The notes under the pieces: model-generated | What the model was told of the DNA's origin: nothing | Seen by the model: the letters and a program-made list of their open reading frames with translations, nothing else | Database searches by the model: none | Part shown: positions 1 through 64,000 of the stretch, piece after piece | Layout: every line of letters begins with the position of its first letter | How positions within the stretch are numbered: the stretch's first letter is position 1 | DNA from: Crocinitomicaceae bacterium | GTDB lineage: Bacteria; Bacteroidota; Bacteroidia; Flavobacteriales_G; Salibacteraceae | Assembly: GCA_002713215.1 (NCBI GenBank) | Contig: PAVO01000025.1 | Coordinates: forward strand, 1 to 64,000 | Length of the DNA stretch: 64,000 bases | Direction of reading: 5' to 3' | Translations under genes and position numbers: made by a program

Positions 1-941
1 CCATTAGTTCCTGTTTGAGTTACTTCTACTCCACACCATTGTCCAGGGCCGCCATTACCTCCATTATTAGCACCTGACCCTCCTGTTCTTGTTCCTGAAG
101 TTGTGGTTCCTGCGCCACCGCCGCCGCCGCCAATAGAAGCTCCAGCATTACCATTAGCCCCCCAGCCACCGCCAGTGCCACCGCTTCCTGAGAAACCACC
201 GCCACCGCCGCCGCCGCCGGCATTGCTCGTAGTCCAACCCCCGGCACCACCAGAACCATAGATTCCACCACCGCCACCGCCACCGGTGTAATAAGATGAT
301 CCTGCAGTTCCTGCACCTCCGGTGCCACCATTTACAGCATTAGAGTTAAACGTGACATTCGATGCGGTTAAATTTCCCTTATTGAAAATGGCACCACCCA
401 TACCGGCACCACCACCGCCACCGGCACTGGTTTGAATTCCGGTTCCACCAGTACCTCCAATGATTGCCCCATTTTTCAGAGTCAGGTCATCTAAGATTAA
501 AGTACCATTTGTGTCAACAAAAAAGAATCGGAATTTAGTGGTTGTATTTCGGTATAAAGTTGCTCCATTACCCTGAATGGTAATTTTGGATTTTATCTCC
601 GGAAGAGCATTCGGACCATATACATAGTTATTTATAGCCGTGAAATTGTATGTACAGGAAGAAGCGAGTATAATGGTATCATCGGTGCCATTTCCATTGG
701 CAGTATTGATGGCACTAATAAGACCGGAGACATTATTGCACGTAATGGTATACGAAGTACCGTAAACAAAGACAGAAGAAAATTGGGCAATTATTAAAAC
801 TAGGGTTGGAATGCCTGTCTTGAGATGAAAGTTTTGCGCCCCCCCTTTGAAAACTTGGTTCAACCCTTCAATGCACCTTCGAAATAATGTCGAAAAAACG
901 CTCAAAACCAGCATAAAGCCTATGAAAACCAATTGTTTCAA
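1..941 (-). CDS. Gly-rich parallel beta-helix surface protein, 3' part beyond the window
   Basis: An open frame runs leftwards off the window edge, so only the N-terminal part is present. After an exported N-terminus (hydrophobic stretch ending SVFVYG, then TSYTITCNN) comes a segment like the start of CSLREA/pectin-lyase-fold proteins: a cysteine, 'LISAINTANGNGTDDTIIL', then strand-turn repeats (ITIQGNGA, LILDDLTLKNG, GNLTASNVTFNSNA). Between them lie very Gly-rich loops of GGGGGGG type with G/S/T/A and few charges. Such proteins are usually secreted or surface-anchored adhesin-like beta-helices; a T9SS sorting domain may lie outside the window. The start is uncertain: in-frame TTG at 941, ATG at 914 and TTG at 863 are possible, and the 863 start would give a conventional signal peptide. 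The frame was found by translating the minus strand; plus-strand frames here are its GC-rich shadow. Confidence 0.75.
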   Translation of the reverse strand, partial: MKQLVFIGFMLVLSVFSTLFRRCIEGLNQVFKGGAQNFHLKTGIPTLVLIIAQFSSVFVYGTSYTITCNNVSGLISAINTANGNGTDDTIILASSCTYNFTAINNYVYGPNALPEIKSKITIQGNGATLYRNTTTKFRFFFVDTNGTLILDDLTLKNGAIIGGTGGTGIQTSAGGGGGAGMGGAIFNKGNLTASNVTFNSNAVNGGTGGAGTAGSSYYTGGGGGGGIYGSGGAGGWTTSNAGGGGGGGGFSGSGGTGGGWGANGNAGASIGGGGGGAGTTTSGTRTGGSGANNGGNGGPGQWCGVEVTQTGTN

Positions 942-1070
942 GTCCTTTAGTAATTAGGTTAATTTGTTAAGTATCAACAATCAAAGTGATACTTTTCAAT
1001 ATCACATTGTTAATAATACCAACATGCTAAAATAGCAAAAATTAACATCCGCGAATACAATAAATTACAA

Positions 1071-1703
1071 CTACATGCTGCTATAGTTTGGAAGTGCGGC
1101 GGAATCAAGCAAATTAATCGTTGTTGCGTAAGTATTTTGGTTGAAAACCTTCATTATTTGATCCTTATCCATCCATTTAACCTCGGTAATCCCTTCCTCC
1201 AGTTGTGGGGCCATGTTGCCTGACCTTGCTTTCATAAAAAACCAAACCGTTTTTTTCAATATTATCCTCTCTTTAAGGATATATACGTGGAATGTTTTCC
1301 AGCTTAAATCAATAATAACCTCATCAACTTTTACCCCGGTCTCTTCTTCCACTTCTCGCTTTGCAGCTTCAACGAGTTCCTCTCCTTCTTCCACCTTTCC
1401 TTTAGGCAGGTCCCACATGGAATTCCGAAATATGGTTAACAACTCGTTATTGTCATTGGTCACCAACCCGCCAGCCGCAACAACAATTCTGAACTTTGAC
1501 TTAAATTCCTTCCAGGTTTTTTTTACGGATGAAACCGGTAATACGTATGAAATTTCCCTGTCTTCTTTCAACCAACTTCTCAAGGTTTCTTCAGTTGGTA
1601 ACCGACTAATTCTTATGAGTTTCACATAATAGGGATTAAAGCGCATAAACTCTTGCTCATCTATGATTTGAAACTCCGTTCTATTGAAGAAAACTTTATA
1701 CAT
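1071..1703 (-). CDS. NUDIX hydrolase
   Basis: 210-residue protein with a full Nudix box at about residues 102-124: G, five residues, E, seven residues, then REVEEETGV, matching GX5EX7REUXEEXGU. It is preceded by 'WDLPKGKVEEG', typical of the bacterial MutT-like group that hydrolyses nucleoside diphosphate derivatives; the substrate cannot be told. The roughly 70-residue N-terminal extension before the Nudix fold is seen in Bacteroidota members next to pyrE. The frame opens with GTG at 1715, but the ATG at 1703 is preferred because it leaves 20 bp to the divergent pyrE ATG at 1724 rather than 8. The shared gap is too small for two full promoters, so each promoter must reach into the other gene. 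Confidence 0.9.
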   Translation of the reverse strand: MYKVFFNRTEFQIIDEQEFMRFNPYYVKLIRISRLPTEETLRSWLKEDREISYVLPVSSVKKTWKEFKSKFRIVVAAGGLVTNDNNELLTIFRNSMWDLPKGKVEEGEELVEAAKREVEEETGVKVDEVIIDLSWKTFHVYILKERIILKKTVWFFMKARSGNMAPQLEEGITEVKWMDKDQIMKVFNQNTYATTINLLDSAALPNYSSM

Positions 1704-1723
1704 TCGCCTGCTCACTTATCTCT

Positions 1724-2365
1724 ATGTATTCTATTAACGATACGGCACTCAATGTAAGCGAATACCTGCTACAAATTAAGGCAATTGTTCTACAGCCCGC
1801 TAACCCTTTTACCTGGGCAAGTGGAATTAAAAGCCCGATTTATTGCGATAATCGTAAAATCCTTTCCTATCCAATTGTTCGAACTTTTATTCGGCAAGAA
1901 ATGGTAAAGGCTCTAGAAGAGAATTACGGAACCCCCGATGTTATAGCAGGTGTTGCAACAGGAGGAATTGCAATTGGTGCACTGGTTGCCCAGGAGTTAG
2001 GACTCCCGTTTGTGTATATCAGAAGTAAGCCAAAAGGTCACGGATTGAGCAATCAAATTGAAGGGGTAATTGAAAAAGGACAAAGCGTAATCGTTATTGA
2101 AGATTTAATCTCCACCGGTAAAAGTTCATTGCAAGCCGTAGATGTATTAAGGGATAAAGGATGTTCCATAAAAGGCATGATTGCTATTTTTTCCTATGGT
2201 TTGGATGTTGCTGAAAAGAATTTCAAAAAAGCAATTTGCCCCCTGGTTACGCTGAGTAGTTATGATGCAATGCTTCAAAAGGCGGTTGACTCCAATTACG
2301 TTTCCCACGGCGATTTAAAGACCTTAAAGGCCTGGAAAACAGACCCTGAAAATTGGGCTAAATAA
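1724..2365 (+). CDS. pyrE: Orotate phosphoribosyltransferase
   Basis: 213 residues, normal length for OPRTase, which joins orotate to PRPP to give orotidine monophosphate in de novo pyrimidine synthesis in the cytoplasm. The PRPP-binding signature 'VIVIEDLISTGKSS' lies at about residues 122-135. The N-terminal 'WASGIKSPIYCDNR' and the flexible catalytic loop 'YIRSKPKGHGLSNQIEG' (about 98-113) are both family hallmarks. It starts the rightward pair pyrE-SRPBCC (6 bp apart) and is divergent from the NUDIX gene. No uracil-responsive attenuator was seen in the short leader. Confidence 0.97.
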   Translation: MYSINDTALNVSEYLLQIKAIVLQPANPFTWASGIKSPIYCDNRKILSYPIVRTFIRQEMVKALEENYGTPDVIAGVATGGIAIGALVAQELGLPFVYIRSKPKGHGLSNQIEGVIEKGQSVIVIEDLISTGKSSLQAVDVLRDKGCSIKGMIAIFSYGLDVAEKNFKKAICPLVTLSSYDAMLQKAVDSNYVSHGDLKTLKAWKTDPENWAK

Positions 2366-2371
2366 GATACA

Positions 2372-2773
2372 ATGGCAGAGATTAAAAGCGACGAATTCAA
2401 AGTACAGGCTGGAGCAAATCAGGTTCAGGAATTCCTGAGCGACATGAACAACCTGAAAGAGTTGATGGCCAGTGATAAAATTCAAAATTGGGAGAGTGAT
2501 ACAGATACGTGCTCTTTTACTATCAAAGGCCTTTCCGGTATTGGAATGAGGAGAGACAATGTTGTTCCCGGTGAACAAATTAACATCGTATCTCACGGAA
2601 AAAATCCATTTGACTTTACCCTAAATATTGACCTTAATGATGAAGGTGAATCTTCATCCGTTCAGCTCACTTTTGATGGAAACATGAATTTTATGATTCA
2701 AACCATGGCAAGTGGACCATTGAAGAACCTGTTTAACATGATGGGTGAACAACTGGTGAAAAAATTTAGCTAG
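2372..2773 (+). CDS. SRPBCC-fold (START-like) protein
   Basis: 133-residue soluble protein without signal peptide, all-beta plus C-terminal helix pattern of the SRPBCC/polyketide-cyclase superfamily that binds hydrophobic ligands. The run from 'FKVQAGANQVQEFLSDMNNL' to the amphipathic end 'MGEQLVKKF' matches the short Bacteroidota family that regularly follows pyrE. Start is 6 bp after the pyrE stop, so the two are probably cotranscribed. The 3' end overlaps the convergent birA gene by 8 bp. No catalytic residues can be assigned; ligand and role are unknown. Confidence 0.8.
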   Translation: MAEIKSDEFKVQAGANQVQEFLSDMNNLKELMASDKIQNWESDTDTCSFTIKGLSGIGMRRDNVVPGEQINIVSHGKNPFDFTLNIDLNDEGESSSVQLTFDGNMNFMIQTMASGPLKNLFNMMGEQLVKKFS

Positions 2774-3512
2774 TTAAGCCCTGCCATTCAATCTCCTTGA
2801 AATCAAAATCAAGGATTTCACCATTCTTTTCAATTTGAATTTTTCCCGAAGGTTGAATATTGATAACCCTTCCATTCCATTCTGAATCAGCATCCCTCAA
2901 AGGAACCAAATTCTTGTAACCATAAAGCTTTTTAAGGTACAACTCGCTTAGCACCTGCTTCCGTTTTTCAAAAATTAATGAATCGTTACTTAGCTGATTA
3001 ACAAGATTTTTCAGTATATCTTTAACTTCAATCGAATCTCCGAGCTCGTTTTTTAAAGACGTGGAATTTAAATCTTTGGGAAAATCGTTCGCATTAATTC
3101 CAATACCAATAATGGTTTCTGAGATGCGCCCACCTGCTACGGTATTTTCCACCAAAATTCCACAAACCTTCTTTCGGCCAATGAGGATATCATTGGGCCA
3201 TTTTATCAAAACATCTTTTATTCCAAATGACTCCAACATGTGGGCAACAGAAAAAGAAACCCATTCATTGATAAAAAAAGCCTGATTGGCGTTTAGTGAG
3301 ATTGGGCGATAATAGACCGAGCACAACAAGTTTTTTCCGGAAACAGACCGCCAGGTATTGCCCCTTTGTCCTTTACCATTGGTTTGATAATCAGCATAAA
3401 CCGCTGTCCAATTATTTAACTGCCTGGATTTGGATAATTCACGCAAAAATCGGTTGGTAGAATCAACTGAATTCAGATGGATGAATTCGCCCAAATCGGC
3501 TTTATTGCTCAT
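2766..3512 (-). CDS. birA: Biotin--[acetyl-CoA-carboxylase] ligase, catalytic domain only
   Basis: 248 residues. It activates biotin with ATP and attaches it to the carrier domain of biotin-dependent carboxylases. Seen: the biotinoyl-AMP loop 'GKGQRGNTW' (about 46-54), 'KWPND' (104-108) and 'KKVCGILVE' with the catalytic lysine (about 114-122), followed by a short C-terminal SH3-like domain. There is no N-terminal helix-turn-helix, so this is a class I ligase without repressor function. It runs against the SRPBCC gene with an 8-bp 3' overlap and is divergent from rsfS, whose promoter lies just upstream. Confidence 0.95.
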   Translation of the reverse strand: MSNKADLGEFIHLNSVDSTNRFLRELSKSRQLNNWTAVYADYQTNGKGQRGNTWRSVSGKNLLCSVYYRPISLNANQAFFINEWVSFSVAHMLESFGIKDVLIKWPNDILIGRKKVCGILVENTVAGGRISETIIGIGINANDFPKDLNSTSLKNELGDSIEVKDILKNLVNQLSNDSLIFEKRKQVLSELYLKKLYGYKNLVPLRDADSEWNGRVINIQPSGKIQIEKNGEILDFDFKEIEWQGLTS

Positions 3513-3566
3513 AGATTCCTATAAATTGTGTTAAATACTTCGAGACGATCGATTGTCCGTTTCATT

Positions 3567-3600
3567 TTGAAAAGGCAGCCTTCAATTTTCCTTACTTTTG
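3567..3600 (+). promoter_or_regulatory. Bacteroidota-type promoter of rsfS
   Basis: TTG at 3567-3569, 23 nt, then TACTTTTG at 3593-3600, a perfect TAnnTTTG -7 element. The ATG at 3618 follows about 17 nt later. The box lies inside the longest possible reading frame from 3528, which argues for the internal start at 3618. Confidence 0.7.
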
Positions 3601-3617
3601 CAAACCTAAAATTAACA

Positions 3618-3995
3618 ATGTCTGATAGTACCGAAACAATAAGTTCAGAATTACTGTGCGACGTAATTGTCAAAGGTATAGAAGAACTAAAAGGCGAAAG
3701 AATTACCATTCTTGATCTCAGAGAAGTTGAAAGTGCTGTCTGTGATTTTTTTGTCATTTGTGAAGGTAGTTCTGACACACAAATCAAATCAATTGCGAAC
3801 TCGATCGTTAAGGAGACAAGAAACAACATTTCTGAACGCCCATGGCATATTGAAGGAATGGAAAATTGCGAATGGGTTCTTATTGATTATGCCAATGTAG
3901 TAGTTCATATTTTTATCAAAGAAAAAAGAGAATTCTTCAGCCTGGAAGACCTTTGGGCTGATGCGAAAATAACTCAATTAGATTCTGCTCAATAA
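3618..3995 (+). CDS. rsfS: Ribosome silencing factor RsfS (Iojap family)
   Basis: 125 residues from ATG 3618. RsfS binds ribosomal protein uL14 on the 50S subunit and blocks subunit joining during starvation. The Iojap fold is recognisable from 'ITILDLREVESAVCDFFVICEGSSDTQ', the 'PWHIEGMENCEWVLIDYANVVVHIF' block and 'YWL/DLW'-type end 'FFSLEDLWADAK'. The frame stays open back to ATG 3528, but a promoter -7 box at 3593-3600 and the family's normal N-terminus support 3618. It sits 16 bp before ftsH, the common flavobacterial order birA, rsfS, ftsH. Confidence 0.95.
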   Translation: MSDSTETISSELLCDVIVKGIEELKGERITILDLREVESAVCDFFVICEGSSDTQIKSIANSIVKETRNNISERPWHIEGMENCEWVLIDYANVVVHIFIKEKREFFSLEDLWADAKITQLDSAQ

Positions 3996-4011
3996 TTATT
4001 GATTCCATAGC

Positions 4012-6153
4012 ATGAGTGAAAACAAACAAAAAGCCCCTGGCAATAAAAGACCGCCTCTGAAGAAGCCCAAGAAAACAGGGAATAATTTCAATTTTTATTG
4101 GATTTATGCCATTATCGGGGTTTTTCTGATCGGTAACATCCTGTTTAGTTATGGTCCTTCACAACCAACTATCAACCCCATTGAATTACAACGTATGGTT
4201 GATAACAATGATGTTAGAAAAATCATCATTATCAATAAGGAGACAGCAAAGATTTATTTGAGTCCGGAAGCCCTGCAAAAAGAAGAATACAAGCAGAAAA
4301 TAAAAGACGGGCTACTGGGCAAATCGGGCCAAACCGGACCGCACTTTGAAATGTACATTGGTACACCTGAACAATTTGGAGAATTACTTGCTAAATGGAG
4401 CCAGGAGAAAGACCTGACCTATGAATACCGCACCGAAAAAAATTGGGGCGAAGGTATTTTAGGCTGGCTTCTCCCTATTGCAATTATGGTTGGTATCTGG
4501 CTTTTCATTCTTCGAAGAATGGGAGGTGGCGGTGGCCCCGGGGGGCAAATTTTTAACATTGGAAAATCGAAAGCAAAACTCTTTGACGAAAACGACAGTG
4601 TAAAAATTACCTTCGACGATGTTGCCGGACAAGAAGAAGCTAAAGAGGAAGTAAAAGAAATTGTAGACTTTCTTCAAAACCCAAAACGGTATACTAATCT
4701 GGGTGCAAGAATTCCCAAAGGGGCACTTCTGGTAGGCGCTCCCGGTACGGGTAAAACACTTTTGGCTAAAGCCGTTGCTGGTGAAGCACAGGTTCCCTTC
4801 TTCTCATTATCGGGTTCCGATTTTGTTGAAATGTTTGTAGGTGTTGGTGCTTCCAGGGTGCGTGACCTGTTTAAACAAGCGAAGGAAAAATCTCCTTCCA
4901 TTATTTTCATTGACGAAATTGATGCAATTGGTAGAGCCAGGGGTAAAAACCCAATGCAAGGTTCAAACGATGAACGAGAAAACACGCTGAATCAATTGCT
5001 TACCGAAATGGATGGTTTTGGAAGCAACACCGGTGTAATTATTCTGGCTGCTACCAACCGGGCCGATGTATTGGATAAGGCTTTGTTAAGACCGGGTCGA
5101 TTCGATCGACAAATTATTGTGGACATGCCCGATTTACATGGAAGAAAAGCCATTTTCGAGGTACACTTAAAACCAATTAAGATTGATGATTCTATCAACG
5201 TAGATCTGTTGGCAAGGCAAACCCCTGGATTCTCTGGCGCTGACATTGCCAACGTTTGTAATGAAGCCGCCCTTATTGCAGCCAGAAAAAACAATAAAAA
5301 TGTTGGTAAGCAAGATTTTATTGATGCAGTAGATCGGGTTATTGCCGGTCTGGAGAAAAAGAATAAAATCATTACTCCAAGGGAAAAGAAAACCATTGCT
5401 TTTCACGAAGCAGGACACGCTACGGTCAGCTGGTTATTGGAGCATGCTTCTCCGTTGGTAAAAGTGACTATCGTTCCTCGTGGAAGATCACTGGGTGCTG
5501 CCTGGTACCTACCCGATGAAAGGCAAATTACTACGGAAGAACAAATGCGCGACGAAGTGATGGCGGCACTTGGTGGTAGGGCTTCTGAGCAAATCACTTT
5601 CAATAAAATAAGTACTGGTGCATTGAGCGACCTGGAGAAGGTTACCAAACAGGTGTATAGCATGGTGGTGTACTATGGACTTAACAAAAAAATCGGAAAC
5701 ATTTCTTACTACGATTCTTCCGGTCAGAGCGAATACTCCTTTCAAAAACCATATTCGGATAAAACGGCCGAACTGATTGACATGGAGGTAAGTAACTATG
5801 TTGAAAAGGCTTATGTTGATACGGTTAACCTTCTTTCCAAACACAAGGATAAGCTCGAACAGGTAGCAAACCTGTTGCTGGAAAAAGAGGTGATTTTCAA
5901 AGAGGACATGGAGACCATTTTTGGTAAACGAACTTTTGAACGAGACCTGGAAAGAGAACAAGAAGAAAAGGACGTTCAGGAAAAGAGAAACAACGACAAA
6001 ATCAAAGCCAAGGCTGCTAAAGAAAAGGCTAAAAAGGAATTGGAAGAAAAACAAAAAGCCACACTTAACGGCCAGGTCAAGCCCGCTGATCCAAAAAATG
6101 ATTCGACTGTGGACAACAAACCGGAAGAATCTGCTCCTGAGAAAAAGGAATAA
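4012..6153 (+). CDS. ftsH: ATP-dependent zinc metalloprotease FtsH
   Basis: 713 residues, membrane-anchored AAA+ protease that degrades misfolded or regulatory membrane and soluble proteins. Order: Lys/Pro-rich N-tail, transmembrane helix about 29-47, periplasmic FtsH-extracellular domain, second helix about 149-168, Gly-rich linker, AAA domain with Walker A GAPGTGKT (242-249), Walker B FIDEID (299-304), arginine-finger region PGRFDR (361-366), then peptidase M41 with zinc motif HEAGH (465-469) and the downstream Asp ligand in '[10 protein letters not shown]'. The '[11 protein letters not shown]' variant is typical of Bacteroidota. The last about 80 residues are a Lys/Glu-rich coiled-coil-like tail, longer than in E. 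coli FtsH. Starts 16 bp after rsfS. Confidence 0.97.
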
Positions 6154-6174
6154 TTATTTTTGAACTCCTTGCTT

Positions 6175-6390
6175 ATGGAGTTGGATTGGGTAAAAGTATG
6201 TGAAGTTCCAAGCTTATTGGAAGCCAAAATTGTACGGAATAAGTTGTTGGAAAATGAAATCCCTTCAACTGAAATCAACAAACAGGACTCCATGCACATC
6301 CACCTCAACCACTCAGGTTCCATTGAAATCTACGTGGCCAAGGACAATGCGTTTAAGGCTGTTCAACTTCTAAATTCAGGAGACCATTAG
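6175..6390 (+). CDS. DUF2007 small protein
   Basis: 71-residue protein with the DUF2007 ('putative signal transducing protein') pattern: 'WVKVCEVPSLLEAKIVRNKLLENEIPS' followed by 'IEIYVAKDNAFKAVQLL'. Family members are small alpha/beta proteins sometimes described as PII-like; no activity is established. The frame could begin with TTG at 6160, but ATG 6175 begins right at the conserved part. It lies between ftsH (21 bp) and cdsA (1 bp), so it is inside the ftsH-cdsA operon. Confidence 0.75.
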   Translation: MELDWVKVCEVPSLLEAKIVRNKLLENEIPSTEINKQDSMHIHLNHSGSIEIYVAKDNAFKAVQLLNSGDH

Positions 6391-6391
6391 C

Positions 6392-7234
6392 ATGATGAGT
6401 GATTTTTCACAAAGGCTTGCTACCGGCATTCTTTTTTTCATAGTAATCATTGGAGGTTCTATCTACTCTCCCCTTTCGTTTGGTGCTATTTGGTTACTTG
6501 CGGCTTTACTTGGTCAAATCGAGTTCTATCGGTTAATTAAAAAATCAGGGGGAAATCCACAGTTCTTTGGAGGCGTTATTATTGGTTTCACCCTATTCGT
6601 CACCAACTTTGTGTACGTTCAATCCGAATTCGAAAAATGGTATTGGTTGTTGCTGAATATTCCACTGATTTACCTGGTGTTCTTGTTCGAGGTATATCGA
6701 AAAAACAGCAATCCCTTTTATAATATTTCATATACCCTGGTTGGCGTTATATACATTGCACTGCCCTTTACCTTGCTCAATTACATAGTAGTTGACATCC
6801 AGAATTTACCTGCCTATGAATTCAGGCCCTGGGTGCTTATAGGAATGATTATGACCCTATGGGCCAACGACAGCTGGGCCTATATTTGGGGTTCCTGGCT
6901 TGGAAAGAATAAACTGTTTCCTTCCATATCTCCGGGAAAATCGTGGGAAGGGTTTATTGGTGGTTACATCAGTTGCTTGCTCTGGTCATGGCTAATGAGT
7001 GTATTTATTGAAGATATTACGCTGATAGACTGGCTGGTTATCGCAAGTATTCTTTCATTGGTTGGAACATTGGGCGATCTTGTAGAATCTAAACTTAAGA
7101 GAAGTTTGGGCATTAAGGATTCAGGTAATCTATTGCCTGGCCACGGAGGAATTCTCGATCGTTTTGATGCATTAATAATGTCTATTCCATTTGTACTGGT
7201 TTACCTGTATATAAAATACTGGGCATTCGTTTAA
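6392..7234 (+). CDS. cdsA: Phosphatidate cytidylyltransferase
   Basis: 280 residues, integral membrane enzyme making CDP-diacylglycerol from phosphatidate and CTP, the branch-point for phospholipids. About seven to eight hydrophobic helices are visible, and the C-terminal CdsA signature is intact: 'GTLGDLVESKLKRSLGIKD' followed by 'LPGHGGILDRFDAL' (about residues 225-262). The start may be ATG 6392 or the adjacent ATG 6395. It follows DUF2007 with 1 bp spacing and is followed after 29 bp by psd, the next step of phosphatidylethanolamine synthesis. Confidence 0.95.
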   Translation: MMSDFSQRLATGILFFIVIIGGSIYSPLSFGAIWLLAALLGQIEFYRLIKKSGGNPQFFGGVIIGFTLFVTNFVYVQSEFEKWYWLLLNIPLIYLVFLFEVYRKNSNPFYNISYTLVGVIYIALPFTLLNYIVVDIQNLPAYEFRPWVLIGMIMTLWANDSWAYIWGSWLGKNKLFPSISPGKSWEGFIGGYISCLLWSWLMSVFIEDITLIDWLVIASILSLVGTLGDLVESKLKRSLGIKDSGNLLPGHGGILDRFDALIMSIPFVLVYLYIKYWAFV

Positions 7235-7251
7235 AAAATTACTGAATAATA

Positions 7252-7259
7252 TACTTTTG
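7252..7259 (+). promoter_or_regulatory. -7 box TACTTTTG directly before psd
   Basis: TACTTTTG ends 4 nt before the psd ATG (7264). If used, transcription would start at or within a few bases of the start codon. No clear -33 TTG at the expected distance; psd may also be read through from cdsA. Confidence 0.45.
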
Positions 7260-7263
7260 GCCC

Positions 7264-7920
7264 ATGACAATTCATAAAGAAGGAACTGCTTCTATCGTTA
7301 TTTCGATCTTCTCCTTGTTTATTTTCAACTTGCTTATTCAGCCATTTGTAAAACCCTATCCTTCCCTGGTTATTTTCTTTTGGATTGTTTCCTTCCTGCT
7401 GGTTCTTATTGTCATTCAGTTTTTTAGACTCCCCAGTCGAACAGTAAATCCGGATGACAACATTGTTCTGTCACCGGCAGACGGAACCGTTGTGGTTATT
7501 GAAGAAGTTGAGGAAACGGAATACTACAACGACAAACGAATCCAGGTTTCCATTTTTATGTCTCCGTTAAATGTTCACTGCAATTGGTCGCCCATTTCAG
7601 GGGTTACCAAATATGTAAAGTACCATCCCGGTAAATTTCTATTGGCCTGGAATCCAAAGTCATCAACGGACAATGAACGAACAACCTTTGTTTTTGAAAA
7701 TTCTAAGGCATCGGTTTTGGTCCGCCAAATTGCCGGTTTTTTAGCCAGAAGAATTTGTTATTACCCTGAACAGGATGATAAGATAGAACAAGGAGATCAA
7801 ATTGGTTTTATCAAATTTGGATCGAGGGTAGATTTGCTCCTTCCACTTAACGCTAACATTAATGTTTCTTTGAACCAAAAAGTGACCGGACAACAGACCA
7901 CAATTGCCACTTTCAGCTAA
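7264..7920 (+). CDS. psd: Phosphatidylserine decarboxylase (short proenzyme form)
   Basis: 218 residues. It decarboxylates phosphatidylserine to phosphatidylethanolamine. Two N-terminal hydrophobic segments (about 10-30 and 35-54) anchor it; then 'LSPADGTV' with the conserved Asp (about 73), 'NVHCNWSP' with the His (about 105), and near the C-terminus 'IKFGSRVDLLLP', where G186-S187 is the predicted self-cleavage site that makes the pyruvoyl group. This GS form is the short PSD-B-like type. It lies 29 bp after cdsA in the same direction, so phospholipid head-group synthesis is grouped. Confidence 0.93.
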   Translation: MTIHKEGTASIVISIFSLFIFNLLIQPFVKPYPSLVIFFWIVSFLLVLIVIQFFRLPSRTVNPDDNIVLSPADGTVVVIEEVEETEYYNDKRIQVSIFMSPLNVHCNWSPISGVTKYVKYHPGKFLLAWNPKSSTDNERTTFVFENSKASVLVRQIAGFLARRICYYPEQDDKIEQGDQIGFIKFGSRVDLLLPLNANINVSLNQKVTGQQTTIATFS

Positions 7921-8097
7921 GTAAAGCAAGCCAATAATTTGAAAGTTTTTTAGATTGCTTAACAGTTTTGAGCTGTTAATGACTTGTTAAGGCAGACTAC
8001 AAAACAGAATTGAACCCGCATCTTTGGTTGACATTTTTTAAATAATAACGAGGGGCTATTTTTATACATTTACCGCCGTTTTAAAGACCGTTTTCTT

Positions 8098-9624
8098 ATG
8101 CGAATTTTTCGATTAATCACGATTATAACTATAACTCTAAGTACTCTTACCGGCTTTGCTGCAAAGGAAAAAAAGAAAACCAATGACGATGGTTATCGCC
8201 TTGAATTTAGGGTAAAAGGAGTGGACGACTCCATGTTGGTTGTAGCCAATTACTTTGGCTTAAAACAATACTACTACGATACTGCTTTTGCGGTAGGCAA
8301 GGAAACTTTCGTAATGGAAAAGGACTCCATTCCCGGAGGAATTTATTTGGTCGTAATGCCTGATAAAGGAAGCTATTTCGAAGTAATGGTTAGCGGTGAA
8401 GAAAAAAGCATTGTTATGGAAACCAATTTTGGTTCCCTGGTTGAAGACATGAAGGTGTTGGAATCGGAAGAGAACAAGTTGTTTTACAGCTTCCAAAAGG
8501 AGATGGGTAAAAAAGGAATCCTTGCAAAACCCATTCACGAAAAAATGGCGAAACTAAGAGCGGATAGTACTGGAAGTAAAAAGGATTCTATTAAGCTCCT
8601 AAGTGAAAAAATCAACAAACTCAATGAAGAAGTAATTGCATACAAATTGGATTTTATTAAAACCAACGAGAACTCTTTCGTGGCAAAAGTCTTTAGAACT
8701 AGCCAGGAGCCTGAGGTTCCTGAAAACGATTCTCTGAAAGGTGATGAACTCAATGAGTGGAAATACAACTACTTCAAAAACCATTATTTAGACGAAGTTG
8801 ATTTCACTGATGCCAGGCTTCTTAGAACTCCAATTCTCGGTAAAAAAATTGAATATTACATCGAGAAACTGACGCTTCAAATTCCAGATTCAATCAACAA
8901 AGCTGCCGACATGATAGTTAGTAAATCAAAGCCCAGTCCAGTGGTTTACCGATACGTTGTGCATTGGATTACCAACCACTACGAAAAGTCTAAAATAATG
9001 GGAATGGACGGTGTATTTGTGCACATGGCAGAAGAATACTACTGTACTCCTGAAGGTGCTTCGTGGCTTGATTCTGCCACCACCGCCAAAATTTGCGAAA
9101 GAGCAGAAACCCTTAAACCTTTGCTGATTGGTAAAGTAGCTGAAAACATAATTCTACCAGATACCACTGAAACCAAATGGTACAACCTACATAAAATTGA
9201 ATCAGAGCTTACCATTCTGGTATTCTGGAGTCCTACCTGTGGACATTGTAAGAAGGCTATTCCTCAGTTAAACAATGAGGTTCATAAAGTGTATAAAGAC
9301 AGTGGCGTATTTGTTTTTGGAGTATGTACTGAACTTGAAAACGTTCAAATGAAATCCTTTATAAAATCGCATAAACTGGAATTTCTAAACGTATCCGATT
9401 CCAAAGAAATTAATGGCAATGCCTACGATTATTTGGCTAAAGGACTAACTACACTTAACAGCCTCAATTTCAGAACGATTTATGATATTTTTTCTACCCC
9501 TCAGGTCTACGTGTTGGATAAGGATAAAAAGATCATTGCAAAGAAATTGGGAATTGAACAACTTCCTGACTTCATTAAAGACTACAAAAAAGTTCAAAAA
9601 GAAGAGCAAAGCATTAAGAACTGA
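8098..9624 (+). CDS. Exported thioredoxin-like protein (DUF4369/DUF5106 type)
   Basis: 508 residues with a signal peptide (about 1-22, ending TGFAA). The N-terminal part resembles the beta-rich DUF4369 region, the middle is alpha-helical and charged as in DUF5106 proteins, and the C-terminal 150 residues form a thioredoxin/TlpA-like domain with 'FWSPTCGHCKKAIPQL' (redox pair C381 and C384) and a cis-Pro in 'STPQVYVLD'. Known relatives are periplasmic thiol-disulfide oxidoreductases of Bacteroidota; the exact substrate is unknown. It stands alone between psd and the regulator pair, with 177 bp in front. Confidence 0.8.
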   Translation: MRIFRLITIITITLSTLTGFAAKEKKKTNDDGYRLEFRVKGVDDSMLVVANYFGLKQYYYDTAFAVGKETFVMEKDSIPGGIYLVVMPDKGSYFEVMVSGEEKSIVMETNFGSLVEDMKVLESEENKLFYSFQKEMGKKGILAKPIHEKMAKLRADSTGSKKDSIKLLSEKINKLNEEVIAYKLDFIKTNENSFVAKVFRTSQEPEVPENDSLKGDELNEWKYNYFKNHYLDEVDFTDARLLRTPILGKKIEYYIEKLTLQIPDSINKAADMIVSKSKPSPVVYRYVVHWITNHYEKSKIMGMDGVFVHMAEEYYCTPEGASWLDSATTAKICERAETLKPLLIGKVAENIILPDTTETKWYNLHKIESELTILVFWSPTCGHCKKAIPQLNNEVHKVYKDSGVFVFGVCTELENVQMKSFIKSHKLEFLNVSDSKEINGNAYDYLAKGLTTLNSLNFRTIYDIFSTPQVYVLDKDKKIIAKKLGIEQLPDFIKDYKKVQKEEQSIKN

Positions 9625-9712
9625 TACATTCCCTTTTGTTCAGAACCAAATATTAACAATTGAGAACAAAAGCATATTGGATTTTCCAAAATAAACCTTT
9701 CTTTGCTATAAT

Positions 9713-10384
9713 ATGAAGGATAAGCTGTCTTGCATAATCGTTGAAGATGAACTAATCTACCAGAAAATCCTCACGAGTTTTGTTCAAGATGTTGATTCAC
9801 TGAAACTTGTTGGAGTTTTTACGTCTCCCATAGAAGCCAGGGAACACATTAAAATGAACGACATTGACATTGCGTTTCTGGATATTATTATGCCCGGGGA
9901 AAACGGACTTGAGTTTGCCCAATCGCTATCGGGGTCAAACTGTCAAATCATTTTCATAACCTCTAAGGCTGAATTTGCTGTTCATGCCTACGATATTGAA
10001 GCTTGTGATTATCTCCTAAAGCCGCTGGATTTAGGTCGTTTTCGAAAAGCGGTAAATAAGGCTAGTGAACAGGTTAAACTTTCTGTTGAAAATAACTTAA
10101 CCAGATTCGCCGAATTGAAACCAGAGAACATACTCTATTTTAGTAAAGAGAACAGTCAAATAGCTGTACACCATACCAACGGAGTATTCCTCATAAAAAA
10201 GTCGTTGAAAAAGCTTATGGAAGAATTGAATGACAAACGGTTTGTTCGTATTCATAAGTCCTATGGTGTTAATATTGAGGTTGTTACGAAAGTATTAAAG
10301 GATAAACTCCATGTCGATGACGTGGTACTTCCATTAAGCAGGCAGGGAAAATTGCTTTTAATGAAAAATATGGACGTATTTTAA
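9713..10384 (+). CDS. LytTR-family response regulator
   Basis: 223 residues. The N-terminal receiver domain has acidic residues 'VEDE' (about 10-13), the phospho-acceptor Asp57 in 'IAFLDIIMPGENG', and the conserved Lys in 'YLLKPLDL'. The C-terminal LytTR DNA-binding domain (about 130-220) shows 'FVRIHKSYGVN'. LytTR regulators usually act with a membrane histidine kinase of the LytS/HisKA_7TM kind, but no such kinase is nearby. Its stop codon abuts the start of the next gene, a CheY-like protein, so both are translated from one message. Confidence 0.92.
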   Translation: MKDKLSCIIVEDELIYQKILTSFVQDVDSLKLVGVFTSPIEAREHIKMNDIDIAFLDIIMPGENGLEFAQSLSGSNCQIIFITSKAEFAVHAYDIEACDYLLKPLDLGRFRKAVNKASEQVKLSVENNLTRFAELKPENILYFSKENSQIAVHHTNGVFLIKKSLKKLMEELNDKRFVRIHKSYGVNIEVVTKVLKDKLHVDDVVLPLSRQGKLLLMKNMDVF

Positions 10385-10774
10385 ATGGCTAAAACTCCGA
10401 AAATACTGGTAGTAGAAGATGAAACCATGTTGCTTAAAACGATTCGTTTTAGGTTGGTGAAAGAGGGTTATGAAGTAGAAACTGCAGCCAATGGCAAGGA
10501 GGCTATTGATATTCTTCCACAGGTAATGCCCGATCTCATTATTTCTGATATAATGATGCCCTATGTAAACGGATTGGAACTGGTGAAACACGTAAAGGAG
10601 TTTACCGTGAAAAAAATTCCGGTTATTCTGCTTACCACATTAAGACAGGAACAAAACGTGATGAAGGCTTTCGAGCTGGGTGCCGAAGAATTTATGACTA
10701 AACCATTTAGTCCAAGTGAATTAATTGTGCGGGTAAAGCGGGTGATTATGCGTACTGGCATTGGAAAAGATTAA
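10385..10774 (+). CDS. Single-domain response regulator (CheY-like)
   Basis: 129 residues, a receiver domain with no output domain. Acidic pocket 'VVEDE' (9-13), phospho-acceptor Asp55 in 'LIISDIMMPY', Thr in 'VILLTTL' and Lys in 'FMTKPFSPSEL'. The ATG follows the LytTR gene's stop codon directly, so the two are cotranscribed and probably coupled. It could act as a phosphate sink or a protein-protein switch for the LytTR regulator; that is inference. The next gene (BadF kinase) begins 11 bp later. Confidence 0.92.
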   Translation: MAKTPKILVVEDETMLLKTIRFRLVKEGYEVETAANGKEAIDILPQVMPDLIISDIMMPYVNGLELVKHVKEFTVKKIPVILLTTLRQEQNVMKAFELGAEEFMTKPFSPSELIVRVKRVIMRTGIGKD

Positions 10775-10785
10775 TACTTAAAGGA

Positions 10786-11628
10786 ATGAAACTTATTGCA
10801 GAAAGTGGGTCGACTAAAACAGATTGGGTGGCTTTCTCCAATAATTCAGGCACGGACATTCAATTTAGAACAGCAGGATTAAACCCTCATGTTCTCTCTA
10901 CCTCAGCAATTACTAAACAACTTTTTGAGAGCGATCAATTGAAATCGCTGGTTACTGCAACAAAACATATTTATTTTTATGGTGCCGGTTGCTCTTCCCT
11001 TTCCATGAAAAAGTCAGTTAAAGATGCTCTAAGAGCTGTTTTCCCCACCACCAAAATCGATGTTCACCACGATTTGGATGCGGCGGTACGCTCGACCTGG
11101 ACCGGCGAAAAGGCCATTACTTCCATTTTGGGAACAGGCTCCAATTGCTGTCTCTTTGATGGTAAGGAAATAGTTCAACACAAACCCAGTTTGGGTCATT
11201 TATTGGGTGATGAGGGTTCCGGAAATCACATGGGAGGAAATCTCTACAGAGCCATCGCATACAAGGAGGCTCCCAAAGAAATTATAGATTCATTTTATAA
11301 TGAATTCGAATTCCAGCCATCCGAACTGGTTACCCTGCTCTATGCTCAAAATAAACCCAATGAATTCCTGGCCTCGTTTCTACCGTTCGTTAAGACTAAG
11401 CGGGACCATCTATTTATAAAATCACTGATTATAGAGAGCTTTGACTCGTTTGTCAATACCCACATAAAATCCTTTGATGATCACCAACATGTCCCCTGTC
11501 ATTTTGTAGGCTCTATAGCTCACCATTTTCAGCCGGAATTGAAAGAAGTGCTGGAATCGAATGGGTTGATCATGGGCACAGTTCTCCAAAGTCCACTAGA
11601 GGGGTTGGTTAACTATCATAAAAGGTAA
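10786..11628 (+). CDS. BadF/BadG/BcrA/BcrD-type ATPase, N-acetylglucosamine kinase-like
   Basis: 280 residues of the ASKHA fold. The phosphate-1 motif 'AESGSTKTDW' (about 4-13), the phosphate-2 region 'SILGTGSNCCLFDG', and 'GHLLGDEGSGNHMG' are those of the N-acetylglucosamine-kinase/BadF family as annotated in Bacteroidota. It would phosphorylate an amino sugar, for example from peptidoglycan turnover or chitin; the substrate is not proven. Eleven bp after the CheY-like gene suggests an operon with the regulators, which is an unusual partnership. Confidence 0.8.
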   Translation: MKLIAESGSTKTDWVAFSNNSGTDIQFRTAGLNPHVLSTSAITKQLFESDQLKSLVTATKHIYFYGAGCSSLSMKKSVKDALRAVFPTTKIDVHHDLDAAVRSTWTGEKAITSILGTGSNCCLFDGKEIVQHKPSLGHLLGDEGSGNHMGGNLYRAIAYKEAPKEIIDSFYNEFEFQPSELVTLLYAQNKPNEFLASFLPFVKTKRDHLFIKSLIIESFDSFVNTHIKSFDDHQHVPCHFVGSIAHHFQPELKEVLESNGLIMGTVLQSPLEGLVNYHKR

Positions 11629-11637
11629 ATATCTTTT

Positions 11638-11659
11638 CTGATTTATGATGTAAAATCAG
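11638..11659. terminator. Weak hairpin after the kinase gene
   Basis: CTGATTT (11638-11644) and AAATCAG (11653-11659) form a 7-bp stem with an 8-nt loop 10 bp after the kinase stop, with A/T-rich flanks. It could end transcription from either side, but the stem is short. The bases from here to 11744 hold no gene I can support. Confidence 0.35.
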
Positions 11660-11744
11660 GCAAAAAAGCTCTGCTGAAGTTGTCGAGTGCTTGTGCGATC
11701 TCGACCGTTTCAGTGAAAAGGATAAAGCTAAATACAGGGTCTGG

Positions 11745-12014
11745 CTAGATCAATCGTTTATTCATAAAAGCTCTGCCAGAACCAGACTTTAAATACTTTT
11801 CAAATTGGTAGGCCTTATACTTATCATTAAAGGTTATGTAAGTAATTAATTCAACAGGAAGTCTGGACTTGGTAAAATGGACTTGGCCTTTACGGTGTCG
11901 AGCCAATCGGTTGCTTAGATTATTCGTGCAACCAGTATAACTCTTGCCATCAGAACACTTTAAAATATATACGTGGTGGAGATTCTCCGCCGTAGCTCGC
12001 TCGTTATTGGGCAT
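11745..12014 (-). CDS. GIY-YIG nuclease domain protein
   Basis: 89 residues from ATG 12014. Seen: 'HHVYILKCSDGKSYTGCTNN' (the VYIL...YxG signature), 'LSNRLARHRKGQ' with the conserved Arg, and 'YKAYQFEKYLKSGSGRAF' with the catalytic-type Glu and trailing Lys/Ser motif typical of small UvrC-like GIY-YIG proteins (UPF0213 relatives). The frame stays open upstream to 12125, but that part is the antisense reading of the tmRNA 3' end and a palindromic spacer, so it is excluded. It lies just downstream of, and in the same direction as, ssrA. Small GIY-YIG ORFs are often found beside RNA genes in Bacteroidota; the function is unknown. Confidence 0.75.
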   Translation of the reverse strand: MPNNERATAENLHHVYILKCSDGKSYTGCTNNLSNRLARHRKGQVHFTKSRLPVELITYITFNDKYKAYQFEKYLKSGSGRAFMNKRLI

Positions 12015-12036
12015 AATTGTTAGTCTTTTTAAAAAG

Positions 12037-12077
12037 CTCGCCTTCGCTCCTTCACTGCGTTCAGGAGCTTCGGCGAG
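12037..12077. repeat. Imperfect palindrome between tmRNA and GIY-YIG gene
   Basis: CTCGCC (12037-12042) pairs with GGCGAG (12072-12077), and CTCCT (12047-12051) with AGGAG (12063-12067). A 4-nt internal loop separates the stems and the apex loop is 11 nt. The GC content is far above the flanks. It lies 7 bp beyond the tmRNA discriminator base and could be the tmRNA terminator, a REP-like element, or the border of a mobile GIY-YIG unit. Confidence 0.6.
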
Positions 12078-12083
12078 CGAAGG

Positions 12084-12473
12084 TGGAGTTGGCGAGATTC
12101 GAACTCGCGTCCAGTCATGGAACAACTATGACTTCTACATGCTTAGCTTATTATTGGTTTTCGATTTAAGCCCGGTAATAAGCAACCTGAATTAAACTTA
12201 GCTCCTTAAGTTTCGCAAATCAATCGAAGCGCTTGACTCACTAGCCCTACTTATGACCTCTCAGATTCCACGGATGTAAGGCAAACCCATGGTGAAAGGA
12301 CTCGTCGATACACCTTGTGTACCGATTAAGCCATCCTACTAAACTTCAGATTAAGCTGCGAGTGCATAGTTGTTATCGCCAACTAAAACGTTGCAACACT
12401 TATTACGGATAGTCTTGCAAAACCCGACATGCTTACATAACTCTTACGCATGCTGTCAAAACCAGTCAACCCC
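12084..12473 (-). ncRNA. ssrA: tmRNA (transfer-messenger RNA)
   Basis: About 390 nt on the minus strand. The 5' end GGGGTTG pairs with the 3' CAACTCC (one G-U), and the tRNA-like half shows 'GACGCGAGTTCGAATCTCG' in the T-arm region with TTCGAAT. The 5' part has the usual TGGTTTTGACAG. The tag frame is at 12351-12380 (minus strand): GGC GAT AAC AAC TAT GCA CTC GCA GCT TAA, giving the tag GDNNYALAA, close to the GENNYALAA-type tags known from flavobacteria. The CCA is not encoded in full (ACCT). It rescues stalled ribosomes together with SmpB and marks the peptide for ClpXP/FtsH-type proteases. Confidence 0.95.
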
Positions 12474-12510
12474 ATAATTCAATGAACTTATCCACGATAA
12501 GTGGAACATG

Positions 12511-12518
12511 CAAAAGTA
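12511..12518 (-). promoter_or_regulatory. -7 box TACTTTTG for ssrA
   Basis: Perfect TAnnTTTG on the minus strand 38 nt before the mature tmRNA 5' end, allowing a short precursor that RNase P would trim. It lies back-to-back with a rightward TATTTTTG box (12531-12538) before the dehydrogenase gene. Confidence 0.55.
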
Positions 12519-12530
12519 AAGGAACTCTTC

Positions 12531-12538
12531 TATTTTTG
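12531..12538 (+). promoter_or_regulatory. -7 box TATTTTTG for the LYS1-like gene
   Basis: Perfect TAnnTTTG, 17 nt before ATG 12556. No convincing -33 TTG. Divergent from the ssrA box at 12511-12518. Confidence 0.5.
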
Positions 12539-12555
12539 GCGCACAGAATTACAGC

Positions 12556-13773
12556 ATGGAAAGAATTAGAATTGGGATCCTAAAAGAAGGAAAAACACCA
12601 CCAGACAAACGAGTACCATTTGCACCTGACCAAATCCGGGAAATTCTTGATACTTATCCCAACATCGAATTTCGGGTTCAAAAGAGCAACATCCGTTGTT
12701 TTAATGATGACGAATACCAAGCGCTGGGAATTCCAGTTGTTGATTCAGTAGAAGATTGTGACATTCTTATGGGAGTTAAAGAAGTGCCCATCGATCAATT
12801 GATTGCCGACAAAACCTACTTTTTCTTTTCACATACTTTTAAAAAGCAACCGTACAACCGTAATTTATTGATCGAAATGATCAACAAAAATATTGAATTG
12901 CTCGATTATGAGGGGCTGGCAAAAAACGGCCTTCGTATTCTGGGATTTGGACGCTACGCGGGCATTGTGGGATGTTACAATGCATTCCTTACTTACGGTA
13001 AACGAAATAAGTTATACGATCTAAAACCAGCCCACCAATGTGCCGATCGAAAAGAAATGGAAGCGGAGCTATCTAAAGTTAAAGTAAACCCTGAAGTTCC
13101 ACTTAGAATTGTACTAACCGGAAACGGAAGAGTAGCTCATGGAGCCATGGAAGTGCTTAATTATATGAGTGTTCCTAAGCTTAGGGTAGAAGACTATCTA
13201 TCCAACAAGCACGAAGGCATAGTCTATTGCCAATTAAGAGTAACTGATTACAACAAACGAAAAGATGGCTCAGCAGGTTCTATTGGAGAATTTTATAAAA
13301 CACCTGAGATTTATGATGGTGACTTTCTGCGATTTGCAGCAGTTACGGATCTCTATATCCCCTGCCACTTTTGGAAAAAAGGTTCACCCTATATCTTCTC
13401 TCGTAAAGATGCAAAAAGGGATGATTTCAACATCCAGGTCGTAGCCGATATCAGTTGTGATATTGATGGGCCCGTGGCAAGTACACTCCGTCCCAGTACC
13501 ATAGCCGATCCTGTCTATGGATATGATCCCACTTCAGAATCTGAAACTGCATTTAATAACCCAAACGCTATATCCGTGATGGCTGTAGATAATCTACCCT
13601 GCGAATTACCCAAAGATGCCAGCCGCGATTTTGGAAATGAGTTTATCAAAAACGTATTACCTGCATTGTTCGATAATGACAAGGATGAAATTCTAAAAAA
13701 TGCCACCATTTGTAAGAACGGTCGTTTAACGGACAAGTACCTATACCTAACTGATTACGTTAACCAGGGATAA
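12556..13773 (+). CDS. Saccharopine dehydrogenase (LYS1)-like / AlaDH-PNT-fold oxidoreductase
   Basis: 405 residues. The N-terminal region 'IRIGILKEGKTPPDKRVPFAP' is the alanine dehydrogenase/PNT N-terminal domain. The central 'LRIVLTGNGRVAHGAMEVLN' is a Rossmann-type nucleotide loop, and 'FFFSHTFKKQPYNRNLL' with 'LLDYEGL' matches the lysine-forming saccharopine dehydrogenase/lysine-ketoglutarate reductase group. Such enzymes interconvert lysine + 2-oxoglutarate and saccharopine. No saccharopine-cleaving partner is adjacent, so the direction and physiological substrate are unsure. It is followed 8 bp later by a NadR-like kinase; both face right. Confidence 0.8.
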   Translation: MERIRIGILKEGKTPPDKRVPFAPDQIREILDTYPNIEFRVQKSNIRCFNDDEYQALGIPVVDSVEDCDILMGVKEVPIDQLIADKTYFFFSHTFKKQPYNRNLLIEMINKNIELLDYEGLAKNGLRILGFGRYAGIVGCYNAFLTYGKRNKLYDLKPAHQCADRKEMEAELSKVKVNPEVPLRIVLTGNGRVAHGAMEVLNYMSVPKLRVEDYLSNKHEGIVYCQLRVTDYNKRKDGSAGSIGEFYKTPEIYDGDFLRFAAVTDLYIPCHFWKKGSPYIFSRKDAKRDDFNIQVVADISCDIDGPVASTLRPSTIADPVYGYDPTSESETAFNNPNAISVMAVDNLPCELPKDASRDFGNEFIKNVLPALFDNDKDEILKNATICKNGRLTDKYLYLTDYVNQG

Positions 13774-13781
13774 TCCAAAGC

Positions 13782-14294
13782 ATGGCCGTTTCCATTCTAA
13801 TTACAGGCCCCGAGTGTTCAGGAAAGAGCAGCATTACACAACTTTTGTCCAGCCAACTTTCTTCCACTGTAGTGGATGAGTATGCACGCTCCTACCTCAA
13901 CAACCTGGCTAACGAATACCAGCAGACCGACCTGGAAAAAATCATTCAAGGCCAGTACAAATTGGAGCGAGAGGCACTTCAATCCGGCTCCGATTATGTG
14001 ATTCTAGATACAGGCCCCGTAGTCTTATGCATTTGGAGCCTCGTTAAATACAGCGCAGTTTCTCCATTCCTGATGAATTGGCTTAACCAAGCACAATATG
14101 ATCACGTTTTTCTTTGTAAACCTGATTTTCCCTGGAAGTACGATCCGCTTCGTGAACATTCCCAACAGCGCGAAGAACTATTTCAACGCTATGAGCAGAA
14201 ATTGCAGGAATTGAACTGGAAATACACAGTCCTGGAAGATGGCCCAGAAAAAAGGAAGGAAACCGTTTTAAAAACCATAAAATTCATTCCTTAA
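13782..14294 (+). CDS. NadR/Ttd14-like AAA family kinase
   Basis: 170 residues. P-loop 'GPECSGKSS' (about 9-17), 'VVDEYARSYL', 'DYVILDTGPVVLCIW' (Walker B-like) and 'PWKYDPLREH' are the pattern of the ribosylnicotinamide-kinase domain of NadR (AAA_28), here without the adenylyltransferase domain. In many Bacteroidota this ATPase lies beside thiamine or nicotinamide uptake genes; here it ends 30 bp before a TPP riboswitch. It may phosphorylate an imported vitamin precursor, which is inference. It precedes the riboswitch, so it is not itself controlled by it. Confidence 0.75.
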   Translation: MAVSILITGPECSGKSSITQLLSSQLSSTVVDEYARSYLNNLANEYQQTDLEKIIQGQYKLEREALQSGSDYVILDTGPVVLCIWSLVKYSAVSPFLMNWLNQAQYDHVFLCKPDFPWKYDPLREHSQQREELFQRYEQKLQELNWKYTVLEDGPEKRKETVLKTIKFIP

Positions 14295-14309
14295 CCACAC
14301 CAACAATTA

Positions 14310-14317
14310 TATATTTG
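14310..14317 (+). promoter_or_regulatory. -7 box TATATTTG before the TPP riboswitch
   Basis: Perfect TAnnTTTG 8-10 nt before the first paired bases of the aptamer, so transcription would begin right at the riboswitch. Confidence 0.55.
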
Positions 14318-14324
14318 CTCTATC

Positions 14325-14420
14325 AAACGGGGTGCCTTTAAGGCTGAGAATAAACCCGTTTCCCTCCAAGTGTTTTGGAGTAGGAAGGAACCTGATCCGG
14401 ATAATGCCGGCGTAGGAAAT
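14325..14420 (+). promoter_or_regulatory. TPP riboswitch (THI element)
   Basis: All conserved blocks are visible: CGGGGTGCC (from 14328), GGCTGAGA (14342-14349), ACCC, an extra P3a-type hairpin (CTCCAA 14364-14369 with TTGGAG 14375-14380), GAACCTGATC (14388-14397) and the CGGATAATGCCGGCGTAGG block. It binds thiamine pyrophosphate and lowers expression of the TonB receptor starting at 14462. CCCCG at 14451-14455, just before the start codon, can pair with CGGGG at 14328-14332 of the aptamer, a possible switch between aptamer folding and exposure of the translation start; this pairing is inference. Confidence 0.93.
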
Positions 14421-14461
14421 ATGAATAATAAAAAATAAAATAGATGCCCTCCCCGGGTTAA

Positions 14462-16948
14462 ATGTCAGTAACTATGATTAGAGTAGGATTAATTGTCAGT
14501 ACCTTATTGTATACCATTGGTGCGTTCGCACAATCTTCAATTTCAGGAACCATTACCAATGAGGATGGAGAAAAACTAATTGGTGCCACCGTTTCCATTT
14601 TCAACAGCTATCAAGGTGCTGTAAGTAACTTAGAAGGGTTTTATCAGATTGATAATATTGAAGAAGGAAAGGGAATCATTCAGGTTTACTACATGGGATA
14701 TGAAACCATATCGGACACCGTGGAACTAAAATCAGGAACCACTACCCTCGATTTTAAAATGACAAAAAAGGCCTTCATTGCTGACGAGTTTGTGGTAAGT
14801 GCTACCAGAAGCAACGACCAAACTCCAATGGCGGAAACTACACTTTCTAAAGAGCAAATTGAAGAAAACAACCAGGGACAGGATTTGCCTTACGTGATTA
14901 GGCTAACACCTAGTGTGGTGACCACCAGTGATGCTGGTGCAGGAGTTGGTTATACCGGAGTTAGAATCCGGGGAAGCGATGCCACCCGAATTAATGTAAC
15001 CATCAATGGCATTCCACTAAATGACCCTGAAAGCCAGGGAGTATGGTGGGTAAACATGCCCGATTTTGCCAGCAGTATCAATTCCATGCAAATACAACGT
15101 GGCGTAGGTACAAGCACCAATGGGGCCGGAGCATTTGGAGGAAGTATAAACATGCAAACAAACGAGCAAATTCCTGATCCTTATGGAGAACTCAATTTAA
15201 GCGGTGGTTCTTATGGCACCGTTAGAGCCAACGTTCAGTTTGGTACGGGAACCATTGGAAAGGGATTTTCAATCGATGGTCGACTTTCTAAAATTCAATC
15301 GGATGGATATATCGATCGGGCTTCCTCCGATTTGGAATCGTATTACTTTTCGGCCGCCCATCACGGTAAAAAATCAAGTGTCCGTTTTATCACTTTTGGA
15401 GGCCACGAAACCACCTACCAGGCCTGGAACGGGGTGCCCAAACGATACCTCGACACCAACCGAACCTTTAATCCATACGACTACCACAACGAAGTAGACG
15501 ACTACAGACAAACCCACTACCAACTACTTACCAACTTTGAACTGACCAAAAAATGGAATGCTACCATAAACTTCCATTACACCAAAGGGGGCGGCTACTT
15601 CGAGCAATACAAAGGCGATGAACACAATGCATTACTCAACAAAGGATCAAAAGAGGACCTGGCAGACTATAAATTAGATCCGGTAATTACCGATAAAGGA
15701 GATACCATAACTGAGACCAACCTCATCCGCCAGCGATGGTTGGACAATGATTTTTACGGCGCCGTATTTAGTTTCAATTACGATGCAAATGGTAAGTTAA
15801 AGGCGGTAATTGGTGGTGCAATAAACCAATACATTGGAAAACACTTTGGTAAGGTAATTTGGAGCGAATACACCAGTAACGGATTAAACAACCATGAATA
15901 TTACAGGAATGATGCTACCAAAAACGACTTCAATATTTACGGTAAGGCCAATTACCAGGCAGCAGACGGAATAAACATTTTTGCCGACCTCCAGTACCGA
16001 ATGGTGAATTACGAATACGCAGGAATTGATGACAACGGAGCGGATTTGAGGCAGGTGACCAACCTTGATTTTTGGAATCCAAAATTGGGCATGAACATGC
16101 GCCTCAATTCTTCCAACGAAGTTTATCTCTCAGGAGCCATGGCCCATCGCGAGCCTAACCGTAAGGATTACATCAACAATTCTTCTAAAAACCAACCCAG
16201 CCCGGAGCAACTTTATGACTACGAACTGGGCTACAATTACCGCTCTAAGAAGTTAGGAGTTAACTTGAATTTATTCTATATGGACTATTTCAATCAATTG
16301 GTTGTAACCGGGGAATACGACGATGTAGGAAGTGCCAAAAGAATCAATGTTCCCAACAGCTACCGTGCTGGAGTTGAATTAATCGTAGGGTATAAACCGG
16401 TAAAAAGGGTTGAATTCAATGCTAACATAACCCTAAGCCAAAACAAAATTGAAGCCTTTACGGAATTCAAGGACGATTGGGATACCGGAGGGCAAAACAA
16501 AATCAAACACAGCAATACCGATATTGCCTTTTCACCCAATGCAATATCAGGGCAGGAATTGAAATTCTGGATTTTTCAAAGCAACGGGAAAGAGAAAAGA
16601 CACGACCTTAGCGCATCCTTGCTTGGAAAGTACGTAGGTGCTCAATACATAGACAATACGCAAAACGACAACCGCAAACTCGATGCATACTATACCAACG
16701 ATTTACGTTTCGATTATAAAATCCATCAAGCTATTTTCAACGAGGTTGGAGTGTATGCTTCCATCAATAATCTGTTTGATCAGAAATACATTAGCAATGC
16801 CTGGAGTTATGCTTTTTCTTCTCCTGGTTACGATCCAACGCCCGATGATCCGTACGTGAACTCTGAGGGTGGAGACAACTACAACATGATTGGCTATTTC
16901 CCGAATGCCACGCGTTACTTTATGGTTGGATTACGAATAAAACTGTAG
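14462..16948 (+). CDS. TonB-dependent receptor, probably for thiamine or its precursors
   Basis: 828 residues: signal peptide ending AFAQ (about 1-24), carboxypeptidase-like regulatory domain (about 26-105, 'SGTITNEDGEKLIGATVSIF'), plug domain (about 125-230, 'DLPYVIRLTPSVVTTSDAG', 'GVRIRGSDATRINVTINGIPLND') and a 22-strand-type outer-membrane barrel ending in an aromatic-alternating strand 'RYFMVGLRIKL'. It has no SusD partner. The TPP riboswitch 40 nt upstream strongly suggests import of thiamine, thiamine phosphates or a precursor across the outer membrane with TonB-ExbBD energy. The start could also be the second ATG at 14474. It ends 2 bp before a convergent gene. Confidence 0.9.
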   Translation: MSVTMIRVGLIVSTLLYTIGAFAQSSISGTITNEDGEKLIGATVSIFNSYQGAVSNLEGFYQIDNIEEGKGIIQVYYMGYETISDTVELKSGTTTLDFKMTKKAFIADEFVVSATRSNDQTPMAETTLSKEQIEENNQGQDLPYVIRLTPSVVTTSDAGAGVGYTGVRIRGSDATRINVTINGIPLNDPESQGVWWVNMPDFASSINSMQIQRGVGTSTNGAGAFGGSINMQTNEQIPDPYGELNLSGGSYGTVRANVQFGTGTIGKGFSIDGRLSKIQSDGYIDRASSDLESYYFSAAHHGKKSSVRFITFGGHETTYQAWNGVPKRYLDTNRTFNPYDYHNEVDDYRQTHYQLLTNFELTKKWNATINFHYTKGGGYFEQYKGDEHNALLNKGSKEDLADYKLDPVITDKGDTITETNLIRQRWLDNDFYGAVFSFNYDANGKLKAVIGGAINQYIGKHFGKVIWSEYTSNGLNNHEYYRNDATKNDFNIYGKANYQAADGINIFADLQYRMVNYEYAGIDDNGADLRQVTNLDFWNPKLGMNMRLNSSNEVYLSGAMAHREPNRKDYINNSSKNQPSPEQLYDYELGYNYRSKKLGVNLNLFYMDYFNQLVVTGEYDDVGSAKRINVPNSYRAGVELIVGYKPVKRVEFNANITLSQNKIEAFTEFKDDWDTGGQNKIKHSNTDIAFSPNAISGQELKFWIFQSNGKEKRHDLSASLLGKYVGAQYIDNTQNDNRKLDAYYTNDLRFDYKIHQAIFNEVGVYASINNLFDQKYISNAWSYAFSSPGYDPTPDDPYVNSEGGDNYNMIGYFPNATRYFMVGLRIKL

Positions 16949-16950
16949 AA

Positions 16951-19407
16951 CTATTTTTTAAGAAGATGGTTGTTGTAGAATAGATATTCATTGTTTTCTA
17001 TTCGATAAACATCAATCCCTTCGTCAACAATCAGCAAGTTATCGGCATGTAGTGAAGGTAAGGCCATAACTTTACCTCCTTCAGTAATTATTCTAACCGG
17101 GTTTTGGTCTTCCTTGATCTGGAAGTTTAGTTCTACTAGTGACCAGTCCCCCTGAATCACCTCAGTCTGTTCCGGAAATATTATGGCGTTGGTATTCCAC
17201 TTTTCTTCGTCCTTGAAGTATTCCTGAACCTGTACATTGAAATGCAGGTTAATGGCGTCTGGCTCTCCATTAAACAACCACAACTTTAAGCTATAGGTCT
17301 GCCCGGTTTTGAAACTCCCCGGAGCAAACTCAGCCAAAGCGTTTATGCCTCCCTTAATGCCTTTGTAAGCCCCATTTCCATAATAAGTGGTATCGGACAT
17401 TATGCTCTCAAAGTCATTGAAATAAAAGAAGGCGGCTGTATCAGACAATAAAAAGTTATCCTGTTGAACGAGTTGTTCTTTTCGTTTATTAAAGGAATCC
17501 ACTACTGACCTGCTTTGATCCTCAAAAAGCTCTTCGAGCGAAATTTCGTACAACCCTGCCTTCCCTTCTTTTCCACTCAATATTGGACTTGCCCTTTCCA
17601 GTAGGTTCTTCTCATAGATTGTTAGTTCTTCATCCGACAGAACCAATAAAAAGGGGCGCTCGGTATCCATTTCTTTTTCAATGGGTTTTGGATAATAATT
17701 AGGACTGAGCAATTGAATGATGTTTTTACTCTCTGGTATGGAAGTGCGAATCAAATTGGCACAAACGGTTGGAATTCCGGTATGATAGGATAATGTTATG
17801 GTATTAAACATGGCCAACTCAGAGCGTGGTCTTTCATAACTCTCGGAACCGTGGTGATAAAAAGGCAACGAAATAATAGCCTGGTATTTCCCCGGTTCAA
17901 TATGCTTGAGAAGCTCCCGGAATTCTTCGCCCAGTTGTTCGTCGTTAAACAGGTTGTGCCGGCTACTAATGTTGTTAGCAATGAATTTCTGCTGTTTACG
18001 AACTTCATAGAAAGGAAAGGCGATAACCAAGCCGATAAAAACAATCCCAATCATTTTCCATTTCCCTTCAAGTAGGGGTTGCAAATGTCTTTGTAGGTGG
18101 TAAGCAGCAAAAACCGTAAACGCAAAATAAAAGGCCCAGGTAAATCGACCTATGGCCCTAAATTGTTTCAAAATAGGTACATATTCCAGCAAGTCTGGAA
18201 ACTGAACAAATGGAATTCCCATTGCAAGAAGCAACACCACAAAAGATGCGAGCAAAGAAATGTTGAGTGATCGATTTTGAAAATAGGTCTTCAACAAGAG
18301 CCTTGAGCGCTTTATAAAAATGGCCAATAAAGCAAGAATTACCAGGTAGGCTAAGAAAATGAAGTTCACAAAACCGATATAAGCATTTGCCTCACCTTCC
18401 AGGTTAACAGCGCCTGCGGTAAGGTAATCCCACACGGGACGCAGTGGGCCATGGGATGGAATGATAATGTTATCGAACTCGCCATAGTAAAGAAAAAAGC
18501 CGGAGGGGTTGTCCGTTCGATCGGGATGAATATCGGTAGTTTTTGCAAAAACATAAAAGGCAATGATTGGGAGTGCGAACAAAACAAAAGCTTTGATGAA
18601 CTCTTTTAGAGTCCTTTTGTGCTTTTCTGCCAGAAACTGAATCAATGCAACAACCGATAGAAAGGCTATCACGATCATGCCCAAATAGGCATGGATAAGT
18701 AACCAAAAGAGGTTATTTAGGAACAAAAGTACGGTGTATCGATTACCAGAATGTTTTTCGCTCCTTAAGTAAAGCAACCACGATAAAGGTATCGCACAGC
18801 CATAAGATAAGGCGAAATGTCCACTTATTCGAGGAGCCTGCGGCAGCAGCAAAAAAATCCCAATAGAAAAAATGAGAGCCATCCAACGGCTTATTCCCCA
18901 TTGAACAAGGAGTAAGTAAATAACCCACAGCGTAAAAAATATGGAGGCTATTAGAATGAAGTTGAGAATTCCTACCGAATAATCTGAAATGCCAGGATAG
19001 ACCCGTGCTATTGATTGAAAAACGTAGGTAAACACAGGTTGACTATCGGTATACAGTGTATGCTCTCCATAGGGATAATTCAACCCTTCAAAATTGGTTA
19101 ATGACTGAGAGTGCTTAATGTGGTAAGCGTAGGTATAATAGTTCCTTAGCCCATCACCGTGATGATCGAACATGTAATCATTGGGGCTCCGTAAAATGTC
19201 ACCATACAGGACCATTATAAAACCCAACCCCGTACATAACAGTAACAAATCAGGAAGGATTTTGCCCTTAATATTCATCAAATATTTCAATGGTTTATCC
19301 AGTAAAGAAAGGAACCAAAGTATAGGATTTGGTACAATATCCTGCAAGCTTCTTTCTGCGTAGCCGTAATTAATAGCACTAAAGGATAATGTGGGAATAG
19401 CCGTCAT
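16951..19407 (-). CDS. Multi-spanning membrane protein, GT-C glycosyltransferase-like (YfhO/DUF6311 type)
   Basis: 818 residues with about 12 hydrophobic helices in the first 480, then a soluble C-terminal part of about 330 residues. The first large loop has 'MFDHHGDGLRNYYTYAYHIK' with an Asp pair like the catalytic loop of GT-C enzymes; 'PYGEHTLYTDSQP' and 'PRISGHFALSYG' are also typical of this membrane family. The tail has a beta-sandwich-like, carbohydrate-binding look (strand-rich, 'YSLKLWLFNG'). It probably uses lipid-linked sugars at the outer face of the inner membrane; the acceptor is unknown. Convergent with the TonB receptor (2 bp gap). Confidence 0.65.
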   Translation of the reverse strand: MTAIPTLSFSAINYGYAERSLQDIVPNPILWFLSLLDKPLKYLMNIKGKILPDLLLLCTGLGFIMVLYGDILRSPNDYMFDHHGDGLRNYYTYAYHIKHSQSLTNFEGLNYPYGEHTLYTDSQPVFTYVFQSIARVYPGISDYSVGILNFILIASIFFTLWVIYLLLVQWGISRWMALIFSIGIFLLLPQAPRISGHFALSYGCAIPLSWLLYLRSEKHSGNRYTVLLFLNNLFWLLIHAYLGMIVIAFLSVVALIQFLAEKHKRTLKEFIKAFVLFALPIIAFYVFAKTTDIHPDRTDNPSGFFLYYGEFDNIIIPSHGPLRPVWDYLTAGAVNLEGEANAYIGFVNFIFLAYLVILALLAIFIKRSRLLLKTYFQNRSLNISLLASFVVLLLAMGIPFVQFPDLLEYVPILKQFRAIGRFTWAFYFAFTVFAAYHLQRHLQPLLEGKWKMIGIVFIGLVIAFPFYEVRKQQKFIANNISSRHNLFNDEQLGEEFRELLKHIEPGKYQAIISLPFYHHGSESYERPRSELAMFNTITLSYHTGIPTVCANLIRTSIPESKNIIQLLSPNYYPKPIEKEMDTERPFLLVLSDEELTIYEKNLLERASPILSGKEGKAGLYEISLEELFEDQSRSVVDSFNKRKEQLVQQDNFLLSDTAAFFYFNDFESIMSDTTYYGNGAYKGIKGGINALAEFAPGSFKTGQTYSLKLWLFNGEPDAINLHFNVQVQEYFKDEEKWNTNAIIFPEQTEVIQGDWSLVELNFQIKEDQNPVRIITEGGKVMALPSLHADNLLIVDEGIDVYRIENNEYLFYNNHLLKK

Positions 19408-19410
19408 TCT

Positions 19411-19495
19411 ATGTTTGACAAGGAACCGACGAAGGAGCTCAGTGAAACTAATCTAGTGTTATTTCTAGATTCCTGCTTTCGCAGGAATGACGTTT
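19411..19495. repeat. REP-like intergenic element with perfect palindrome
   Basis: ATTCCTGC (19469-19476), loop TTTC, GCAGGAAT (19481-19488) forms a perfect 8-bp hairpin, followed by GACG and a T-rich run. The preceding 'GACGAAGGAGCTCAGTGAAACTA' resembles the degenerate half of intergenic palindromes dispersed in many bacterial genomes. It may also stop transcription from the left. The rest of 19408-19597 shows no gene. Confidence 0.6.
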
Positions 19496-19597
19496 CTTTT
19501 TAATTAAATGATATTTCTAACCCGCATTATCTTTAAACAAATCGTAATTAATTGATCAATCTATAATCCGTGACCAATACATCCAATCGTAAATGGC

Positions 19598-20635
19598 CTA
19601 GTATACATCTCTGACGTTTAATAGTTGGTTGATTTTATTTAGTGACTTATCCAGGCGGGTAGCGGCTTTTTTAACGTACTTCACAAACTCCTTATGATCC
19701 ATGCCCTCTATTTGATCCCATTCAAGCATACTCAATATATTGCTTAGTGGTCCTCTCAGATCATGGGAGTTCATACGAACGAATTCAGCCAGCGCCTTGT
19801 TGCTTTTATTGAGTCGTTTGTTCTTTAGTTCCAAATCGTTTTGGTATTTCACCAAGTCCGTTACTTCAAAATTCACCCCTTTCACCTCCATCAATTCTCC
19901 ATTGACGTACCAGGGTCTAACCCGGGTAAAAAAGAAACGATAAGGTTCATTTTCATTAAGCCGCATTCTAAATTTAAGTTTCGTCGGTTTCCCGGTAATG
20001 CCCACACGTTTGATGCTATTGTAAACCTTTAAAGAATCTTCAGGAAGTAATTTACTCAATACCCAGTCTACGGAAGGAGCTTTCTTAGCAGGATCAACAC
20101 CCCAAATTCGGTAGTTTCCTTCACTCCAGTGATTTTCCATGGTTTTGGGATTTACCCACCAACTTCCCATTTTACCAATAATCTCTGAATCCCTGAGCGC
20201 TTCTTCGTTTTCAATAATTTTCAACCTTTCCTGTTCAAGTGGTTTTATATATTCACCTATCCCCAATAACAGTTGTTCAGCGTTATAATCAATGCGTTGC
20301 CAATTGAACGAAAGCCATTCCTGTTTTTCCGAATTACGAGACCTAAAATCGGTCTTACCTGAAATACCTGTGCTCCTTACCCGAATCAGGTAATTGTTTA
20401 TCCTTTTTTTATCCTTGTCCGAAACCAGGTCAAGGAAGGAGGTCGACGCCACACCATTTTCATTTTTCCGTCGAATTTTGGTTAAGCTCACCGAAGTTTT
20501 AAGCACAGAAAGATCAAACGAAAGCAGCACCATTGGGTTTTCGGAGTGCTCAAAAATCAAATCTTCAAATGCCTTTGAACTTAGCATAACCAAATTTAAC
20601 GAAAGGAAAGGTTGCCGATGATCTTGCAAACCCAT
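19598..20635 (-). CDS. PAS-domain sensor with histidine-kinase dimerisation domain but no ATPase domain
   Basis: 345 residues from ATG 20635 (an inner ATG at 20587 is also plausible). Two PAS-like domains (about 15-135 and 150-265; 'GSWWVNPKTMENHWSEGNYRIWGVD' is a PAS_3-type core) are followed by a coiled linker and a HisKA-like helix 'FVRMNSHDLRGPLSNIL' with His at about 291. The protein ends about 54 residues later, after the second dimerisation helix, with no N, G1 or G2 boxes. No ATPase domain was found in other frames up to 19408. Such truncated sensors exist in Bacteroidota and may be phosphorylated by, or dimerise with, complete kinases. No regulator gene adjoins. Confidence 0.8.
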   Translation of the reverse strand: MGLQDHRQPFLSLNLVMLSSKAFEDLIFEHSENPMVLLSFDLSVLKTSVSLTKIRRKNENGVASTSFLDLVSDKDKKRINNYLIRVRSTGISGKTDFRSRNSEKQEWLSFNWQRIDYNAEQLLLGIGEYIKPLEQERLKIIENEEALRDSEIIGKMGSWWVNPKTMENHWSEGNYRIWGVDPAKKAPSVDWVLSKLLPEDSLKVYNSIKRVGITGKPTKLKFRMRLNENEPYRFFFTRVRPWYVNGELMEVKGVNFEVTDLVKYQNDLELKNKRLNKSNKALAEFVRMNSHDLRGPLSNILSMLEWDQIEGMDHKEFVKYVKKAATRLDKSLNKINQLLNVRDVY

Positions 20636-20773
20636 CTGCAATGCAAATGACCAATTTTAACCCGGAACCTTATTCTTATATTCGACATTAAGCACCTGGG
20701 TTTAAGATCTTAACAAGAAATTATATAAGTTTGATTTATTTCAGCGCAGTAACATGCGGATCAATAACCGAAT

Positions 20774-21463
20774 ATGAATTTTGCCAGGCTCACATTTATT
20801 ATCGTATTCATTAACCTGACTCCGGACATTTGTTTGGCACAGTCCAACTCAAATAATTCCAAGAATTATTTTGTTTTTGTAAACGAATCAAAACCCGTTA
20901 TGATTCAAAAAATAAAACTAACCAGCTCAGACACGGTTACATTTTTATTTCATGAATATCGATTTAAGGAAATCGACGGAGTACAATATGTAATTAGCAC
21001 GCTGAAAGACGGGCAAAAAAGACTTGTTTCATTGATGGAGGATGAAATAACCGAAAAGGGGTTAAAGCATATTTCGGGGAGAACCTACGAATATGATAAT
21101 GAAGGAAATCAAAGCGTTTACGAAGTAAAAGGTCCAAAAAAAATAATGCTACCATTTATACCCCTGAGCGAAATGAAAGGCTGGAAGACTAAGTTTAAAC
21201 ATTCGTACAGCAACAAGGCAACCGTTAAATCCAAAATGGAATGTTTAGGATATGAAACCATTTCAACCACAAAAGGAAAAATCAAAATATTGCAATTTAA
21301 ACGCACTGCAATGTATAAATACGAAAAGGAATACTTTGAGGACGAATTTAAAATAGAGTATGTAATGTCTTTCGCCAAAGGACAAGGGCTTATTGCTTAT
21401 GAGCAGATAGGTGATGGAACTAAACTAAAAGGCGAAGTAATCAAATACAGCCGAAGCTATTGA
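20774..21463 (+). CDS. Exported protein of unknown function
   Basis: 229 residues with a signal peptide (about 1-22, ending CLAQ). The mature part is beta-rich with many Lys and aromatic residues ('YEYDNEGNQSVYEVKGPKK', 'LQFKRTAMYKYEKEYFEDEF'), like small periplasmic or outer-membrane-associated Bacteroidota proteins. It resembles no family I can name. It stands alone: divergent from the PAS sensor (138 bp) and convergent with the DUF5916 gene (7 bp). Confidence 0.7.
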   Translation: MNFARLTFIIVFINLTPDICLAQSNSNNSKNYFVFVNESKPVMIQKIKLTSSDTVTFLFHEYRFKEIDGVQYVISTLKDGQKRLVSLMEDEITEKGLKHISGRTYEYDNEGNQSVYEVKGPKKIMLPFIPLSEMKGWKTKFKHSYSNKATVKSKMECLGYETISTTKGKIKILQFKRTAMYKYEKEYFEDEFKIEYVMSFAKGQGLIAYEQIGDGTKLKGEVIKYSRSY

Positions 21464-21470
21464 TCGTGTT

Positions 21471-23666
21471 TTAAACGTTCAACCACAATATCAGTTTAAA
21501 AACAAGGGTTCTATTTCTGGTTTTATTGAGCTGTAAATCATAGTTATCAGTGTACACAACATAAAAATCACTCATGGGTCTAAATCGCCATTGGAAACGG
21601 GAGTTGATATTAAAATTATCGATCTGTGTATTGTATTGTAAGAAACTGGTCCAATAGATATTTCTGGTAAACGTAATTTCAACCTTTCCCTGTATCAGGT
21701 CGAAATAGGCATTTTTATATTCCTGCGGCATACGCAATTCCGTTCGGGTATAATCGACCGTTAAATTCACAAAAGGCTGAATTCGATAGGACAATCCGGT
21801 TGACAATTCGAAACGGGTTCCGGTAAAATAGCTCCCGTAATTACTGGATACGCTTCCGCTCAGTTTTTTTCTCAGGTCTGTTATGTACCAACCTTTTATA
21901 AACCGGTAGCGGTAATCTCCTGCTGGATGTTCCGGGTTTCCTGAAAAGGTAATGTCCCGGTCAAAAAGAAGTTTAGCAAAACTCTCAGTATACTTCACTC
22001 CCCAGCGCGATGTATTCATACGTTCCTGGACGAAGGTAAATTCGGCATCGGCATCGGTGGTTACAAAATTGACGTCCATGTACTGGTTCCAATAAACGGA
22101 AACTTCGTTTCTGAATATCTTGCTATTCTTTGGGTACATTTTGTAGGCCACCTTTGGCTCCAACCTCCAATATCCTTTCCTGATTAAGCTATCCCCTACT
22201 CCATCGTAACGCCTGTTTCGCGGTACAAATCCAGTTTGAGCATCGTAGTTTTTACCCACGTATTCGTGGTTCCACATAACAAACCAATCACGGGTATTGC
22301 GCATTAACCAACTCGCATGTGCATCGCTAAACTTTAGGTTGTCCGGGCTGAATGATTTATGATAGAATACCTTACCCCTCCAGGTATTGTCTTTTGAGAA
22401 AATGTTGTAATCGATTCCGGCTACCCGGTTGTATTTATTCGAGGTAAAGCTTCCCTGTGAATAATCCTGTCGATTAACAAAGATCATCCCTATGTTGCTT
22501 CTGGCAAATACCTGCTGTTGAAACGCGGCTACCGTATAATTCTGAGAATTGAAGCTGGTATCGCCATCTCGGTAATCAGCAGTTTGAATACTCATCAACC
22601 CTACTCTCAGTGTTTTGGTAAGCTTTCCACTTACCCGGGCACCCCCAATAATGGGAATAATTTTCCCATTCTGCAAGCCAATTCTTCTACTGAAGAAGGG
22701 CCGAATCTGACGAAATCCAAACTGGGCAAACAAATCCGAGTTCTCAATAAAAAAGGTTCGTTGTTCTGGAAAAAACAGTTCAAACCGGCTTAGGTTAGTC
22801 ACCTGACGATCTACCTCAACCTGTGAAAAATCTGAGTTTACGGTTAAGTCCAAATTCAAACTTGGGGTAAGCACAATTTTGGCATCTCCACCCACATTGT
22901 ATTTCGATTTGAAATCCTCGTTGCTGCTAAAATCTTTGGAACAAGAAGCAATTCCATAGGGAATAATGGAAATGTTTCGGGCAGGTTTTTCAACGGGTTC
23001 GTCCCAGGTAACCTCAGTTGTATTGGACAATACCCAGGGATCGAAATTTACCGGCACACGAGCCAGGGTAGAGATTTCATTCTTCGATAAATTCATTCGA
23101 CTGAAATTGACGTTCCAGTGCTCCAGGCCTTTTTTGTATCGAATGGACTTAAACGGAATAGCCATTTCAAGAGTCCAATACTCACCGTAATCTTTTACTT
23201 CGGTAAACCAAATATGATCCCAAACCAAATCAACATTAGTTCCATTTTGAATGGTTCCTTCACGCTGCACTCCTTTGGGATTAACTGCAAAATAAAAACC
23301 ATTAACTGCATCGTTAAACGGATCGATATGAATTGCGAAATGATCACTCCCTTCCGCTTCAAAATCCCGCTTCAACGATTGAATGACATAGTCCTCTTTG
23401 GACTGATCACTACAAATTGCACCTACATAGATATTCTTGTCATCGTAAGTAAGAAAAACCTGGGTTTTGGTTAAGGCTTTGATGGAGTCAACCGGAAACT
23501 GCTGATTAAAATCCTGAATGGTATCAAACGAAGCCCATTCTTCCACTCCCAGAATGCCATCTACTTTAATGGGAGAGGTGGCTTTTTTTAACTTTAAGCC
23601 ACCTGCCGTCTGTGCCATTACCCAACAGGAAGTTAAGATCAATAAAAGGGTGAATAATGGTTTCAT
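21471..23666 (-). CDS. DUF5916 outer-membrane protein with CBM9-like domain
   Basis: 731 residues. Signal peptide ends VMAQ (about 18). Residues about 25-230 form a carbohydrate-binding family 9-like sandwich ('IKVDGILGVEEWASFDTI', 'VFLTYDDKNIYVGAICSDQ', 'DHFAIHIDPFNDAVNGFYFAVNPKG'). The rest is the DUF5916 barrel, with 'FELFFPEQRTFFIENSDLF', 'RPFFSRRIGL' and 'GARVSGK' as hallmarks, ending in alternating barrel strands. The family is common in Bacteroidota, sometimes near peptidases; its transport or catalytic role is not established. A -7 box TACATTTG lies 7 nt before the ATG. Confidence 0.9.
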   Translation of the reverse strand: MKPLFTLLLILTSCWVMAQTAGGLKLKKATSPIKVDGILGVEEWASFDTIQDFNQQFPVDSIKALTKTQVFLTYDDKNIYVGAICSDQSKEDYVIQSLKRDFEAEGSDHFAIHIDPFNDAVNGFYFAVNPKGVQREGTIQNGTNVDLVWDHIWFTEVKDYGEYWTLEMAIPFKSIRYKKGLEHWNVNFSRMNLSKNEISTLARVPVNFDPWVLSNTTEVTWDEPVEKPARNISIIPYGIASCSKDFSSNEDFKSKYNVGGDAKIVLTPSLNLDLTVNSDFSQVEVDRQVTNLSRFELFFPEQRTFFIENSDLFAQFGFRQIRPFFSRRIGLQNGKIIPIIGGARVSGKLTKTLRVGLMSIQTADYRDGDTSFNSQNYTVAAFQQQVFARSNIGMIFVNRQDYSQGSFTSNKYNRVAGIDYNIFSKDNTWRGKVFYHKSFSPDNLKFSDAHASWLMRNTRDWFVMWNHEYVGKNYDAQTGFVPRNRRYDGVGDSLIRKGYWRLEPKVAYKMYPKNSKIFRNEVSVYWNQYMDVNFVTTDADAEFTFVQERMNTSRWGVKYTESFAKLLFDRDITFSGNPEHPAGDYRYRFIKGWYITDLRKKLSGSVSSNYGSYFTGTRFELSTGLSYRIQPFVNLTVDYTRTELRMPQEYKNAYFDLIQGKVEITFTRNIYWTSFLQYNTQIDNFNINSRFQWRFRPMSDFYVVYTDNYDLQLNKTRNRTLVFKLILWLNV

Positions 23667-23673
23667 TTCGGGG

Positions 23674-23681
23674 CAAATGTA
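23674..23681 (-). promoter_or_regulatory. -7 box TACATTTG for the DUF5916 gene
   Basis: Perfect TAnnTTTG on the minus strand ending 7 nt before ATG 23666, predicting an almost leaderless message. Confidence 0.5.
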
Positions 23682-23750
23682 GATTGTTCGTAGCGATAAT
23701 AAATATGAATATTTACCATTGGTAAGCCCTATTACTAGCCCATCAAAAAT

Positions 23751-23758
23751 TACATTTG
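23751..23758 (+). promoter_or_regulatory. -7 box TACATTTG for the acyltransferase gene
   Basis: Perfect TAnnTTTG ending 4 nt before the GTG at 23763. It is a mirror of the DUF5916 box 70 bp away, so the gap holds two outward promoters. Confidence 0.5.
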
Positions 23759-23762
23759 CGTT

Positions 23763-24662
23763 GTGTCGCAGTTGAGTTCGAAAATTCTTTATTACCTGGT
23801 ACTTCAGCCATTGAGTCGATTGCCTTTCTCGATAATTTACCTCATGAGCGACTTTGCCTATTTCCTTGTATATCGAATTGCAGGATATAGAAAAGAATCT
23901 GTGCGGTTAAACCTTAGAAATTCCTTTCCTGAATTACCAGCAAAAGAATTGAAAGCGATAGAAAAGAAGTTTTACAAGCAATTCTGCAACAACATTCTGG
24001 AAGGCTTAAAAGGCCTTACAATTTCCAAGGCAGAAATAAAGAAGCGAATGGTTTGTAAAAACCCGGAATTGCTCGATAAATATTTCGATCAGGGCAAGTC
24101 GGTTATTATAACTACCGGACACTACTACAGCTGGGAGTGGTGGTTTTTAGCGATTGACATGCCAACAAAACACAAAATTGTACTGATTTACAAAACATTG
24201 AGTAATGCTTTTTTTGAGGACAAACTCTTTTCCATTCGGGAGTCCTTTGGTTCAGTACCGGTAAAATTTGAGGATACCAAGTCATTCTTCGTTAATAAAG
24301 ACAATGGTACCTATGGCTATATTTTTGGAAGTGACCAGGCACCGCACAATGCCAGCAGAGCCTACTGGGTAAATTTTTTAAACCAGGAAACACCGGTGGC
24401 TTTCGGAGCTGAAAAGTTTGCCGTTGAACTGGACATTCCGGTGGTTTTTTGTAGAATAAAACCCGTTAAGAAAGGACACTACGAATTTGAGTTTATCGAC
24501 ATTGAATCCACGCCAAAAGAGACCCAATACGGCGACATAACCAAGGCTTATACGCTGGCATTAGAAAACACCATTAAGGAAGACCCGGCAGGGTGGCTCT
24601 GGAGCCATAAACGCTGGAAGCGGGAAAAGCCGGAAGGGATGGAAGTTTTTGATTTGAAGTAA
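23763..24662 (+). CDS. LpxL/HtrB-like lysophospholipid (lipid A) acyltransferase
   Basis: 299 residues, one N-terminal membrane segment, then the acyltransferase fold with the HX4E motif in 'TTGHYYSWEWW' (H120, E125), 'FGSDQAPHN' and 'TPVAFGAEKFAVELDIPVVF'. The C-terminus 'PAGWLWSHKRWKREKP' is the classic LpxL end ('WxWxHrRWK'). It adds a secondary acyl chain to lipid A (or a related lipid) at the inner membrane. The start is taken as GTG 23763 because the reading frame there gives the family's usual 'LYYLVLQPLSRLPF' start. Confidence 0.93.
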   Translation: MSQLSSKILYYLVLQPLSRLPFSIIYLMSDFAYFLVYRIAGYRKESVRLNLRNSFPELPAKELKAIEKKFYKQFCNNILEGLKGLTISKAEIKKRMVCKNPELLDKYFDQGKSVIITTGHYYSWEWWFLAIDMPTKHKIVLIYKTLSNAFFEDKLFSIRESFGSVPVKFEDTKSFFVNKDNGTYGYIFGSDQAPHNASRAYWVNFLNQETPVAFGAEKFAVELDIPVVFCRIKPVKKGHYEFEFIDIESTPKETQYGDITKAYTLALENTIKEDPAGWLWSHKRWKREKPEGMEVFDLK

Positions 24663-24693
24663 AGTGGATTTTAGATCTTGGATCGAAAAATCT

Positions 24694-24715
24694 AACATCC
24701 AACATCCAATATCAA
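24694..24715. repeat. Short degenerate tandem (AACATCC units)
   Basis: AACATCC AACATCC AATATC in the gap between convergent genes. Similar runs are frequent in intergenic DNA of Bacteroidota. Biological role unknown. Confidence 0.4.
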
Positions 24716-24716
24716 A

Positions 24717-25553
24717 CTATTTATTCTGTGCAGCTGTTTTTCCGGGATCAATTTCAAAATCGGCACTTGCCCCTTCAATTACAGTTGGCTCCGATTCACT
24801 AAAGGTTTCGTTCCAAACCACGTAAAACGTGGCGAATTGCATATCAATAATTTTGGTGCTGATTCTAAACTCCACCGGTACTTTCTTTTTATCCCCTTTT
24901 TGCATTACGCCCGGACCCATCATGGAAGACAAACCTCCTCCTGTTTTAGCCACATTGGGAAATGATTTTCCGCTTTCTATCACTGCTGTAATACTCAACG
25001 GATTTACCACCATATACTTATCTCCCAAATACTTGCAAGAAAATGTTGTGGAAGTAATTCTACTCTCTTTTTTAAGTTTCCCCATAGCACAAGATACCGG
25101 ACCGGTCATAAACTCTTTGGAATTTGGGGGTAGGCGGAAATTATTGATGGGTATGGGCTCCCCGGTTAGTGGCAGCGTGGCAATATACTCAAATGCAATT
25201 GAGAACTTCTCTACATGAAAACCGCCTTCACCTTTAACCTCCAGCACCTTTGACTTACTCTTTATCGGCTCAATGATCAGGGTCTTTCCTTTAGGACTAT
25301 ATTCACCATGATCAAATCGGAATACCACCTTGGACAAATCGACCAGTAAATACTGCTTAGTTTTATTCGTGATTTTCACTTTTAGCTTAGCGAAGTTATT
25401 TTCCGCCATCACATCCTCAAACTCAATTTTGTACTGATCAGTTTCAACTGCGTCAGGGTTTTTAAAATGGTTTTCATGGCCTTCTGCCGCTTGCTGTGAA
25501 AAGAGGTTTAAAGTACTAACAACCAGGAGAGTATTTAGAATAAAACGTTTCAT
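24717..25553 (-). CDS. Exported protein of unknown function
   Basis: 278 residues from ATG 25553 (an ATG at 25562 is also in frame). Signal peptide ends LFSQ. The mature part is a beta-sandwich-like protein with two repeats of similar build: 'YLLVDLSKVVFRFDHGEYSP', 'MVVNPLSITAVIESGKSFP', and a short Gly/Met-rich loop 'GGGLSSMMGPGVMQKGDKKK'. It ends 'ADFEIDPGKTAAQNK'. I do not recognise a named family. A promoter -7 box lies at 25576-25583. Confidence 0.7.
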   Translation of the reverse strand: MKRFILNTLLVVSTLNLFSQQAAEGHENHFKNPDAVETDQYKIEFEDVMAENNFAKLKVKITNKTKQYLLVDLSKVVFRFDHGEYSPKGKTLIIEPIKSKSKVLEVKGEGGFHVEKFSIAFEYIATLPLTGEPIPINNFRLPPNSKEFMTGPVSCAMGKLKKESRITSTTFSCKYLGDKYMVVNPLSITAVIESGKSFPNVAKTGGGLSSMMGPGVMQKGDKKKVPVEFRISTKIIDMQFATFYVVWNETFSESEPTVIEGASADFEIDPGKTAAQNK

Positions 25554-25575
25554 TATTTGCATTTAAGATTGGACT

Positions 25576-25583
25576 CAAATATA
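25576..25583 (-). promoter_or_regulatory. -7 box TATATTTG for the exported-protein gene
   Basis: Perfect TAnnTTTG on the minus strand, 13 nt before ATG 25562 and 22 nt before ATG 25553. Confidence 0.45.
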
Positions 25584-25609
25584 ATAATGAAATGGATTGC
25601 CGAATGGCT

Positions 25610-25638
25610 TTGCTGGTAATAAGAATTGGATAAATTTG
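25610..25638 (+). promoter_or_regulatory. Promoter of tRNA-Leu
   Basis: TTG (25610-25612), 18 nt, TAAATTTG (25631-25638): both elements match the Bacteroidota housekeeping consensus. The tRNA begins 12 nt after the box. Confidence 0.7.
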
Positions 25639-25650
25639 CAGCCGCATTTT

Positions 25651-25733
25651 GCCGAAGTGGCGGAACTGGTAGACGCGCTGGATTCAAAATCCAGTTCCTT
25701 CTGGGAGTGCGGGTTCGATTCCCGCCTTCGGTA
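25651..25733 (+). tRNA. tRNA-Leu (CAA)
   Basis: Acceptor GCCGAAG pairs with CTTCGGT, anticodon stem CTGGA/TCCAG encloses loop TTCAAAA with anticodon CAA, there is a long class II variable arm, and the T arm GCGGG-TTCGATT-CCCGC is perfect. Discriminator A; CCA not encoded. It reads UUG codons. Confidence 0.96.
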
Positions 25734-25740
25734 CTCAAAA

Positions 25741-25770
25741 GCCCTCTTGATTTCTCAAGAGGGCTTTTTT
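25741..25770 (+). terminator. Strong intrinsic terminator after tRNA-Leu
   Basis: Perfect 10-bp stem GCCCTCTTGA / TCAAGAGGGC (25741-25750, 25755-25764), TTTC loop, then six T. Eight bp after the tRNA. Confidence 0.9.
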
Positions 25771-25809
25771 ATTTCTTAAAATGAGAGTTTCCCCCTATTG
25801 AATCTCCGT

Positions 25810-25868
25810 CTCTTGTTCACTTATTTTGGATAAGCCCTGAGTTGTGCAATATGCACCTTAAACAAGAG
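25810..25868. promoter_or_regulatory. Nested inverted repeats before the LuxR-type gene
   Basis: CTCTTGTT (25810-25817) is repeated inverted as AACAAGAG (25861-25868). Inside lies GTGCA-ATA-TGCAC (25844-25856), a perfect 5-bp palindrome. This arrangement, 50 bp before the regulator's ATG, could be an operator or a folded leader; no consensus is known. Confidence 0.4.
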
Positions 25869-25917
25869 TAATAACGAGCCTAATTAGCTATACCCCTACT
25901 TCACCGGTTCTGTAAAA

Positions 25918-26616
25918 ATGAAGTTTACCGAAAAGAAAATACTTGATATTCAAGGGAAAATACTGCTTAAAGCAGAAAAAATACTGATTGACAAGATAAA
26001 AGCGAAATCTGGCTTGAAAGCATACAGAAATAGTAAAGATTTGCAACATTTAAAATGGGTTTGGGTCGAAAAACCAACAACCCAGGATATTGAAATTGAA
26101 TTACAAATTGCCCCTCCTTTAACCGTAAACGAATTGGGAGAACAGTACCTCCACCCAACAAGTTTAAAAATGCTAACGCACGAGTTGATGAATACATTAA
26201 ACGATTCAGAAGGCACTTCAAAAGGCATTTTTCAATTTATGCGCCCAGAAGTAAACCTGGATTACAATTGGTTCTACATCACATATTCATTTTCATCCAA
26301 GCTCAACTCAATCCTTGCAATTTCAACGCGGGTAAACGAGTTCGAAATAGATACACATGAAAAAGTAATAGGAGATTATGTTTTTTTGAGTAGAAACTAT
26401 TTCAAATTTGTACAGTTGACACCGGTTCAGCTAAAAATTTTGGGTATGCTTGCGGCGGGAAAAACCAACAAGGAAATTGCTGCCCATATTTCCATTTCCC
26501 CGAATACAGTAAGAACCCATAGAAACAACATTCATAAGACCCTTGGCATGTGCTGGAAACCAGTTCACCCATTAATTACCTACTTACGTTATGCCCAAGT
26601 ATTCGGGCTTATCTAG
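25918..26616 (+). CDS. LuxR-type (GerE) HTH transcriptional regulator
   Basis: 232 residues. The C-terminal about 50 residues are a LuxR/GerE helix-turn-helix: 'LTPVQLKILGMLAAGKTNKEIAAHISISPNTVRTHRNNIHKTLG'-like order, with the invariant Glu, Thr-Val-x-x-H/R positions visible (about 167-212). The N-terminal 160 residues have no receiver Asp pocket; they look like a PAS-like sensor fold ('NWFYITYSFSSKLNSILAISTRVNEFE'). So it is probably a one-component ligand sensor rather than a response regulator. It is the first gene of an accessory cluster and is separated from the next gene by 278 bp of structured DNA. Confidence 0.85.
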   Translation: MKFTEKKILDIQGKILLKAEKILIDKIKAKSGLKAYRNSKDLQHLKWVWVEKPTTQDIEIELQIAPPLTVNELGEQYLHPTSLKMLTHELMNTLNDSEGTSKGIFQFMRPEVNLDYNWFYITYSFSSKLNSILAISTRVNEFEIDTHEKVIGDYVFLSRNYFKFVQLTPVQLKILGMLAAGKTNKEIAAHISISPNTVRTHRNNIHKTLGMCWKPVHPLITYLRYAQVFGLI

Positions 26617-26742
26617 AATCAACTAGGAATATCATTTTCGAGTTCCACAAATCCATTAATTAGGGTAAGGTTAATACTTCCGCTTTAGTGGTTGTATTGG
26701 AGTTGTGGCTCTAAAAACATGCTCTTTTGATATAAATATTTC

Positions 26743-26760
26743 ATACGCTTTGTAGCGTAT
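26743..26760. repeat. Perfect hairpin in the gap before the small secreted protein gene
   Basis: ATACGCT (26743-26749), loop TTGT, AGCGTAT (26754-26760). It could end the LuxR-type transcript or serve as a binding site. Confidence 0.5.
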
Positions 26761-26794
26761 TGATTAAAGTTGATGATAGAGGTAATATTGGTTC

Positions 26795-26835
26795 GTGTGT
26801 ATTTTCTTTTTAAAGTAAAACTTAGTAGTACACAC
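26795..26835. promoter_or_regulatory. Long imperfect inverted repeat upstream of the small secreted protein gene
   Basis: GTGTGTA (26795-26801) pairs with TACACAC (26829-26835), and the inner TTTTCTTT pairs with AAAGTAAAA with one bulge. A second small stem AGGC...GCCT follows. A candidate -7 box TATCTTTA (one mismatch) lies about 13 nt before the ATG 26895, so the repeat may be an operator at or near the -33 region. Confidence 0.4.
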
Positions 26836-26894
26836 AAAATAGGCGTAAACCGAAAAGCCTTTAAATAGAGTAGGTATCTTTAAATTAAGTATTT

Positions 26895-27278
26895 ATGAAA
26901 ACACTAAAGTATTTATTGTTATTAGGCGCAGTGATTATTTTCACTGACGTATTTGCCATTAAGGTGGTAAGAAAGGGCAAGGGTCCAAATGGATATGACT
27001 ACGTAAGCCAAGGTTCAACCATTTTCGGCGAAGACAAACTAGTCTGTAAAAATCCAGGACGAGTTACGTGTGGCTGGGTATCTGGCCCTGCAATGGTTCA
27101 AGGAAATTCAGGTTTAATTGACGTACACGACATTATGAACTATGTACAAAATCAAGTTGACATAGGAAATACTTCGGGTCAAACTATATATGACGGAATT
27201 ACCGTTATCTGGATTGACATTAGTGACGAAAATGGAGATGGTCATGAATTGACAATTGATGCAGAATTTGTTGAATAA
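26895..27278 (+). CDS. Small exported protein with one cysteine pair, unknown family
   Basis: 127 residues; signal peptide about 1-21 (LLLLGAVIIFTDVFA). The mature 106-residue protein has only two cysteines, C51 and C59, in 'LVCKNPGRVTCGW', and an acidic C-terminus ('DISDENGDGHELTIDAEFVE'). There is no T9SS domain and no lipobox. I do not recognise the family. Its end overlaps the next gene's start by 20 bp, so the two are coupled in translation. The thioredoxin-like protein two genes on makes an oxidised or heme-like use of the cysteine pair plausible (inference). Confidence 0.7.
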   Translation: MKTLKYLLLLGAVIIFTDVFAIKVVRKGKGPNGYDYVSQGSTIFGEDKLVCKNPGRVTCGWVSGPAMVQGNSGLIDVHDIMNYVQNQVDIGNTSGQTIYDGITVIWIDISDENGDGHELTIDAEFVE

Positions 27279-28476
27279 CTTCAATAGAACAATTAAAATC
27301 CTCGCAATATTAATATTATTGGGAGGATTTTTTTTAGCTAAAAGCTCAGCACAATCATTAGAACATAAAAAATACTGGCAATTTGAAATTGAAGGTAACC
27401 AGTTTATCGAAGGCTCCAAATTATTCTCTTCTTATGAGGACACTTTATTTTACCTGTCCTCGATAGTTAAAAACAGAGTTACCATACAAAAGGTACCGCT
27501 AGGTCATAATAAAAATACTGAAACGCATTCAATCAATATCAGTTCGGAAGTAAAAGCGATTCTACGTTCTTACGAATTGTACACTTCGTCATATAAAAGT
27601 ACCCTTGCAATATATTGCAAGTCTAGGACACGTTCAAATGACAAATTGCTGATCATAGATATTTCAAAAAACTTAGTAGACACTTTTGAAATTGAGCGAA
27701 TAAATGGCTTTGAGCAATGTGATTTGATTAATGACTCTTTGGTACTTTTCTCTCACATCTATAATTACATGCCTGGGGACGCCGCATCAAAAACCTCACT
27801 TGCGCTATTTCATTTAAAAAAACGATATTTTATCAATCGGCGGTATCCCCTATTTAATGATATCGGTTTTTCTCATTTGGAAAGTTTCTGGATAGATTAC
27901 AACAGAAACACATTAATATTTTCACAAAGCACAAGCTACCATATCGATACTTACAATCCAATTACACTTACAATAAAGGACTCCATTACCCGAAAGTACC
28001 CTGGCTGGTCAAACAAAAAAATCAACTATAAGTATGACGTCAATACACAATACAAAAAAAACTACATACAAGAAATCGTCTCCATTAGCAATCGCATTTA
28101 CAGAATTGATAAAGTTTATGCACTTGACAGTAACTTGTTAATGGTCGTTGTACGTCCGCCTAAAAGAGAGGATAATGCCCGATACATTGATCTATGGAAA
28201 AAAGAAGAATCTAGTTGGGAATTAATATTGGACCGGTACGAAGTTACTCCAGCTCCATTTTTTTTTCTTTCAAGAAAGGAAATTCAACCGTTTTCTTCTT
28301 CGTTTTATTTTGAAGGCAGTGGCTCGTATTTTATCTATCAAAGTTTTCTATTACCACCTCCTATACTTGTTGCAATTAAACCATTCTACACCTTTCGAAC
28401 CACTAATAAGAACATTAATCAACCTTTAAAAACCAGGATCAACGTTACCTCTCTGAAAACAAAACATGCTTGGTAA
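27259..28476 (+). CDS. Exported protein of unknown function, beta-propeller-like
   Basis: 405 residues from ATG 27259 (20 bp inside the previous gene). After an N-terminal signal/anchor ('IKILAILILLGGFFLAKSSAQ') the protein is strand-rich with regularly spaced 'LFYLSSIVKN', 'LAIYCKSRTRSNDKLLIIDI', 'LVLFSHIYNY', 'TLIFSQSTSYHIDTY' and 'LLMVVVRPPKRED' segments, as in six-bladed propeller proteins of Bacteroidota, but I see no signature that proves it. The stop codon overlaps the next gene's ATG (TAATG). Confidence 0.65.
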   Translation: MQNLLNNFNRTIKILAILILLGGFFLAKSSAQSLEHKKYWQFEIEGNQFIEGSKLFSSYEDTLFYLSSIVKNRVTIQKVPLGHNKNTETHSINISSEVKAILRSYELYTSSYKSTLAIYCKSRTRSNDKLLIIDISKNLVDTFEIERINGFEQCDLINDSLVLFSHIYNYMPGDAASKTSLALFHLKKRYFINRRYPLFNDIGFSHLESFWIDYNRNTLIFSQSTSYHIDTYNPITLTIKDSITRKYPGWSNKKINYKYDVNTQYKKNYIQEIVSISNRIYRIDKVYALDSNLLMVVVRPPKREDNARYIDLWKKEESSWELILDRYEVTPAPFFFLSRKEIQPFSSSFYFEGSGSYFIYQSFLLPPPILVAIKPFYTFRTTNKNINQPLKTRINVTSLKTKHAW

Positions 28477-28979
28477 TGAAACTACTTGTATTGATTATTA
28501 GTCTTTGTTTTTATTGTTCATGCTATTCTCAACATTTTAAGGTAAAAACCAGTCTTGGTTTTCCTAAAACTCTAAACATGGAAAAATTAGAATCTAAACT
28601 ACTTGTATTGCTCAACTACAGGCATTGCGATCATTGTGTCAAATCAATAAATAAGTTTATTTCCGAGGATAAGCGCATTTCTTCAAATAGCATTTTAATT
28701 GTGGAGTTACGTGAGCAAGGCATCAAGAAATTCTTCGAGAAAAAGAGAATAAAAATGCAAAACGAGTATGGTAAATTCTATTTCATCAATTCAAGAGAAA
28801 ACAATAAGGAGAACATTTTTTCTTTTTATAAATGCTCTTCTTCCCCTGAAATAATTTTAATATCCAAGAATGGAGAGCATACTCACTTTTCTAATTTTGA
28901 ACTGTTCAATAATTCCAATCAACTATCCGCCAGCGCAAAAAACGTAATTCAACGAACAATTGTGGTTGATACTAACTAA
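28476..28979 (+). CDS. Exported thioredoxin-like protein with CDHC motif
   Basis: 167 residues from ATG 28476, which overlaps the previous stop by one base. Signal sequence 'LLVLIISLCFYCSCYSQ' with several cysteines (possible lipoprotein). Then 'KLLVLLNYRHCDHCVKSINKF' with redox-type pair C51/C54, and 'FYKCSSSPEIILISKNGE', where the cis-Pro region of a thioredoxin fold is expected. The family match is to the TlpA/AhpC-like periplasmic redox proteins in general. It is the last gene of the unit with the two preceding exported proteins. Confidence 0.7.
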   Translation: MKLLVLIISLCFYCSCYSQHFKVKTSLGFPKTLNMEKLESKLLVLLNYRHCDHCVKSINKFISEDKRISSNSILIVELREQGIKKFFEKKRIKMQNEYGKFYFINSRENNKENIFSFYKCSSSPEIILISKNGEHTHFSNFELFNNSNQLSASAKNVIQRTIVVDTN

Positions 28980-29066
28980 CCGAATAGCTCTTTTTTTCTA
29001 CCCTTCGTCAACCTCCTTACCAAACAACCTTTGCAAACCAGTTAAACTTGTTCCAAATTACATCCC

Positions 29067-30059
29067 ATGAAAACAATTTTATCTACCCTGTTTATACTCG
29101 CATCTTTTACTCTGTTTGCCCAAACCAAGGTTGACACTACATTTAATTTCCAAACCGACCCCGCAAAAAAGCTTTCCATTTATGTTCCTTCTACCTATTC
29201 GAATAGTGCAGCCAATGGCCTTATGCTGGCTTTGCACCCCTTTAATACAAGTCGTTGGAATGCTAAAAGTTGGCGAGATACACTTACGGCATTTGCAGAA
29301 ACAAACAAACTCATTTTATTATGTCCTGATGGTGGAAGTGACGGTCGGGTGGATGATCCTATTGATATTGCATTTACAACGGCCATGCTCGATTCCATTA
29401 AAGACTGGTACAACATCGATGCTGGAAGAACTTATTGTATGGGCTTTTCATGGGGAGGCAAAACAACCTACACCTATGGATTGACAAACCATAAGAAATT
29501 TTGTGGCCTCATTCCAATTGGAGCTGCAATTAGCGTAAGAGAAGTGGCTGGAATTTCTGCCAACGCAAAAGACAAGCCCATATATATTGTTCACGGCCAG
29601 AGTGATGCCTTAAGCACTCGATTTACCCCCCTTAAAAAAGCAATGGAAGACAATGGAGGTATTGTAAATTCTTTTGTTCATTCCTTAGGGCATACCATTG
29701 ATTTCCCAAATAGAAATCAGGAATTAACCAAAGCCTATACGTGGGTGGATTCGGTATGCGTGAATATGCCGGTTGATACAACAGACACCACCAAACCAAA
29801 CTCAATTCAACCCTTTGATGACGAATCTGGTTTTTTGATTTATCCTAATCCGACAAAAACCAATTCTGAAGTCCAGTTGAAACTTGATCATGAAAAATAC
29901 AATACCATTGAGTTGCTGGATATGAAAGGAAAACAAATTTTCTCCGCTTCTTTAAATTCTGCAAATACAAGTTTTTCCAGCCCGTTAAAATCGGGATCTT
30001 ATATCGTAGAATTGAAGGGAGAAAAGGTTGTCAAAAGAAAAATATTGGTTGTAGAATAA
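29067..30059 (+). CDS. Secreted alpha/beta-hydrolase (esterase/PHB-depolymerase type) with T9SS sorting domain
   Basis: 330 residues. Signal peptide ends LFAQ. Catalytic triad positions are visible: Ser128 in 'GFSWGG', Asp180 in 'GQSDAL', His209 in 'LGHTIDF'; 'LALHPFN' supplies the oxyanion region. These match esterases of the LpqC/feruloyl-esterase/PHB-depolymerase group. The last about 75 residues ('LIYPNPTKTNSEVQLKL' to 'SYIVELKGEKVVKRKILVVE') are a type A T9SS C-terminal sorting domain, so the enzyme is sent across the outer membrane. Substrate unknown. Convergent with the next gene (2 bp gap). Confidence 0.9.
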   Translation: MKTILSTLFILASFTLFAQTKVDTTFNFQTDPAKKLSIYVPSTYSNSAANGLMLALHPFNTSRWNAKSWRDTLTAFAETNKLILLCPDGGSDGRVDDPIDIAFTTAMLDSIKDWYNIDAGRTYCMGFSWGGKTTYTYGLTNHKKFCGLIPIGAAISVREVAGISANAKDKPIYIVHGQSDALSTRFTPLKKAMEDNGGIVNSFVHSLGHTIDFPNRNQELTKAYTWVDSVCVNMPVDTTDTTKPNSIQPFDDESGFLIYPNPTKTNSEVQLKLDHEKYNTIELLDMKGKQIFSASLNSANTSFSSPLKSGSYIVELKGEKVVKRKILVVE

Positions 30060-30061
30060 AC

Positions 30062-31318
30062 CTAGGTCTTCTGTTTCTTCTTTCTGGCAGCCGGAAACAA
30101 TACGTTGTTAAGGATCAATCGATAGCCCGGAGAATTGGGATGTAAATCCAAATCTGTTGGTGGATCACCTACAAAATGCTGGTAATCTTCCGGATCGTGT
30201 CCTCCATAAAAAGTCCACTGCCCTTTACCAAACTTGCCGTGGATGTATTTAGCGGAGTTTAATGATTTATTCTCTCCCAGAATAAGAACCTCTGGTTTTA
30301 TAAACTTCTTGTGGAAAGCAGTTGTTTGCCCCATAAATCCCTTAATTCTGGTCTCATGGTTTTGGGTTAGCATAGTAGGTACAGGATCCCACTTAGCTGA
30401 ATAATCGAACAAGGTGAAGTAATCAATGTTTTCAGGAGTTCTAACGTGAATGGGAGTGGCATCTATGTTGCTAAACTCATATTCCATGGGATTCCTTGAC
30501 AGGGTAAAATTCCGAAAAGCAAAGGTTCTTGCAAAATCAATTTTTTGCTGTGCCTGCGGGTCCGCTGGATCTCCATCAAACATGGTTTCACAAATATCAA
30601 CTTCTTCAGCTGATAGTGCAATGTCGTAACTATCAGTGCCGGAACACATGGTAAACACAAATCCTCCTCCGGCCACGTAGTCCTTAATCTTTAAAGCAAC
30701 GCCCAACTTCAATTCAGAAACCTTGCTAAAGCCTAACCGACTCGCGGTTTCTTCAAACTCCTCTACCTGCTTTCTATACCAGGGTGCATTTCGATAGGCT
30801 CCAAAAAACTTTCCGTATTGTCCGGTAAAATCCTCGTGGTGCAAATGCAACCAATCATAGAGATGGAGGTCTCCCCGAATTATTTCGTCATCATAAATGG
30901 TGGTATAAGGTATTTCGGAATAGGTCAATACCAAAGTTACGGCATCATCCCAGGGTTGTTTTCCCTTCGGCGAATACACAGCAATTTTGGGTGCTTTTTC
31001 AAGTTTCACCACTTCCATATTTATTTCAGGATTGGATATTTCAACCCGAATAGCAGTAGCTTGTGCTTCCGGAATAACAATAAAACTTACCCCCCGAATT
31101 ACACATTCGTTTTCAATGTCTTTGGAATAAGGAGTCATAAAACTCCCTCCTTTGTAGTTTAGGAGCCATTCCACATCTACTTCGTGTTCCAACACCCAGT
31201 AGGCAATGCCATAAGATTTCATATGGTTTTTCTGCGATTCGTCCATTGGAATAAGAATGCGCGTAGCAAATCCAGTGGAAGCCATTAAAACTAGGAAAAC
31301 AAACAGGAGTTTTTTCAT
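30062..31318 (-). CDS. Exported protein of the family often labelled 'asparagine synthetase B'
   Basis: 418 residues, signal peptide ending GFA. It begins 'TRILIPMDESQKNHMKSYGIAYWVLE', then has a Rossmann/amidotransferase-like region 'KIAVYSPKGKQPWDDAVTLVLTYSEIPY', 'YDWLHLHHEDFTGQYGKFF', 'GGGFVFTMCSGTDSYDIAL' (a Cys in a nucleophile-elbow-like turn) and 'KGQWTFYGGHDPEDYQH'. In databases close relatives carry the name asparagine synthetase B, but the protein lacks the AsnB N-terminal Cys2 and the ATP-pyrophosphatase SGGxDS motif, and it is exported, so that name is doubtful. Better described as a secreted class-I-glutamine-amidotransferase-like protein. A -7 box TAACTTTG precedes the ATG by 8 nt. 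Confidence 0.75.
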   Translation of the reverse strand: MKKLLFVFLVLMASTGFATRILIPMDESQKNHMKSYGIAYWVLEHEVDVEWLLNYKGGSFMTPYSKDIENECVIRGVSFIVIPEAQATAIRVEISNPEINMEVVKLEKAPKIAVYSPKGKQPWDDAVTLVLTYSEIPYTTIYDDEIIRGDLHLYDWLHLHHEDFTGQYGKFFGAYRNAPWYRKQVEEFEETASRLGFSKVSELKLGVALKIKDYVAGGGFVFTMCSGTDSYDIALSAEEVDICETMFDGDPADPQAQQKIDFARTFAFRNFTLSRNPMEYEFSNIDATPIHVRTPENIDYFTLFDYSAKWDPVPTMLTQNHETRIKGFMGQTTAFHKKFIKPEVLILGENKSLNSAKYIHGKFGKGQWTFYGGHDPEDYQHFVGDPPTDLDLHPNSPGYRLILNNVLFPAARKKKQKT

Positions 31319-31326
31319 GTGATGGC

Positions 31327-31334
31327 CAAAGTTA
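31327..31334 (-). promoter_or_regulatory. -7 box TAACTTTG for the amidotransferase-like gene
   Basis: Perfect TAnnTTTG on the minus strand, 8 nt before ATG 31318. Confidence 0.5.
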
Positions 31335-31392
31335 AGGATTGGAAGAAAACGGATTCGTTAAAATATATTACTTGTTAATCGGCAGAAACAGA

Positions 31393-32916
31393 TTAAAACG
31401 GTGCATCACCGTCTTCTTCTTCGTTCAGTTTTGAGCCCATGATCATGCTTCCGGGGTTATCAAAATCGGAATTCATAGGAGACAATGCTCCTAAACCTGT
31501 ATCTCCGTATTCCTCTCGATTGGAGAACTTGGCCAAATGAGGGGTAAACTTCAACTTAACCGTATCCAGACTACCGTTTCTGTGCTTGGCTATAATTACT
31601 TCACCTAAATCGTCTGTTGGTGCACCATCCTCATCTTCCATAATACCGTAATAGGCCGGACGATAAATAAACATAACCATATCGGCATCTTGCTCAATGG
31701 CACCAGACTCCCTCAAATCGGACAACATCGGGCGCTTTTCACCTCCCCTGGTTTCCACCGCCCTACTCAATTGAGATAAAGCGATAATGGGCACATTCAA
31801 TTCCTTTGCAATACTCTTTATCGACCTTGAAATCGTTGAGATTTCCTGCTCCCGATTGCCATCATTGGCTCCAGTTGTCATAAGCTGCAGGTAATCAATA
31901 ATTACCATTTGTATGTCGTGTTGGTTTTTTAATCTTCTGCATTTGGCCCGAAGTTCAAAGACTGAAAGCGCTGGTGTGTCATCGATAAACAATGGAGCTT
32001 CGGAAAGCTTACTAATCTTGGCATTAAGCTGCTCCCACTCATGCTGTTCCAGATTACCCTTTTTTAGCTTTTCAGCACTTAAACTGGTTTCGCTGGCAAT
32101 AAGCCGGTTTATCAATTGAACGGCTGACATTTCCAAAGAAAATACGGCTACTCCTTTACCAAATTCAACCGCAGTATTTCGAGCCATTGAAAGAACAAAG
32201 GCTGTTTTTCCCATACCGGGTCTGGCTGCCAACACCACCATATCAGAAGGTTGAAAGCCCGCCGTAATTTGATCCAAATCGCGAAAGCCGGTTTCTACTC
32301 CTGAAACACCTCCTTCCTTTTTACCTGCCTCCTCAATTTGTTGAATGGCCTGGTAAATCAAATCGTGCATTTTTTCGGAAGATCGCTTCAGGTGACCTTC
32401 TGCTAAACCAAAGAGTTGCGTTTCTGTAAAATCAAGTAGCTCGAATACATCCGAAGTATCGTCATAAGCACCCTTAATGGTGGAATTACTAATTCTGATG
32501 AGCTCTCTAAGCAAATGCTTTTGAGATACGATCCTGGCGTGGTATTCAACGTTGGCTGTAGAAGCAACGCGGTTGGTTAATTGCGAAATGTAGTAAGCTC
32601 CTCCAACGGAAGTTAAGTTGTCGTCTTTTTTGAGTTGCTGAGTAACCGTTAGTATGTCAATTGGCTCATTGTTCTGAAATAATTTAGTAATGGCTTCAAA
32701 TATTTTTTGGTGGGCTTCCTTATAAAAACTTTCAGCTTTAACAATATCAATAACATCGTCAACAGCACCTTTTTCAAGCATCATTGCACCTAAAACAGCC
32801 TCTTCCAAGTCCAGTGCCTGAGGGGGTAATTTACCCATGTCCAGGCCCGAAGACGTTAGGCTAGCAGCCAATTTAGATTTCTGATTTTTATTACTAAAGT
32901 TTTTGACGTTGTCCAT
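31393..32916 (-). CDS. dnaB: Replicative DNA helicase DnaB
   Basis: 507 residues. N-terminal DnaB domain ('PPQALDLEEAVLGAMMLEKGAVDDV'), linker, and C-terminal RecA-like helicase with Walker A 'AARPGMGKTAF' (about 225-235), 'VVIDYLQLM' (Walker B), 'LSQLSRAVE' and 'LSDLRESGAIEQDADMVMFIYR', all hallmarks of DnaB. It unwinds the template at the replication fork and loads primase. The extended acidic C-tail 'KLNEEEDGDAPF' is usual for the phylum. No intein is present. Divergent from the Omp85 gene. Confidence 0.97.
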   Translation of the reverse strand: MDNVKNFSNKNQKSKLAASLTSSGLDMGKLPPQALDLEEAVLGAMMLEKGAVDDVIDIVKAESFYKEAHQKIFEAITKLFQNNEPIDILTVTQQLKKDDNLTSVGGAYYISQLTNRVASTANVEYHARIVSQKHLLRELIRISNSTIKGAYDDTSDVFELLDFTETQLFGLAEGHLKRSSEKMHDLIYQAIQQIEEAGKKEGGVSGVETGFRDLDQITAGFQPSDMVVLAARPGMGKTAFVLSMARNTAVEFGKGVAVFSLEMSAVQLINRLIASETSLSAEKLKKGNLEQHEWEQLNAKISKLSEAPLFIDDTPALSVFELRAKCRRLKNQHDIQMVIIDYLQLMTTGANDGNREQEISTISRSIKSIAKELNVPIIALSQLSRAVETRGGEKRPMLSDLRESGAIEQDADMVMFIYRPAYYGIMEDEDGAPTDDLGEVIIAKHRNGSLDTVKLKFTPHLAKFSNREEYGDTGLGALSPMNSDFDNPGSMIMGSKLNEEEDGDAPF

Positions 32917-33024
32917 GCGGCAAATTAATGCTTAAAGATCGGGATAATGATTTTTATTGTAAACTTTAGTGTAAACATTTTATCACAGTCTGTTCTTAAC
33001 AATTGTTCATATGCTAAATTGCCC

Positions 33025-33053
33025 TTTGCAGTTCTGTGGTTCACTTAATTTTG
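33025..33053 (+). promoter_or_regulatory. Promoter of the Omp85 gene
   Basis: TTTG (33025-33028), 17 nt, TAATTTTG (33046-33053): both elements match the consensus. The TTG start codon lies at 33102, leaving a leader of about 40 nt. Confidence 0.6.
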
Positions 33054-33101
33054 CTACAATATTTTGACCGAAATTCGTTTCCGTTAGTCTAAGAAAAAAT
33101 C

Positions 33102-34853
33102 TTGAAGCAGTATTTCCTTTTCTTACTTGTTATTTTCTCCGTTGAACTCTTTTCACAAGGGGATCAACGAAACGATTCGCTGAAGTATCTGGTCCAGGTA
33201 AACTTCGAAAATGCTCCAAAAAAGTTCGACTCCAAGAAGTTATCCCTGCCGAAACAACCGGTTGAAGGATACAACCTCGAACGCGAAAAAAGCAAAATTC
33301 TAAATCAGGTTTACGCCTCTGGATTTATTGAAGCTGAGCTTACCGAATCGAATGAGAAAAACACCATCCGTTATTCCATCGACCTAGGAAAACCTTATAA
33401 ATGGAAAAATCTCAATCCCGGAAATGTTGATGAAGGAGTTTTGAGTAAAATTGGATATCGGGATAAACTCTACTTAAACCAACCGCTTTCTTTTGGAGAA
33501 GTTCGTAAGCTGTTCAAAAATGTAATTACACATTACGAAAACAATGGCTATCCATTTGCCAGTATCCGGCTGGATAGTGTTGAATTGACCAACAATGAGG
33601 TAAGCGCCAACTTATACATCGAAAAAAACAAGAAGGTTACCATAGACACCATTAAAATTCTGGGAAGTGTAAAACTCTCTCGTAAATACATCCTCAACTA
33701 CATTGGAATTAAACAAAAGGACCTGTACAACGAAAAACAAATTCGGGAAATCGAAACCCGAATGAAAGAACTTCCATTTGTAACCTCTATTCGACCATCA
33801 GAAGTAGATTTTTATGCCGATCGAACTTCATTAACCATATACATCAATCACAAAAAGGCGAATTACTTTGATGGAATCATTGGGTTTCTTCCCGACGACA
33901 ATACAGGTGAGCTTTTAATTACCGGAGATCTAAAGATTCAATTGAAAAATGCACTTGGAAAGGGCGAGGATATTGAACTGAACTGGAAGCGACTACGAAC
34001 ACAAACCCAGGAAATATATGGACGTTTGCGGGTACCCTTTCTATTCAACACTCCTTTTGGTGCAGAAGGAAGTATTAAGATTTACCGAAGAGACACTACC
34101 TTCAACACGGTTACTACCAACCTAAGCTTACAATATATTTTTAGAGGAGGAGATTATGTGGAGGTATTCTGGGAACAAGATCAGTCCAATTTAATATCAA
34201 CATACAACCTCGATATTGCAACAGAATTACCAGAGCATGCCGATGTACGAAACAACTCGTTTGGACTTGGAGGAAAAGTAAATGAGCTGGACTACCGACT
34301 CAACCCAAGAAGTGGTTTTGATTTTGAGGCACGTGCAGGTTTTGGAAACCGGGAAATAAGACAAAACCCTGCCATTAATCCTGAAGTTTATGACTCACTG
34401 GTATTAAAAAGCAATAGTTATAAGGGTACCGGTAAGCTGCGTTTCTTCATTCCTTTGTTAAGCCGCCAGACGGTTTTAATCGGCGCTAAATCTGGATTTA
34501 TTATTAATAATGAACTATTTACCAATGAGCTCTTTCGAATAGGTGGGCTTCATACCCTACGTGGATTTGATGAAGAGTCAATATTTGCATCCTCCTACGT
34601 CATAGGAACCTTTGAATACCGCTTCCTGTTAGAACAAAATTCCTTTCTCAGTGTCTTTTATGAGCAGGCCTGGTACGAAAACCAGGTTGGAAATACACTA
34701 ATTACCGATACCCCATTTGGTTTTGGTGCCGGAATCAGTTTTGAAACCAATATTGGAATCTTCTCTTTGAATTATGCGCTTGGAAAACAATTCAATAATC
34801 CCATACTATTTAGGGCTTCTAAAATCCATTTTGGTTTCGTCAATTACTTTTAG
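33102..34853 (+). CDS. BamA/TamA-family (Omp85) outer-membrane protein
   Basis: 583 residues from a TTG start. Signal peptide ends ELFSQ. Residues about 30-250 hold two to three POTRA-like units ('ITHYENNGYPFASIRLDSVELTNNEVS', 'VTIDTIKILGSVKLSRKYILNYIG'); the C-terminal barrel contains 'GGLHTLRGFDEESIF', the Omp85 VRGF-type loop (Arg about 487), and ends in an aromatic strand 'IHFGFVNYF'. With few POTRA units it is more TamA-like than BamA. It probably assembles or exports a subset of outer-membrane proteins. No lipoprotein Bam partner adjoins; GWxTD follows 67 bp later. Confidence 0.88.
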   Translation: MKQYFLFLLVIFSVELFSQGDQRNDSLKYLVQVNFENAPKKFDSKKLSLPKQPVEGYNLEREKSKILNQVYASGFIEAELTESNEKNTIRYSIDLGKPYKWKNLNPGNVDEGVLSKIGYRDKLYLNQPLSFGEVRKLFKNVITHYENNGYPFASIRLDSVELTNNEVSANLYIEKNKKVTIDTIKILGSVKLSRKYILNYIGIKQKDLYNEKQIREIETRMKELPFVTSIRPSEVDFYADRTSLTIYINHKKANYFDGIIGFLPDDNTGELLITGDLKIQLKNALGKGEDIELNWKRLRTQTQEIYGRLRVPFLFNTPFGAEGSIKIYRRDTTFNTVTTNLSLQYIFRGGDYVEVFWEQDQSNLISTYNLDIATELPEHADVRNNSFGLGGKVNELDYRLNPRSGFDFEARAGFGNREIRQNPAINPEVYDSLVLKSNSYKGTGKLRFFIPLLSRQTVLIGAKSGFIINNELFTNELFRIGGLHTLRGFDEESIFASSYVIGTFEYRFLLEQNSFLSVFYEQAWYENQVGNTLITDTPFGFGAGISFETNIGIFSLNYALGKQFNNPILFRASKIHFGFVNYF

Positions 34854-34920
34854 AAATGCGTTTACAAAATGAAGAAATAGCAATGATGAGAACCACCTCG
34901 AAAACACTAAATTCGCGACA

Positions 34921-36279
34921 GTGAAACGAAATCCAATAGATAAGTTAATTGATCCTCTTCAATTGGGACGAATACCACGCCGGACCAATTTTAATTTGAA
35001 GCGTCGATTGAAGTATGTCAATCTGCTTCAGTTGATTTGGATATTGCTGATTGGATACGGATGTACCTCTACCCAACAGATTAGTAATTCGAATTTAGCT
35101 GATCTATACCGGGAAACAGAAAAAACCATTAAGCCGAAATACCAGGTTTACCATTTAGACGATGATCTTACGCAAATCAGTTTTATTCTGCAAAGCACCA
35201 ATTTGCTTTATACCAAGAACAGTGAAGAACGACCATTTACAGCAAAGGTGAAGGTTACCTACATGCTTTTTGAGTCCTACTCTTCTAACCTGATTGTAGA
35301 CAGTGCTTCGTTTGTAATTAACGACGAGAATAATTCCATGGTCAGGAAGGAAATCTCCGGAAGGTTTAACATGAAGGCCAAATATCCAAACAAGTATGTG
35401 CTAAAAATGGTGGTTTTAGACCTAAATAAGGGGGCCTCTGAAAGTCAGTTTATTACCATAGATAAAACCACCAGGAATGGAAGACAAAATTTTGAGATCA
35501 AACAAATTGATGAAGATGTCATTGAGATGGAAAGGAAATTTGGGGACGACAAAGAATTAAAGGTTTTCTATAACGACCCCATGGTTAAAAAAATCGCCGT
35601 TAAGTATTACAATCGGGATTTTCCTTTAACCCCGCCTCCTTTTGCAGTTTATTCTCCCAAGCGCTTCGATTTTACACCCGACAGCATGTACTACATCTTG
35701 TTGGATAAGGAAAATTCATTCGTACTTCCTTTGAATAAAAAAGGCATGTATCACATTCAAACAGATAGCGCCAGCAAGGAAGGATTAACCTTGATTCGAA
35801 ACGAAGACGATTTTCCCAAAGTAAGTAATGCCTCTCAAATGGTTGAACCGCTACGTTTTATTACTACCAATCGGGAATACAACGCCATTAAAGAATCTGA
35901 GTTTCCTCGAGATGGTGTCGAAGAATATTGGTTAACCGTTGCTAACAGTCCCGATAGAGCACGTGAACTAATTCGAACTTTTTATAATCGGGTCGAGGAT
36001 GCTAATCAATACTTCAGTACTCATTTACAGGGTTGGAGGACCGACAGGGGTATTATCTACGTAATTTTCGGTCCCCCGGATGTGATTTATAAAAATGCGC
36101 AGGGTGAAAGTTGGATCTATGGCAATGGTAAAACACAACCGTCCATTACCTACAATTTTAATGCGACCTACAATCCGTTTAGCACCAACGATATGCGATT
36201 GGAGAGAAACCCCGAGTACAAGACTTATTGGTATAAAGCCGTTGATACCTGGAGACAGGGAAGGATTTATAAATATTGA
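34921..36279 (+). CDS. GWxTD-domain lipoprotein
   Basis: 452 residues if the GTG at 34921 is used. The start is uncertain: 33 residues precede the hydrophobic segment 'NLLQLIWILLIGYGC', which has a lipobox-like end. TTG at 34996 would give 'LKRRLKYVNLLQ...', a normal lipoprotein signal, and TTG 35008 is also possible. The middle is strand-rich; the C-terminal domain holds the motif GWRTD at about 371-375 and 'RGIIYVIFGPPDVIYKN', which define the GWxTD family. GWxTD proteins are widespread in Bacteroidota and Chlorobi without known function. It precedes rlmB by 15 bp. Confidence 0.8.
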   Translation: MKRNPIDKLIDPLQLGRIPRRTNFNLKRRLKYVNLLQLIWILLIGYGCTSTQQISNSNLADLYRETEKTIKPKYQVYHLDDDLTQISFILQSTNLLYTKNSEERPFTAKVKVTYMLFESYSSNLIVDSASFVINDENNSMVRKEISGRFNMKAKYPNKYVLKMVVLDLNKGASESQFITIDKTTRNGRQNFEIKQIDEDVIEMERKFGDDKELKVFYNDPMVKKIAVKYYNRDFPLTPPPFAVYSPKRFDFTPDSMYYILLDKENSFVLPLNKKGMYHIQTDSASKEGLTLIRNEDDFPKVSNASQMVEPLRFITTNREYNAIKESEFPRDGVEEYWLTVANSPDRARELIRTFYNRVEDANQYFSTHLQGWRTDRGIIYVIFGPPDVIYKNAQGESWIYGNGKTQPSITYNFNATYNPFSTNDMRLERNPEYKTYWYKAVDTWRQGRIYKY

Positions 36280-36294
36280 ATTTCAACCCATTAC

Positions 36295-37035
36295 ATGGTA
36301 GAAAGAAACAGTGATTTTATTTTTGGATTGCACCCTGTGCAGGAGGCATTAAAAGCCAATAAGACCATAGATAAGATTTTAATTAGCCGGGACTTAAAAG
36401 GCGAGTCGGTTAGAATGATTCGTGGGCTTAGTAAGTCAAATCAGGTCCAGGTAAAACAAGTACCGGAGGAAAAGCTGAATCGAATTACCAGAAAAAACCA
36501 TCAGGGAATTATCGCTTTTATTTCACCGGTCGATTTTCATTCCATTGAAGACTTATTACCTACCCTTTTCTCCAGCAATAAGGATCCGTTGTTACTAATC
36601 CTTGATGGGGTTACCGATGTAAGAAATTTCGGAAGCATGCTGCGAACAGCGGAATGTATGGGAGTTGATGCGGTAATTATGCCTGCCCGTAATTCGGTTG
36701 CGATAAACGCTGATGTGGTAAAAACTTCTACCGGAGCTATCTACAACATTCCCATTTGCAAGGAAATTCATTTTGGAAGTGTACTTCAATACATCAGCGA
36801 AAGTGGTTGTAAACTGATAGCCTGTAGCGAAAAAGCAAAAAAGGAATTAAAAGAAAGCGATTTAACGGGACCTATTGCCATTATTATGGGAGACGAAGGG
36901 TCGGGAATTGATGATAAAACATTAGGCCGGTGCAACGATCACATAAAAATTCCAATGTCTGGAAAAACGGGTTCGTTAAATGTGGCGGTTTCCACAGGAA
37001 TGGTGTTGTATGAGGTCGTCAGGCAAAAAGGATAA
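36295..37035 (+). CDS. rlmB: 23S rRNA (guanosine-2'-O)-methyltransferase RlmB, TrmH family
   Basis: 246 residues. N-terminal substrate-binding domain 'FIFGLHPVQEALKANKTIDKILI', then the SPOUT knot: 'LDGVTDVRNFGSMLRTAECMGVDAV' (motif 1 with N and R), 'IIMGDEGSGI' (motif 2) and 'IPMSGKTGSLNVAVSTGMVLYE' (motif 3). It methylates the ribose of G2251 in 23S rRNA with SAM. A near relative, TrmH/trmL, is less likely because of the L30e-like N-terminal domain. Followed by purE, 25 bp away. Confidence 0.93.
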   Translation: MVERNSDFIFGLHPVQEALKANKTIDKILISRDLKGESVRMIRGLSKSNQVQVKQVPEEKLNRITRKNHQGIIAFISPVDFHSIEDLLPTLFSSNKDPLLLILDGVTDVRNFGSMLRTAECMGVDAVIMPARNSVAINADVVKTSTGAIYNIPICKEIHFGSVLQYISESGCKLIACSEKAKKELKESDLTGPIAIIMGDEGSGIDDKTLGRCNDHIKIPMSGKTGSLNVAVSTGMVLYEVVRQKG

Positions 37036-37037
37036 AA

Positions 37038-37045
37038 TATATTTG
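37038..37045 (+). promoter_or_regulatory. -7 box TATATTTG for purE
   Basis: Perfect TAnnTTTG, 15 nt before ATG 37061, just after the rlmB stop. No clear -33 TTG within range. Confidence 0.45.
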
Positions 37046-37060
37046 TCAAAACTTTAGAAT

Positions 37061-37558
37061 ATGGGAGCACGAGTTGGAATTATAATGGGGAGCAAAAGTG
37101 ACCTACCCGTCATGCAACAAGCAGCAGATGTTTTAGACGAGCTGGGCGTTGATTTCGAAATGACCATTGTATCGGCGCATCGCACTCCTGAAAGAATGAT
37201 GGACTATGCTCAATCGGCTGTTTCCAGGGGTATGAAGGTTATAATTGCCGGAGCCGGAGGCGCTGCCCATCTTCCCGGAATGACTGCATCGGCTACCCCA
37301 CTTCCGGTAATTGGTGTACCTATAAAAAGTTCAAATTCCATAGATGGCTGGGACAGTGTACTATCCATTCTTCAAATGCCTAACGGAGTTCCTGTGGCTA
37401 CGGTGGCTCTTAACGCTGCAAAAAATGCAGGTCTACTTGCGGCACAAATTCTGGGAACCAGCGACGCTGACCTACTCCGGAAAAATGCGGATTACAAGGA
37501 GTCGATGAAGAAGAAAGTGCTGGACACTGCTACTGAATTGGAAAATAATCAGCAATAA
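37061..37558 (+). CDS. purE: N5-carboxyaminoimidazole ribonucleotide mutase
   Basis: 165 residues, class I PurE: '[24 protein letters not shown]' phosphate loop, 'SAHRTPERM' with the catalytic His, '[17 protein letters not shown]' and '[26 protein letters not shown]'. It converts N5-CAIR to CAIR in purine synthesis; a PurK partner is expected elsewhere. The octameric cytoplasmic enzyme is of normal length. Next gene begins 19 bp later in the same direction but is unrelated in function. Confidence 0.97.
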
Positions 37559-37577
37559 TCCACTATCTTGTCGCACA

Positions 37578-38438
37578 ATGCGCAAGTTCAGTTCCCTAAT
37601 AAGCCTAACACTCTTACTTGTTGTAAATCACGTTTTTGCATCAAACAATAATTATCCGGTTGGAGCTCGAGCCGCTGCATTAGGCAACGCTTCGGTAACT
37701 TTTACCAGCGTTTATTCAGGTTTTCACAATCAGGCCGGGTTAGCGTATCTGGAAAACATTGAATTTGGTTTTTCTTACCGCAACAACTTCCTGCTAAAAC
37801 AAACCGGATTGAAATCAGGTGTATTGGCCATACCTATTAAAAAGATAGGAGTAGTAGGCCTAAGCGTAAATTCATTCGGATACAATTCCTATGGAGAACA
37901 CAAGTTTGGTTTAGCATTCGCCAAACAATTTGGCGATGTATTCTCATTTGGCTTGCAACTAGACTATCTTCAAACTCAATTTAACGATCCCTATGGAAGC
38001 AAAGGAGTCGTTTTGGGCGAGTTCGGAGTAATGGGAAAACTTACCAAAGAACTTACAATTGCAGCTCACATATTTAATCCTACCCGAACCTACATGGATA
38101 AGGAAACCTCGGACCGGGTTCCAACCATAATTAAAGCAGGTTTGGGGTATGAATTCTCCGAAAAACTACTCACTTCCATTGAACTGGAAAAAGATTTGGA
38201 TTTACCTAAACCCAATTTTAAGGCGGGAATTGAATACAAACCCTACAAAGCTATTGCGCTTCGTGTAGGTGCCAATTCGTACCCTGTAAAAGCCAGTTTT
38301 GGAGTTGGTGTCTACCTCAATAAGCTTGCATTAGACGTCGCTTCCGAATACCATCAAACTCTTGGTTTTATTCCTCAATTTTCGTTGCGATACAGCATAA
38401 TCAGGAAAAAGAATAATGCAGATGACACTGCGAATTAG
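37578..38438 (+). CDS. PorV/PorQ-like outer-membrane barrel protein
   Basis: 286 residues with a signal peptide (ends VFAS). The mature protein begins 'YPVGARAAALGNASVTFTSVYSGFHNQAGLAYLE', the typical start of FadL-fold PorV/PorQ barrels, and continues with short alternating strands and turns. PorV shuttles T9SS cargo; PorQ helps the same system. Which one this is cannot be decided; a generic barrel role is also possible. The last 23 bp overlap the next gene, which also encodes a barrel, so the two are probably coupled. Confidence 0.75.
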   Translation: MRKFSSLISLTLLLVVNHVFASNNNYPVGARAAALGNASVTFTSVYSGFHNQAGLAYLENIEFGFSYRNNFLLKQTGLKSGVLAIPIKKIGVVGLSVNSFGYNSYGEHKFGLAFAKQFGDVFSFGLQLDYLQTQFNDPYGSKGVVLGEFGVMGKLTKELTIAAHIFNPTRTYMDKETSDRVPTIIKAGLGYEFSEKLLTSIELEKDLDLPKPNFKAGIEYKPYKAIALRVGANSYPVKASFGVGVYLNKLALDVASEYHQTLGFIPQFSLRYSIIRKKNNADDTAN

Positions 38439-40617
38439 CCTTATCGGTTTTGCTTGCCTTTTTTCCATTGGCTTAAGTGCTCAAAGGGAGCGCGAACAGC
38501 AAGCCCTTGATCTAATTGAAAAACGAATTGAGTACCTCATGCAGTCGTTTGAGGAATCTGACCTTGATTTCACTACACTTTTTGATGACCTTTATTTTCT
38601 GTACGAAAATCCGTTAAACCTGAATGCTGCCACCCGGGAAGAACTGGAAAACACCTACTTGCTTAACGACTACCAAACTACCCAGCTTTTGCTTTATCGG
38701 GATAAATACGGATTAATTCAAACTCAATATGAATTGATTCATATTCCCGGATTTGATAAAACAACCATTGATCTGCTGTTGCCCTTTGTAAAAGTAGGAC
38801 CGGTGGAGAAGAAAAGTAAATTCCCTATTAAAAGTGCATTCAAGTATGGTCGAAGTGAATTGATCTTACGGCATACGCGCATTTTTCCTGAATCAGTTGG
38901 TTATGCTTCGGTTTCAGATTCTGTTTTGGCTGAAAATCCCAATGCACGATATTTAGGTAGTCCCGATCGTTTGTACGTGCGTTATCGATTCACATACGGA
39001 AAGAAACTAAGTATTGGAATAACTGGTGAAAAGGACCCGGGAGAAGAGTTTTTTAGAGGTAGCCAGAAAAATGGGTTCGACTTCTATTCCGGCCATATTT
39101 TTTTACGCGATCTCGGGCCCATTAAGCAACTTGCCCTCGGAGATTATCATTTGCAAGTGGGACAGGGACTGACCTTTTGGTCGGGTTTTGGTTTTCGAAA
39201 ATCCCCTTCACAGACCGTGGCAACCAAACGTTTTGCGCAAGTACTGCGCCCCTACACCAGTACCGATGAAAACAACTTTATGCGAGGTGCTGCAGCTACC
39301 CTAAACTATCAATTTGTAGACCTTACCCTCTTCTACTCCAACAAGGGAATCGATGGTAACCTACAGTATATACCCGACACCACGGACCGGGAACAGATAG
39401 GAAGTTTTAGCTCCATTCAATCCACCGGATTACACCGTACTCCTTCAGAATTGGAAGACAAAAATGCCATTAAGGAAGTTATATATGGTGCCGCACTTGA
39501 TTTTAACCTGAAAGATGGTAAAATAGGACTTCTTGCTGTGCAATCCAGTTTTGACCCGGAACTGGATAGAAACTTACAGCATTACCAGCGATTCGAATTT
39601 GAAGGCAAGGAAAATTTTAATGCGGGGTTGAACTACCAATTCAACCTCAATAAATTCAACTTCTTTGGAGAGGGAGCTATTAGTAAAAACACCAACTATC
39701 CGTTAATATATGGAGACTCCAGCTTTACCCCCTACTCCAACCAATTTCCGGAAGGTTACCAGCCCAATAACGTACTCAAAAACACGGAAGGCGTGGCCAT
39801 GCTTAATGGTGTAATCATGAACCTCGACCCCCGGTTTAAGGCGACCATACTCCACCGGTATTACGGCCCGGATTATCAATCGCTTTATGCAGATGCCTTT
39901 GGAGAACGAAGCGGAGTAAAAAATGAATCGGGATTTTATTTTGGTGCCGAATTCCTGCCTATAAAGTTCGTAAGCGTATCGGCTTTTTACGACATGTATA
40001 AGTTTCCCTGGTTGAGCAATGGTATTGATAAGCCCGGAAAAGGAAATGAGTTTTCGGGACAGATCATTATTAACCCCATGCGGAAATTGGAATTCTTATT
40101 TCTGTATAGAAACGAATCGAAGGATAAAAACTACAATCCGTTGAATGAGGCCATAAACCCTGTTGAAGTGGAACGTAGACAACGGTATCGTTTTCAAATA
40201 ACCGCTAAAGTGAATCGCTTTGTTACCATGAGAACGCGATTCGAAACCAGTAAATACCACCTGGCAAACAATGCCAATGACCTGGGATACCTCCTATATC
40301 AGGATTTGTATATCGATGGGTTTAGTTCCAAATTAGCATTGAAATTTCGTTATGCGCTCTTTGATACTAAAGATTACAATACCAGAATCTACGCTTATGA
40401 AAATGACCTCAGGTATCAGTTTTATGTTCCTGCCTACTACTTAAAAGGGTCAAGAGTGTATATGGTGGTTCGTTGGAAGTTGGCCAAATTCACAACCTTT
40501 AATTTTAAAATTTCTCAAACCTTCCTCGCTAATGAAGATCATTTTGGAAGTGGCAAAGACCTGATTAACAGCGACACCCGAACTGAAATTAAGAGTCAGT
40601 TGATTTTTAAATTCTGA
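38416..40617 (+). CDS. Outer-membrane barrel protein with helix-hairpin-helix motifs
   Basis: 733 residues; signal peptide ends GLSAQ. Residues about 55-130 hold ComEA-type helix-hairpin-helix motifs ('NPLNLNAATREELENTYLLNDYQTTQLL' then 'YELIHIPGFDKTTIDLLLPFV'), followed by about 600 residues of beta-barrel strands with 'FLRDLGPIKQLALGDYHLQVGQGLTFWSGFGF' and repeated 'F.F.Y' ends. The combination is common in Bacteroidota and unusual elsewhere. HhH in ComEA binds DNA, so a link to DNA uptake is imaginable but unproven. Overlaps the preceding PorV-like gene by 23 bp. Confidence 0.85.
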   Translation: MQMTLRISLIGFACLFSIGLSAQREREQQALDLIEKRIEYLMQSFEESDLDFTTLFDDLYFLYENPLNLNAATREELENTYLLNDYQTTQLLLYRDKYGLIQTQYELIHIPGFDKTTIDLLLPFVKVGPVEKKSKFPIKSAFKYGRSELILRHTRIFPESVGYASVSDSVLAENPNARYLGSPDRLYVRYRFTYGKKLSIGITGEKDPGEEFFRGSQKNGFDFYSGHIFLRDLGPIKQLALGDYHLQVGQGLTFWSGFGFRKSPSQTVATKRFAQVLRPYTSTDENNFMRGAAATLNYQFVDLTLFYSNKGIDGNLQYIPDTTDREQIGSFSSIQSTGLHRTPSELEDKNAIKEVIYGAALDFNLKDGKIGLLAVQSSFDPELDRNLQHYQRFEFEGKENFNAGLNYQFNLNKFNFFGEGAISKNTNYPLIYGDSSFTPYSNQFPEGYQPNNVLKNTEGVAMLNGVIMNLDPRFKATILHRYYGPDYQSLYADAFGERSGVKNESGFYFGAEFLPIKFVSVSAFYDMYKFPWLSNGIDKPGKGNEFSGQIIINPMRKLEFLFLYRNESKDKNYNPLNEAINPVEVERRQRYRFQITAKVNRFVTMRTRFETSKYHLANNANDLGYLLYQDLYIDGFSSKLALKFRYALFDTKDYNTRIYAYENDLRYQFYVPAYYLKGSRVYMVVRWKLAKFTTFNFKISQTFLANEDHFGSGKDLINSDTRTEIKSQLIFKF

Positions 40618-40632
40618 TATACCGATAAACGC

Positions 40633-41568
40633 CTACCTCCTGGCATCTTTAATATCGCTATTCAGCGTTTTATGAAGTATCCCCATCTCATTGTAGGATA
40701 AATCACCCCCGGTCCATTGACGAATAACCTGCCCATCTTGTACATAAAAAACCGTTGGAAAGGTTCCGTTGGTAATTTTATGGATCGCCTGATTATTAAA
40801 CAATACATAGTCAAAGCTTGCATTCGACTCCTTAAAAAAACCGGCAACCTCGCGATGGCTCCCAATAAAAAAGACTTTAACGGGAGGAATTTTATACTTC
40901 CTGGATACAATTCCCAATTTTTGAGCTGCTACTTTACAATGAGAACAACCGGTGCTGAAAAAGGCCAGTAAATACTCCCCTTCTGCTAAAGAAACATCCA
41001 CACTATCCTGGTAGGATTGAGCCAAATGATGCTCTGGAAAAGCGAATGGATATTCGTTGCTATCGGGGTTTCTTCTTTCAAATTCAACCACGTTAAGCAC
41101 AAATGGAACTACCAGAGTAATAATCGCAACAACAGGATGAATCCAGTTATACTTCTTTTCAAAATGGGGTTTTGTTTTTAAAGCAGCTGCTATCAGCACC
41201 ATAAGAACCGCGTTCTTCATTAGGGACTCTGCCGGGCTCATGGAAATAACGGTCCCAAAACAACCGCAATTGACATCGTTTCCCCGAAAGGCCCACAACA
41301 GTAACAGGTAAAATGAAAAGAAGCCAGTAACAATGAGCGTTGCATTGAGGTATTGCCTTAAATACGTGGTATTGATAAGAATGCTAAATCCTAAGAACAA
41401 CTCTGCCCCAACCAACATTCGGGCAAGAATGGGTGAAAATGACCAACCCGATATACCCATATCGATGAGGGTAAGCTCGAAGGGCTCAATGGGATATAAT
41501 TTAGTTATGCCCGAGAAGAAAAAAGTAGCGGCAATTAGTAGTCTTAAGATGTAGTTGACGATGTTCAT
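40633..41568 (-). CDS. MauE/DoxX-like membrane protein fused to a thioredoxin domain
   Basis: 311 residues. The first about 160 residues have four to five membrane helices and the 'NCGCFG' motif (C101, C103) of the MauE/DoxX-type redox membrane family; after a short linker the C-terminal periplasmic thioredoxin domain has 'FFSTGCSHCKVAAQ' (C208, C211) and 'NGTFPTVFYVQDGQ' with the cis-Pro. It probably passes electrons across the inner membrane for periplasmic disulfide chemistry, in the manner of DsbD/MauE systems. Partners are not adjacent. Divergent from the large T9SS gene. Confidence 0.88.
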   Translation of the reverse strand: MNIVNYILRLLIAATFFFSGITKLYPIEPFELTLIDMGISGWSFSPILARMLVGAELFLGFSILINTTYLRQYLNATLIVTGFFSFYLLLLWAFRGNDVNCGCFGTVISMSPAESLMKNAVLMVLIAAALKTKPHFEKKYNWIHPVVAIITLVVPFVLNVVEFERRNPDSNEYPFAFPEHHLAQSYQDSVDVSLAEGEYLLAFFSTGCSHCKVAAQKLGIVSRKYKIPPVKVFFIGSHREVAGFFKESNASFDYVLFNNQAIHKITNGTFPTVFYVQDGQVIRQWTGGDLSYNEMGILHKTLNSDIKDARR

Positions 41569-41686
41569 CCATACAAAGAAAGAGCAAAGCGAGCTAACCT
41601 CAATGGGTATTAACCATTCATTATAAACGAAGATCGAGTTAATGTGTACAACATCATTTTGTCCAAATACTAAGATTCCAATGTGC

Positions 41687-41694
41687 TAACTTTG
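41687..41694 (+). promoter_or_regulatory. -7 box TAACTTTG for the large T9SS protein gene
   Basis: Perfect TAnnTTTG 28 nt before ATG 41723, with TTG at 41659-41661 (25-nt spacer, slightly long). Confidence 0.5.
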
Positions 41695-41722
41695 AAACCT
41701 AAGACGAACTTCGATATCTTAT

Positions 41723-44700
41723 ATGAAACATTGCCTTACGCTTATCCTTTCAAGCTTGCTAATACTTGGCTTAAAAGCTCAAAATTCTGAAGACTTTTTT
41801 AAGGCCATTCCACCAATTGATGACAAAACCCCTGAATGGGCAAAACTTATGTATTCAGCTAATCCAAATGTTCCGCAGGTAGAAGGTTTGTATAGAGATT
41901 ACTATAAAAAAAATGCTTTTATAAAAAACCTACATACCCAAAACCACAAATACTGGATTCAGCGAGTAGAGCCTCTCTTAAACGAACAAGGTTATATTGT
42001 TCAACCTACGCAAGCTGAACAAGATGCCAGATTCAAGCAACTTAAAGCAAATTATTCGGCTGCTCCGGCAAGTATACCAGGGTCGAACCAGGGCTGGGTT
42101 TCAATGGGGCCATTTGAGACCTTTAAGCGCAATACTACCAAACCGGTTTCCTGGCACAAAAATGTCTATTCCATAGATCAATCGCTCTCTGATACTAACC
42201 TGCTTATCTGCGGTACCGAAGCTGGCGGAGTTTATAAAACCACAAACAAAGGTGCTAGTTGGTCATTGATTTCCAAGGGAGAAGTTTTTTCGGGAGGAAA
42301 CTCAGCGGTAAAAATTCACCCAACTAACCCCAATCGTTTTTTACTTGCCTCTAACGAAAGAATTTATCAATCGAATGATGGTGGGAAAACCTGGGCGAAC
42401 AGACACTTTACTGCAGGAACCGGAAATGAATTTCAATACTCTCCTTCAGATACCAACCTGATCTTTCACACCAGTACATCGGGTTTGTTTAAGTCGACCA
42501 ATGGGGGAACAACCTGGACCCAGGTCTATACTGATAAATGCTGGGATATTGACTTTCATCCAACCGATTCGTCCATTGCCTATTTGCTGAAGTCGAACTT
42601 TACCGCTAAAAAAACAGAATTCTACCGCAGCGTTAATGGAGGTACAACCTGGTCGCTTATGACCAATGGCTGGTACAGCCCTGCCATTATAGCCCAAGCT
42701 TATGAGAGTGGAGGAAAAATAGCGGTTACACCATCGGCTCCTGACCTGGTTTATGTGTGCTTAATTGGTGCATCCAAACAATATGACGATGGTTGGATTG
42801 GAATTTATAAAAGTTCGAATAAGGGGGTTAACTGGAGCAATCCTTCGGGACAAGATGGCGGTCCCTACTCTACCATTAATGATACACTCGAATGGAATGT
42901 TGCAGCATACACCGGAGGATATCACCAGGGGTTTTTCAATTTCGACCTGGAAGTCTCACCCTACGATTCCAATAAGATTTGGGTAGCTACCATCCGGCTT
43001 TCTGAATCGAAGGATGGTGGTAAAACCTTTAAGTCGATTGGGGCCGATAAATCAACCCGGTTAAAAGATTTCCATGCCGATGTGCAGGATATTGAAGTGC
43101 ATGGAGATCATATTTGGGTAGCCACCGATGGAGGAGTAAATTATTCGAGGGATACATTGAATACGCACGTTGCACTTAACAAAGGGATTCAGGCAGGACA
43201 TTTTTGGGGGTTCAATACCGGTTGGAATGATGACAGCTATACCGGAGGAAAATACCACGATGGTACCAGTGGCTGGTATGAAGGATATGGCCTGGGTAAT
43301 GCCTATAACATTGGTGGTGTGGAAGAAGCTTCTGGTTATGTACATCCCATTGAAAGTCGTAAAATGATTTTCAGAACGCATTACTCCAGTTCCAATTCTC
43401 AAGTGCGAACCATTCCTAAAACTTTTGGAGGTCAGGTCAATGTTAGTCCTGTATTTCCTATTCGACCCAATGAACATTATCGGGTAGCAGAGCGGAGTGG
43501 GTTCTACTTTGATCCACGCTATGCCAATCACATCTATGTTGCACTTAACAACGTGGTTTTTAAAACAACTAATGGAGGGCAACAATTCGATACGTTGTAT
43601 TCGTTTCCGGGCGCTAACGGCCTTGTGTACGAAATGGAGATCTCCAGAAGCAATCCCGATGTATTGTACGCAGTATACAATCCGAAAGGAGGGTATTGGG
43701 ATCCTTGCGAAATTTGGAAATCAACAAACGAAGGAAAGTCCTGGACCAAAACAGCCAGTCCTACTGGAAATAATAGAAGGTTTAGAATATCCATTCAGCC
43801 AGACAGTGCCAATAAAATATGGATATGCGTACCCCGGGGAAGCAATGGGCAGAAGGTTTTTTATTCTGGAAACGGCGGAACTACCTGGACCAATAAAACG
43901 ACCACCGTATTAAACAACGAAGACTTGACTGACATATATTATCAAAGTGGAAAAAATGATATGGTATACGTCACCTCTCAGAATGGTGTTTTTCATTGGG
44001 ATAAGAGTACCAGCAACTGGGTGAAGTATTCCACCGGACTTCCCTTAATTGCAAAAACCTTACAAATTAATCCGTTCTACAAGGAAGGGGAATTGAGGCT
44101 GGCCTCAACCGGAAGAGGAATTTGGGCCCGCAAAATGAAAGATACCGCTTTTGCTCCGGTCGCTCAACCCATTACCTATTCAGATTCTGTTTTCTGTTCC
44201 AGAGATACAGTATTGTTCGACTGCTATTCCATACTCAAGCATCAAGGTGCTTCGTGGAACTGGACCTTCTCTCCAGCTCCTAACTACATTAGCGATAGTA
44301 CGGCACGAAATCCCATGGTTGTATTCGGCAATGCCGGCAGCTATGATGTAACCCTGGCGATAAAAGATGGAAACAACCGAAAAAGCAGTAAGACCATTAA
44401 AAACATGGTAACTGTTTCTGATCATTGCCAACCGGATAGCATTCCAGGATATGCACTTGATTGCAAAACCAAATCGGGCTATGCCAGCACTCCTGACTTA
44501 AATCTAAATCAAGTTGATAGTTTTACCATTTCTGCCTGGATTATGCCACGAACCTTACAAAATAACTGGGCTGCCGTTGTTATGAATGATGGTGATGCTG
44601 CCGGCCTCAACTTTTATCACAGCAGCCGAAAACCAAACTTACAATTGGGTTATCATTGGAAAGGGGGACAATGGTGGTGGTCGAGTGGATTAACGGTAGA

Positions 44701-46597
44701 TACCCTCAAGTGGTCTCATGTTGCACTGGTGGCCACACCAGGTGGAATTACCATTTACGTAAACGGAGAATCGTCGCACCACGCTAAATCCCTATCAAAG
44801 CTCGACATTACTTCTATCAAAATAGGAAGTTACAAAGCCTGGGGAAGTAGAAACTTTGATGGCCTAATCGACGAAGTATGCCTTTGGGACCGTGCTCTTT
44901 CTAAGGAGGAAATTCGTGAAATCAGGCACCTTACCAGAACTGGTGTACAGGCCAATACCAATGGCTTACAAGCTTACTATCAATTCAATTTAGTAGATCA
45001 ATCTGTTGTCATGGATAAAGTGGGAAGCAAACACGCAAGCCTGACCGGAGCAGCAACCAAAGTACTTTCTACGGCACCCGTTGGAGGAGGCAGAAGTGAT
45101 CGATTAACCATCGGTACCAGCACTAATTACCACTTACCCAACACAGGCTCAGAAGTTCAATTTGGACCTACCACTCCAGGAAAAGAAATCGTACTTACCA
45201 GAATTAACGTGGCCCCGGACAGTCTTCCAAATGCAAATCCTCATTCCAACGCCTATTGGATTTTGAACAACTATGGAACTAAAAATTTTAGCCCGGTTGT
45301 TTCATTAAAGCTCAAGCCTCATTCCGGCACACCTTTTAAAGACCCAAATAATGCAAGGCTCTATTTACGGAACGAAAACGAACACCTAAACACCTGGACG
45401 AATTCCTGCGGGTCAAGTGGTTATGGGGGAGCAAAATTTAATTTTCCAGGTTCGTGTTCCATCCGAAACGCACAGCAGTTTTTCATTCAATCCCTAGACA
45501 CCACTGCCATTGTGGGACAATACGTTCGATCCCAGGTAAGTCTGAGTGCCTGCAAAAAAGACAGCATTTATCTCGAAGGGCAATACCGTTTCGTTTCAGG
45601 AACCTATCGAGATACTTTTTCCCTCTCAAGAACAAAGGATAGTTTAGTAACCACGATATTAACCATTAAAAAAGATACCCGGGTTACCGATGTCCGCGCA
45701 AGTTGTGATTCCCTTGAATGGATAGATGGTAAGGTCTATTATTCCAGTAATAATTCGGCCCAATACATTCTTACCAATTCGGTCGGCTGTGATTCAGTAA
45801 TTGCCTTAGACCTCATCATCGGTAGGGATGAAATTACCGATACGGTTAACTCCTGTACTTCCTACACCTGGATAAATGGCGTTACCTATACAAAGAGCAA
45901 TGACACAGCTAAACATTACTTCACCAACCAGATAGGTTGCGATTCCATTATTAAACTGGATTTACGCATTAATTCGGATTTCCTGGTAGATTCGGTTACC
46001 GCCTGTTCTTCCCATACCTGGATCAACGGAGTTATCTATGTTCAAAATAACGATACAGCTCAGGTTAGTTTTACTAATTCGAAGGGTTGTGATTCGACCA
46101 TAACCCTGGCCCTTACCATAAACAACGTGGATAATTCGGTTACCCAAAATGACCTGGAATTAACGTCAAATCAATCGGCAGCCAGGTACCAGTGGCTGGA
46201 TTGTGAAAACAATTATGCGGAGTTGAACGGAGATACAAATCAGGTATATACGGCAACCCAAAACGGGCGTTATGCGGTTAAAGTTGAATACAACGGTTGT
46301 TTGGATACTTCCGTCTGCATGGACGTACAAACAGTAGGAATAAGTACAACTTTAAATTCAAATGGAATGGTTTTGTACCCTAACCCAACCAATGGTAAAA
46401 TAACCTTGAAGCTTGGATCGATTCATTCAAAAGTTGAATTGAAACAGTGGGATGCCGCCGGTAAATTAGTTGCTTCAAAAGTGTTTGAGCAAAGTGACAT
46501 TGTTGAATTTGAAATGGTTGGTTCTTCAGGGAATTACATATTGGAGGTCATTACCAACAACAGGGATAAGACTCGGTTTAACGTGGTAAAGAATTAA
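41723..46597 (+). CDS. Large secreted multi-domain protein with T9SS sorting domain
   Basis: 1624 residues. Signal peptide ends LKAQ. Residues about 123-812 are sortilin/VPS10-like BNR propeller repeats with Asp-box turns ('TNKGASWS', 'SNDGGKTWAN', 'TNGGTTWTQ', 'STNEGKSWTK', 'SGNGGTTWTN'). Next come a PKD-like domain (about 828-900), a LamG/concanavalin-like domain (about 912-1065, 'DSFTISAWIMPRT', 'GLIDEVCLWDRALSKEEI'), and three to four repeats (about 1322-1469) of the form C-S-x-x-W-I-D/N-G ... GCDSx. The last about 80 residues ('LYPNPTNGKITLKLG' onward) are a type A T9SS sorting domain. Such proteins are surface adhesins or glycan binders; the target is unknown. Confidence 0.92.
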   Translation: MKHCLTLILSSLLILGLKAQNSEDFFKAIPPIDDKTPEWAKLMYSANPNVPQVEGLYRDYYKKNAFIKNLHTQNHKYWIQRVEPLLNEQGYIVQPTQAEQDARFKQLKANYSAAPASIPGSNQGWVSMGPFETFKRNTTKPVSWHKNVYSIDQSLSDTNLLICGTEAGGVYKTTNKGASWSLISKGEVFSGGNSAVKIHPTNPNRFLLASNERIYQSNDGGKTWANRHFTAGTGNEFQYSPSDTNLIFHTSTSGLFKSTNGGTTWTQVYTDKCWDIDFHPTDSSIAYLLKSNFTAKKTEFYRSVNGGTTWSLMTNGWYSPAIIAQAYESGGKIAVTPSAPDLVYVCLIGASKQYDDGWIGIYKSSNKGVNWSNPSGQDGGPYSTINDTLEWNVAAYTGGYHQGFFNFDLEVSPYDSNKIWVATIRLSESKDGGKTFKSIGADKSTRLKDFHADVQDIEVHGDHIWVATDGGVNYSRDTLNTHVALNKGIQAGHFWGFNTGWNDDSYTGGKYHDGTSGWYEGYGLGNAYNIGGVEEASGYVHPIESRKMIFRTHYSSSNSQVRTIPKTFGGQVNVSPVFPIRPNEHYRVAERSGFYFDPRYANHIYVALNNVVFKTTNGGQQFDTLYSFPGANGLVYEMEISRSNPDVLYAVYNPKGGYWDPCEIWKSTNEGKSWTKTASPTGNNRRFRISIQPDSANKIWICVPRGSNGQKVFYSGNGGTTWTNKTTTVLNNEDLTDIYYQSGKNDMVYVTSQNGVFHWDKSTSNWVKYSTGLPLIAKTLQINPFYKEGELRLASTGRGIWARKMKDTAFAPVAQPITYSDSVFCSRDTVLFDCYSILKHQGASWNWTFSPAPNYISDSTARNPMVVFGNAGSYDVTLAIKDGNNRKSSKTIKNMVTVSDHCQPDSIPGYALDCKTKSGYASTPDLNLNQVDSFTISAWIMPRTLQNNWAAVVMNDGDAAGLNFYHSSRKPNLQLGYHWKGGQWWWSSGLTVDTLKWSHVALVATPGGITIYVNGESSHHAKSLSKLDITSIKIGSYKAWGSRNFDGLIDEVCLWDRALSKEEIREIRHLTRTGVQANTNGLQAYYQFNLVDQSVVMDKVGSKHASLTGAATKVLSTAPVGGGRSDRLTIGTSTNYHLPNTGSEVQFGPTTPGKEIVLTRINVAPDSLPNANPHSNAYWILNNYGTKNFSPVVSLKLKPHSGTPFKDPNNARLYLRNENEHLNTWTNSCGSSGYGGAKFNFPGSCSIRNAQQFFIQSLDTTAIVGQYVRSQVSLSACKKDSIYLEGQYRFVSGTYRDTFSLSRTKDSLVTTILTIKKDTRVTDVRASCDSLEWIDGKVYYSSNNSAQYILTNSVGCDSVIALDLIIGRDEITDTVNSCTSYTWINGVTYTKSNDTAKHYFTNQIGCDSIIKLDLRINSDFLVDSVTACSSHTWINGVIYVQNNDTAQVSFTNSKGCDSTITLALTINNVDNSVTQNDLELTSNQSAARYQWLDCENNYAELNGDTNQVYTATQNGRYAVKVEYNGCLDTSVCMDVQTVGISTTLNSNGMVLYPNPTNGKITLKLGSIHSKVELKQWDAAGKLVASKVFEQSDIVEFEMVGSSGNYILEVITNNRDKTRFNVVKN

Positions 46598-46661
46598 GCC
46601 GTTGATTGAGTTTGTTTCGCTGCATATACCCATTAAAAGTCAGTTGCATTAGATCTTAAAA

Positions 46662-47408
46662 ATGAAGTATCTCTTATTGGCCTTTACATTCCTGTCCGTT
46701 TTCTTGTGTACTTCGACGGTCTACAAGAGTGAAGGGTTTAAAGTTGAATATAAAGGAGCATTAAAAAATATCATGCACAAGGGGGATCTATCTGCGAAGG
46801 TCAACTTGCAAGATCTTGAAACCCTTGAACATTTGTACGCCCTTGGAGCGGTAGAGAACCTTAAAGGAGAAATTTTAATTCTGGATGGAAAACCATTTAT
46901 TTCATCGGTGCAAGACCAAGAACTGGCAACAAGTAATTCATTTACCTATAAAGCGACTTTAATTGTTTATACAAGCATAGAAAAATGGAAGTCATTTGAA
47001 ATTCCGGATTCTATTTCAACCTATAAAGATTTGGAAGACTATGTTTACAAGATGGCTAAGGACAATAAAATTGACGTAGAAGAACCATTTCCATTCCTAC
47101 TAAGTGGGGTAGCCAGGTCAATCGACTGGCATGTAATCGATTGGAAGCTGGGAGATAATGAACATACGCACGAGAAACACATTAATTCCGGGATGCACGG
47201 AACATTGGAAAATCAAAACGTTGAAATTCTTGGATTCTATTCCAACAGTCACCATACCATATTCACACACCACAGTACCAATATGCACCTTCATGTTAAA
47301 ACCAGTGACGAAAAAATTGCAGGACACCTGGATGGATTTACTTTGGGACCGCAAATGATATTGCAACTACCGGAGATAAATAAACAAGGCACTAAAAAAT
47401 CAGAATGA
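46662..47408 (+). CDS. Exported alpha-acetolactate-decarboxylase-like protein
   Basis: 248 residues. After an N-terminal hydrophobic stretch ('KYLLLAFTFLSVFLCTSTVY') the fold of acetolactate decarboxylase is recognisable: 'LEHLYALGAVENLKGEILILDGKPFIS', 'FPFLLSGVARSIDWHVIDW', and the metal-binding cluster 'HHSTNMHLHVKTSDEKIAGHLDGF', with three His like the zinc site of BudA. BudA makes acetoin from acetolactate in the cytoplasm; here the enzyme carries an export signal and no alsS/budB partner, so the substrate in vivo is open. It overlaps the next gene by 4 bp (ATGA). Confidence 0.8.
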   Translation: MKYLLLAFTFLSVFLCTSTVYKSEGFKVEYKGALKNIMHKGDLSAKVNLQDLETLEHLYALGAVENLKGEILILDGKPFISSVQDQELATSNSFTYKATLIVYTSIEKWKSFEIPDSISTYKDLEDYVYKMAKDNKIDVEEPFPFLLSGVARSIDWHVIDWKLGDNEHTHEKHINSGMHGTLENQNVEILGFYSNSHHTIFTHHSTNMHLHVKTSDEKIAGHLDGFTLGPQMILQLPEINKQGTKKSE

Positions 47409-48217
47409 CCTTAAGCAAAAGGATTTTATTGGCATTTGAAGAGTTTGTTTTTAGGCTAATCACAAAAACAAAGGGTAATCTTTATTGCCGTTTGTTCAAC
47501 TTCTTTAGCCGCTTGCACGGACACAATGCTTCCATAATTCACGATAAAGGAATCTACTTTGTCAAGGAAAAGAATTGGAGGTTTATTCATCGCAGGCAAG
47601 GCCTAATGGCTTATCATAAGGGACTAAAGGAACGCGCTGCCATTCTAAAAAAAGTATACCTGGTAGATACTATTTCGTTTGCCGACGGTGATGTAATTCT
47701 CGATTGTGGGGCCAACAATGGAGATTTTAGATTGTGCTTTGGTGATAATATCCAATACTATGGAATTGAACCTTCACCGGTGGTGTTTTCCAACCTCAAA
47801 CACAATGTTCGAAATGGGGAGGTATTGAATAAGGGATTGTGGTTTGAGAATTCAAGCCTTGATTTTTATCTTAGTGATGCTTATGGAGATAGTTCCATTA
47901 TTGAACCTCCTACTTACACCGAAAAAGTATCGATTGAAACCATAACCCTGGATGCCTTAATAGAGGAAATAGGAAAACCAATTAAGTTACTTAAACTGGA
48001 GGCGGAAGGTGCAGAACCGGAGATATTGAAGGGATTAAAAAAACATTTACGTTCGGTTGAATACGTCAGTATTGATGTTGGTTTTGAACGAGGATTAAAG
48101 CAAGAGTCAACCCTGGTTCCTTGTGCCAATTATTTATTGAAGCATGGGTTTGAGTTGGTGGATTTTAGAACAGAACGATTGGTTGTTCTCTATAGGAACA
48201 AGCAAGAAAAAACCTAA
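47405..48217 (+). CDS. FkbM-family methyltransferase
   Basis: 270 residues. The SAM-binding motif 'GDVILDCGANNGDF' (about 98-111), 'YYGIEPSPVVFSNLKHNV' and the FkbM-typical 'KLLKLEAEGAEPEILKG' (about 196-212) are all present. FkbM members methylate oxygen or other groups on sugars, lipids or secondary metabolites. It shares a 4-bp ATGA overlap with the exported acetolactate-decarboxylase-like gene, so they are cotranscribed, but no common pathway is apparent. No membrane segment. Confidence 0.88.
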   Translation: MTLSKRILLAFEEFVFRLITKTKGNLYCRLFNFFSRLHGHNASIIHDKGIYFVKEKNWRFIHRRQGLMAYHKGLKERAAILKKVYLVDTISFADGDVILDCGANNGDFRLCFGDNIQYYGIEPSPVVFSNLKHNVRNGEVLNKGLWFENSSLDFYLSDAYGDSSIIEPPTYTEKVSIETITLDALIEEIGKPIKLLKLEAEGAEPEILKGLKKHLRSVEYVSIDVGFERGLKQESTLVPCANYLLKHGFELVDFRTERLVVLYRNKQEKT

Positions 48218-48237
48218 CAAGTACGAGGCAAAACCAA

Positions 48238-49053
48238 ATGAAAATTTCAATTCTTATACTTTTATTTCTAATCACACTTCAGGCCTATTCCCAATTTCAA
48301 CCCGAAAAGTATCCAAGCCGGGTTAAAGAGATACTAAGTTCTTCCAAGCCCAGAGAAAACAAGGTTTGGGTCGAGCGAAACTCAAACGGAGATACCATAG
48401 TCCTGGCCAATTTAAAAAACGGAATGTTGCACGGTGAATTCATGCTGGTGTATTTCGATAGTATTCATTCAACTTATAACGAAACTGGTCGATTAGAAGG
48501 ATATTCAAAGTGGGTTCCTGACACGTTTAAAGAAATTGGAGCTTTTAAAAACAACCTGCTCCATGGAAAACACCAAATACTGTTTTCCAACAGATCACCC
48601 TATTTGGTTGATAATTACTCTAATGGGATAAGAACAGATAACCTTTATGAATACTTTGAGAATGGACAGTTGGCATTGCAAGAAACTTATGAAAAGGGTA
48701 AAAGACATGGAAACTGGACCCAGTATTACAAAAACGGACTCGAAAGAGAAAAGCGAAAATATCGTGATGGAGTTCTGGAACATTCGGTAATTATGAAATG
48801 GTATTATAATGGAAATATGATCTACGAAAATTCCTTTATTCATATCAGCGATCAAAAAAAACCTCATGGAACCTGGCGTCAATACTACGAAAACGGCAAA
48901 ATAAAATCAGTTGGAGTTTACGAAAAAGGTGAGCCCGATGGAGAATGGCTTGGGTATCATGAAAACGGGAAGCTTAAGTACAAAATGATTTACAAAAACC
49001 AGGTAATGATCGAATATTTGCAGTACAATAAGGATGGGTCAATCCAAAAATAG
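48238..49053 (+). CDS. Exported MORN-repeat protein (YwqK-like)
   Basis: 271 residues; signal peptide ends AYSQ. At least six MORN_2-type units with the form x-H-G-x-W/F-x-x-Y-Y-x-N-G are visible ('LHGEFMLVYFD', 'RHGNWTQYYKNG', 'PHGTWRQYYENG', 'PDGEWLGYHENG'). Such antitoxin-YwqK-like or MORN proteins are very common in Bacteroidota, often as paralogous groups, and their role is not established; the automatic name 'toxin-antitoxin YwqK antitoxin' is weakly founded. It follows the FkbM gene by 20 bp. Confidence 0.82.
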   Translation: MKISILILLFLITLQAYSQFQPEKYPSRVKEILSSSKPRENKVWVERNSNGDTIVLANLKNGMLHGEFMLVYFDSIHSTYNETGRLEGYSKWVPDTFKEIGAFKNNLLHGKHQILFSNRSPYLVDNYSNGIRTDNLYEYFENGQLALQETYEKGKRHGNWTQYYKNGLEREKRKYRDGVLEHSVIMKWYYNGNMIYENSFIHISDQKKPHGTWRQYYENGKIKSVGVYEKGEPDGEWLGYHENGKLKYKMIYKNQVMIEYLQYNKDGSIQK

Positions 49054-49227
49054 ATTCCCACCCAAACTGGCACAAATCCAAAATCTTCGATAGACAACTT
49101 GATTTATACAACTTTAACAGCCACCAGATGACGTTTTTTCGATAACACTTTACCATTCAATCATTCGATATTAACTTTAACATTTCTTGTACAATAGAAA
49201 TAAAAATACAAGGTTAATGAATGCTTT

Positions 49228-51525
49228 ATGGCACGATTTATCATCCTGTTTGGAATACTTGCGTTTATCTTTACGCTTGACACTTTTGGTCAGAAAGCTA
49301 CGGTTAAAGGAAAGGTTGAATCCTTTAGTGAAAAATCGACTTTGCCTTATGCAACTATTTTAATTGAGGGTTCTAACAGAGGAGCATACTCCAATGAAAA
49401 GGGAGAGTTTGCCTTTGATATTGACCTATCCAAATTTCAGGATTCCATAACGGTAATAGCTTCTTTTTCAGGCTATGAACCCGTCAAATGGAAGGTAAGT
49501 ACGAGTTCCCCTCTTCCCTATTTTAATTTCATATTAAAACCAAAAGCTTTTCAGGAAGTTCAAATTATCGCACAAAAGAACAAGGACTCTTTGGATGTAC
49601 ATCGAACTCAAATGAGTACCGTCAGGCTCGAAATGAAAGACATTAGATACCTCCCTGCCATTGGTGGAGAAGTTGATATTATAAAAGCCGTACAACTCCT
49701 TCCCGGTATTTCAGGTGGCGTGGAAGGAACCGTGGGAATGTTTGTAAGAGGTGGTAATGCCGATCAAAATTTGGTTCTAATGGACCAGGCTCCCATTTAC
49801 GAGTTCGGTCATTTATTTGGCTTTTACAGCGTATTTAATATTGATGCCGTCGACGAAATTGAAATGATCAAAGGTGGTTTCCCTGCGAAATATGGAGGCC
49901 GGTTATCTTCCATTCTCGACATTAAAATGAGAAGCGCTGATGACAATAAGGTTCATGCGCGTGGTGGAATTGGCCTGCTATCCAGTAGACTCACAATCGA
50001 TGCACCCATTGTAAAAGACAAAGTGTTTTTAACGGTTTCAGGACGAAGAACCTATATTGACCAGGTTGCAAAAATTGCTAACATTCAAATTCCATACTAT
50101 TTCTATGACTTGAATGCCAAAATAAAAGCGAAGGTAGGAAGAAAGGACAACTTGTATTATACAACCTATTACGGTAGAGATATAATGAGGCAACCGGCAA
50201 CCCGAGGAGGACCAGGCGGAAATTTTGGCTTTGATAAAACCAATTGGGTAAATAGCCTTCGCTGGCAGCACCTGTTCAACACAAAGTCGTCACTAAACAC
50301 CTACGTCTACAATACCAATTTCGATTACAACGTAAGTGGTAGCTTTGAATCTGACGGACTCAAAGTAAATTCTTCTATTAAGGACTATGGTCTAAAAACG
50401 GAATATAAATACTTCCTGAATCGGAATACCTTTTGGAATTCAGGTGTTGAAATTATTCATCATGAATTTAAACCAAACGTTATCAATTCTAAGGGGCAGG
50501 TAACGGATTTTGTAAAAAGTGGGAGCGGTGAAGCACTCGCCTTTCAGGAGGCGGCACTTTATGGAGGAATGGAATATCAACTGTTTAACTCACTTTTGAC
50601 GGTAAAGCCAGGACTTAGAATTTCCAGCGCCTTTGTTAAAAATAAAACCTACTGGGGGCTTGAACCTCGACTGAGTGCCAAATACACCTTATCTACTGAA
50701 TCAAGCGTAAAGTTGAGCTATTCGCGAATGAATCAGTATTTGCACCGGGTTTCAAGCTCTGCTATTGCCTTACCTACGGACATGTGGTATCCGGTTACTA
50801 ACCGCGTTGTACCTCAGAAATCCGATCAAATTGCTTTGGGTTACGAACAATATGCCCCGGGCTTAAAGACCACCTTTACGCTGGAAGGTTACTACAAATG
50901 GATGGACAACGTGATCGAATACCGCGAAGGAGCCAATCTGTTTCTCAACAATGAATTTGAAAATGAGCTTGTTCAAGGTAAAGGAAACTCCTATGGGTTG
51001 GAGTTTTTGGCGAAACGGAAGGCTAAAAAACTCAGTGGCTGGCTGGCCTATACCCTGTCCTGGTCGACACGACAGTTCGACGAACTTAACAACGGCCAAA
51101 AATTTTATGCCCGTTACGACCGACGACACGATCTCTCACTAACTCTGAACTATGCACTTACCAAACGAATTTCGTTTTCTGCCATATGGGTCTATTCCAC
51201 GGGAAGTCGTTTCACTCCCCAAACCGGAAACTATGTCCTGCCTAACGCCTCGAATAGTGGCGTTCAAATTATCCCCATTTACGGTGGACGAAATTCTGTT
51301 GCCTTAAGTCCTACTCACCGACTAGACGTAAACCTGGTCATTAAATCAAAACCTAAATTCAACGGTAAATGGAATGGTGAATGGCACATTGGTGCTTATA
51401 ATGTATACAATCAAGCTCAACCGAATTCTATAATTATTCAAGAAGGCCCCAATGGGCTTCAGTATACACAACCGGGACTTTTTGGGTTTTTACCTTCCGT
51501 GTCCTATAACTTTAATTTCAATTGA
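49228..51525 (+). CDS. TonB-dependent receptor with carboxypeptidase-like domain
   Basis: 765 residues. Signal peptide ends TFGQ; carboxypeptidase-regulatory-like domain (about 24-105, 'VKGKVESFSEKSTLPYATILIEGSNRGAYSNEKGEF'); plug (about 125-230, 'AVQLLPGISGGVEGTVGMFVRGGNADQNLVLMDQAPIYEF', 'PAKYGGRLSSILDIKM'); then a 22-strand-type barrel ending 'LPSVSYNFNFN'. It forms a pair with the DUF4249 lipoprotein that follows by 4-bp overlap (TTGA). This pairing is common in Bacteroidota and is thought to serve import of a peptide or other organic ligand; the ligand is unknown. 174 bp in front hold no other gene. Confidence 0.93.
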   Translation: MARFIILFGILAFIFTLDTFGQKATVKGKVESFSEKSTLPYATILIEGSNRGAYSNEKGEFAFDIDLSKFQDSITVIASFSGYEPVKWKVSTSSPLPYFNFILKPKAFQEVQIIAQKNKDSLDVHRTQMSTVRLEMKDIRYLPAIGGEVDIIKAVQLLPGISGGVEGTVGMFVRGGNADQNLVLMDQAPIYEFGHLFGFYSVFNIDAVDEIEMIKGGFPAKYGGRLSSILDIKMRSADDNKVHARGGIGLLSSRLTIDAPIVKDKVFLTVSGRRTYIDQVAKIANIQIPYYFYDLNAKIKAKVGRKDNLYYTTYYGRDIMRQPATRGGPGGNFGFDKTNWVNSLRWQHLFNTKSSLNTYVYNTNFDYNVSGSFESDGLKVNSSIKDYGLKTEYKYFLNRNTFWNSGVEIIHHEFKPNVINSKGQVTDFVKSGSGEALAFQEAALYGGMEYQLFNSLLTVKPGLRISSAFVKNKTYWGLEPRLSAKYTLSTESSVKLSYSRMNQYLHRVSSSAIALPTDMWYPVTNRVVPQKSDQIALGYEQYAPGLKTTFTLEGYYKWMDNVIEYREGANLFLNNEFENELVQGKGNSYGLEFLAKRKAKKLSGWLAYTLSWSTRQFDELNNGQKFYARYDRRHDLSLTLNYALTKRISFSAIWVYSTGSRFTPQTGNYVLPNASNSGVQIIPIYGGRNSVALSPTHRLDVNLVIKSKPKFNGKWNGEWHIGAYNVYNQAQPNSIIIQEGPNGLQYTQPGLFGFLPSVSYNFNFN

Positions 51526-52361
51526 GAGTAGTCGTTTTCATAGTAGTCTTTTTGTCCGTAGTTTCCTGTTTACCGGATCCCATACCTATATCCGTTGAAC
51601 CAGCTCCGCAAAAGTTGGTAATATCTTCCCAATACATTCCCGGAGTTGGCATTTCTGTGTTAATTACCAAAAGTTTTAGTGCGTTAGAAAACCGCCAAAT
51701 CAGCAGTGAGCAGGGTGCACAATCACTAGCGGTTCTTCAGGATTTGTTGGTTGCAAATGCCGAAGTTCATCTCAAGTATCTGGATCAATCCAAAAGGCTT
51801 AACGAAATAACACCAGGAGTTTATATGATTGAGTTGGAAACCCTGCCTAAGGAAACTGAATTGACGCTAGAAGTATACGATTCCGAAACAGGTCTAAGTG
51901 CCAATGCCGTTACTCATGTGAAACCTCAGGTAAGTCTCGGTGGAATTGCCTATCAAATTACGCAACGAAATGAAGAACGAGATCTTACCATTGATTATTC
52001 AATTAATGATCCGATTGGTGAAGATAATTGGTATGTCCTAAACTTTTATTCTCAAGTGAGTGATGAAGGCGGATTTAACGGGTTTACCGAATTAGAGTTC
52101 TTGAATTCGCAATCGGTTCTGATTTCTAACAATGAGCCCACCAACGGTGAGGTAACGCTACGCAATTGGTCACGGGACACACTGGCTATAGCTTTATCCA
52201 ATATTTCCATGGAACATTATCAGTATTTGAACCAACTGAAAAAAAGTGCTCAGGCAGTACCTTTTATAACGGAACCCGCGAATGTATCTGGTAATGTAAA
52301 AGGGGGATATGGCTTCTTTAGTGCCCAATTTCCGGATGTTAAGGTTTTAACCTTGAATTAG
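51522..52361 (+). CDS. DUF4249 lipoprotein, partner of the TonB receptor
   Basis: 279 residues from a TTG start that overlaps the receptor's stop by 4 bp. Lipobox 'LSVVSC' with Cys16, so an outer-membrane lipoprotein. The mature part is the DUF4249 beta-sandwich ('KLVISSQYIPGVGISVLITKSFSALE', 'GVYMIELETLPKETELTLEVYD'), ending 'KGGYGFFSAQFPD', the family's usual end. DUF4249 proteins sit on the extracellular face beside TonB barrels and probably help capture the ligand. Confidence 0.9.
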   Translation: MRVVVFIVVFLSVVSCLPDPIPISVEPAPQKLVISSQYIPGVGISVLITKSFSALENRQISSEQGAQSLAVLQDLLVANAEVHLKYLDQSKRLNEITPGVYMIELETLPKETELTLEVYDSETGLSANAVTHVKPQVSLGGIAYQITQRNEERDLTIDYSINDPIGEDNWYVLNFYSQVSDEGGFNGFTELEFLNSQSVLISNNEPTNGEVTLRNWSRDTLAIALSNISMEHYQYLNQLKKSAQAVPFITEPANVSGNVKGGYGFFSAQFPDVKVLTLN

Positions 52362-52489
52362 GTAAGTCTCACTTTTTTGTGTTGGTGGTTGTTTTTTCCG
52401 AATTTAGAAATTTGCCAGAAGTACTATTATAATTGAAATCCAAAGAAATAATATTCTCTTTATGCGCGTTTTAAAGATATCACCTCTCT

Positions 52490-52503
52490 GGATTACTTAG
52501 ACC
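52490..52503 (+). repeat. 14-bp direct repeat, left copy
   Basis: GGATTACTTAGACC, identical to 54461-54474. The two copies lie on the two sides of the lipoprotein/RHS pair. Confidence 0.75.
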
Positions 52504-52544
52504 ACAATATTTCATTTAATTTGGAGTTGAAGAGTAAACACTAC

Positions 52545-53363
52545 CTAAAACGAAACAATAGAATAACAGAAACGATTAATCATTGATACTTTAATACGGT
52601 TAGGGTCATTAAAATCAACGTACCAAATTCCATTCATTCCCTCAACTGGTTTAAAAAAAAGCTCATTACTTTTAGTATTTGAGGCAATTGACTCAGAAAC
52701 AAGGTCAAGGTTTTTTTGAAAATACATTTCCGTACATTTCCCAGCAAATTGATCAAGCTCATTAAAGTCGTCCAAATCCGTTTCTGATAGAATCGGCTCC
52801 ATTTCCAAGACATCTCGAAACAATAGATTAATAAACTGTTGTAATTTTTCTGTTGATTTCAATTCTGGACATCTTCTTAACACGTAATTGAGATTATATT
52901 CGATACTGGAATAAGCAGGAAAATATTGTTCCCCAAAAGAAATAAAATCGCAACCACCGTTTTTCAACGAATCTCCTCTAGAACAATAATTTGTATTATG
53001 AATATAATTCTCATCGACAAAGGGAAAAGTATATTTAAAGTCATTACTAGTGTTAATGTATATCAATTTAGCCGGATAAAAATGCTCTGGGTCAGATGAC
53101 CAACGATGGTAATTAACTTTAATATGCAAGTCGCTATTTACTATAGATTTATACGGAGTAACTATCTTACCGAAATATGTGGAATCTCCTTTTGAAGACA
53201 ATTTCATTTCATTTATTTCATTGTCTATGAACGGATAAGCAAGCGCAACACTCAGAATCATGTTCTTATAATTATCCTGACTAACCTCAAGTTTTGACTT
53301 CTTACTCCCACATCCAGTGAGAATGAAGATCATAAAAATCACTAACAGTCTTATTGACATCAT
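52545..53363 (-). CDS. Lipoprotein of unknown family, candidate immunity protein
   Basis: 272 residues with a clean lipoprotein signal (lipobox 'ILTGC', Cys18). The mature part is rich in charged and aromatic residues and has a few cysteines ('YCSRGDSLKNGGCDF', 'RRCPELKS', 'GKCTEMYF', 'RFCYSIVSF'). I recognise no family. It starts 10 bp behind the stop of the RHS-tip gene on the same strand, the standard place of the immunity gene in polymorphic toxin loci, so it may protect the periplasm or outer surface against that toxin (inference). Its G+C looks lower than the neighbouring core genes. Confidence 0.75.
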   Translation of the reverse strand: MMSIRLLVIFMIFILTGCGSKKSKLEVSQDNYKNMILSVALAYPFIDNEINEMKLSSKGDSTYFGKIVTPYKSIVNSDLHIKVNYHRWSSDPEHFYPAKLIYINTSNDFKYTFPFVDENYIHNTNYCSRGDSLKNGGCDFISFGEQYFPAYSSIEYNLNYVLRRCPELKSTEKLQQFINLLFRDVLEMEPILSETDLDDFNELDQFAGKCTEMYFQKNLDLVSESIASNTKSNELFFKPVEGMNGIWYVDFNDPNRIKVSMINRFCYSIVSF

Positions 53364-53373
53364 AACTTACATT

Positions 53374-54414
53374 TTATTCACCTCTTTTGGTAGTTGAATT
53401 ACCCTGCTTATCACCAGTGGTTTTACTATATTTCCTATCCATATACGTGGACCTTGTTTCAAGCTGATTGCAATTTGTATTACACGTTGCTTCACTTTTC
53501 CTTTCCGAAGCATTGTCCTTAGGAGCACCAGGTTCTACCACCTCATTAATTGCATTCATCCGTGCAGGTGTTAAATTATAAAATCCATCATCTATTAATT
53601 CATCGGTCGACTTATCTTCAATGTAATTATTGAACCTACCACTAATCATATTGTTTCGGTTTATACTTCCATCTTCTTTAATGTTCTCATGACTAAGCTC
53701 TCCATCCTTGCCAGCATTTTGTGTTAATCGATGAATTACCTCATGAAGTAGTGTCCAAGCAATTGTAGCTGCGTCATTTTCTTTGCTAGCTTGTGAAGTA
53801 TTCTCTACAGAAACTCCGGCAGGTGAACTTTCTTCTGTTGGAGTACTACCCCACCCAGTCGCATTATAACGACCTGGAAATTTCTCTCTTAGGTCTACTA
53901 AATCCGAAATAGAAGCCGAAGCGTCTGATGGATCTAGATATTCCTTCTCCATTATTTCTTCAACAAAAACAATCCCATGAGTCATACCTAAAGGACTACA
54001 TTCAAATATCGCCTCGCGAATCTCATTCTTAATATCTTCCACTTTCACTCCATATTTCTTCGCAATATCTTTATCGATGTGGATATAAATTACATTTTTC
54101 ATCCCATCTGGATCAACATACAGAATCGGATTATTTGCCATCGAATGATAAGGTGAAAGGTAGGGGTATTTCATTGCTAAAGGATCAACTTTCATCCATC
54201 TTCCTAACCGACTATTATACAACCTTGCCCCAAAATTATAGGTGTTTCCTGTGCCCTGAGTTTCATTATCTTTTTCCATTCCATTAAACCCAAACTTGTA
54301 ATCTGTTGGGTTCAATTGTCTTCCTGGTTTGTTCATTCCATAGGGGTAGTAATCAGTCCAGGAAATTTCTTTTTTCCTGAAACTTTCCAAAGACCTGATA
54401 TAGTTATAATTCAA
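53374..54414 (-). CDS. RHS-repeat tip with C-terminal HExxH (metallopeptidase-like) domain, 5'-truncated
   Basis: 346 residues from TTG 54414. An in-frame TAA lies only six codons upstream, so the long YD-repeat shell of a full RHS protein is missing. Residues about 18-107 are the RHS-associated core ('YNFGARLYNSRLGRWMKVDPLA', 'SPYHSMANNPILYVDPDG'). After the DPDG end a variable C-terminal domain follows, with 'LLHEVIHRL' (H224, E225, H228), the zinc HExxH motif, and 'LSHEN' with a possible third ligand H242. This is the architecture of a polymorphic toxin whose catalytic tip is a zinc peptidase. The C-tail is low-complexity (KRSTTKRGE-like, Thr/Lys rich). Whether this fragment is expressed or a relic is not known. 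Confidence 0.82.
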   Translation of the reverse strand: MNYNYIRSLESFRKKEISWTDYYPYGMNKPGRQLNPTDYKFGFNGMEKDNETQGTGNTYNFGARLYNSRLGRWMKVDPLAMKYPYLSPYHSMANNPILYVDPDGMKNVIYIHIDKDIAKKYGVKVEDIKNEIREAIFECSPLGMTHGIVFVEEIMEKEYLDPSDASASISDLVDLREKFPGRYNATGWGSTPTEESSPAGVSVENTSQASKENDAATIAWTLLHEVIHRLTQNAGKDGELSHENIKEDGSINRNNMISGRFNNYIEDKSTDELIDDGFYNLTPARMNAINEVVEPGAPKDNASERKSEATCNTNCNQLETRSTYMDRKYSKTTGDKQGNSTTKRGE

Positions 54415-54460
54415 CGAAATAACGAATCCAATTTATCGGAATTAAAAGTACTATTCCTTA

Positions 54461-54474
54461 GGATTACTTAGACC
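54461..54474 (+). repeat. 14-bp direct repeat, right copy
   Basis: GGATTACTTAGACC, same orientation as 52490-52503, about 46 bp upstream of the RHS-tip start codon and 16 bp before the candidate left end of the transposon. Confidence 0.75.
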
Positions 54475-54592
54475 TGAAATCAAACATTTTATTTCAAAGA
54501 ACTTGATTTGTTCTTGATTCAGAACAATCTTTCTCAGTTTCATTCACATCAATTTGCGATTGGTAAAAGTAAGTTTCAATATGCAGATAAAA

Positions 54593-54610
54593 CTACGTGT
54601 TAGCACGTAG
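54593..54610. repeat. Perfect hairpin before the transposase gene
   Basis: CTACGTG (54593-54599), loop TTAG, CACGTAG (54604-54610). In insertion sequences such a stem often lowers read-through transcription of the transposase; it might also be a binding site. Confidence 0.55.
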
Positions 54611-54643
54611 AAAAAATTCAGAAAAGGGGTTTCTTTTTGTTCA

Positions 54644-55915
54644 GTGCAATCAATACCCATTAGAAAAAGCTACGATACTTCGGTAAAACACCTTTATCGA
54701 TTAGGCCTGGATAAATTAATTGATTCTCAATTATCGGCTGGTATTCATAGAAGTAACATTCGACGGTGGAAGGAGGAATCGGCAGAGAAATATGAAGGAT
54801 TTGAGTTGAATAAAGTTGCTAACCAACAACTTGAATTGTTACAGCAATACGCCAACAACATAGAACAACAGAAAAACTTTAAAGCCTACTTGAAAATCAT
54901 TGGAGTTTGCCGGAAAATAATCCATAGTCATAAAACCTTAAAGAAGGTATTTCTGGAATCGAAAGAAGAATTATTGGATGTTGTCCAAAAAGTAAGTCCA
55001 GCAATTGGAATTAAAAAGGCTATAAAGATGATAGGTATTTCTTCCACTACCTATTACCATTGGTTAATTCAAACCAAAGTAAAGTGCGAATTCAGTTTTT
55101 TTGAATTGTGTAACAAAGTATATCCCAACCAACTTAGTAAACCGGAGATTCTTAAGATAAAAAAACTCCTTACTTGTGAAGAGTTTAAATTCTGGCCCAT
55201 AAAAAGCATTGCTTATTACGCTGCCAGAACCAATCAGGTAAATATTCACTTATCAACTTTTTATAGGTATGTCCACTTATTAGGAATCAAAAGACCTCTA
55301 TTCAAAAAACCTCCACAAAAAGTTGGTATTCGAGCCAATCAGGTTCATGAAATTTGGCATACCGATGTTACTGAAATTCCATTGAACGGAAACAAATACT
55401 ATCTGCATTTGTTAATGGATAATTATTCGAGGTACATTTTAGGTTGGAAACTGGAAAACAAGAAAAGAGGATCAACCCTCAAAAAAATACTTGCCAATGC
55501 ATTGAGTCAATATCAGCCAAATAGAATGATTCTCTTGGTAGACGGTGGCCGAGAAAATATTAACCACGATGTGAATAACCTAGTTGGAAAACACGCAGAT
55601 AGAATAAAACGATTGATTGCAGGTAAAGACATTGATTTTTCAAATTCAATGGTTGAGGCATTAAACAAGATCGTAAAGAATCGGTATCTCTATCTGCTGG
55701 AAAGTCCAAATCTTAATGCACTTAAAGATAACATTGCTTTTTCGATAAACAATTACAACACCATCCGTCCCCATGGAAGTTTAGAAGGAAATACCCCTGA
55801 AGAAATATTGACCAATCAACCAATAAATCAGAACCAACTTAGAGAAAGTAGATTGGAAGCTAGAAAAGTAAGAATAGCTTATAACCGAATAAACACTTGC
55901 AAAAAGTGCAACTAG
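54644..55915 (+). CDS. DDE integrase-core transposase (rve, IS3/IS481-like)
   Basis: 423 residues from a GTG start. The N-terminal half is helical with helix-turn-helix-like segments ('SNIRRWKEES', 'GISSTTYYHWL'). The integrase core has D241 ('WHTDVTEI'), D300 ('LLVDGGREN') and E338 ('NSMVEALNKIVK'), a D-58-D-37-E layout, and ends 'YNTIRPHGSLEGNTPEEIL', the usual rve C-terminus. All catalytic residues are present and the frame is intact, so the enzyme may be active. Unlike most IS3 elements it is one continuous frame with no -1 frameshift between orfA and orfB. The C-terminal 'NTCKKCN' is Cys-containing. Confidence 0.92.
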   Translation: MQSIPIRKSYDTSVKHLYRLGLDKLIDSQLSAGIHRSNIRRWKEESAEKYEGFELNKVANQQLELLQQYANNIEQQKNFKAYLKIIGVCRKIIHSHKTLKKVFLESKEELLDVVQKVSPAIGIKKAIKMIGISSTTYYHWLIQTKVKCEFSFFELCNKVYPNQLSKPEILKIKKLLTCEEFKFWPIKSIAYYAARTNQVNIHLSTFYRYVHLLGIKRPLFKKPPQKVGIRANQVHEIWHTDVTEIPLNGNKYYLHLLMDNYSRYILGWKLENKKRGSTLKKILANALSQYQPNRMILLVDGGRENINHDVNNLVGKHADRIKRLIAGKDIDFSNSMVEALNKIVKNRYLYLLESPNLNALKDNIAFSINNYNTIRPHGSLEGNTPEEILTNQPINQNQLRESRLEARKVRIAYNRINTCKKCN

Positions 55916-56000
55916 AAATACTTAACCTGAATAAAAGAAGGAAAACGAAAGTTTTCATCTTACAACTGAACTTTGAAATAGTTGAAATCTGGATAAAACA

Positions 56001-56028
56001 AAACCCGATCAAAAAATGAATCGGGTTT
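56001..56028. terminator. Bidirectional intrinsic terminator
   Basis: AAACCCGAT (56001-56009) and ATCGGGTTT (56020-56028), 9-bp stem, A-rich upstream and T-run downstream on both strands. It lies 86 bp after the transposase stop. Between 55916 and 56228 there is otherwise no gene; the only other item is a tandem TTGCCCC...TTGCCCC at 56162-56180. Confidence 0.75.
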
Positions 56029-56196
56029 TTAATTCAAATCTATAAATTACTGAAAACCAAGCTTGTGCTTATAAGGTACGTTTTAATAAACCTTCTTCAT
56101 AGGTTGTGCGACTCAATTACATACTTGTTAGTCATAAGAGTGAATTCGATAAACCTAATTTGTTGCCCCTAGGTTGCCCCATTTTTCTGGAAATAA

Positions 56197-56224
56197 AAAA
56201 GACAAGCTCAAAGTCTTGTCTTTT
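56197..56224 (-). terminator. Intrinsic terminator of the initiator tRNA
   Basis: AAAAGACAAG (56197-56206) pairs with CTTGTCTTTT (56215-56224). On the minus strand it is followed by TTTTTTATTT. It lies 5 nt after the tRNA. Confidence 0.8.
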
Positions 56225-56228
56225 CTAG

Positions 56229-56301
<73 letters not shown>

Positions 56302-56317
56302 ATATGTCTTTTGGTTA

Positions 56318-56352
56318 TTGGGGCTGCAAATATAGATCATTCCTTACTTTTG
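56318..56352 (+). promoter_or_regulatory. Promoter of era, overlapping the divergent tRNA promoter
   Basis: TTG (56318-56320), 24 nt, TACTTTTG (56345-56352), 26 nt before the era ATG. On the other strand TATATTTG (56334-56327) is the -7 box of the initiator tRNA, so the two promoters interleave. Confidence 0.6.
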
Positions 56353-56378
56353 TGCCTTAAAAATTCTAAATAAATTCA

Positions 56379-57260
56379 ATGGCGCATCGGGCAGGTTTTG
56401 TAAATATCATTGGCAATCCAAACGTAGGGAAGTCAACCCTTATGAATCAACTGGTTGGAGAAAAACTGTCGATCATTACCTCCAAAGCTCAAACCACCCG
56501 TCATAGAATTCAGGGTATTGTTTCGGGTGAAGATTTTCAAATTGTTTACTCTGATACACCTGGAATATTGAATCCGGCCTACAAAATGCATGAAGGAATG
56601 ATGCAGTTTGTAGAACGATCGCTGAGCGATGCCGACGTTCTCCTACTGGTGATGGAGGTTGGAGAAAAATCGTTGAAAGACGATGCCATTTTTGAGAAGA
56701 TTCAACAAATGCATGTTCCAATTATTCTGGTTCTCAACAAAATTGACCTCTCGGACCAGGATACCGTGGAAGAAAAAATAACTTTCTGGCAGGAAAAGTT
56801 TCCCATGGCAGAAATTATCCCAATATCCGCATTGCATGGAGCAAACGTAGCTTCGGTATTGGATAGCATTAAATCGAACTTGCCTGAATCACCTGAGTAT
56901 TTTCCCAAAGAAGAAATGACGGACAAGCCCATGCGGTTTTTTATGTCAGAAATAATCCGGGAAAAAATATTTATCCATTACAAAAAGGAAATCCCCTACT
57001 CCTGCGAAGTAGAAATTACAGAGTTTAAAGACGAAGAAGATATTACCCGAATTCGGGCCGAAATCTATGTGGAACGGGAAAGCCAAAAAGGAATACTAAT
57101 TGGTCACAAAGGACTGGGATTGAAACGAGTAGGTTCGGAAGCAAGAAAAGACATGGAATCCTTTTTGGGTAAGAAAGTCTTCTTAAAACTTTATATCAAA
57201 GTGAATAAAGACTGGAGAAATAAACCCGATCAATTGAAGCGATTTGGATACCTGAACTAA
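56379..57260 (+). CDS. era: GTPase Era
   Basis: 293 residues. G1 'GNPNVGKST' (about 12-20), G3 'DTPGI' (about 59-63), G4 'NKID' (about 122-125), G5 'SALHG', and a C-terminal KH domain with 'AEIYVERESQKGILIGHKGLGLKRVG'. Era binds 16S rRNA near its 3' end and helps 30S maturation; it also signals membrane state. Normal length. Followed 57 bp later by der, another ribosome-assembly GTPase, so the two share function and location. Confidence 0.97.
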   Translation: MAHRAGFVNIIGNPNVGKSTLMNQLVGEKLSIITSKAQTTRHRIQGIVSGEDFQIVYSDTPGILNPAYKMHEGMMQFVERSLSDADVLLLVMEVGEKSLKDDAIFEKIQQMHVPIILVLNKIDLSDQDTVEEKITFWQEKFPMAEIIPISALHGANVASVLDSIKSNLPESPEYFPKEEMTDKPMRFFMSEIIREKIFIHYKKEIPYSCEVEITEFKDEEDITRIRAEIYVERESQKGILIGHKGLGLKRVGSEARKDMESFLGKKVFLKLYIKVNKDWRNKPDQLKRFGYLN

Positions 57261-57317
57261 TCTGGTGCCCGGGAGTTTAAATCCACTTTCTTTGCAAAAT
57301 CAAAAATTAAGGATTTC

Positions 57318-58628
57318 ATGAGTGTTGTAGTCGCAATTGTTGGTCGTCCGAATGTTGGAAAATCAACTTTCTTTAATCGCCTGGTTGGCTCCCGCGATGC
57401 TATTGTTGACGAGTTTAGCGGGGTTACCCGCGACCGGCACTATGGCAAAACCGAATGGAACGGAACTGAGTTTAACCTGATCGATACTGGGGGATATGTT
57501 GGCGACTCGGACGAAATGTTCGACGTGGAAATCCGAAAGCAGGTTGAAATTGCTATTGATGAAGCCCATGCCATTGTATTTGTGGTAGATGTTACCACCG
57601 GAATTATTGATTTGGACAACGACGTAGCCAATCTGCTTCGAAAATCCAAAAAACCGGTTTTTCTCGTGGTAAATAAGGTTGACAATAACGAACGAATTGC
57701 AGATGCGGTGGAATTCTATTCGCTGGGACTGGGAGACTACTATTGTATTTCTTCCATTAATGGGTCGGGAACTGGTGAAATATTGGATGCCCTGGTGGAA
57801 TCACTTCCAACTGAAGAATTTGTGGACCACCTGGATGGACTCCCTCGCTTTGCCGTGGTAGGCAGACCTAATGCCGGTAAATCTTCTTTTATCAATACCA
57901 TATTGGGAGAAGAAAGGAACATTGTTACCCCTATTGCAGGGACCACGAGAGATACCAATGACATTCGATTTAAATCATTTGGATTTGATTTTGCCCTGGT
58001 GGATACGGCTGGGATTAGAAAGAAAAAGAAGGTAAACGAAGACCTGGAGTTTTACTCCGTACTACGAGCCATACGAGCACTTGAGAAATGTGATGTTGCC
58101 TATATAATGATCGATGCCAAAGAAGGCATTGGCTCTCAGGACCTAAACATCATTCACCTGGCCCACAAAAACAACAAAGGAATTGTAATCCTGATTAACA
58201 AATGGGACCTTATCGAAGAAAAACAAACCAATACTGCCAGGGACTTTGAACGACACATCAAAGAAAAACTGGAGCCTTTTACCGATGTTGATGTGCTGTT
58301 TATTTCCGTAAAGGACAAACAGCGGATCCATAAAGCGCTGGAGTGTGGGGTTGCAGTGCATAAACGTAGAACTCAAAAAATAAAAACGAGCGAGCTCAAC
58401 GACTTCTTTTTACCCATTATGGAGTTTCAACCGCCACCTGCAATTAAAGGGAAGTATATCAAGGTAAAATACGTTACCCAGCTACCGACCCACTACCCTA
58501 CTTTTGCTTTTTACTGCAACCTTCCACAGTACATTAAAGAACCTTACAAGCGTTTTCTGGAAAATAAGCTGAGGGACAAATACGAGTTTACAGGAGTTCC
58601 GGTGACGATCTATTTTAGGAAAAAGTAG
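57318..58628 (+). CDS. der: GTPase Der (EngA)
   Basis: 436 residues with two GTPase domains in tandem: first 'GRPNVGKSTFFNRLVG' (about 9-24) with 'NKVD', second 'GRPNAGKSSFINTILG' (about 180-195) with 'DTAGIRKKKKV' and 'NKWD', then a KH-like C-terminal domain ending 'GVPVTIYFRKK'. It works in 50S subunit assembly. A box TTTCTTTG (57287-57294, one mismatch to TAnnTTTG) in front of the gene may be its own promoter. Convergent with mazG (6 bp gap). Confidence 0.97.
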   Translation: MSVVVAIVGRPNVGKSTFFNRLVGSRDAIVDEFSGVTRDRHYGKTEWNGTEFNLIDTGGYVGDSDEMFDVEIRKQVEIAIDEAHAIVFVVDVTTGIIDLDNDVANLLRKSKKPVFLVVNKVDNNERIADAVEFYSLGLGDYYCISSINGSGTGEILDALVESLPTEEFVDHLDGLPRFAVVGRPNAGKSSFINTILGEERNIVTPIAGTTRDTNDIRFKSFGFDFALVDTAGIRKKKKVNEDLEFYSVLRAIRALEKCDVAYIMIDAKEGIGSQDLNIIHLAHKNNKGIVILINKWDLIEEKQTNTARDFERHIKEKLEPFTDVDVLFISVKDKQRIHKALECGVAVHKRRTQKIKTSELNDFFLPIMEFQPPPAIKGKYIKVKYVTQLPTHYPTFAFYCNLPQYIKEPYKRFLENKLRDKYEFTGVPVTIYFRKK

Positions 58629-58634
58629 ACTTAC

Positions 58635-59402
58635 CTATACCGTTTTCGCTTCTTCCCAAATTTTATCCATTTCCACTAAGGACATATCGTGTAAATCACG
58701 GCCCATTTCTTTTGCTTTTGTCTCTAGATATTGAAATCGCTTGATAAACTTTTTGTTGGTACGTTCCAGCGCAAGCTCCGGGTCTATATCAATAAAACGA
58801 GCATAGTTAATTACAGAAAACAGAACATCGCCTAATTCGTTTTCAATCTTCTCTACAGGAGCTTCAGTTTGTACTTCGGTTTTTAATTCTTCCAACTCTT
58901 CGTGAACCTTGTCCCAAACCTGGTTGCTGTTTTCCCAGTCGAAACCAACTCCCCGAACTTTTTCCTGAATCCGATTGGCTTTAACCATTGCCGGTAAAGA
59001 CGCAGGAACTCCTTCGAGTACACTCTTCTTTCCTTCCTTGAGTTTTAGTTTTTCCCAATTACTCTTTACTTCTTCTTCTCCGCTTACTTCAACATCGGAA
59101 TATATATGCGGATGCCGATGAATCAATTTATCGCAAATGGAATTGAGTACATCGGCCATGTCAAATTGATTGGTTTCGCTTGCTATTTTGGAGTAGAAAA
59201 CCATGTGCAACATAATGTCACCAATTTCCTTCTTCAACTCTTCCATGTCGTTTTCGAGAATAGCATCAGCTAACTCATAGGTCTCCTCAATGGTCAATTT
59301 TCGCAACGATTCCATGGTTTGTTTTTGATCCCAGGGGCATTTTTCCCTGAGGTCGTCCATAATATTCAATAGCCTTTCGAAAGCAAGTAATCTAGAATCC
59401 AT
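58635..59402 (-). CDS. mazG: Nucleoside triphosphate pyrophosphohydrolase MazG
   Basis: 255 residues from ATG 59402; the longer frame begins with TTG 59414. Two MazG all-alpha domains: the first has 'CPWDQKQTMESLRKLTIEETYELADAI' with the E-x-x-E metal site and 'KKEIGDIMLHMVFY', the second 'FDWENSNQVWDKVHEELEELKTEV' and 'ENELGDVLFSVINYARF'. It removes abnormal dNTPs and may lower (p)ppGpp-linked stress. Its 5' side faces the PagL-like gene; the two promoters share about 60 bp. Confidence 0.95.
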   Translation of the reverse strand: MDSRLLAFERLLNIMDDLREKCPWDQKQTMESLRKLTIEETYELADAILENDMEELKKEIGDIMLHMVFYSKIASETNQFDMADVLNSICDKLIHRHPHIYSDVEVSGEEEVKSNWEKLKLKEGKKSVLEGVPASLPAMVKANRIQEKVRGVGFDWENSNQVWDKVHEELEELKTEVQTEAPVEKIENELGDVLFSVINYARFIDIDPELALERTNKKFIKRFQYLETKAKEMGRDLHDMSLVEMDKIWEEAKTV

Positions 59403-59431
59403 AAGCAAAAACAAAAAGGGGACAAAATGAA

Positions 59432-59439
59432 TACTTTTG
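59432..59439 (+). promoter_or_regulatory. -7 box TACTTTTG for the PagL-like gene
   Basis: Perfect TAnnTTTG. It overlaps the first possible TTG start at 59437, so translation must begin downstream, at TTG 59461 or 59464. Confidence 0.55.
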
Positions 59440-59460
59440 CGCCCGATTTTTTATCTGAAG

Positions 59461-60600
59461 TTGTTGCAAAAGTATTGGAATTATACCGCCTTCGTTCTGC
59501 TTTTTAGTAGCATTAGTTTTATGGGATTTTCTTGGTCAGGAAGCGATTCCAGCACTAATAAATTACCTCCGATAAACATTAAGGCATCGTATAACCTGGG
59601 GTTTATGCTGGCCCACAGAACCAAAATGCAACACATTCCCAAAGAGCTCACTCAAGGATTCGAAATATCTGTTGAAAAGCAGGGAAACAATGAAAAAGAT
59701 TGGCAAAAAGTCTATAACAATCCAACGGTTGGGGTGTCCTTTTTGGCAACCGGAACCGGGAACTACGATGTAATGGGAACGGCTTATGGCCTCAATGCTT
59801 ATATCTTAATTCCAATAATTAAATCAAACCGAATTAATGTACTCACTTCATGGGGTTGGGGAATGGGTTGGATAAGCAACAAATTTCATCCGGTTACCAA
59901 CTACAAGAACAACACCATTGGGTCTAACCTCAATTTGTTTGCAGGCATAAAGCTAATTGGTGAATTCTACGTAACTCCTCAACTGGGGGTAACCCTGGGA
60001 GCAAGTTTTCATCATTGGAGCAATGCAGCATTTAAGTATCCCAACCTGGGGCTAAATATTGCTTCGGCAAATCTTGGGATCAAATACAAATTGCAAAAGG
60101 AAGCCAAGTACGCAAAACTCAACAGGTCTGAAAAGAAATTGCTTCGACCAAAAGAAAAAAATGAAGTGTCCATCATTCCAAGTGTTGGATTTAAAGCGTA
60201 CAATATCCATGACAACAGCAGTTACCCTGCCTATACATTAGAATTTAATTATGCACGGCTATGGAGTGCCAAATGGAAGTTAAGTGCGGGGGTCGATCTC
60301 ATATACAACAAAGCTTATGAACGTGAAATAGAAATTGACCCCGACCCCGAGGTAAAGGGAAACAGCGCTTTCCAAACCGGTGTAAATGTAACCTACCATC
60401 AAACCATGGGCACCTTTTCTATTTTACTGGGCATGGGTGCCTATGTCTATGACCAGACCCTTCAAAACGAACCGGTATACCATCGATTTGGAACCCGCTT
60501 CGTAGTAAAAGACAATATCATTATTAGCACCGTATTACATACCCATTGGGCACGTGCTGATCATTTTAAAATTGGAATTGGCTATAAGTTTAGGAAATGA
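59461..60600 (+). CDS. PagL-like lipid A 3-O-deacylase / acyloxyacyl hydrolase
   Basis: 379 residues from TTG 59461 (the frame is open to 59437, but a promoter box sits there). N-terminal hydrophobic signal 'YTAFVLLFSSISFMGF'. The catalytic signature 'ASFHHWSNAAFKYPNLGLN' (H-x-S-N and N-x-G) matches PagL, which trims the 3-position acyl chain of lipid A at the outer membrane. The protein is about twice the length of E. coli-type PagL, as is usual in Bacteroidota, with strands before and after the motif. It overlaps the next gene by 4 bp. In context with the LpxL-like gene at 23.8 kb, the cell may remodel lipid A. Confidence 0.85.
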   Translation: MLQKYWNYTAFVLLFSSISFMGFSWSGSDSSTNKLPPINIKASYNLGFMLAHRTKMQHIPKELTQGFEISVEKQGNNEKDWQKVYNNPTVGVSFLATGTGNYDVMGTAYGLNAYILIPIIKSNRINVLTSWGWGMGWISNKFHPVTNYKNNTIGSNLNLFAGIKLIGEFYVTPQLGVTLGASFHHWSNAAFKYPNLGLNIASANLGIKYKLQKEAKYAKLNRSEKKLLRPKEKNEVSIIPSVGFKAYNIHDNSSYPAYTLEFNYARLWSAKWKLSAGVDLIYNKAYEREIEIDPDPEVKGNSAFQTGVNVTYHQTMGTFSILLGMGAYVYDQTLQNEPVYHRFGTRFVVKDNIIISTVLHTHWARADHFKIGIGYKFRK

Positions 60601-61337
60601 GAAGGCTAAACACATACATTCTTTTTTTAGGAGCACTCTCTCTGGCCCTGTCTTTTGGTTCCTGTAATAAATGCGCCAAGAAGATTGGTGGTGTTACAGA
60701 AAAAAACATCCAACTGGGGCAATTTCATAGCATCAATATCGATGGTGCCTTTGTAGTTCAAATAAAACAAGATAGTTCGTTTACACTGAGGCTTAAAGGT
60801 GGTGAGGGAATCCTGGAGAACGTCAGGCATGAAATAGTAAGTGATACTTTAAGGGTATTTAATGAAAACACCTGCAATTTTTTAAGCGATTACAGTAAGA
60901 ATATTGTACTGGAAATTGGATGCGGTTCACTTCAAAAAATCGCACTTCGAAACCCGAAAGAAGTTAAAGACTGTAAAGGGCTATCTTCTGACCAATTGCT
61001 TTTGGAAATTCGAAATTGTGGTGTCAATGCCACTTTTGAAGGGGACTTTAAAAAATTGATGCTTCAAACTTTTACAGGAACTCCAACCATTAATTTAAAA
61101 GGCAACGCCGATGAATTTGTTGTAGACGAAAATACCTTTGGTCATATTTACGCCTTTGATTTAATAACATCGAAAACCTGGGTTAAAACACAGGGTACTG
61201 GATACATTCATGTAAATGCAACCGATGAGTTACACGCCTTACACACTGGAAGTGGAATAATTCGATACCGGGGAAACCCAAAAAAAGTAGTGACGGAAAT
61301 TGCACCCCATTCGTCGGCGCAAATTATTGCTGATTAA
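60597..61337 (+). CDS. DUF2807 (GIN domain) lipoprotein
   Basis: 246 residues with a lipoprotein signal (lipobox-like 'LSFGSC', Cys23). The mature part has the DUF2807 beta-helix start 'FHSINIDGAFVVQIKQDSSFTLRLKGGEGILENVRHEI' and regular strand repeats to the end. The family, sometimes named 'auto-transporter adhesin head GIN', is a cell-envelope protein of Bacteroidota of unknown role. It shares an ATGA overlap with the PagL-like gene, so they are cotranscribed. Confidence 0.85.
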   Translation: MRRLNTYILFLGALSLALSFGSCNKCAKKIGGVTEKNIQLGQFHSINIDGAFVVQIKQDSSFTLRLKGGEGILENVRHEIVSDTLRVFNENTCNFLSDYSKNIVLEIGCGSLQKIALRNPKEVKDCKGLSSDQLLLEIRNCGVNATFEGDFKKLMLQTFTGTPTINLKGNADEFVVDENTFGHIYAFDLITSKTWVKTQGTGYIHVNATDELHALHTGSGIIRYRGNPKKVVTEIAPHSSAQIIAD

Positions 61338-61352
61338 ATTTGATCTGATCAA

Positions 61353-62708
61353 TCAAACCTCATCAACCAACTGAATTCCGGTATAGTTGGAAGGAGTAAT
61401 ACGCTTTAACTCTGCTTTAATTTCGTCAGTAACATCCAAACCTTCAATAAATACGGCAATTGACTCAGCTGTTACTTTTTCGTTCTTTCGGGTAAGTTCT
61501 TTTAAAGCTTCATACGGTTTAGGAAATCGCTCTCTTCGAAGTACCGTTTGAATGGCTTCGGCTACTACCGCCCAGTTGTCTTCCAACTCCTGAGCAATGG
61601 CTTCTTCATTGAGTAACAACTTACCTAATCCTTTATCCAGCGATTTGTACGCAATTAAACTGTTTCCAAATGGAACGCCTACGTTTCTAAGCACGGTGCT
61701 ATCCGTTAAATCCCGCTGCAAACGACTAATTGGTAGTTTAGCACTTAGGTGCTCAAACAATGCATTGGCAACCCCTAAATTACCCTCCGCATTTTCAAAA
61801 TCAATAGGATTCACTTTGTGCGGCATAGCCGAAGAACCTATTTCACCTTTCTTGATTTTTTGTTTGAAATAATCGTTGGACACGTAGGTCCAGATATCGC
61901 GACTCAAATCAATAAAAATAGTATTGACTCTCTTGAACCAATCGCACAACGCTGCAAAATGATCGTAATGCTCAATTTGGGTAGTGGTTTGAGATCGATC
62001 CAATCCCAGGTAATTCTCCAAGAACTGGTTTCCAAAATCCACCCAATCAATTTCAGGATAGGCTACGTAATGTGCATTAAAATTTCCGGTAGCGCCACCA
62101 AATTTTGCGGCAATTGGAATCTGTTCCAAATACACTAGTTGCTGATCTATTCTTTCGCAAAAAACCTGGATTTCCTTACCCAAACGGGTTGGTGAAGCTG
62201 GCTGACCATGAGTACGAGCCAACATAGGCACATCTTTCCAATCCTGAGAATAAGCCCTAAGAACAGCTCCAATGCGATGCAACTCGGGAAGCATTACTTC
62301 TTCTACCGCATCTCTAATTAGCATAGGGTTAGCCGTATTATTAATATCCTGCGAAGTCAACCCAAAATGAATAAACTCCTGAGATTCTCCCAAGCCCAGT
62401 GCTTCAAATTTTTCCTTGATAAAATACTCTACGGCCTTTACATCGTGATTAGTTACTTTCTCAATTTCTTTAATAGCAATGGCATCCTCGGGAGTGAAAT
62501 CCTTGTAGATTTTTCTTAGGTCTTCAAACTTGCCAGCATCAAATTCACTCAGTTGCGGAAGCGGTAATTCGCACAAGGCAATGAAGTACTCCACTTCTAC
62601 CAGGGTTCGGTACTTAAAAAGTGCATATTCCGAAAAGTATTCTTGTAAATCTTCGGTTTTTGAGGAATATCTGCCGTCAATTGGCGAAACTGCTTTAATA
62701 GGATGCAT
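61353..62708 (-). CDS. purB: Adenylosuccinate lyase
   Basis: 451 residues from ATG 62708. It splits SAICAR and adenylosuccinate in purine synthesis. The fumarase/aspartase signature 'GSSAMPHKVNPIDFENAEGN' is intact, as are 'TSQDINNTANP' and 'LARTHGQPASPT' with catalytic His. The frame is open upstream to TTG 62762, but that TTG is the -33 element and TACTTTTG (62736-62729) the -7 element of its promoter, so the extension is not translated. Divergent from the EI24 gene. Confidence 0.97.
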   Translation of the reverse strand: MHPIKAVSPIDGRYSSKTEDLQEYFSEYALFKYRTLVEVEYFIALCELPLPQLSEFDAGKFEDLRKIYKDFTPEDAIAIKEIEKVTNHDVKAVEYFIKEKFEALGLGESQEFIHFGLTSQDINNTANPMLIRDAVEEVMLPELHRIGAVLRAYSQDWKDVPMLARTHGQPASPTRLGKEIQVFCERIDQQLVYLEQIPIAAKFGGATGNFNAHYVAYPEIDWVDFGNQFLENYLGLDRSQTTTQIEHYDHFAALCDWFKRVNTIFIDLSRDIWTYVSNDYFKQKIKKGEIGSSAMPHKVNPIDFENAEGNLGVANALFEHLSAKLPISRLQRDLTDSTVLRNVGVPFGNSLIAYKSLDKGLGKLLLNEEAIAQELEDNWAVVAEAIQTVLRRERFPKPYEALKELTRKNEKVTAESIAVFIEGLDVTDEIKAELKRITPSNYTGIQLVDEV

Positions 62709-62728
62709 ACTACTATTTTTGAAGCGTG

Positions 62729-62762
62729 CAAAAGTACGTATTTCGTTTTCCTTTTCCTTCAA
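62729..62762 (-). promoter_or_regulatory. Promoter of purB
   Basis: On the minus strand TTG (62762-62760), 23 nt, TACTTTTG (62736-62729); ATG 62708 follows 20 nt later. A full consensus promoter that also corrects the start of purB. Confidence 0.75.
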
Positions 62763-62779
62763 ATAACAAGAGTATATAA

Positions 62780-63604
62780 ATGGGAAAATCGATGTTAAAC
62801 ATATCGAAGTTCACCAATGTGTTCACTTCTTATTTCAATGGATTGGCCAGGCACTCAAAGGCACTCCGATTTATCCTGGCCAATGGACTTACCTGGTACT
62901 TCTTATTCCCTATTCTCCTCAATGTATTATTCTTCATTGGTGGATTTAGCCTGGTAAGTGATTTATCGAATAGCATGCTTGAAGGACTAAACGAAGCATT
63001 GCAACAAATCAACTGGGGACTTGATCCGGAAGGATGGCTTTACAGAATTATTTATGGCATCGTGTGGCTTTCGTTGCGGATACTCTACTTCCTTCTGTTT
63101 GCTTACCTTGGGGGATATTTGGTTCTCATTTTCCTGTCCCCTGCGTTGGCACTACTCTCTGAAAGGGTTGAACAATTAATCACAGGTCAGAAGGTTGCGT
63201 TTTCAAGCCTGAGATACCTCAATAATATCATGCGAGGAATTGCAATAGCCATTCGAAATTTTGTAATTGAAATAATCCTAATCATAGCCTTTTTATTGCT
63301 CAGCTTAATACCACCTCTTGGTCTGATTGTCCCATTTGCCTTATTTTTTATATCGGCCTATTTCTATGGATTCTCCATGATGGATTATCCATTGGAAGGA
63401 AGGAAATATGGTGTAACCAATAGTGCCCGATTTATGTTTGGAAACAAAGGTTCAGCTACTTCTATTGGTACCCCGTTGGCCATTGTGCTATTGGTACCTT
63501 TTGTTGGTTCATTGCTGGCTGGATTCTTCGCAATAATTTCTGTGGTTGCTGGTACAATGGAGACTTTGGAGTTATTGGATCAGAAAAAGCCTGAAAAATA
63601 CTGA
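62780..63604 (+). CDS. EI24/CysZ-like membrane protein
   Basis: 274 residues with five to six hydrophobic helices and the EI24-domain pattern: 'FILANGLTWYFLFPILLNVLFFIGG' near the N-terminus, 'PALALLSERVEQLITGQ' and 'FYGFSMMDYPLEGRKYGVTNSARFMFGNKG' (the 'DYP...' motif common in EI24/CysZ). CysZ takes up sulfate in E. coli, but for most EI24 proteins the substrate is unknown. The start could be ATG 62780 or ATG 62792. The 3' end overlaps a convergent gene by 25 bp. Confidence 0.85.
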   Translation: MGKSMLNISKFTNVFTSYFNGLARHSKALRFILANGLTWYFLFPILLNVLFFIGGFSLVSDLSNSMLEGLNEALQQINWGLDPEGWLYRIIYGIVWLSLRILYFLLFAYLGGYLVLIFLSPALALLSERVEQLITGQKVAFSSLRYLNNIMRGIAIAIRNFVIEIILIIAFLLLSLIPPLGLIVPFALFFISAYFYGFSMMDYPLEGRKYGVTNSARFMFGNKGSATSIGTPLAIVLLVPFVGSLLAGFFAIISVVAGTMETLELLDQKKPEKY

Positions 63605-63993
63605 TAGATATATACCAGTTTATCTTCCTTGAGCGTATAGTGTAGCAACAGCCCGGGATATATAACACAGGTTGCCAGATAGAGCAGGTAAAAACGCACT
63701 TCGTTTTCCTGATAAAAAAACAGGAAGGCCGGGAGGATAAAAAGCAAAGGAATTACCGGGTAGAACTCAAATAAATTGAATTTGGCATCAATAAAAATGG
63801 TTCCTTTTCCCTGTCTCCAAATCTTATTCCCCAAGAATTCGTGCATAATCGGAGAATATTCAAAACTCATCGAATCACCATCATTTATAGCCAGAAAAAT
63901 TTCCTCGGTAACATCCTGCTGGGATCCGTCAGCAAAGAATACCGTTTTCTTTTCAAAAAGACTGTAGTAGACTTTGTGCTTAATTCCCATCAT
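63580..63993 (-). CDS. Unknown protein with two C-terminal membrane helices, possibly incomplete
   Basis: 137 residues from the ATG pair at 63993/63990; there is no stop between this ATG and the window end, so the gene may continue beyond 64000. The N-terminal 75 residues are soluble ('KTVFFADGSQQDVTEEIFLAINDGDSMSFEYSP'); then two hydrophobic segments ('FYPVIPLLFILPAFLFFYQ', 'FYLLYLATCVIYPGLLLHY'). It resembles small DUF3592-like membrane proteins only in outline. It runs against the EI24 gene with a 25-bp 3' overlap. Confidence 0.55.
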   Translation of the reverse strand: MMGIKHKVYYSLFEKKTVFFADGSQQDVTEEIFLAINDGDSMSFEYSPIMHEFLGNKIWRQGKGTIFIDAKFNLFEFYPVIPLLFILPAFLFFYQENEVRFYLLYLATCVIYPGLLLHYTLKEDKLVYIYQYFSGFF

Positions 63994-64000
63994 CTCACCT

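Follow-up and report, generated by a model that had tools for sequence, protein, structure and literature searches.

Organization of the locus

The DNA analysed here, referred to as the window, is a stretch of 64,000 nucleotides from a Crocinitomicaceae bacterium. Between positions 25918 and 28979 it carries a regulator gene, a predicted leader RNA and three structural genes, all on the forward strand, with the following features:

25918..26616, + strand: LuxR-type (GerE) regulator gene, 232 aa, matching PF00196; adjoins the cassette but is not a conserved part of it
26840..26876, + strand: DUF805b RNA (RF02914) in the operon leader, ending 18 nt 5' of the ATG of the small gene
26895..27278, + strand: small exported two-cysteine protein, 127 aa, called from its ORF and homologues; no Pfam or NCBIfam match
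27045..27071, + strand: C51-x3-G55-x3-C59 cysteine hairpin, its motif kept exactly by 41 of the 45 family members
27259..28476, + strand: exported propeller-like protein, 405 aa, the conserved second gene of the cassette
27754..27780, + strand: HIYNYMPGD block in the propeller-like protein, the most conserved block of its family (alignment consensus YNYHPLD)
28476..28979, + strand: exported thioredoxin-like redoxin, 167 aa, with CxxC in 27 of 27 homologues
28626..28637, + strand: CDHC active-site codons of the redoxin, read from the ORF, with CxxC conserved in the alignment

The regulator gene is separated from the small gene by 278 nt. The structural genes are tightly coupled: those for the small and propeller-like proteins overlap by 20 nt, the propeller ATG at 27259 lying inside the end of the small gene, and the propeller/redoxin junction reads TAATG, such that the redoxin ATG at 28476 shares the A of the preceding TAA. 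Hydrophobic N-terminal export signals begin all three structural proteins and nearly all of their homologues. Coordinates and ORFs thus bear out a preliminary description of this DNA, which had reported close coupling and export signals and had placed the first two structural proteins in no known family; searches of Pfam and NCBIfam returned nothing for the window small protein or any of the 17 relatives tested, and no family match for the 405-aa protein.

A three-gene cassette conserved across Bacteroidota

Loci were gathered by profile searches of the class, the phylum and two subgroups, after which their neighbourhoods were read; the collection came to 45 small proteins, 31 propellers and 27 redoxins. 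The partners predicted around the 127-residue protein recur: at 24 loci in several Bacteroidota classes, counting one at which propeller and redoxin are fused, all three genes are present in the order small gene, propeller (approximately 400 aa) and redoxin, mostly overlapping or separated by at most 82 nt, with small-propeller gaps of 197 and 460 nt as exceptions. A Flavobacteriales MAG of another genus in the same family (HKST-UBA67; G004), for example, encodes the same three genes in succession, its redoxin carrying CEPC.

The propeller profile on its own, run against 385 genomes of the class, matched in 12, and these included seven of the eight genomes with the small gene in the matching class sample (hypergeometric P = 2.7e-11); in the eighth (G367) the small gene sits at a contig end. 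Because several of these genomes had contributed to the propeller profile, a cleaner test is provided by nine further propeller loci found without the small protein, at which the small gene was adjacent in seven and a redoxin in six. Two loci (G523 and G181) have the small gene and propeller with no redoxin seen, which counts against the disulfide-machine reading proposed below. Distance matrices of the three proteins across loci correlate with Mantel r of 0.39, 0.23 and 0.38, for which common descent could suffice. That the genes are chance neighbours or miscalled ORFs, as the lack of an annotated family for the small and propeller-like proteins might suggest, is refuted by this co-occurrence and by the same order in 24 loci of several classes, and we give it practically no credence. 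Comparison of the sequences confirms the three structural genes as a real conserved unit.

The small protein carries one conserved cysteine pair

The signal peptide of the small protein, judged by eye, spans approximately residues 1–21 with predicted cleavage between VFA and IK, leaving a mature protein of about 106 aa. Its only cysteines, eight residues apart as first described, are C51 (codon 27045–27047) and C59 (codon 27069–27071), and the gene is single-copy in its own genome. C51, G55 and C59 were invariant in alignments of the first 12 and then 17 small proteins; conservation within the family is highest at the two cysteines, whose exact spacing is kept in all but four of the 45 sequences collected. 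Among the exceptions, G573b has a hairpin one residue longer, G573c has a shorter spacing, and G760b, an orphan without partner genes, has lost one cysteine. In the fourth, G570b, an additional copy located after a complete cassette, both cysteines are replaced by alanine while the glycine is retained; joint loss is what would be expected of a disulfide pair, albeit in a single case.

Small-protein homologues without partners do exist, but they are few (two in G760 and one each in G759 and G818). At L072, L073 and L075 such homologues retain the cysteines with no partners locally, and this counts against the redoxin having the small protein as its substrate. One further apparent match, at L036, was discarded as the antisense of an antiporter-like gene. 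A profile search of the PDB with the small protein gave one weak and implausible match only, and its predicted structure is of low confidence.

Propeller-like protein, redoxin and their fusions

The 405-aa protein likely adopts a propeller-like fold. Its model, built from a two-row alignment, has a mean pLDDT of 44, and the Foldseek matches of this low-confidence model are mostly β-propellers (Kelch, prolyl oligopeptidase and neuraminidase) at a TM-score of about 0.2; the poor models of both this and the small protein are attributable to the use of two-row alignments only. Profile–profile comparison with the propellers associated with NVEALA genes (see below) gave probabilities of 42–58%, compared with approximately 0 for reversed profiles. 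None of 16 members of the family matched Pfam propellers, including PF15869 and PF17170, and the PDB profile search yielded no match. Comparing the propeller profile with itself revealed no internal blade repeats, but neither did TolB_like controls, which makes the comparison uninformative. The preliminary reading of this protein as propeller-like is therefore weakly favoured by low-TM structural matches and a remote TolB_like profile match, with a Pfam propeller match absent. No match to it was found in the plasmid and phage collections, and a scan of contigs with the two-row propeller alignment recovered solely the already known Flavobacteriales MAG.

The product of the last gene, described at the outset as a CDHC thioredoxin-like protein, appears to merit that name. 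Its best Pfam match, Thioredoxin_8, falls below the curated cut-off (15.7 bits versus 27; E = 0.02), but thioredoxins are among its PDB profile matches, CxxC is present in 21 of 21 aligned homologues, and at least 90% of these also retain the cis-Pro position. The aligned redoxins share only 11–22% identity with the window copy and the two residues inside CxxC vary freely; given this variation and diversity, oxidase and reductase directions are not distinguishable from sequence.

Four genes join the propeller and the redoxin in a single ORF. At L023 (G050) the two make up a 547-aa ORF with CSPC at 455, and at L078 (G833) a 607-aa ORF with CHDC at 484. L032 (G730) contributes a 571-aa and a 643-aa ORF; a redoxin-like CxxC lies at residue 87 of both, ahead of a long second part. 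From this layout, rather than from a profile match, we read them as redoxin–propeller fusions in reverse order. Finding the two proteins joined in either order favours a functional complex between them.

Methylamine dehydrogenase comprises a propeller heavy chain (MauB), a small disulfide-rich light chain (MauA) and a redoxin, MauD. The cassette resembles it in having a small exported cysteine-bearing subunit, a propeller subunit and a thioredoxin-like helper, and this matching part list, together with the overlapping genes and the propeller–redoxin fusions, would suit a stable heterodimer of small and propeller-like proteins at the surface or in the periplasm, in which the redoxin merely aids folding of the small subunit. 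We consider such a heterodimer unlikely: no quinone-cofactor or other cofactor-making gene was noticed beside the cassettes examined, the small protein would have a single disulfide in place of several, the systems share no profile match, the propeller lacks an enzyme-family match, and diverged tandem small genes lie beside one propeller.

Leader RNA and neighbouring regulators

The RNA upstream of the small gene matches DUF805b, an Rfam cis-regulatory family, with 46.1 bits against a gathering threshold of 35.6 (E = 3.5e-11). It had gone unnoticed in the preliminary description. An element of 46.5 bits occupies the same place upstream of the small gene at L019 (G367), and sub-threshold matches were obtained at L023 (G050; 32.5 bits) and L037 (G004; 21.2 bits). 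We rejected the idea that DUF805b is specific to the cassette, because it turns up in front of diverse genes, and in 85 of 149 related genomes. In these genomes the start codon most often follows its GAGTAG by approximately 26–30 nt, and each of the three other copies in the host genome precedes an exported cysteine-bearing protein. A search of an open literature library found no paper on the DUF805 RNA motif.

The adjacent regulator is of LuxR type as first called, its GerE helix-turn-helix profile scoring above cut-off (PF00196; 49.6 bits versus 23.5; E = 3e-13). The further suggestion that the cassette has its own sensor-regulator was not supported. In the neighbourhoods examined the LuxR gene does not recur upstream of other cassettes, which instead adjoin an XRE-type HTH gene (6 loci, the HTH of L037 being assigned via similarity to L068), a short HTH gene (2), a sigma-factor-like gene (2), a LytTR gene (1), a receiver-LuxR response regulator gene (1) or, in about half of cassette loci, no regulator at all. 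Moreover, the GC3 of the LuxR gene (0.386) equals the window mean while the structural genes are AT-rich (0.31–0.34), and the operon has a leader RNA of its own. On its non-recurrence and host-like GC3 we rejected the LuxR gene as a cassette member; any regulatory role it has would be local and replaceable, a neighbouring regulator being a frequent yet exchangeable feature of these cassettes.

Relationship to NVEALA loci

The nearest known relatives of the cassette are loci of Bacteroidales in which an NVEALA gene (PF14055), a TolB_like propeller gene (PF15869) and a redoxin gene, the same three kinds of exported product, follow one another in the same order. In the Bacteroidales genomes NVEALA genes precede propellers, and some triplets include CTSC redoxins. 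C-x3-G-x3-C occurs in 28 of 77 NVEALA proteins versus 1.4 expected from shuffled tails, with spacing identical to that in the window family. Among newly fetched NVEALA loci only (the discovery loci, in which 3 of the first ten had the motif, were excluded), a redoxin came next after 12 of 20 hairpin-bearing NVEALA genes versus 4 of 35 others (Fisher p = 4e-4, or 3e-4 without duplicates), values that are optimistic because related genomes are not independent. The propellers tested beside this hairpin subgroup belong to PF15869 (E < 1e-75).

The differences from these loci are nonetheless substantial. By the PF14055 profile the window small-protein family is not NVEALA: it gives no match, its alignments lack the LSDLALxNVEALA segment after the signal, and it has a longer C-terminal part, the mature protein of about 106 aa comparing with approximately 40 aa after the NVEALA segment. 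The window propeller, unlike the TolB_like propellers of NVEALA loci, matches neither PF15869 nor PF17170, and the window redoxin is without the DUF1573 domain of its NVEALA-locus counterpart. Profile comparison between the two sets gave 95% probability for the redoxins and 85% for the small proteins, the latter over 14 columns only, with reversed-profile controls at or below 2%. A remote kinship is thus likely for at least the redoxin and the hairpin. The preliminary description had set the small protein apart from NVEALA by sequence, which stands for the sequence overall but not for the cysteine hairpin, common to one NVEALA subgroup. NVEALA proteins are widespread among Bacteroidales, and a search of an open literature library found no paper naming them.

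These loci also bear on whether the redoxin acts on the small protein at all. It might serve other periplasmic targets, the genes being together only through shared regulation, as the orphan small homologues with both cysteines and the high diversity of redoxin sequences would allow. Against this, redoxins preferentially accompany the cysteine hairpin in NVEALA loci too, and the redoxin is linked to the propeller through the fused genes, so we regard an independent redoxin as distinctly improbable.

A proposed function for the cassette

We lean towards reading 26895–28979 as a single operon that encodes an exported protein with a disulfide hairpin together with its own disulfide machine, and think this somewhat probable. 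The trio, its order, the conserved cysteines and CxxC, the fusions and the leader RNA, all found by comparing sequences, form its basis. Expression would begin from the leader carrying the DUF805b RNA, and the small protein would be exported via its signal peptide, bearing its single C-x3-G-x3-C pair. We infer that the CxxC redoxin and its propeller-like partner, which are one polypeptide in some species, would act as a single physical complex, in which the propeller may hold the small protein as redox substrate and the docked redoxin may form or maintain the C51–C59 disulfide; the direction of the reaction is likewise conjectural. The small protein would then be the outward-acting product. 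The earlier suggestion of a redox-matured secreted factor gains from the conserved trio, the prominence of the cysteines in their family, the four fusions and the tie between redoxin and hairpin in NVEALA loci.

A protein with two cysteines requires no isomerase and may oxidize spontaneously, which counts against a dedicated enzyme. Such an enzyme would nevertheless make sense in Bacteroidota, because Bacteroides has been stated to lack general disulfide machinery (PMC6671954). Bacteroidetocin operons, also of Bacteroidota, pair a small exported product bonded through cysteines with a dedicated thiol oxidoreductase gene, and deleting that gene attenuates toxin activity (PMC6671954). In the pediocin (PedC) and sublancin systems a CxxC enzyme is likewise involved in maturing one small secreted disulfide-bonded product, and PedC increases pediocin potency, but these are Gram-positive systems with unrelated peptide sequences and no propeller partner (PMC4919988).

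Such parallels raise the possibility of an antagonism cassette, in which the small protein is secreted to act on other bacteria or on competitors, resembling bacteroidetocins in role though not in sequence; the redoxin would mature it, and the propeller would be its carrier, anchor or immunity protein. A dedicated oxidoreductase would be as expected from the bacteroidetocin and pediocin operons (PMC6671954, PMC4919988), and the cassette is patchily distributed (approximately 2–3% of genomes), has one or two diverged tandem copies of the small gene per locus and is flanked at several loci by mobile-element genes (integrases at L205 and L031, a resolvase at L208 and IS66 at L078), a pattern compatible with a product for competition or signalling. 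Bacteroidetocins, however, are GG-leader peptides of 42–48 aa whose operons also encode a peptidase-ABC transporter and a five-TM protein (PMC6671954), features that the cassette lacks: neither a GG leader nor a dedicated peptidase/ABC exporter was found in the window flanks or the cassettes examined, the mature small protein is about 106 aa, no immunity gene is recognisable, and no known toxin family was matched in Pfam or NCBIfam. A role in antagonism is possible but doubtful.

Returning to the preferred reading of an exported hairpin protein with its own disulfide machine, what is new is two families outside Pfam and NCBIfam in a conserved cassette; secreted disulfide proteins whose operons supply a dedicated oxidoreductase are already known as a kind. 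The cassette is strikingly consistent across Bacteroidota although two of its three families are absent from those collections. Tentatively, the window family may be one branch of a class of exported disulfide-hairpin proteins that spans the phylum, NVEALA being the branch of gut Bacteroidales. Each branch would be matured by a propeller-docked redoxin of its own, and the proteins would act as secreted effectors in signalling or antagonism between cells, among bacteria believed to have no general disulfide machinery. Because the hairpin is shared and statistically associated with a redoxin, the function of NVEALA proteins becomes testable, by asking whether the hairpin is a redoxin substrate, and the cassette suggests a route by which an exported disulfide-bonded protein may be made in bacteria with little general disulfide machinery.

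Leader RNA and variants of the small-protein and propeller genes

Four DUF805b RNAs were detected in this genome (window 26840-26876; loci L151-L153, L183 and L184). Each lies upstream of a gene for an exported cysteine-bearing protein, and two of the four are adjoined by a LytTR regulator and a sensor gene. Across Bacteroidia the genes downstream of DUF805b are very diverse, and the spacing from the GAGTAG of the RNA to the start codon is most often about 26-30 nt.

A solitary sister group of the small protein, lacking propeller and redoxin partners and carrying the pattern CDTLIC.GSGYE.CK, occurs at three loci (L072, L073 and L075) in one Bacteroidia family. Downstream of a complete cassette, a second small gene (L079:8186-8575) encodes a product with alanine at both hairpin cysteine positions and the central glycine retained. 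In two genomes, G290 and G147, a stop or frame change splits the propeller gene (L017:6634-6636; L201:3144-4339) beside intact redoxin and small genes, reflecting either decay or sequence error.

NVEALA clusters contain many tandem NVEALA-propeller pairs (L096-L098, L130-L149), with up to 24 NVEALA matches per genome (in G997), and an NVEALA-linked redoxin that was tested has a C-terminal DUF1573 domain.

Genomic setting of the cassettes

The window cassette lies 3' of the LuxR gene and a tRNA gene identified by eye:

25651-25733, tRNA gene, anticodon CAA (Leu)

No integrase was seen near the window cassette. Elsewhere, integrase, resolvase or IS66 genes adjoin several cassettes (L205, L208, L031, L078), which suggests that cassettes have moved horizontally.
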